This document shows, piece after piece, positions 1 through 23,811 of a DNA stretch of 23,811 nucleotides. The DNA is taken from positions 1-23,811 of the IMG/VR virus record IMGVR_UViG_3300020411_001052; one strand, given 5' to 3'. A model generated the notes under the pieces. It was not told the DNA's origin. It saw only the letters and a program-made list of their open reading frames with translations, and made no database searches. This DNA comes from a virus. A program made the translations under genes and the position numbers. Each line of letters opens with the position of its first letter. Within the stretch, counting starts at the first letter, position 1.

Positions 1-741
1 CTTAGCTTTAATAATGTTTCCAACAACCTCTGTCTTATCCTTTTCCTTTTTTTTGCTGAGATAAATGATCGTAGACGCGGCATACTTGAGGCCACTGCCT
101 CCTCCCATTTCTTTAGTCGGGACATAAGATCCGATGACATCATAAGTGTGATTTGTAACTATAAGTGGAATATTTGCTTGACCAAGTTTAAGTGTAAGCA
201 TACGGAATGCACCCTTCACAAGTTGTGATTTGGTCATGTCACGAACTTGTTTGTCATTCAATGCATCGGTAATCTCTTTCTCTGTGGAAAGCATACCCAA
301 AGAATCTAATACAAACATGCAAGGTTTACGTTTGTCTTCATCTGTCTTGAGGTATATATCAACAGCCTTTAGTGCTTTTGATCTAAACTCTTCGATTGTT
401 ACCACATTGACAACAACGAGCCTTTCGAGATCAATTCCTCTAGACTCAAGGAGTCCCCTGTTGACAGCAGCCTCGGTGTCAAAATAAAGGCAGTAACCGT
501 CAGGGTGATTATCCAAAAAGTTTTTGACAACAGCCAACGAAAAGAAAGTCTTTCCAGTAGAGCTTTCACCAGCAATAGCGGTAATCTTGTTCCTAGATAC
601 ACCGCCAAATACAGAGCCTGATACAAGGCTGTTAAAAATGTACGAACCTGTGTCAATAAATTCTTCAGTTGATTCTACCTCCGATGCAAGTTGGGTGTAC
701 TCATCACCAATTTCTTTTACAATTTCTTTTAAAAAATCCAT
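1..741 (-). CDS. uvsX: UvsX RecA-like recombinase (partial, C-terminus outside window)
   Basis: UvsX is the phage RecA/Rad51-type recombinase. It forms filaments on single-stranded DNA and drives strand invasion for recombination-dependent replication. The first 247 codons are in the window and the reading frame is open to the left edge. I see a Walker A motif (GESSTGKT, residues 58-65), a segment reading FVLDSLGML that fits Walker B, and the RecA-core stretch containing TNHTYD followed by MGGGSG, which matches T4 UvsX closely. The ATG at 741 gives an N-terminus of normal length ([10 protein letters not shown]). Its ribosome binding site is weak, only a GAAG about 9 bases upstream. A separate sigma70-type promoter sits just upstream, so the gene can be expressed apart from the polymerase operon. 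Its partners in recombination, UvsY, UvsW and gp46/47, are all encoded in the same window. Confidence 0.95.
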
Positions 742-760
742 AATCAAAGTATCTTCAAAT

Positions 761-789
761 ATTATAGCACACTATCGCCATTTTGATAA
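761..789 (-). promoter_or_regulatory. Sigma70-type promoter for uvsX (extended -10)
   Basis: On the minus strand the -35 is TTATCA (784-789). It is separated by 17 bases from TATAAT (761-766), which is preceded by TG one base upstream, making an extended -10 (TGCTATAAT). Predicted transcription starts near 754, giving a leader of about 13 bases before the uvsX ATG. The element overlaps the end of the upstream small gene. The -35 is only 4/6 to consensus, but the extended -10 compensates. Host-type promoters of this kind are expected for early or middle phage genes. Confidence 0.65.
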
Positions 790-1047
790 GGGTGCTGTTT
801 GTTCCAACTTCTCACTCTCAATTATATCGGACTCATCAGGATTTTCAAAGTTTTGTGTTGATTTCAATGTAGAAAGATAATCTAAGACGTGTTGTCTTAT
901 CTCCATCAAGTCATCGTAACAACCTTGATTGTGAGCACAACCACGCAACTCGTGGTCAGGTTTCATAACTGATTCTGTAAAGAGATCTAATGCTCTTTGA
1001 TATTTTACAGTAGGTGATTCATTACCTACAGATGCTTGATCCTTCAT
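772..1047 (-). CDS. Small conserved-type protein between gp43 and UvsX, unknown function
   Basis: A 91-residue acidic protein that I do not recognise. Its ATG overlaps the gp43 stop codon in an ATGA arrangement, so it is almost certainly translated by ribosomes finishing the polymerase. It has a central stretch with two cysteines (C37, C43) and nearby histidines (H32, H39), followed by a predicted helical segment (DDLMEIRQHVLDYLSTL). There is no signal peptide or membrane segment. The Cys/His spacing is not a convincing zinc finger. Its place between DNA polymerase and UvsX suggests a replication accessory role, but that is only context. The promoter for uvsX overlaps its 3' end. Confidence 0.75.
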   Translation of the reverse strand: MKDQASVGNESPTVKYQRALDLFTESVMKPDHELRGCAHNQGCYDDLMEIRQHVLDYLSTLKSTQNFENPDESDIIESEKLEQTAPLSKWR

Positions 1048-3539
1048 ACGAAAAATTGCTCCAATGTGTTTCTTCTTTCAACTTTCCATTGTATAGCATC
1101 CAGAATAATTTTCAAGGGTTCTAAAAATGACTTGTCAAACTGAGTGTCATAATCGATGTATTTTTGTAAACCCAGTTCTTTTGGAAAATCTTGAATAAAC
1201 GAAATGACGTTTTCATGAATTGGGTTTGGTTTCTTCAGGTAACAGAATTTAATTTTTTCACCATTATTAATTAGTGAATACTTTGTATCCAAATTATTCT
1301 TTTTTATATAGTGATTAAAGAGCAGTGATCCTCTTACATGAATAGGAGTACCTTTGATATAGATGTCAGCATCCCCTTTGAACTTATTAGGATTACTACA
1401 AGATCTTGGGAATGCAACTTCCTCTGGAGTCATTGAACGGAAGTTCTTTCTAGAGTCTGCAATAAAATCAATCACTTCATCTTCAGTTCCTTGCATAACC
1501 ATCTTTAAGGCATCTTTAATCAACTTCCTACATGCAGCAGGTGTTGATGACTTGACTGCCTCAATACCCATCATCTTCAGTTTAGGTTCTTCATATCTAA
1601 CTCCTTCACTATCCCATACGTTTAGAATGTATCTTTTCTTTGCTGTCCAGATACCACGTTCAGCGATGTTCTCTCGCTTCATACTCATTTTCTGATCATA
1701 CGCAGAAACGTAATCAGCAAGTTCCTGATAGGATTTCTCAATGAACGGTTCCAACGTTTCTTTACAGATCTTGTCAAGTATCCCCACAACTGCTGTTTTG
1801 TCCCCAGACTTATCACCAAAAAGTTTATCAACAAGAGGTCCAAGATTAAGATAGATTGAGTCGGTGTCAGATGCGATAACATAATCTACTTCCTCCGTTT
1901 GCAAAAGTTTATTTAGGTATCGATTCATACGTTGTTCAATCCAACGAATAGAAACCTGACCAGACAATGTAATTGCTTCAGCATTTGCTAGTTTGTAATA
2001 CCTGAAGTATTGATTACCAATAGCACCATAAGCAGAGTTAAGAGAAATCTTCTTTGCCATTTGAATGTTGTTGCATCTAGAGATCTCCTTTTCAAGAGTT
2101 TTAGTAGGTTTCTTCTCATACTCCTGTTTCGCTTTGAGCATTCTTTTCTTGAATATAACACGGTCACCATACATCTTCTCCATTAGTTCTGGTAAGAATC
2201 CACGTTTATCTTTACGGAACATTGCACCATTAGCACAGATTGCATTGTCCTTATACATTTCAAAAGTTAGATCCTCCTTGAGTAACTTGTTAACTGTAAT
2301 TGAAGGGTGCTTTTCTTCAAGTAAAGTTTCTGGGGAAATATTATATTGCATGATTAAATGTGGGTATAGACTGTTCAAGTCAAATGATACAACCCAATCA
2401 TAAACACCTGGTACTGGTTCTTTTACATATGCACCTGCATATCTTTCATTCTTACTAGATTCTTCTTTTGGAGGAATAACAATATTCTTTCGTTTGAGGT
2501 AATTGTAAATGATAGTATCCCACATCCTTACCTGATAGAAAACATCAATATAATTTACCTTGGCATCATATGCCATAGTCAAGGCAAGTTCAATCAACTT
2601 CATCTTATCTTCCAACTCATCAACTAGTTCTACGTCAATGATGTTGTATTCAATAAACTTTTGCCAACCTTTTGTATAGAAGTCTTTGAATGTATCATAC
2701 TCAGAGTGATCAAGTTTCTTCTTACCAAGTTCTACTTCAGCAATATAATCTAGTCTATAAGACTCTTGTGCCTTATAAGTAAACTTCTTATAGAGATCAA
2801 GATAATCAAGACATGCTATTCCAGACACATTATAAGAAACATGTTCTCTTCCCATAATCTTTACCTCACCTTTTCTTACCATATTCCAAGGAGAAAATGT
2901 CCTCATCTCTTTTTGACCTAGGACACGATCTATACGACCACAGATATAAGGAATATCATATAAGTTACAGTTCCAACCAGTAATCACATCTGGATAGTTC
3001 TTTGTCCAGAAGGCAAGGAAGGAACGTAGAAGGTGTACTTCACTGTTGCAGTTGATATAACTAACGTTATCTTTCTTGTTTACAAATGCACCTTGACCCC
3101 ATGAAACAATTTGTTTTGTTGCATAGTTTTGAATAGTAATTGCAAGGATCTCTTCAGCAACTGCATCTGTAGTAGGGAAACCATTTTCAGATGCTACCTC
3201 AATATCAATTGTAAATATTCTTACCTTAGATACATCAAATTTAATTTCTTCTTGTGGGTAAGTATCAGAAATATATTGATAGATATACTTATCGTTTCCG
3301 TAGATTGATACGTTCTCTACAGCACTATATTTTTCAATAAAACTTCTACACTCCATCACACTACCAGGTTTGATAGGTGAAACTGTTTCTCCTGATAGAG
3401 TCTTGTACTTAGACTTCTTAGGAGATTTCATAAAAAGAGTCGGAGAAAACTTTTCTCTTGTCTGAAAGTAGTTACCATTATCATAACCACGGACAAGGAA
3501 ATCATCTCCGACTAGTTGGACATTTGTATAGAACTTCAT
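1044..3539 (-). CDS. gp43: Family B DNA polymerase, T4 gp43 type
   Basis: This is the replicative DNA polymerase with 3'-5' proofreading. At 831 residues it is a little shorter than T4 gp43 (about 898). The exonuclease site is intact: Exo I is IDIE, with D112 and E114 at the same numbers as in T4; Exo II is GWNCNLYD, with D195; Exo III lies around YNIIDVE. The polymerase motifs are also intact: motif A DLNSLYPHL, motif B with KKISLNSAYGAIGN, motif C SDTDSIY, and the KKRY motif. Its ATG overlaps the stop of the upstream Sm-like gene (ATGA), and its own stop overlaps the next gene in the same way. It is transcribed from the consensus promoter near 4355-4383, together with two Sm-like genes, and works with the clamp gp45 and loader gp44/62 encoded upstream. 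Confidence 0.97.
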   Translation of the reverse strand: MKFYTNVQLVGDDFLVRGYDNGNYFQTREKFSPTLFMKSPKKSKYKTLSGETVSPIKPGSVMECRSFIEKYSAVENVSIYGNDKYIYQYISDTYPQEEIKFDVSKVRIFTIDIEVASENGFPTTDAVAEEILAITIQNYATKQIVSWGQGAFVNKKDNVSYINCNSEVHLLRSFLAFWTKNYPDVITGWNCNLYDIPYICGRIDRVLGQKEMRTFSPWNMVRKGEVKIMGREHVSYNVSGIACLDYLDLYKKFTYKAQESYRLDYIAEVELGKKKLDHSEYDTFKDFYTKGWQKFIEYNIIDVELVDELEDKMKLIELALTMAYDAKVNYIDVFYQVRMWDTIIYNYLKRKNIVIPPKEESSKNERYAGAYVKEPVPGVYDWVVSFDLNSLYPHLIMQYNISPETLLEEKHPSITVNKLLKEDLTFEMYKDNAICANGAMFRKDKRGFLPELMEKMYGDRVIFKKRMLKAKQEYEKKPTKTLEKEISRCNNIQMAKKISLNSAYGAIGNQYFRYYKLANAEAITLSGQVSIRWIEQRMNRYLNKLLQTEEVDYVIASDTDSIYLNLGPLVDKLFGDKSGDKTAVVGILDKICKETLEPFIEKSYQELADYVSAYDQKMSMKRENIAERGIWTAKKRYILNVWDSEGVRYEEPKLKMMGIEAVKSSTPAACRKLIKDALKMVMQGTEDEVIDFIADSRKNFRSMTPEEVAFPRSCSNPNKFKGDADIYIKGTPIHVRGSLLFNHYIKKNNLDTKYSLINNGEKIKFCYLKKPNPIHENVISFIQDFPKELGLQKYIDYDTQFDKSFLEPLKIILDAIQWKVERRNTLEQFFV

Positions 3540-3793
3540 TTAGTCAAGAACTTTTTGTAATCATCCAAGATAGTTTTGTGAGGATCAACTATTGTTAGGA
3601 TACTATCTGATGATAGCATATTTGATGTCTGAGTGGTATATGCATGTAACCACTTCTTCAACTGGAGAGGTTCTGTGTCTAGGATTTCTACTGGATTGAG
3701 TAACTTACAATCAGGTTCTCCTAATTCTGCTGTTACTTCTTCAATTTCAGTAATTAAAACTGTTCCATTTTTTAAAAGGAGAACTTTGATCAT
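3536..3793 (-). CDS. Small Sm-like-pattern protein upstream of gp43 (paralogue B)
   Basis: An 85-residue protein that I do not recognise by name. It shares an ordered set of motifs with its upstream neighbour (3790-4332) and with the gene at 19151-19561: an N-terminal strand-Gly-strand unit (LLLKNGTVLITEIEEV), then LLNPVEI, then a conserved Trp region (LKKWLHAY), then a hydrophobic strand ending in a Pro (SSDSILTIVDP). The first and last elements resemble the Sm1 and Sm2 motifs of Sm/Hfq RNA-binding proteins; Hfq has a very similar I-S-T-V-x-P ending. That fold is an inference. It is coupled by ATGA overlaps to the genes on both sides, so it is made stoichiometrically with the polymerase. An RNA- or protein-binding adaptor is one possibility. 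Confidence 0.7.
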   Translation of the reverse strand: MIKVLLLKNGTVLITEIEEVTAELGEPDCKLLNPVEILDTEPLQLKKWLHAYTTQTSNMLSSDSILTIVDPHKTILDDYKKFLTK

Positions 3794-4332
3794 TCTGCTG
3801 TTTTATCCTCCAATTCATTTAAAATTTGTTTGACTGATTTAGACTTCTTCTTTTTCTTATTAGATGGATCATCACCTGCTTCTTCATTCAGTTTCTGAAG
3901 GTATGATGCTTCCAAGTCTCTAACTGGTTCATAAACACAAATAATTTTATCTGCAGGAATAGTAAATACTGCTTCTTTAGCAAGAGGTTGCCATGGAATC
4001 AGGTTGATATCAATTTCCTGTTCATTATCTTTTAGTTTTTTATCCTTAAGTAAAGGTTGCTTGTCTGTTAGAAATCTGGAAGGATCACCTGCCATAGGGT
4101 TCTTACCATGACCACCATACAAGTCTCTTAAGTTATCAGAATCTTCTGCACCATCTGCACTACCAAGACCAGGACCAGGTGCCATACCAGGTTCTTGCAT
4201 TCCATCCATCATGATGTCTGGTCTATGTGGGTTGTGAAGTCTGTATCCAATAAGTCTTTCACCTACCAAAACTTCTTCCACACCAGAAATAAGAGTTTCA
4301 CCAGATATTAGATAAACGATCGATACTGTCAT
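3790..4332 (-). CDS. Sm-like-pattern protein with long Met/Gly/Pro-rich insert (paralogue A)
   Basis: A 180-residue protein, first gene of the polymerase transcription unit. It opens with VYLISGETLISGVEEV and L-x-NP, as in its two paralogues in this window. The common pattern is then interrupted by a low-complexity insert of about 65 residues rich in Met, Gly, Pro and Asp (around MQEPGMAPGPGLG). The pattern resumes with INLIPWQPLAKEA, the Sm2-like PADKIICVYEP and a Tyr-containing helix. The C-terminus is a lysine-rich tail (KKKKKSKSVKQILNELED), typical of nucleic-acid or flexible peptide contacts. The start codon lies about 16 bases after the predicted transcription start and has no clear Shine-Dalgarno sequence. 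Function unknown; the Sm-like reading is a hypothesis. Confidence 0.7.
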   Translation of the reverse strand: MTVSIVYLISGETLISGVEEVLVGERLIGYRLHNPHRPDIMMDGMQEPGMAPGPGLGSADGAEDSDNLRDLYGGHGKNPMAGDPSRFLTDKQPLLKDKKLKDNEQEIDINLIPWQPLAKEAVFTIPADKIICVYEPVRDLEASYLQKLNEEAGDDPSNKKKKKSKSVKQILNELEDKTAE

Positions 4333-4354
4333 ATTTGTATAAGGTTATGTTAGC

Positions 4355-4383
4355 ATTATAAAAGGACTCTTGGTTTTTGTCAA
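4355..4383 (-). promoter_or_regulatory. Perfect consensus sigma70 promoter for the gp43 operon
   Basis: Minus strand: TTGACA (4378-4383), a 17-base spacer, then TATAAT (4355-4360). Both hexamers and the spacing are exact consensus. The predicted start is near 4348, about 16 bases before the ATG of the first Sm-like gene. The spacer is one arm of a perfect 12-bp inverted repeat, and the -35 is formed from the other arm plus the loop, so the promoter and a hairpin occupy the same DNA. Confidence 0.85.
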
Positions 4384-4392
4384 GAGTCCTTT
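4361..4392 (-). terminator. Terminator hairpin after hsp20, overlapping the gp43-operon promoter
   Basis: A perfect 12-bp inverted repeat (4361-4372 pairing with 4381-4392) with an 8-base loop begins 16 bases after the hsp20 stop codon. On the minus strand the stem ends in CCTTT followed by TATAAT, so the U-rich tail is short. It probably ends the hsp20 transcript, while transcripts starting from the overlapping promoter begin beyond it and escape. Confidence 0.75.
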
Positions 4393-4407
4393 GAGTTTTA
4401 TTATTTA

Positions 4408-4854
4408 TTAGTTTATAGAATAAACCTTTTTCTTATGATGTTCAGGAATAATCCTCTTTAAATCAATCGTCAATAAACCATCTACAAAATCTACTTTATC
4501 AATTTTGACATCATCAGATAATGTCCATGTGCGAGTAAATGCTCGTCTTGCTAATCCACGATGTACATACTCAGAATCATCATCGTCACCTTTTTTAGCT
4601 TCAACAACTAATTTATTTAATTCAGAGTAAACATCAATATCTTTTCTATGATATCCTGCTAGTGCGATTTCAAGTTTGAAATCTGTATTTGATTCTTTAA
4701 CTAGATTGTATGGGGGATACGATGTCCTCTCACTTGTATGTTGTGCAGCGAGTCTTTGCACCCACTCATCCATACCAATGGTAGTTTTTTCTACATCGTT
4801 TAGAAATTGTACAATGTCATTTACACCATACTTTCTCATGCTAGTCGTCCACAT
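4408..4854 (-). CDS. hsp20: Hsp20-family small heat shock protein
   Basis: A 148-residue alpha-crystallin/Hsp20 chaperone. Such genes are a hallmark of T4-like cyanophages and are thought to hold unfolded proteins during infection or capsid assembly. The alpha-crystallin domain begins at YPPYNLVKES (about residue 47) and continues through the hydrophobic stretch DFKLEIALAGY. The conserved beta-strand end is VDGLLTIDLKR, followed by an I-P-E-H C-terminal extension. The start at 4854 is chosen because a strong Shine-Dalgarno (AAGGAGGT) lies 6 bases upstream. The gene stands alone between two terminators, with its own leader of about 50 bases, so its expression is uncoupled from RegA before it and gp43 after it. 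Confidence 0.93.
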   Translation of the reverse strand: MWTTSMRKYGVNDIVQFLNDVEKTTIGMDEWVQRLAAQHTSERTSYPPYNLVKESNTDFKLEIALAGYHRKDIDVYSELNKLVVEAKKGDDDDSEYVHRGLARRAFTRTWTLSDDVKIDKVDFVDGLLTIDLKRIIPEHHKKKVYSIN

Positions 4855-4911
4855 AATTGACCTCCTTAAGCGTCTGTGTTTTTAATAAGGACCCATTAGG
4901 CATCCTCAATT

Positions 4912-4917
4912 ATTATA
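4912..4917 (-). promoter_or_regulatory. Probable -10 element for hsp20
   Basis: A TATAAT hexamer on the minus strand lies about 15 bases after the U-tract of the regA terminator and about 58 bases before the hsp20 start. At the 17-base spacing the -35 position reads CCCTTT, a poor match, so the promoter would depend on an activator or be weak. A second possible pair is TTGAGG with TATTAA, 16 bases apart, slightly downstream. The need for a new start between the terminator and hsp20 supports a promoter here, but the exact element is uncertain. Confidence 0.4.
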
Positions 4918-4931
4918 TAGGTAAAGACACT

Positions 4932-4957
4932 AAAAAAGGGAGGTGTAAAAACCTCCC
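4932..4957 (-). terminator. Strong rho-independent terminator after regA
   Basis: On the minus strand GGGAGGT (4951-4957) pairs with ACCTCCC (4938-4944) across a 6-base loop and is followed at once by six T residues (4932-4937). It lies 12 bases past the regA stop and ends the long cobS-to-regA transcription unit. This is the most canonical terminator in the window. Confidence 0.9.
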
Positions 4958-4969
4958 CTTTCATTACGG

Positions 4970-5404
4970 TTATTCGCTTTCGACAGATGCTTTCTTACGA
5001 CCAATATTATATTTGGACTCCAGTGTCCACTCTCCCTTTTCTTTAAATGCTAGTACTTTAATTTGATTTAGTGGTGCAATATCTGCAACTTCAGAATCTG
5101 ATACAATTGTAATTAATCCCCAGTCAGATAGCAGTTGTGCTATACGATTACGTCGTTGAACGTCATTAATAGTAAGATTTGCATGCTTCCCATCAAGGGC
5201 AAAAAGCTCTTTAAAATGGACAATATAGTACCGACCCTGTTTGTGTAGAATGTGACAGGATTGATATAATTTCTTTTCTTTACGAGATGCAACACCGATA
5301 CGAGTAAGAGTTTCTCTGACTTTTAGGAAATCATCTGGTTCGTTGAGGGAAACCTCAACCATATTATTTTGCGACCAAGATACTTGGGGTTCAGATACCG
5401 TCAT
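4970..5404 (-). CDS. regA: RegA translational repressor of early genes
   Basis: RegA binds initiation regions of phage early mRNAs, including replication genes and its own, and represses their translation. The core from about residue 19 matches T4 RegA strongly: a DDFLKVRETLTRIGVA stretch, then YQSCHILHKQGRYYIVHFKE, then the end pattern EWTLESKYNIG. The protein is 144 residues. T4 RegA starts at the position equivalent to M15 here. The longer start at 5404 is nevertheless favoured, because it has a strong GGAGGA Shine-Dalgarno 6 bases upstream and an ATGA overlap with the gp62 stop, while the ATG at 5362 has no ribosome binding site. The 14-residue leader (MTVSEPQVSWSQNN) would thus be real. 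The gene is the last of its operon and is followed by a strong terminator. Confidence 0.93.
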   Translation of the reverse strand: MTVSEPQVSWSQNNMVEVSLNEPDDFLKVRETLTRIGVASRKEKKLYQSCHILHKQGRYYIVHFKELFALDGKHANLTINDVQRRNRIAQLLSDWGLITIVSDSEVADIAPLNQIKVLAFKEKGEWTLESKYNIGRKKASVESE

Positions 5405-5769
5405 TTAGTTCCTCCAATGTCAAGCTTTGACTTAATGTAGTTGAGTTCACTTTCTGATAATAAACGCAATGCTTGTTTAGCCTTTTCATTACTATATCCA
5501 TAATATTGTTTGACGGAATCAATGTCTTCGATCTTTTCTTTTTTGATCCAAGGAGAAAATCTTTTCCGTTTCCTGAGACTATTTAGATAAAAAGAATATT
5601 GCATATCTTTGTCAAGATGTGAATACATATTCATCTCATTAGCAAACATTACACAGTCCATATGTCCTGACAAACAACGGTTAATAATGTAAGGAGGATA
5701 TGATTTGATGTCTTCAGAAAGATCATCTTTGTTATAGTTGATCGAGTTTAACCAATCTTTAAGTTCCAT
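5401..5769 (-). CDS. gp62: Clamp loader small subunit, cyanophage gp62 type
   Basis: gp62 joins gp44 to form the ATP-driven loader that places the gp45 clamp on DNA. At 122 residues this is shorter than T4 gp62 (187) but fits the compact cyanophage form. It starts MELKDWLNSIN, followed by YPPYIINRCLSGH, FANEMNMY, the basic SLRKRKRFSPW motif and the C-terminal helix YGYSNEKAKQALRLL. It shows little similarity to T4 gp62 itself, so the call rests on my recollection of the cyanophage family and on position just before regA, as in T4. The start overlaps the dam stop by 11 bases. In T4 gp44 and gp62 are adjacent; here three foreign genes separate them. Confidence 0.85.
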   Translation of the reverse strand: MELKDWLNSINYNKDDLSEDIKSYPPYIINRCLSGHMDCVMFANEMNMYSHLDKDMQYSFYLNSLRKRKRFSPWIKKEKIEDIDSVKQYYGYSNEKAKQALRLLSESELNYIKSKLDIGGTK

Positions 5770-6586
5770 AATTTAAAAGCACCAGTTCCTTTCTTTCCTG
5801 TTGATCATTCATATATGTTCCTACAGATCTCATGGTGTAGGTGTGGTCGAACTGTCCTGCTTCCCACCCTTTGAATCTTTCACAGACCAGTTGAGACGAA
5901 TTATAAGATACGAGTTGAGGACTGATAAAGCGGTCACAATCACTAGCAAAGACATCGTGATCAAATCCTTTGTGCATGTTTCCACGTTTACCATATAGGT
6001 TGGATCTAATGTCGTAGGGCGGATCGAGATAGATAAAGGTTTGTTTGTCGTCACAGAGGAGTTGTTCATAACTAAGGTTTGTAATTTTCCAATTGGTGAT
6101 TAATCTTGAATATTCTGGCAAGAAGTTGATTCCTCGCATTGAGAAGTTGGAATCACTTGCTTGTGGAGAGAAGGACGAACTCTCAGTGAGACCAGAGAAA
6201 CTACACTTATTAACAATATAAAAAGCAACTGCTCTGTCCTTATCTTTTTGGTTTTCATCTGTAACTGCTTCTTTTGCATCTAGAAATAATCCCTTGGCAG
6301 AACCCCGATCAGGATATCTAGTTTTTAATTGTGCTAATTGGTTGTGCAAATATTCACCATTGTCTCTCAACTCAACCCAGAAATTATACAAGGGTTCATA
6401 TAAATCATTGACCCAAATATTAATGTCAGGATATTGTTTAGTGATGGCAATAGCAACAGAACCTCCGCCAAGGAAAGGTTCTCTATACTCTTTAACATTA
6501 CTCATGTCTGGGAAATACTTAAAGAGTTTAGGAACTGCTCTTGACTTACCACCAGGATATCGAAGAGGAGTCTTTAAATATTTCAT
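5759..6586 (-). CDS. dam: Dam-type adenine-N6 DNA methyltransferase
   Basis: A 275-residue D12-class methyltransferase that transfers a methyl group from S-adenosylmethionine to adenine in DNA, probably at GATC. Motifs are in the order expected for the Dam (alpha) group: RYPGGKSR (residues 9-16), the SAM-binding EPFLGGGS (36-43), the catalytic DPPY (188-191), and a C-terminal HTYTMRSVG region. It looks full length and intact. GATC sites occur in the window itself. Its start overlaps the stop of the 172-residue gene (ATGA), and its end overlaps gp62. The likely role is protecting phage DNA from host restriction or marking it; a restriction partner is not proven. Confidence 0.92.
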   Translation of the reverse strand: MKYLKTPLRYPGGKSRAVPKLFKYFPDMSNVKEYREPFLGGGSVAIAITKQYPDINIWVNDLYEPLYNFWVELRDNGEYLHNQLAQLKTRYPDRGSAKGLFLDAKEAVTDENQKDKDRAVAFYIVNKCSFSGLTESSSFSPQASDSNFSMRGINFLPEYSRLITNWKITNLSYEQLLCDDKQTFIYLDPPYDIRSNLYGKRGNMHKGFDHDVFASDCDRFISPQLVSYNSSQLVCERFKGWEAGQFDHTYTMRSVGTYMNDQQERKELVLLNYGT

Positions 6587-7101
6587 ACTGTTTGTTCAAT
6601 CAAATTATAAAGTTTAGTAGCAAAGTCTTCCTTTTCTACTGGAGTTACATTCTTGGCAAGAAATGTAATATCATCAAAATGAACTCTAAAGGCAACCGTA
6701 GCATCTTTGATATTTGTTTTCTTCATGCAAGCATCCCAACTACAAATACCAACTGTATAGGTTTTAGTATCCCATAATAACATGTAATCAAAAGTTTTTT
6801 CAGGTAGACCTAAATTTTTACCTTGAAAATTCTTTAGGGTAATTTCTTTAGTCCATGGAATAGTTTTACAAAAAAGACCATCCATACCTTTTGATTCATA
6901 ATATAGTTGATCTTCTAAACCATAGAAGTCTCTACCATTTTCAGTATCACCAACATATTTAAGTTGATCACCACTATACTTGGCAATAGCAATCTCCTGA
7001 ACTTCTGCCCTTAGAGGTCTAGTTTGATTTCTCTTTAGACCATCAGTAGATTTAACTACACCAAAGATAGAAGGAAAATCAAATAGTTCTGAATCAATCA
7101 T
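6583..7101 (-). CDS. Unknown protein coupled to Dam
   Basis: A 172-residue soluble protein that I do not recognise. It has no signal peptide or membrane segment. Visible features are a central YYESKG (ESK at residues 69-71), a cysteine at 78, a strand-rich part FDYMLLWDTKTYTVGICSW, and a C-terminal stretch with FRVHFDDITFL. The E-x-K and FD-x5-DTK spacings recall PD-(D/E)xK nucleases, but neither is good enough to assign. It overlaps the genes on both sides by ATGA. It occupies the place where gp62 would sit in T4, but it does not resemble gp62, which is found two genes downstream. Coupling to Dam invites a restriction or modification accessory idea; this is inference only. Confidence 0.75.
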   Translation of the reverse strand: MIDSELFDFPSIFGVVKSTDGLKRNQTRPLRAEVQEIAIAKYSGDQLKYVGDTENGRDFYGLEDQLYYESKGMDGLFCKTIPWTKEITLKNFQGKNLGLPEKTFDYMLLWDTKTYTVGICSWDACMKKTNIKDATVAFRVHFDDITFLAKNVTPVEKEDFATKLYNLIEQTV

Positions 7102-7337
7102 CTTATAATGGGCATTTCATATTGTCTTTCTGCTGGCGCAGTCTTTGGTCTATTGATATAAGTTTTAACAAGGATATCAAGAGAGTTAGACATTTTGCGA
7201 TATCCAGATCCAACATACATCTGACCTGCAAATACAGATACAGTTGCTGCACCCCAGAACAAGTAATAGAATCTGGACTTCATTTGTGCCCTGATCTTTT
7301 CACGTTTTCTTATAAATTTGTTTGGACTTTTAGTCAT
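7098..7337 (-). CDS. Small single-pass membrane protein after gp44
   Basis: A 79-residue protein of unknown function. The first 22 residues are very basic (KFIRKREKIRAQMKSR), followed by a hydrophobic segment at about residues 23-43 (FYYLFWGAATVSVFAGQMYVG) and a polar tail rich in Pro and Arg. The positive N-terminus predicts an N-in, C-out single-pass inner or thylakoid membrane protein. There is no cleavable signal peptide pattern. Start and stop overlap gp44 and the 172-residue gene by four bases, so it is coupled to the clamp loader gene. A membrane anchor or host-modifying role is possible but unproven. Confidence 0.75.
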   Translation of the reverse strand: MTKSPNKFIRKREKIRAQMKSRFYYLFWGAATVSVFAGQMYVGSGYRKMSNSLDILVKTYINRPKTAPAERQYEMPIIR

Positions 7338-8275
7338 TTGAATTCACACTCCACCATAATTTCAGTTAAACAAGCGAGAAGGTTAATCTCTTGGTCGGCA
7401 ACAAATGCTGCCTGATATTGGTACTTTGCAATAATTAAAATTGCTGCTGCCATTGCAGGACCTTCCATATAATCTGAAAGGGCATCATAGACACCTCTAA
7501 GAAGAGATGCCATATCATTGTCCAGATTAGCAACTACCCACTTACGAACCTCCTGAAAATTTTTATCTTTGAGGAAACCCATAAGATCAGAGGTATTGGC
7601 ATCTGACATATCAACAAGAATGCCAGAGTCAATCTTTCCACTAGCAGAGTATCGCTGACACTCATTTAAAATACGTCTCCAATCAGGAAAGTGTTTCTGG
7701 ATAATTTCAATTAAGACTTTATCATCTGCTTCAACTTGTTCTTTCTGTAGGATAGTTCTAAGACGTCCATAGAAATTTGCAGCAAGTTGACTCTTCATCT
7801 TACCTTTGATGTTGAACTCTACAACTGCACATCGGGAGTGTAAAGGTTCAATAATTTTATTTCTATAGTTACAGGTAAAAATGAATCGGCAGTTATTATA
7901 AAATGCTTCTATGTTAGCACGTAGGAGAAGTTGTACATCATTCCCTGTGTTATCTGCTTCATCAATAATGATGACTTTATGTTTTGCAGACGAAGAAAGT
8001 GATACGGTTGCTGCAAAGTTCTTTGCTTGGTTCCGTACCGTATCTAAAAATCTTCCCTCGTCAGATCCATTGATAACATAGTAATCTGCTCCAAGTTCTT
8101 CACATAGTGCTTTAGCAACTGTAGTTTTACCTACACCAGGAGGACCTGATAGTAAGAGGTTAGGAACCTCACCTTTCTCAAGAAATTCTTTAAAGGTTGT
8201 CTTAATAGAAGTGGGTAAAATACAATCGTCAATAGTTTTAGGTCGGTATTTTTCGACCCAAAGAAAATCAGACAT
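7334..8275 (-). CDS. gp44: Clamp loader ATPase subunit gp44
   Basis: This AAA+ ATPase subunit of the sliding-clamp loader hydrolyses ATP to open and load gp45. It is 313 residues, close to T4 gp44 (319). Walker A is GPPGVGKTT (44-52), Walker B is IIIDEAD (102-108), sensor 1 lies near FTCNYRNK, and the arginine-finger SRC motif is at 147-149. The N-terminal WVEKYRPKTIDD is characteristic of RFC/gp44 proteins. It follows gp45 after a gap of 15 bases, and its stop overlaps the next gene (ATGA). Confidence 0.97.
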   Translation of the reverse strand: MSDFLWVEKYRPKTIDDCILPTSIKTTFKEFLEKGEVPNLLLSGPPGVGKTTVAKALCEELGADYYVINGSDEGRFLDTVRNQAKNFAATVSLSSSAKHKVIIIDEADNTGNDVQLLLRANIEAFYNNCRFIFTCNYRNKIIEPLHSRCAVVEFNIKGKMKSQLAANFYGRLRTILQKEQVEADDKVLIEIIQKHFPDWRRILNECQRYSASGKIDSGILVDMSDANTSDLMGFLKDKNFQEVRKWVVANLDNDMASLLRGVYDALSDYMEGPAMAAAILIIAKYQYQAAFVADQEINLLACLTEIMVECEFK

Positions 8276-8290
8276 AACAAAATAATAGAT

Positions 8291-8959
8291 TTAGTCGTTG
8301 TAGACTGAATCTGGTTCAAGTGCAATAAAATAGTTAAGGTTTAGTTTTGTGTTACTAAAACTAGCAAGTTGTTTCTTAGAGATAACAACATCATAAGATT
8401 CTGGAATGATCTTGATATTCTCTCTTTTAAAATTAAATACAAATTCTTTATCTGTTCTTCCTACTTCAATTGAATAATCATTAGAAGTTTGATTATTCTT
8501 ATCACGAGCAACAAGTCGAATAGTATTACCATCACCAATAGCAGACATATCTGGAAGACCAAGAACATCAGCAGCACGAGTCAATTGACGTAGTTGTTCT
8601 TGTTCTAGTTGAAAACAAACATCTCTACTAGGTAACTCAATTTGTTTCTCTGGAAGTGAAGGAACTAAGGTATGATCACAGAACCAATACTTGAACTTAC
8701 TGCGTTCACGTTTGATAACTACATAATTTTCATTAGTGAAATCAAGCATAGGACCGTCCATCAAATCAATGGTATTCAGGAACTGTGGCAAATCATAAAT
8801 TGCAAAGTCCCTTGGCATATCTTCATCAATAACTGCTTCCGCAAGAATATTTTTCATGGGAGACATAGTTTTAATTGAAGTCCCCTCTTTGACTAGGATA
8901 GAACCATTGATAGAAGAAAAGTTCTTGAGCAAGGAAGTTGTTTTTTCGGATAGTTTCAT
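8291..8959 (-). CDS. gp45: DNA polymerase sliding clamp gp45
   Basis: The trimeric processivity clamp, which in T4 also couples late transcription (through gp55 and gp33) to replication. The start at 8959 gives 222 residues and MKLSEKTTSLLKNFSSIN, which lines up with the T4 gp45 N-terminus (MKLSKDTTALLKNFATIN). An in-frame ATG 24 bases upstream (8983) adds MKLRKNFT but has no better ribosome binding site. The C-terminus NYFIALEPDSVYND also matches the T4 end (NYVVALEADS). It lies between the DUF3310-like gene and gp44 in the expected clamp then loader order. The late sigma factor gp55 is also in this window. Confidence 0.93.
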   Translation of the reverse strand: MKLSEKTTSLLKNFSSINGSILVKEGTSIKTMSPMKNILAEAVIDEDMPRDFAIYDLPQFLNTIDLMDGPMLDFTNENYVVIKRERSKFKYWFCDHTLVPSLPEKQIELPSRDVCFQLEQEQLRQLTRAADVLGLPDMSAIGDGNTIRLVARDKNNQTSNDYSIEVGRTDKEFVFNFKRENIKIIPESYDVVISKKQLASFSNTKLNLNYFIALEPDSVYND

Positions 8960-8989
8960 AGTAAAATTTTTTCTCAATTTCATGATCAG

Positions 8990-11088
<2,099 letters not shown>

Positions 11089-11101
11089 GATAAAGTAATT
11101 T

Positions 11102-11143
11102 GATTTATATTAATATTATAATACATGATACCACCAGTGCAAT
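11102..11143 (-). promoter_or_regulatory. Possible mixed early/late promoter region for the cobS-to-regA unit
   Basis: In the 80-base gap before cobS the minus strand holds TATAAT (11115-11120) with ATTGCA (11138-11143) at 17 bases, a poor -35. It also holds TATAAATC (11102-11109), one base off the T4 late consensus TATAAATA and 13 bases before the start codon. A weak, wobble-rich stem-loop (about 11131-11152) lies just upstream of the -10. The presence of a promoter is likely from position, but which element works cannot be decided. Confidence 0.4.
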
Positions 11144-11147
11144 GTAC

Positions 11148-11167
11148 AGTGGACACTTTATCAACTG
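11148..11167. repeat. 20-bp repeat, copy 1 (after the 2OG-like gene)
   Basis: Plus-strand consensus of the two copies is AGTRGACACTTTATYAACTG; they agree at 18 of 20 positions and have the same orientation. This copy starts one base after the stop codon of the 2OG-like gene. The other copy is at 14170-14189, on the far side of the CobT-like gene. The ends AGT and ACT are complementary. In both places a stem-loop follows the repeat in the direction of transcription. Confidence 0.75.
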
Positions 11168-11168
11168 G

Positions 11169-11930
11169 TTACAATAGCATACCTGACATTGAATTAGGTG
11201 GTTTCAACGCATTCTCATCAGGTCCACCAGTGTCTTGCATATATGCATTATCTCCAAACATCAAAACATAAGAATGTCTTTCATCCTTTGCATCATAATC
11301 AACGTGTGGAGCATGGATCTGATCACTAAAATATATACTGAATGTTCCTGGTTCAGTTGGTGCTTCCGCAACTTTTACCAGTGTATCATCCTCAACAAAG
11401 TTTCTAAATTTATTATCTGCTCTTCTTCTCCAATTAGGAACAGCACTTGCATACTCCCTTTCTGTCCAAGTATATTTTCCAGTTTTCTTATTGTAATAGA
11501 AACAAGTTTTATTCTTAGGGTTATGTTCAGATAACCAACCATTACAAACTAAAACTCTACCACTACCTTCAAAACTATCACTGTGTGGCCATGCTTGTGC
11601 TTTGGTTGCATTAATGATTGAATGATGATAGTAATTAATATATGAAGAAACTGGGGTGTGCCACTTCTCCGTAGATAATGTATCTCTTACCTTTGCAACT
11701 AGTGGATCAGGAACTGTACCAGTATAAAAAGGATTAAGTTTACTCATAATATTTGGATATACTGGACAGGATCGGACTACTTCTCTAAACTTATCAAAGT
11801 TTTTGTAAACATTGCTAAGGATATAGTATCCAAATCCTGGTCCGTATTCATAATATTTTTTATCAATTTCTTCTATAGGATTGACAGCAGATGCTTCTAC
11901 TAGTTCATCCACACTCCAGATGGTTGCCAT
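11169..11930 (-). CDS. Putative 2OG-Fe(II) oxygenase-like protein (DUF6445-like)
   Basis: A 253-residue protein with the layout of a 2-oxoglutarate/Fe(II) dioxygenase. There is an HxD iron motif (PHSDSF, H116 and D118), a downstream histidine pair in FSDQIHAPHV (H206 or H209), and an Arg about 9 to 12 residues later (R218) that would bind 2-oxoglutarate. Between them, LVCNGWLSEHNPKNKTCFYYN resembles the L-x-x-G-G-x-x-F-Y segment of these enzymes. This resembles DUF6445-type proteins, which are often encoded near flavin halogenases; a halogenase lies about 6 kb upstream here. The substrate is unknown. It begins 23 bases after the CobT-like gene, so the two are probably co-transcribed, and it ends at repeat copy 1. 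Confidence 0.6.
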   Translation of the reverse strand: MATIWSVDELVEASAVNPIEEIDKKYYEYGPGFGYYILSNVYKNFDKFREVVRSCPVYPNIMSKLNPFYTGTVPDPLVAKVRDTLSTEKWHTPVSSYINYYHHSIINATKAQAWPHSDSFEGSGRVLVCNGWLSEHNPKNKTCFYYNKKTGKYTWTEREYASAVPNWRRRADNKFRNFVEDDTLVKVAEAPTEPGTFSIYFSDQIHAPHVDYDAKDERHSYVLMFGDNAYMQDTGGPDENALKPPNSMSGMLL

Positions 11931-11949
11931 AATGTTATATTATATCGTT

Positions 11950-11957
11950 TTATTTAG
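11950..11957 (-). promoter_or_regulatory. Possible late-promoter-like element before the 2OG-like gene
   Basis: CCTAAATA on the minus strand, spanning the CobT-like stop codon and lying about 20 bases before the 2OG-like start. It shares CTAAATA with the elements before uvsW and before the tail-tube-fold gene. A TATAAT (11939-11944) is also present, but too near the start codon and with no -35. CTAAATA also occurs a few times inside genes, so this alone is weak evidence. Confidence 0.25.
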
Positions 11958-14113
11958 GCAACCATTGAGATGAATTCTGAGAGAATCTTTTTGTTCATCT
12001 TCTTAGTTTTAAGTGACTTACCAAATGCTCTCTTGATCTGTGCCTTGGTTGCATCTTCTTTAACTTCAAACTCTGTATCATTATTCAAAGCACTTGATGC
12101 GATAGCAAACTGTCTGTTGTAACCATATGCATCGAAAGAAACAGCACGACTCTTTCTCCAATCATTTAAGATGTCCTCATATTTGTTAGAGTCATCAAGT
12201 CCATCACGAAGGAAAGAGGCAAAGTCACGAGTAGGACAAACACGAATACCAATCAAGTTTACTTCTGGGAATTGATCGTTGATATAGCGGTTGAAACACT
12301 TTGTATGACTTCCCCACCAATTTGGAAAGGCATAGGAATGTCCATTCTTACGATTACGAAGAATCACTCTCTCACCAAGACCACGAGTACCCATATGTGA
12401 TTCATCATCCCAAGGTCTCTTAACAAGAGAATTCATTTTACTGCATTGTGCTTCTCCATCAGTAAGAACAATACAGTGAACTTTCTGAAGTTTGTTCTGC
12501 TGTTTGAACTGAGGAATAATTCCATCAAGACATACTAGTGCTTCATTCAAAGGAGTTCCTGATAGTCCAAGGGCATAAGGGTAACTGTATTCTGCAGAAT
12601 AGAAATTGTGAGAGAATCCAGAAGCAATACGATAAATTAATTTCATCTGTTCATTAAGTTCAGCAGTTCTTACCTTACTAGTAAATAGGTTGAGCATACT
12701 GAACTCTTCAGGAATATTGAATTCATTTGTTTTTACCTCATGAACATTTGTCTTATTCTTGATTTCCTCCATAGTACGAGTCCTGAGTTTGTACTCATTA
12801 GTAAATGCATAAACATCAAAAGGAATTTGACATTTCTTACAGAACCAAAGGAGATTGTACATCTGCTTCAAAGTTTCTAATAATTGAGATGCCATAGAAC
12901 CAGACCAATCAAGTACAAATATCAATCCATGATTCTTACCATCTGGAACTACTGTGACTTTTTTGAACACGTCTTCATTAAATTTGTAAGTGTGTAATAA
13001 AGCTGTATCGAGAATACCAGTCCGACTAGTAGTAGCACGGGCATATGCGTCAGCAGATTTTTTACACTCGAATTCTTTGACAAGATAACTTACCTCCTTT
13101 TGTGCTGATTTTTTAAATTTTGCAAAGTCCTGATCTACAATTCCAAAAAGGTCGCGGTCAGGATTACGTCTCTGCTCTTCTTCCCAGTAGTCAGTTACTG
13201 TCTTGTAAATCTCTTCGTTAGAAATTACAACATTATCAATATTGACTTTAGGTAACTCCATATAGACAGGAGATCTGGTGTCCTGTTTGTTGTTAAGTTC
13301 TGAGATATTCTTATTAAAGATGTCATCAGTTCTTACTTCTTGCTCTCCATGGAAACCACCAGTCTTCTCACTTTTAGGTACATTAGATTCTGTCTTTTCA
13401 TCATTATGATCTTCTTTCTTTGCTTCAACTTCTACGTTTGAGTTAGGTTGTTCTTCTGTAGGTTCCTCATCAGATGATTCTGTAGGAGTAGATCCTCCTT
13501 CAAAAGACTCTTCAGATCTATCAGGAGTAGGTAAATCTTTTAATAACTGTTCCTTTTTTTCATTCTCTTCTTTTACAAACTGGAAGATTTCATCAGCAAC
13601 TTTAAGTGCTTCAGCAAAAGTTTCTGTGTCACTTACTTTCTTAATGAATGGTTTTTCTTCTTCATTGAAAGGAAGAGTAACAAAGTTACCAACCTTGAAA
13701 TGTAGATTGATACGATCAATAAAACTGTAATTTTTTAAGTTATCTTCACCAAGTTCAAAGAAGTCTTGCTTATGAAGTGATTTGTAACCATTGAAGAATG
13801 TTTTAGTAAGACCACCATAACGACGCTTCATCAACTTCTCAACACGGGCATCTTCAGTAATGTTTACATAAGACTGTGGAAGATGTGGATAGGTTATCTT
13901 CCACTCTTCTTGTGGAGTGTATAGAGCATGTCCAACCTCATGGGATACTAGTAGATCATATACAATGTCTTCTGCCTTTTCCCAGAGTGGTAAAACAAGG
14001 GTACGAGTTTCAACGTTGAATGATGCAGTATCTACTGCACGGTTTTCTACAATAAGGTTTTCTGTTGCTAGGAGTCTTGCAAGATGTCCCTTAACTTCAT
14101 TAAATGCGTACAT
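11954..14113 (-). CDS. CobT-like protein: zinc-metallopeptidase motif plus VWA domain
   Basis: A 719-residue protein. Near the N-terminus lies HEVGH (residues 58-62, in SHEVGHALY), a zincin zinc-binding motif, followed by ITEDARVEK (about 86-93), which could supply the third, acidic ligand. Residues 185-290 are a low-complexity acidic linker rich in Glu, Ser, Thr and Pro. The C-terminal part is a von Willebrand A domain with a complete MIDAS: DWSGSM (402-407), TPLNEAL and LTDGEAQ. This order of peptidase-like N-terminus, acidic linker and C-terminal VWA fits the CobT family, the partner of CobS. With the MoxR-type ATPase nearby it could form a substrate-remodelling or proteolytic machine. A terminator and repeat copy 2 lie directly upstream, so it probably has its own promoter. 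Confidence 0.8.
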   Translation of the reverse strand: MYAFNEVKGHLARLLATENLIVENRAVDTASFNVETRTLVLPLWEKAEDIVYDLLVSHEVGHALYTPQEEWKITYPHLPQSYVNITEDARVEKLMKRRYGGLTKTFFNGYKSLHKQDFFELGEDNLKNYSFIDRINLHFKVGNFVTLPFNEEEKPFIKKVSDTETFAEALKVADEIFQFVKEENEKKEQLLKDLPTPDRSEESFEGGSTPTESSDEEPTEEQPNSNVEVEAKKEDHNDEKTESNVPKSEKTGGFHGEQEVRTDDIFNKNISELNNKQDTRSPVYMELPKVNIDNVVISNEEIYKTVTDYWEEEQRRNPDRDLFGIVDQDFAKFKKSAQKEVSYLVKEFECKKSADAYARATTSRTGILDTALLHTYKFNEDVFKKVTVVPDGKNHGLIFVLDWSGSMASQLLETLKQMYNLLWFCKKCQIPFDVYAFTNEYKLRTRTMEEIKNKTNVHEVKTNEFNIPEEFSMLNLFTSKVRTAELNEQMKLIYRIASGFSHNFYSAEYSYPYALGLSGTPLNEALVCLDGIIPQFKQQNKLQKVHCIVLTDGEAQCSKMNSLVKRPWDDESHMGTRGLGERVILRNRKNGHSYAFPNWWGSHTKCFNRYINDQFPEVNLIGIRVCPTRDFASFLRDGLDDSNKYEDILNDWRKSRAVSFDAYGYNRQFAIASSALNNDTEFEVKEDATKAQIKRAFGKSLKTKKMNKKILSEFISMVA

Positions 14114-14282
14114 AGTGTTCGTTTCGTATATACCTATAATAACGAGAAAACCGCCCCTTGGGACGGTTGAGTAGACACTTTATTAACTGTCCACGTCGCT
14201 TTCTTGCTTGACGCAATGCCTGTGGTTTTAGGTGTCGTTTCTTTTCTTTTTTGGAGTGGTGTTGCCAGTTTGGAAGTTTCAT
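14100..14282 (-). CDS. Small very basic ORF after gp46 (uncertain)
   Basis: A 60-codon ORF whose ATG overlaps the gp46 stop (TAATG). The first half (LPNWQHHSKKEKKRHLKPQA and on to RKRRG) is extremely basic and rich in His, suggesting nucleic-acid binding if expressed. The second half is encoded by the 20-bp repeat, a terminator hairpin and then the start of the CobT-like gene, which it overlaps by 14 bases, so its C-terminus looks accidental. No clear Shine-Dalgarno is present, and expression would rely on coupling to gp46. It could be a real small gene lengthened by a repeat/terminator insertion, or a chance ORF. Another frame (14134-14343) is also open, but overlaps gp46. Confidence 0.4.
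   Translation of the reverse strand: MKLPNWQHHSKKEKKRHLKPQALRQARKRRGQLIKCLLNRPKGRFSRYYRYIRNEHYVRI
14149..14168 (-). terminator. Terminator hairpin after gp46
   Basis: On the minus strand AACCGTCC pairs with GGGCGGTT (one G-U wobble) around a CAAG loop and is followed by TTCTCGTT, giving a short U-rich tail. The wobble is only tolerated in the minus-strand transcript, which fits the direction of the genes. It would end transcripts from the gp55-to-gp46 unit before the CobT-like gene. Confidence 0.65.
14170..14189. repeat. 20-bp repeat, copy 2 (upstream of the CobT-like gene)
   Basis: Second copy of AGTRGACACTTTATYAACTG, 18 of 20 positions identical to the copy at 11148-11167 and in the same orientation. 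It lies two bases upstream of the terminator hairpin on the minus strand. The two copies bracket a 3-kb block containing only the CobT-like and 2OG-like genes. Confidence 0.75.
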
Positions 14283-15991
14283 TATAGTAGGTGACTGAAT
14301 CCCTTGATCTTTTCAAATTTAATTGTTGCTGAAAATTTGTCAAGTAGTTCAGTTTTGTGTGAGATGATGAAAATGTTTGCTCCTTTAAGAACGTATCTAA
14401 TAATTTTCATAAACTCATCTGTACCGAAAGTATCCAGTGAACTGTCAAACACCTCGTCCATGATTAGTAGATTTGTGTTAGTTGAGTTTTTAAATCGTGC
14501 TACCTCCCTCCATGTAAAAAGTAGTGCTAAGTCGATCCGCATTTTCTCACCTTCAGAAAATGAAGCGTATGAAAAGTCCTCATGGATAGGAGACTTTACG
14601 CTCTCGTTAAATTCCTCGTCAAGGGTGAAATTGATGTAAAAGTCCATCATCTGTAGATACCTATTGATCTGCTGATTAATAAGTGGCAGATACTTTTTGA
14701 TGATCTTTGTTTTTACACCACCATCCTTAAGAAGGGAATACACGAAGTCATAATCACGTTCTTTAGTTTTTTGTTCTGTTATTTTATTGTAAGAAGACTC
14801 TAGATCTTGCTTAAAAGTTTCTAATTTCTCATGTTCAGAATTTTTGTTCTGTAAGTTACTGGTAATAGTTTGAATTTCGTTTCCCAGATTCTTGGATTGT
14901 TTATGAATCCCAGATATTCTAATATTATTGTTAGAAATTTCATGTGTGAGTCTAGTTACCTCCTTTGATAGTTCATTAAACTGACGCTCTCTGTTCTCTT
15001 CCGTTTTTATGGTTTCCAGTAGATCATCAAGACCATTGGATAACTCATCTAGTTTAGTTTGAGCATCAACAATTCTATTTAATCTAAACTCTTCTTCTAT
15101 GTCCTGAGTACAGGTTGGGCAAACCGTATTTTCTTTAAAGAACTTGAGGTCAGTGGTTGCGGTTGATACTTTATTAGATACCCGACCTTTCAAAGTACCT
15201 AGCTTCTTGAGGTTCGTTGTTGCATTTGATACATCGGTCATTTTGTTAGAAATTGTTAACAATTCTTTATTTTTAACCTCATTGCTTTCTAACAACTCCT
15301 CATTCTCAACGACCAATTCCTTAAGAGTATTCTTCTTTTTCTTAATTCTTTCTTGTCCCTGTTCCTCAAGTTCCTTGATAAAGTTTTTCTGCATAGAGAT
15401 TTTATCAGTAAGATTCTCTTTCTTAAGATCAAGGACTTTAACATTTTCTCTAATACCTCTAAGTTTAGTTTTAACCACTTCATTCATTGAAGAAAAGATT
15501 TTAATGTCAAGGATATCTTCAATGACTTCCCTACGTCCTGGTGCATTCAATTGCATAAAAGGAACGAAAGAACTACTACCTAGAATGACTATCTGAGTAA
15601 AAGACTTAAAGTTAAGTTTTAAAATATTTTGTTCCAGATACTTTTGTTGATCTACTGCGTTTGCAAGTTGATCTAAACATTTACCGTTCTGGTGTATCTC
15701 AAAGACAGAAGGTTTCATTCCCCTTCTGACAAGATACTGTCTACTTCCAATAGAAAACTCAACCTCAACCATACAATCTTTTTCATTAATTGTATTAACT
15801 AATTGAGATTTGTAGATCTTTCTGAATGGTTTATTAAAAAGACCGTAACAAAGTGCATCCAAAACAGTGGATTTACCTGCACCATTTGTGCCAATAATTA
15901 AGGTAGTATCACTTTTTTGAAAATTTATTTCAGTAAATTGATTTCCAGTAGAGAGAAAGTTTTTCCATTTAATTGTCTGAAACGATATCAT
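14282..15991 (-). CDS. gp46: Recombination endonuclease subunit gp46 (SbcC/Rad50-like)
   Basis: The ATPase subunit of the gp46/47 nuclease, which resects double-strand ends for recombination-dependent replication and host DNA degradation. It has 569 residues (T4 about 560). The Walker A is GTNGAGKST (34-42). A long coiled coil holds the zinc hook CPTC (291-294). The ABC signature lies at FSEGEKMRIDLALLF and Walker B at LLIMDEVFDSS, near the C-terminus. The ATG at 15991 has no Shine-Dalgarno and overlaps the preceding DUF3110-like gene by 23 bases, so it is probably coupled. An internal promoter inside that preceding gene may boost its expression. The partner gp47 is encoded two genes upstream. 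Confidence 0.96.
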   Translation of the reverse strand: MISFQTIKWKNFLSTGNQFTEINFQKSDTTLIIGTNGAGKSTVLDALCYGLFNKPFRKIYKSQLVNTINEKDCMVEVEFSIGSRQYLVRRGMKPSVFEIHQNGKCLDQLANAVDQQKYLEQNILKLNFKSFTQIVILGSSSFVPFMQLNAPGRREVIEDILDIKIFSSMNEVVKTKLRGIRENVKVLDLKKENLTDKISMQKNFIKELEEQGQERIKKKKNTLKELVVENEELLESNEVKNKELLTISNKMTDVSNATTNLKKLGTLKGRVSNKVSTATTDLKFFKENTVCPTCTQDIEEEFRLNRIVDAQTKLDELSNGLDDLLETIKTEENRERQFNELSKEVTRLTHEISNNNIRISGIHKQSKNLGNEIQTITSNLQNKNSEHEKLETFKQDLESSYNKITEQKTKERDYDFVYSLLKDGGVKTKIIKKYLPLINQQINRYLQMMDFYINFTLDEEFNESVKSPIHEDFSYASFSEGEKMRIDLALLFTWREVARFKNSTNTNLLIMDEVFDSSLDTFGTDEFMKIIRYVLKGANIFIISHKTELLDKFSATIKFEKIKGFSHLL

Positions 15992-16253
15992 AATGAGAAG
16001 GAAGGATCACAATGTCATTGGGAGATATAATAGTGTACTTGTAACCATGATGCTCACAAGCTTTTATAGCGGGTTCTTCGTCTATTTCAATTGGTTCTAC
16101 TTCGGTATCTGCAAAGTCATTTAACATTATAGCATATCTTTGTGCGTCGTCAACCTCTTCAAAAAGAAATAGTATTTTTTTCCCTTGTTTGTCGAAGACA
16201 CAATAAGCCCCGTTATCGACGGCGGTTTCTTCTTGGTTGACCAAAAGGAACAT
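15969..16253 (-). CDS. DUF3110-like small protein between gp47 and gp46
   Basis: A 94-residue acidic protein. Its pattern, FLLVN near the start, then KKILFLFEEVDDAQRYAIMLNDF and a late GYKYTIISP, resembles DUF3110, a small family found mainly in cyanobacteria and their phages and of unknown function. It has no signal or membrane segment. Its ATG directly follows the gp47 stop (TAA then ATG with no gap) and its end overlaps gp46, so it is made together with both nuclease subunits. In T4 small ORFs also lie between genes 47 and 46. A role in modulating the nuclease is possible from context alone. A good promoter-like sequence lies inside it. Confidence 0.75.
   Translation of the reverse strand: MFLLVNQEETAVDNGAYCVFDKQGKKILFLFEEVDDAQRYAIMLNDFADTEVEPIEIDEEPAIKACEHHGYKYTIISPNDIVILPSHYDIVSDN
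16126..16153 (-). promoter_or_regulatory. Internal sigma70-type promoter ahead of gp46
   Basis: Minus strand: TTGACG (16148-16153), a 16-base spacer, then TATAAT (16126-16131) with TG one base upstream (TGCTATAAT, the same 9-mer as in the uvsX promoter). It lies inside the DUF3110-like coding region, with a predicted start near 16119, about 128 bases before the gp46 ATG. Being within a gene makes chance occurrence possible. Confidence 0.5.
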
Positions 16254-17297
16254 TTAGGCTATTTCGCATGCTTCATTATATATCTCATTAATAAGTTTCT
16301 TCAGGTTAGACTTATCAAAATCACCTTCAGACTCTTCGATATACTTACTAAGAATGGAAATAGTATTTTCAGATTCTTCAATCTGGATGTTTTCAGCATC
16401 TATCATCTCAAAGTTTTCAACAACCTTAAGATCATAAACATTTACTGAGAGCAGTTTGTCAATGAACTTTTCAAAATCCTTTTCACTACTCTTCTTTCTA
16501 ACAATAACTTTAACAATTTTATTTTTATAGTTACTAAAGTTAAAAGTTTGTCTAGGGGTATCCTCATAATAGATGTGCTTATACATCGAAAAGGGATTAT
16601 TGATAGCAGTGGTTTCTAGGGTATCCAGATCAAGGATATGAAAACCACGATTATCATTTACATCATTCCAATAAATCTCATAAGGGTTACCTAGGTAGTA
16701 GACAGTTCCATTATTTGATCTTGTATGAAAATGTCCAGAGAATACCTTATCAAACTTGTTAAGAATGTCAACGTCCATACTACCATGCTCCATAACAACA
16801 TGATGATTAACTTTAAATCCTTTGAGTTCAAGGTGTCCCATTGCAAGTTTAGATGATGACTTTTTGATACATTCAAAACTTTCTTTTTCGTTTTCTTTAT
16901 TAACCCAAGGTAAAAATAAAATATCACGACCACCAATACTTACTTCTTGAGGATCTGGATAAATTTTTACATTGTCATACTCTCTTAAAAATAATCCAAC
17001 ACTTGTTAAATCATTTGTATTTTTGTAATAAGCGGTATGGTTACCAACGATCGTATGTACTTCAATTCCCATCTTAGCAAGACGATCATAATAGTTTTTC
17101 TTTGCCCAATCAAGTGCCCAGAAATCAATGCCACGGCGATTGTCAAATGTATCACCCATGTCAATGATTGTTGTAATCTTACGTTTCTCTAGTTCTGGAA
17201 AGAAAACCTCATTATAAAAATCTAAAAAATAATTATGAAAAGTTTGAGAATTCTTACGAGCACCAAAGTGTTGATCAGTAATTACTGCTACTTTCAT
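16254..17297 (-). CDS. gp47: Recombination endonuclease subunit gp47 (Mre11/SbcD-like)
   Basis: The nuclease subunit that works with gp46. It is a metallophosphoesterase of 347 residues (T4 339). All five metal-binding motifs are present: DQHFG (D8, H10), GDTFD (D49), GNHTAYY (N86, H87), GHLE (H155) and GHFHTR (H189, H191). The C-terminal third is charged and helical, as expected for the region that docks on the coiled coil of gp46. Its ATG overlaps the halogenase stop (ATGA), and the DUF3110-like gene follows with no gap. It belongs to the unit that begins with gp55. Confidence 0.96.
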   Translation of the reverse strand: MKVAVITDQHFGARKNSQTFHNYFLDFYNEVFFPELEKRKITTIIDMGDTFDNRRGIDFWALDWAKKNYYDRLAKMGIEVHTIVGNHTAYYKNTNDLTSVGLFLREYDNVKIYPDPQEVSIGGRDILFLPWVNKENEKESFECIKKSSSKLAMGHLELKGFKVNHHVVMEHGSMDVDILNKFDKVFSGHFHTRSNNGTVYYLGNPYEIYWNDVNDNRGFHILDLDTLETTAINNPFSMYKHIYYEDTPRQTFNFSNYKNKIVKVIVRKKSSEKDFEKFIDKLLSVNVYDLKVVENFEMIDAENIQIEESENTISILSKYIEESEGDFDKSNLKKLINEIYNEACEIA

Positions 17298-18577
17298 TTT
17301 AAATAATCCTCAATACTATTTTGAGAACCCCAGAATGACTCTGTACCATAAGAATCCCAGTCAGCAAATTTCCAAGAAGAAAGAATATCTTTAGTTTTGG
17401 TATCTAAACCATAAGACAATTGTAGCAAATCATGAGTTGCAAAGCAACCTAGTGAAAGTCTTTCAATGTCTTTAGGATTTTCTTTTTCGATATCTTCAAT
17501 ATCATCTTCAGAACACTGTTTTGCTTTTAAGAACTCTCTTGCTCTTTCTGAAACATCATTCCAGAATGGAGTATCAAAAGCAGATCCCATTTGATAATGA
17601 TATGCTAAACCTTCTAACCATTCCTTTTCAGAAGAGATAACAGCTTCATTTGCTAATTGTTTAGAACAATCATCATTTACATAGTCACATATGATTGAAG
17701 TAATTTGTTCTGTATGAAGACCAGAAAGACTTTGTAGAGGTTCCATAAATCCTGCAGCATTTCCATTTCTAGCATAAACACCATTATCATCAATTAAAAA
17801 AGATGCAAACCTAGGTTTCCAAGTAACGTATCTTGCTGTAGAAACATCTTCATCTGGCATCAGTTTTTGTAGTCCTTCTCTTGCTTCTTCTTCTGTGGTA
17901 AATTTACTACTAAAAGTATATCCCCAAGTTTGACGATCTCTCAAAGGAATACCAAACATCCAACCATTCTCATGAGCAAAGTGAACAGTATGATTCCATT
18001 TACCAGGTTTCATTCTCCTGTAAATAACTGCTGAATCAACAGTAGGGATCTCAGAATCTATGTACTCATCTTTATATAATAAAGGTTCATAACCACTACA
18101 ATCAACAACAAAATTATAATTACGTCCATTGACAACACATCCACTAGGAAAAGATTTGATGGTGTCTACCTTTTCAGGAATAACTTTAATGTTAGTTCCT
18201 TTAAGTTTTTCTACATGTTTTAATGTAAACTGACTTAGAGCACTTGTATCCATATGAACACCATATTGACCACACCCAAAATCATGTACAAATTTATAAT
18301 TTTTCTTTCCCCAATTAAAAAACTTGACTCCATATTTAATAGTACCCTTTAAATCAGTACTAATCATATCAGTAGTAAATTTTGCCTTTGCAAATATGTG
18401 AGGAATATGAGGTGTAGTTGCTTCTCCAATTCCAAAGATGGGAGTATCTGGATCATAGATCCAATCAACCTCAAAATAGTCAAAATTTAATTGATGAGAA
18501 AATTGAAGAATCTGAAGAGAACCACCTGTTCCTGTTCCAATTACAGCAATTTTAATTTTTTGAAATTCGGTGTTCAT
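17294..18577 (-). CDS. Flavin-dependent (tryptophan-type) halogenase, VirX1-like
   Basis: A 427-residue flavin-dependent halogenase. These enzymes use FADH2, oxygen and halide to make hypohalous acid, which a catalytic lysine passes to an aromatic substrate. The FAD motif GTGTGG (14-19) is intact. K81 in the segment IKYGVKFFNW lies where the catalytic lysine of PrnA-type enzymes is found. The WxWxIP motif of classical members is replaced by GWMFGIP (205-211), and the late FAD motif reads AAGFMEPLQSLSG (274-286). The cyanophage homologue VirX1 has been reported to prefer iodide and to accept varied substrates, so tryptophan need not be the substrate here. It is coupled by ATGA overlaps to gp55 and gp47. 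No flavin reductase is seen nearby. Confidence 0.88.
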   Translation of the reverse strand: MNTEFQKIKIAVIGTGTGGSLQILQFSHQLNFDYFEVDWIYDPDTPIFGIGEATTPHIPHIFAKAKFTTDMISTDLKGTIKYGVKFFNWGKKNYKFVHDFGCGQYGVHMDTSALSQFTLKHVEKLKGTNIKVIPEKVDTIKSFPSGCVVNGRNYNFVVDCSGYEPLLYKDEYIDSEIPTVDSAVIYRRMKPGKWNHTVHFAHENGWMFGIPLRDRQTWGYTFSSKFTTEEEAREGLQKLMPDEDVSTARYVTWKPRFASFLIDDNGVYARNGNAAGFMEPLQSLSGLHTEQITSIICDYVNDDCSKQLANEAVISSEKEWLEGLAYHYQMGSAFDTPFWNDVSERAREFLKAKQCSEDDIEDIEKENPKDIERLSLGCFATHDLLQLSYGLDTKTKDILSSWKFADWDSYGTESFWGSQNSIEDYLK

Positions 18578-19050
18578 TTTTTCAATCTATACTGTACATT
18601 ATCTTTAATTGAATTATAATCACTTTTACTGTTGCTCAAAACATTATCATCAACATTGAAAACTTCGTCGTAACCAGTCTTCTCTAGAATCTTATTCTTA
18701 ATATCCATCTGCTTTTTCTCTTTTTGAATCCGTCTTAGGAAAGCGTAATGAATGATCTGAGTAAAATAAGCAAATGGGTTTGTTGATTTATTTGGATCAA
18801 AGTTATTAATATACTGAACACAGTTTTCAATTCCATCAGATATCATATCTTCACGGAACATATAGTTAACGAAGTTTGGTTTATATGACAAGTGTGTTGC
18901 TATCTTCAAGAAGCACTCACCAAGATAGTTAGTGATACGAGGTTTCGGTTGCTCGTTCTCTTGTGCTTCTTTTACTTTGTTTTTATAAACAATTAGAGCA
19001 TGTAAAAGTTCTTTATTGTTTACATAATGTTCAGATCTAGCTTTGGGCAT
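18574..19050 (-). CDS. gp55: Late-transcription sigma factor gp55
   Basis: gp55 is the small sigma factor that directs host RNA polymerase to phage late promoters. It is 158 residues, against about 185 in T4. The diagnostic stretch is PFAYFTQIIHYAFLRRIQKEKKQM (about residues 92-115), corresponding to sigma region 2, with DMISDGIENCVQYINNFDP just before it. It starts a transcription unit with the halogenase and gp47, driven by a good sigma70-type promoter 23 to 51 bases upstream, which fits expression before late genes. Its probable targets in this window are the CTAAATA elements upstream of uvsW and the tail-tube-fold gene. The stop overlaps the halogenase start (ATGA). Confidence 0.95.
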   Translation of the reverse strand: MPKARSEHYVNNKELLHALIVYKNKVKEAQENEQPKPRITNYLGECFLKIATHLSYKPNFVNYMFREDMISDGIENCVQYINNFDPNKSTNPFAYFTQIIHYAFLRRIQKEKKQMDIKNKILEKTGYDEVFNVDDNVLSNSKSDYNSIKDNVQYRLKK

Positions 19051-19072
19051 TATTTGCTTTTATCATGAATTT

Positions 19073-19101
19073 ATTATAACACTTTAATCAAAGCTTGACA
19101 A
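19073..19101 (-). promoter_or_regulatory. Sigma70-type promoter for gp55-halogenase-gp47
   Basis: Minus strand: TTGTCA (19096-19101), a 17-base spacer, then TATAAT (19073-19078) with TG one base upstream (extended -10). The start is predicted near 19066, 16 bases before the gp55 ATG. A 6-bp inverted repeat (ACACTT at 19079-19084 and AAGTGT at 19100-19105) covers the spacer and -35, echoing the hairpin-in-promoter layout at 4355-4392. Confidence 0.8.
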
Positions 19102-19150
19102 GTGTGCTTAATGTATGTACAATAACCTTGTGGAGGTTCAAAGGGATATA

Positions 19151-19561
19151 TTAAGTATCTAATTTAAGTTTTAAACATTTCTCTAGGATCTTTCTAGCAT
19201 CATCTACTGTGCCGAGAGAACCCATTGTCCTATTGAGTTTTACACCACGTCCGCTCTGCTGTGTAATATCTTGAAAACCTGCCTTGACATATTCTTTGTA
19301 GCACTGTACATAATAATTAGTTTCAGGTAATTCAGTCATAGTGATGACATTACTTAGTCTTATAAACAGTGTTTCTTCAAATGAAACCTTTACCCAAGGT
19401 TCAAATTTCAAAACATTATGATTTGATCTTGGTGTAATTTCAACTGTTACAGGAGACCCTAGTGCAATAATCGGGTCTTCTTCATTATCATCCGTGAAGA
19501 TCTCAGAGATAATTTCCTCGCCAGTCGTCAATTTTATAAGTGCGTAATAAGTGTCATCCAT
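19151..19561 (-). CDS. Sm-like-pattern protein downstream of UvsW (paralogue C)
   Basis: A 136-residue protein without a name that I can assign. It carries the same ordered motifs as the two genes upstream of gp43: IKLTTGEEIISEI, then ALGSPVTVEI, LKFEPWVKVS, then RLSNVITMTELP and a Tyr-rich helix. The first and fourth elements resemble Sm1 and Sm2. The C-terminal 40 residues (from GFQDITQQSG) are an extra tail ending in a helix, KILEKCLKLKL. Its start overlaps the uvsW stop by one base (TAATG), so it is coupled to UvsW. There is no membrane or signal segment. It is followed by about 100 bases containing the gp55 promoter. Confidence 0.75.
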   Translation of the reverse strand: MDDTYYALIKLTTGEEIISEIFTDDNEEDPIIALGSPVTVEITPRSNHNVLKFEPWVKVSFEETLFIRLSNVITMTELPETNYYVQCYKEYVKAGFQDITQQSGRGVKLNRTMGSLGTVDDARKILEKCLKLKLDT

Positions 19562-21021
19562 TAATTTTTTAAAGTAACGTTTACTATATCATAGTTAAAA
19601 TTCTCTTCTGAGTAGATCTTAACTCTTTCAATCATGTGATTGAGTGTATAATTTTTTCTTGATTTGTAACTGATGTCGTCTGCCAGATCATAAAGTGTTG
19701 CCTTGGTTTTGTTATCTCCTTTCCTTAGCACCCTTCCGATCGATTGAAGGTTTCTGATTCTAGACTTGCTAGGAGAAGCAAACACTATATTGTGTAGGTT
19801 TTTTATATTGATACCAGTTGAAAATGTACCATAAGAAGCAACTATTATAGCATTGTTTTCTTTCTCTGCAATTGCTCTTACTTCCTCACGATCTTCTACA
19901 TTTACACCGCCGTAGATGAAGAAGACTTTTTTATTACGTGCACTAGTATTTATTAGTTCGTAAAGTGGCATGCCATGATCCTCCACTCTATTGAAAAGAA
20001 CTAAAGTATTACCTTTTAGGTCTAATGTCAGGTTTTTAATAAAGTTGTTTCTTTGTTGATGCTTTATAATATACTGGGTTTCTTCTTCAAAGTTCTCAAA
20101 TCTTCTAGGGGGATGTTTGAGTAGAACAATTTTAATATCTAAGTTGGCAAGATATCCTTTCTCCATCAATTCGTCAGTACGAATAATTTTATAAGAAGGT
20201 CCGAAAAGACCTTCTAACACCCACTTATGAGTCTGTGTACCATCAAGAGTTCCTGTAAAACCATAACGATACTTGGCATTTCCAAGTTTTGTCATTATAG
20301 ATATCAGTGATTTACTTTTAAATTGGTGTGCTTCATCACCTATCACTACAGAAAACCTTTCAAAATATTTACGAGGTAACTTGTAAATTGATTGCCAAGT
20401 GGTTATAATAACCTGAGACTCTGTTTCTCTTTCTTTTCCTGCATATATCTTGTGACAATATGAACCAACATCCCATCCATAGTCCGCAAAGTCTTTATAC
20501 ATTTGTTCTACAAGGGAAGTCGTTGGAACAACAATCAGAGTATTTTGCTTTTTTTCAACGTAATATCGCACAATCCCGTATATCATCAGCGACTTTCCTG
20601 AAGCAGTTGGAGCTATCAATAGTTTACGATTATGTTTTAAGGCATCATATATGCCATCAATCTGATAGTCTCTAGGTTTATACTTTGATATTGATGTTAC
20701 GTAATCCTTGACACCCTCATATGAGATATTCTCATTGACTTCAAAGGGAGTACCATAGTATTTGTTATTTAAAAATTCATATTCGTATTCATAATTCTTA
20801 CAGAAACTTACCAGTTTATCAAGCAACCCAACGTAAATTTGATTTTTTCTAGAATCAAACAGTCTAATCTTTCCGTCCCAGTACTTACTTCTATACTGAG
20901 GCATGAACTTTGCACCAGGAACCTCAAAAGTAAAATGATCTGACAGTTCATGACAGACGTGTGGTTCGGCAAGTATCTCTAAAAATACTTCGTTCTTCTT
21001 TTTAATAACCAAGTTTGACAT
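19561..21021 (-). CDS. uvsW: UvsW SF2 helicase
   Basis: UvsW is an ATP-dependent DNA/RNA helicase that unwinds R-loops and branched DNA and in T4 switches replication from origin-dependent to recombination-dependent. Motif I is APTASGKS (137-144), motif II is DEAH (229-232), motif III is FTGTLD and motif VI is QSIGRVLRKG. The start at 21021 (486 residues) is preferred, because it aligns with the T4 N-terminus (HEL at residue 24 against 23). An ATG 9 bases earlier (21030) is possible, but the AGGTG ribosome binding site lies only two bases from it. The late-promoter-like element just upstream fits the late expression known for T4 uvsW. Confidence 0.95.
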   Translation of the reverse strand: MSNLVIKKKNEVFLEILAEPHVCHELSDHFTFEVPGAKFMPQYRSKYWDGKIRLFDSRKNQIYVGLLDKLVSFCKNYEYEYEFLNNKYYGTPFEVNENISYEGVKDYVTSISKYKPRDYQIDGIYDALKHNRKLLIAPTASGKSLMIYGIVRYYVEKKQNTLIVVPTTSLVEQMYKDFADYGWDVGSYCHKIYAGKERETESQVIITTWQSIYKLPRKYFERFSVVIGDEAHQFKSKSLISIMTKLGNAKYRYGFTGTLDGTQTHKWVLEGLFGPSYKIIRTDELMEKGYLANLDIKIVLLKHPPRRFENFEEETQYIIKHQQRNNFIKNLTLDLKGNTLVLFNRVEDHGMPLYELINTSARNKKVFFIYGGVNVEDREEVRAIAEKENNAIIVASYGTFSTGINIKNLHNIVFASPSKSRIRNLQSIGRVLRKGDNKTKATLYDLADDISYKSRKNYTLNHMIERVKIYSEENFNYDIVNVTLKN

Positions 21022-21042
21022 AATCCACATGTCACCTATGGT

Positions 21043-21050
21043 TATTTAGA
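21043..21050 (-). promoter_or_regulatory. Late-promoter-like element upstream of uvsW
   Basis: TCTAAATA on the minus strand, one mismatch from the T4 late consensus TATAAATA, sits in the 26 to 35-base gap before uvsW. It is the same octamer found before the tail-tube-fold gene (23390-23397). Late starts fall about 6 bases after the element, which would leave a leader of about 15 bases for the start at 21021. Confidence 0.55.
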
Positions 21051-21056
21051 GGGGTC

Positions 21057-21515
21057 TTATATGCCTAGTATCTTACGTTGTCTCTCAAAATAATCATGAA
21101 GAATCCATGAACTACTATTCATTTTTTCTTCTCCACCAATACCAAATTCAAATTGTACTCGTGGATTTCCACCATACTTATCAGTTTCTGGTGTATTAAA
21201 TTTACCTCTATCACCACCATTACAAAAGATAACGGTATCAGCAATATCTAAACATTTTTCAATTGCACCACAGGCACTGTCATCTTCATCATCCCAAGAT
21301 ACAACAGCATCAACCATACTTAAATTCCTGACAATCTCTGCTCTCTCAGTCCAACATTGAAAGTATTGACCTTTCTTTCTTTTTAACCAAGGATCTCCAT
21401 TTAAACCAACCACTAGATAGTTTGAAAGATCCTTTGCTCTCTCAAAATATCTTATATGTCCACTGTGGATAGGATCAAACCCACCCGTAACCAAACTCAA
21501 TTTTTCAAAAAACAT
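21057..21515 (-). CDS. HxGH nucleotidyltransferase (RfaE2/TagD-like)
   Basis: A 152-residue nucleotidyltransferase that would join CTP or ATP to a phosphorylated sugar or alcohol. The N-terminal VTGGFDPIHSGHIRYFERAK contains the HxGH motif (H17, H20). Next come VVGLNGDPWLKRKKG, TERAEIVRNLSMVDAVVSWDD and FCNGGDRG, the order seen in the HldE/RfaE C-terminal domain. NSSSWIL near the end takes the place of the family's STT motif. The ATG at 21515 overlaps the epimerase stop by 11 bases; a TTG at 21536 is in frame but less likely. With the SDR gene it probably makes or activates a sugar nucleotide, perhaps for altering the host surface or decorating virions. The exact substrate cannot be read from the sequence. 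Confidence 0.85.
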   Translation of the reverse strand: MFFEKLSLVTGGFDPIHSGHIRYFERAKDLSNYLVVGLNGDPWLKRKKGQYFQCWTERAEIVRNLSMVDAVVSWDDEDDSACGAIEKCLDIADTVIFCNGGDRGKFNTPETDKYGGNPRVQFEFGIGGEEKMNSSSWILHDYFERQRKILGI

Positions 21516-22410
21516 TAGATAAAATCCATTCTTCAAGATCTACTTGTGGTTTCCAACCAAAGGTTTTTCTTACCTTATCAGTATTTGCTTGGGTAACTCT
21601 ACACTCACCAGGTCGACCTGGAAGAGTAACCTGATTATCAGAAATCATATTAGCAATCTGATTGATTGAATAGTTTACACCACAACCAATATTATATATC
21701 TGACCATAAGCATCCTCATCAGGATTTGATATTGCTGCCATTATATTTGCATTACAAACATCACTGACATGTACAAAGTCCCTACGTTGTTCTCCATCAC
21801 CACAAATAGTAAGTGGTTCACCTGCTGCAAGTTGTCTTAAAAATATACCAACCACTGGTACATATTGTCCTCTTAATGGTTGTCTCTCACCATATACATT
21901 AAAGTATCTGAAGATGACAGTAGGAAGATCAAAGAGTTCAGTATACATCTTACATAGATTTTCTCCTGCAACTTTAGAGACTGAGTATGGATTCAAACAG
22001 TCATTAGGTTGTGTTTCTACATTAGGTGATTCATTGGCAAGACCATATGCAGAAGACGTAGAAGAATACATTACTTTTTTGACACCTGCTTCACGAGCAC
22101 ACTGAAGAACAGTTGCTGTACCTAGAGCATTGATTCTAACTGCATTAAGGGGATTTTCAACAGCGGGTTGTATACGTGCTTCTGCTGCAATGTGAAACAC
22201 ATAATCTACATCATGATAAAAAATTCTAGTACGTTGATAACTACAAATATCTTGTTTTACATAATGTGCTTTGTCATTATAGTAAAAATGATCATGGGCA
22301 TCAGAATATTCATTATCGATAACGATAACTTTATGTCCAAGTTCTATTAGTTTATCTACTAAATTAGATCCTATAAATCCTGCACCGCCAGTAACTAAAC
22401 TAGTTGTCAT
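21505..22410 (-). CDS. NAD-dependent sugar-nucleotide epimerase/dehydratase (extended SDR)
   Basis: A 301-residue extended short-chain dehydrogenase/reductase acting on NDP-sugars. The Rossmann motif TGGAGFIGS is at residues 7-15, the catalytic serine lies in SSTSSAYG (116-123), and the catalytic YxxxK is at Y142 and K146 (NPYSVSK). The FRYFNVYGERQP and RRDFVHVSDV segments are typical of UDP-glucose 4-epimerase relatives. The start at 22410 is chosen over an upstream in-frame codon because a strong AAGGAGG lies about 6 bases before it and the ATG overlaps the uvsY stop (TGATG). It is coupled to the nucleotidyltransferase downstream. Such genes in cyanophages are thought to remodel surface polysaccharide; the specific reaction is not clear. 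Confidence 0.9.
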   Translation of the reverse strand: MTTSLVTGGAGFIGSNLVDKLIELGHKVIVIDNEYSDAHDHFYYNDKAHYVKQDICSYQRTRIFYHDVDYVFHIAAEARIQPAVENPLNAVRINALGTATVLQCAREAGVKKVMYSSTSSAYGLANESPNVETQPNDCLNPYSVSKVAGENLCKMYTELFDLPTVIFRYFNVYGERQPLRGQYVPVVGIFLRQLAAGEPLTICGDGEQRRDFVHVSDVCNANIMAAISNPDEDAYGQIYNIGCGVNYSINQIANMISDNQVTLPGRPGECRVTQANTDKVRKTFGWKPQVDLEEWILSNVF

Positions 22411-22838
22411 CAAAATCCTCCTTGGAATTTGTGCCACTCAATAGCATTGTTAATATGAAAACTTCTATTGTGAATACATTTAATAATATCCTCAAGGTAT
22501 TTAATGATCATTTCGTAGAGAGATAGTTTCTGTTGTGCAAGAGCAACTTTATCATCTGCTCTCATATATCTGTCCATTGCTTCTTTATCTCTAACTTTAT
22601 ATGGGAAAGGTTCTTTCTCATAGACTTCTGGTTCTGCCTTTCCTGAATAATAAAGGTTACGTTCTAAGTAGATATTATCATAACTAGTCTTTGCCTGAAT
22701 TTTTAGTTGCACAAATTGATTGTGAAGTTGATGATACTTCGCATGTAGAGAAGGAATATTTTGAGATTCTGTATGTAAATTATCTGGATCGATACGGGAG
22801 TCTTTTTCCCACATCTTTTCAATGTCACTTAGATTCAT
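22410..22838 (-). CDS. uvsY: UvsY recombination mediator
   Basis: UvsY loads UvsX onto single-stranded DNA coated with gp32, like a RecFOR or Rad52 mediator. The protein is 142 residues (T4 137). It is helical with the T4 layout: an N-terminal DIEKMWEKDSRIDPDNL, then YHQLHNQFVQLKIQA, the conserved YYSGKAEPEVY (T4 has YYSGRG), then a second helix ending in KCIHNRSFHINNAIEWHKFQGG. Its ATG overlaps the stop of the tail-tube-fold gene (ATGA), so it would be expressed from the promoters in front of that structural gene, and its stop overlaps the epimerase start. Confidence 0.92.
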   Translation of the reverse strand: MNLSDIEKMWEKDSRIDPDNLHTESQNIPSLHAKYHQLHNQFVQLKIQAKTSYDNIYLERNLYYSGKAEPEVYEKEPFPYKVRDKEAMDRYMRADDKVALAQQKLSLYEMIIKYLEDIIKCIHNRSFHINNAIEWHKFQGGF

Positions 22839-23374
22839 AAAGGAGTTCTACCGTCTGCTGCGAATATATTGTAAATAGTATACTTGAAAGATGCTGTTGC
22901 TGTAAAGTAGTTTGTTTCGGTTTCATCAGCTAAGAACTCAAGAGGAGTTAATGATATTGGGAATAACTCTCTAAACTTAACCTGTGTCTGAGTTTGGAAA
23001 CTACTGTTAAGGATAAGTAAAGTTCCTTCACTAAATTGATTTTTCATATCACCAGCAATCTGATCAGTAAATTGTTGTACTGATTCTGGATATGTTAATC
23101 CAACTAACCAATTATGAATACTCATATAATTTTCCATATTCTCATCTACAATGAATGTTAATTGGAAATCATCGTATACTAGTTTATCACCAGGTACATT
23201 AACATCCTTGAGGTAGGATGGTTGGATAGCAGTACCCGCAGTGATACTTGGAATTTGTGCTCTATTTGCTAGGAAAGAAACTTTAGGGTATTTTGTCAGT
23301 GCAAACTTAAACCCTACTGGGGACAAATAATTCCTATTCTGTATTTCTTTCGCGTAAAAACGATTCGTAGACAT
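22835..23374 (-). CDS. Tail-tube-fold structural protein (gp19/gp54 superfamily)
   Basis: A 179-residue protein resembling the tail tube family, which includes T4 gp19 and the related tube-initiator fold of gp48 and gp54. The comparable parts are an early FALTKYPKVSFLANRAQIPS, then NVPGDKLVYDDFQLTFIVDE (T4 gp19 has NVAGDRTFDDW followed by a strand), IHNWLVGL, and a C-terminal LFPISLTPLEF then ATASFKYTIYNI, matching gp19 in order. It is probably a baseplate or tail component rather than the major tube protein itself, which is usually encoded beside the sheath gene. Baseplate genes also neighbour uvsY in T4. The short 84-base region upstream contains both a sigma70-type and a late-type promoter. 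Confidence 0.65.
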   Translation of the reverse strand: MSTNRFYAKEIQNRNYLSPVGFKFALTKYPKVSFLANRAQIPSITAGTAIQPSYLKDVNVPGDKLVYDDFQLTFIVDENMENYMSIHNWLVGLTYPESVQQFTDQIAGDMKNQFSEGTLLILNSSFQTQTQVKFRELFPISLTPLEFLADETETNYFTATASFKYTIYNIFAADGRTPL

Positions 23375-23389
23375 TTTGCCTTTTATTTG

Positions 23390-23397
23390 TATTTAGA
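23390..23397 (-). promoter_or_regulatory. Late-promoter-like element before the tail-tube-fold gene
   Basis: TCTAAATA on the minus strand, one base off the T4 late consensus, lies 15 bases before the ATG and directly after the T-run of the preceding terminator. The same octamer precedes uvsW. Late expression is expected for a structural gene and requires gp55, encoded in this window. Confidence 0.6.
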
Positions 23398-23398
23398 T

Positions 23399-23423
23399 AA
23401 AAAAAGGGGTGCCGTCGCACCCC
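23399..23423 (-). terminator. Terminator after the secreted-protein gene
   Basis: On the minus strand GGGGTGC (23417-23423) pairs with GCACCCC (23406-23412) around a 4-base loop, followed by seven T residues (23399-23405). It is a canonical rho-independent terminator, 35 bases past the stop codon of the upstream gene. Confidence 0.9.
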
Positions 23424-23424
23424 A

Positions 23425-23453
23425 ATTATAACATCTAGATGAATTATTGTCTA
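23425..23453 (-). promoter_or_regulatory. Sigma70-type promoter overlapping the terminator
   Basis: Minus strand: TAGACA (23448-23453), a 17-base spacer, then TATAAT (23425-23430) with TG one base upstream (extended -10). The predicted start near 23418 falls within the first arm of the terminator hairpin, so transcripts from here would lack most of that arm and could pass the terminator, while readthrough transcripts would stop. Confidence 0.65.
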
Positions 23454-23458
23454 CTGAC

Positions 23459-23811
23459 TTAGAATGTGAACTTCACACCTGCTTTCGCAGACCAGTCAAT
23501 ATCGTCTTCTGCAGTTACTCCAGAGATTTCACCGTAGAACTTATCATAAGAACCACCAAGGTATCCTATTAGTTCAACGTCTCCGAACTCATCAGTTGCT
23601 TCTGTATGAGTCACTGTAGGACCACCAGATACATACCAACCGATTCCGTTTGCTGTTTCTCCTTCATATCCAACTACTGCTTCTAGTCCGCCAGATGTAT
23701 ATGCACCATCAGGATAAGAACCTGTTGCTTCTAAATTCACATATGGACCAGCAAAAGCTGCACCAGCGAATAGGAATGGAGATGCTGCTACTGCAGCGAT
23801 TGTTGATTTGA
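23459..23811 (-). CDS. Small exported protein with outer-membrane-like C-terminus (5' end outside window)
   Basis: At least 117 residues are visible; the frame is open to the right edge of the window, which appears to cut only the first one or two codons. The visible N-terminus (KSTIAAVAASPFLFAGAAFA, then GPYVN) is a classic Sec signal peptide with an AFA-type cleavage site. The mature part of about 95 residues is rich in Gly, Tyr, Asp and Glu with alternating strands (for example YVNLEATG, LEAVVGYEGE, GWYVSGGPTV, VELIGYLGGSY) and ends in VKFTF. A terminal Phe after alternating hydrophobics is the outer-membrane barrel insertion signal. It is short for a porin. Similar small proteins occur in cyanophages as hypotheticals. 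It may change the host envelope during infection. Confidence 0.8.
   Translation of the reverse strand, partial: KSTIAAVAASPFLFAGAAFAGPYVNLEATGSYPDGAYTSGGLEAVVGYEGETANGIGWYVSGGPTVTHTEATDEFGDVELIGYLGGSYDKFYGEISGVTAEDDIDWSAKAGVKFTF

What the first reader, a model, noticed from the sequence alone, without database searches (positions are those of the whole stretch)
4355..4392. Perfect consensus promoter built into a perfect terminator hairpin before the polymerase operon
The exact sigma70 consensus (TTGACA, 17 bases, TATAAT) is interleaved with a 12-bp perfect inverted repeat. One arm is the spacer, and the -35 is made from the other arm plus the loop. Upstream hsp20 transcripts meet a hairpin, while transcripts from the promoter begin after it. 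This resembles the promoter-early stem-loop cassettes described for T4-type phages, but fused more tightly. Cruciform formation or factor binding at the repeat could also switch the promoter off.
Basis: partly seen in the sequence, partly recalled or inferred. Interest (0 to 1): 0.72.

Follow-up and report, generated by a model that had tools for sequence, protein, structure and literature searches.

The report
Cyanophage early promoter inside terminator-like hairpin
In a T4-like marine cyanophage, the start signal for the DNA polymerase gene cluster is folded into the hairpin that probably ends the preceding gene's message; related cyanophages repeatedly use this fused stop-and-start element, whereas the two coliphages compared (T4 and RB49) keep hairpin and promoter side by side.

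Summary
On the minus strand, TTGACA-N17-TATAAT (4383-4355) is interleaved with a perfect 12-bp inverted repeat (4392-4361, 8-nt loop). It lies between hsp20 and the DUF6561-DUF6561-gp43 operon of a Kyanoviridae-like T4-type cyanophage. Chance is excluded: the RNA fold has z = -6.6, and in nine variants from close relatives only 2 of 38 element columns vary (32% of leader columns do). In S-T4 and a metagenomic relative the arms are different but still pair perfectly, and the promoter is unchanged.

At this gap 82 of 150 cyanophage-like sequences carry a looser version. There the -35 sits in the loop or a 3' bulge of a hairpin followed by a T-tract. Genome-wide, a strong promoter with a T-tract hairpin nearby has it overlapping the -35/spacer in 70 of 78 cyanophage cases. 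In RB49 and T4 the hairpin is wholly upstream in 17 of 18.

Best reading: a fused terminator/early sigma70 promoter; it works like a PeSL cassette but with the -35 built into the hairpin. Initiation and termination are inferred; no RNA ends were available. The cruciform/operator idea is unsupported. Whether the original PeSL papers describe embedding could not be checked (not held).

The parts
4355..4392 (-). whole composite element (hairpin plus sigma70 promoter)
   Evidence: conserved in close relatives
4378..4383 (-). -35 hexamer TTGACA (TTG in 5' arm, ACA in loop)
4361..4377 (-). 17-nt spacer, containing the whole 3' arm
4355..4360 (-). -10 hexamer TATAAT, abutting the 3' arm; also forms most of the terminator tail (TTTTATAAT)
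4381..4392 (-). 5' arm AAAGGACTCTTG
4373..4380 (-). loop ACAAAAAC
4361..4372 (-). 3' arm CAAGAGTCCTTT
4348..4348 (-). predicted transcription start (inferred, about 7 nt after -10); gives a leader of about 16 nt without a Shine-Dalgarno sequence
   Evidence: inference sequence
4402..4409 (-). late-promoter-like AATAAATA overlapping the hsp20 stop codon
   Evidence: sequence; cyanophage late motif NATAAATA per PMC2984593; ATAAATA upstream of hairpin in 23 of 96 gaps vs 5.7 expected
4408..4854 (-). hsp20 (upstream gene)
   Evidence: Pfam HSP20 1.8e-12, PHROG 432 2e-52
3790..4332 (-). 180-aa DUF6561-like protein (first gene after the element)
   Evidence: PHROG 431 1.7e-20; Pfam DUF6561 6e-5, below the curated cut-off
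3536..3793 (-). 85-aa DUF6561 protein
   Evidence: Pfam 2.4e-27
1044..3539 (-). gp43 DNA polymerase
   Evidence: PHROG 262, 1192 bits
4933..4962 (-). ordinary T-tract hairpin between regA and hsp20, no promoter embedded

Best explanation
A fused intrinsic terminator and early promoter. Transcripts coming out of hsp20 fold the hairpin and stop, at least partly, in the TTTTATAAT tail. The same DNA, read as duplex, is a consensus host-sigma70 promoter whose -35 lies in the hairpin's 5' arm and loop and whose spacer holds the 3' arm, so new transcripts for the DUF6561-DUF6561-gp43 operon start about 7 nt past the -10 and do not carry the hairpin. Fusing both functions insulates the polymerase operon from hsp20 and gives it its own early start in under 40 bp. 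Shown: sequence, fold, conservation, arm replacement with promoter kept, recurrence across cyanophages. Inferred: actual initiation, termination and timing.
For: Consensus 12/12 promoter with 17-nt spacing. Strong hairpin. In nine window-clade variants 2 of 38 element columns vary, one in the loop and one keeping a G-U pair, against 7/22 leader and 19/93 following columns. S-T4 has GACCCCGCTTG/ACAACGAC/CAAGCGGGGTC then TTATAAT, and L150 the same arms: same geometry, different paired arms. At the same gap 82 of 150 cyanophage-like sequences have a T-tract hairpin with an embedded, mostly TTGAC-type -35. Stem pairs covary: 96.6% of cells paired and 58 double changes, vs 88.6% and 18 in column shuffles. 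Stem end to -10 is mostly 10-13 nt. Genome-wide excess: S-T4 9 of 35 and S-SM2 10 of 32 strong promoters overlap a strong hairpin, vs 0.6 of 7 and 1.2 of 6 in shuffles. Cyanomyoviruses are thought to use unmodified host sigma70 polymerase for early genes (PMC2984593).
Against: In the window type the U-tract is cut short by the -10 (tail score of my own, modelled on TransTermHP, -4.5, close to the -4.5 mean of the T-tract types; S-T4 only -3.5), so termination may be weak. A late-promoter-like AATAAATA just upstream would be pointless if termination were complete. No transcript ends were available. No Shine-Dalgarno follows the promoter, unlike many relatives with GGAGG.
Confidence: 0.7

Rival explanations
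1. Interference switch: polymerase that arrives from hsp20 (late in infection) pauses and terminates with its footprint over the -35 and -10, so upstream transcription occludes the early promoter and turns it down when late transcription rises.
For: The predicted termination zone lies inside the -10; late-promoter-like ATAAATA is enriched upstream of these hairpins, 23 of 96 vs 5.7. Fits the same data as the best explanation, as an added consequence.
Against: No expression data; most cyanophage gaps lack the late motif; occlusion could also occur with tandem terminator and promoter.
Confidence: 0.15
2. The inverted repeat is mainly a DNA operator: a dimeric repressor or a cruciform covers the -35 and spacer and switches the promoter off.
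For: Perfect symmetry across -35 and spacer. Phage contigs L034, L037 and L044, from other phages, have promoters inside a similar palindrome (TAGACTCTTGACA...AAGAGTCTA) without a T-tract, in two copies on L034 and L044.
Against: Arm sequence is not conserved between the window clade and S-T4 although pairing is; in the common type the stem base varies by compensatory change and a T-tract follows. That is expected of an RNA hairpin, not of a sequence-specific operator.
Confidence: 0.08
3. The hairpin mainly stabilises the 3' end of hsp20 mRNA (or marks a processing site) and does not terminate; its overlap with the promoter is economy of space.
For: Weak U-tract in the window type and S-T4; strong stem.
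Against: Most relatives with the element have a full T-tract at the same place.
Confidence: 0.07

Closest known systems
PeSL (promoter-early stem-loop) cassettes of T4-type phages (Arbiol et al. 2010; Comeau et al. 2014; papers not held here, content recalled; existence confirmed by citation in PMC4503421)
   Same: Strong sigma70-like early promoter plus terminator stem-loop in one small intergenic unit.
   Different: In RB49 (a genome in which, from memory, PeSLs were described) T-tract hairpins near strong promoters end 38-62 nt before the -10, upstream of the -35 (12 of 13); in T4 5 of 5. Here and in cyanophages the hairpin overlaps the -35/spacer (70 of 78). This element sits between core genes; a role in gene shuffling was not tested.
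Predicted sigma70 promoters and terminators of cyanomyoviruses (Sullivan et al. 2010, PMC3037559; review PMC2984593)
   Same: Same phage group, same host-type early promoters, terminators predicted by TransTermHP.
   Different: The passages read predict the two separately and do not mention one inside the other.
Recycling termination and reinitiation by E. coli RNA polymerase (PMC6978380, PMC11347151)
   Same: A terminator near a promoter can hand polymerase to the promoter in vitro.
   Different: Not shown for phage elements like this; in the passages read terminator and promoter are separate.

Membership tests
sigma70 promoter | TTGACA and TATAAT with about 17-nt spacing | tested here: met
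   12/12, spacer 17
sigma70 promoter | drives transcription | not testable with these tools
   no RNA data
intrinsic terminator | stable GC-containing hairpin | tested here: met
   -17.5 kcal/mol, z -6.6
intrinsic terminator | U-tract directly after the stem | tested here: inconclusive
   TTTTATAAT on the minus strand; the scan listed this hairpin as terminator-like only on the plus strand, where the tail is GAGTTTTATT; tail score -4.5, equal to the mean of relatives
PeSL | strong sigma70-like promoter combined with stem-loop terminator in one intergenic cassette | tested here: met
   promoter and stem-loop present together, termination itself untested; definition recalled, not read
PeSL | stem-loop upstream of, not containing, the -35 (arrangement observed here in RB49 and T4 genomes; not known to be part of the published definition) | tested here: not met
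PeSL | mediates modular shuffling by recombination between copies | not tested
   only one copy in the 23.8-kb window

The most novel reading that the evidence does not exclude
The fusion couples termination to initiation: polymerase that releases the hsp20 transcript at the hairpin stays on the DNA, already over the embedded promoter, and reinitiates on the polymerase operon, so upstream transcription feeds rather than blocks the next operon.
Probability: 0.1. Interest if true: 0.8.

Novelty: new variant of a known kind. Interest (0 to 1): 0.5.

Why it matters
Promoters and terminators are usually treated as separate parts. Here one short DNA stretch is constrained at once as RNA stem, U-tract, -35, spacer and -10, and cyanophages appear to use the fusion with several different hairpins. 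It gives a genome-searchable signature of operon boundaries in abundant marine viruses, and a natural template for testing whether a terminating polymerase can be handed straight to a promoter.

Tried and rejected
Near DNA search of the phage collection found nothing, and a protein search with the 180-aa product found nothing; a distant DNA search gave one partial hit, S-CAM7. The window's record is only this fragment, so copies elsewhere in its own genome could not be counted. The strict hairpin counters missed bulged and odd-length stems and were replaced; their counts are not used. Of 18 gaps flagged as 'abutting', only 11 are true window-type elements (nine window-clade variants, S-T4, L150); the rest are ordinary T-tract types misread by the fold. 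PeSL papers and the Syn9 transcriptome paper are not held. Use as a plus-strand terminator was considered and set aside: the annotated genes around it are all on the minus strand.

Full report
What is there. The window is part of a T4-like cyanophage. gp43 is 74% identical to Synechococcus phage S-SCSM1, and of the six related isolates whose gp43 region was fetched five are Kyanoviridae. The genes near the site run on the minus strand: regA, hsp20, a 180-aa DUF6561-like protein, an 85-aa DUF6561 protein, gp43. The fold is far outside shuffled sequence.

Is it conserved? Contigs encoding close relatives of both neighbours all carry it where the gap is covered. In nine distinct variants the element varies at 2 of 38 columns, once in the loop and once at the stem base where a G-U pair is kept; the leader varies at 7 of 22 columns and the following coding stretch at 19 of 93. 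In Synechococcus phage S-T4 and contig L150, hsp20 and gp43 are again the neighbours, the arms are different (GACCCCGCTTG with CAAGCGGGGTC), and they still pair perfectly around the same TTGACA-N17-TATAAT.

How general is it? I collected 150 distinct sequences downstream of hsp20 from cyanophage-like contigs and isolates. 82 have a hairpin plus T-tract with the -35 (TTGACA, TTGACG or TTGACT in most) inside the hairpin. Commonly it falls at a bulge of the 3' arm, otherwise in the loop; the spacer is the rest of the arm plus the T-tract, and TATAAT usually follows with an extended TG. In 46 sequences in one register the stem base changes by compensation (96.6% of cells paired, 58 double changes, versus 88.6% and 18 after column shuffling), while the upper stem-loop around ACTGG...CCAGT is nearly invariant. 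Related sequences inflate such counts, so I give this moderate weight. The 40 sequences scored 'no promoter' include cases where other genes follow hsp20 directly, so 82 of 150 is probably a lower bound for the element itself.

Genome-wide. In complete S-T4 and S-SM2 genomes strong promoters (at least 11 of 12) overlapping a strong hairpin number 9 of 35 and 10 of 32, against 0.6 of 7.2 and 1.2 of 6.4 in dinucleotide shuffles; in T4 1 of 8, against 1.4 of 8.6. In 1.37 Mb of cyanophage-like loci outside the stored hsp20 gaps it is 54 of 218, against 3 of 66 in local shuffles; some of these are still the same locus in contigs with inserted genes. With a T-tract required, the hairpin overlaps the -35/spacer in 70 cyanophage cases and lies wholly upstream in 8; in RB49 and T4 it is 1 and 17 (Fisher p about 6e-12; related contigs make this p too small). 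In RB49 the typical order is hairpin, T-tract, then TTGACA, with the hairpin ending about 16 nt before the -35.

How it probably works. The RNA from hsp20 contains the hairpin followed by UUUUAUAAU; the duplex is a promoter for unmodified host polymerase, which cyanomyoviruses are thought to use early because they lack alt, modA and modB; they also lack motA and asiA (PMC2984593). New transcripts begin after the hairpin with a leader of about 16 nt and no Shine-Dalgarno sequence (inference). I rate terminator plus early promoter at 0.7. The weak point is the tail: TATAAT interrupts the U-tract, and S-T4 is weaker still. A late-promoter-like AATAAATA sits at the hsp20 stop; ATAAATA is enriched upstream of such hairpins (23 of 96, 5.7 expected). 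If it works, late transcripts would start just before the hairpin, and either read through or interfere with the early promoter.

A possible origin. The S-CAM7 hairpin at this place has CTTGGCAAAAACCAAG; the window has CTTGACAAAAACCAAG. One G-to-A change in the 5' arm would create the embedded -35 there, after which a -10 next to the 3' arm would complete the tighter form. This is inference from two sequences.

Known or new? The closest kind is the PeSL cassette. The two PeSL papers are not held, so I could not check whether any published PeSL has an embedded -35; RB49 and T4 sequences argue that the usual form does not. I therefore call it a new variant of a known kind. A reading not excluded is that the fusion hands polymerase from one operon to the next, because E. 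coli polymerase can remain on DNA after intrinsic termination and reinitiate nearby in vitro (PMC6978380, PMC11347151).

Noticed in passing
hsp20 to DUF6561 gaps in related loci, e.g. around L027:5316-5330: A motif ATCGTYG (often ATATCGTCGCCGC) lies just upstream of the hairpin in 72 of 96 gaps (1.5 expected) but not in the window clade; in S-SM2 a longer form of the motif occurs beside a terminator hairpin only here. Function unknown.
   Followed up: partly
L034:2873, L034:3130, L044:7540, L044:7796, L037 (minus strand): In contigs whose genes do not look T4-like, promoters with TTGACA inside a palindrome TAGACTCTTGACA...AAGAGTCTA without a T-tract, two copies about 257 bp apart on L034 and L044; they look like operator-promoters.
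   Followed up: partly
T-tract hairpins in related loci (one search list): The upper stem-loop ACTGGCAAAATCCAGT is nearly invariant while the stem base covaries, which would fit binding by a protein or a fixed loop requirement.
   Followed up: no
window 4332-4354 and the same place in L149, L150: Window-type elements are followed by short A-rich leaders with no Shine-Dalgarno, whereas many T-tract types have GGAGG or GAGAGG right after the -10.
   Followed up: no
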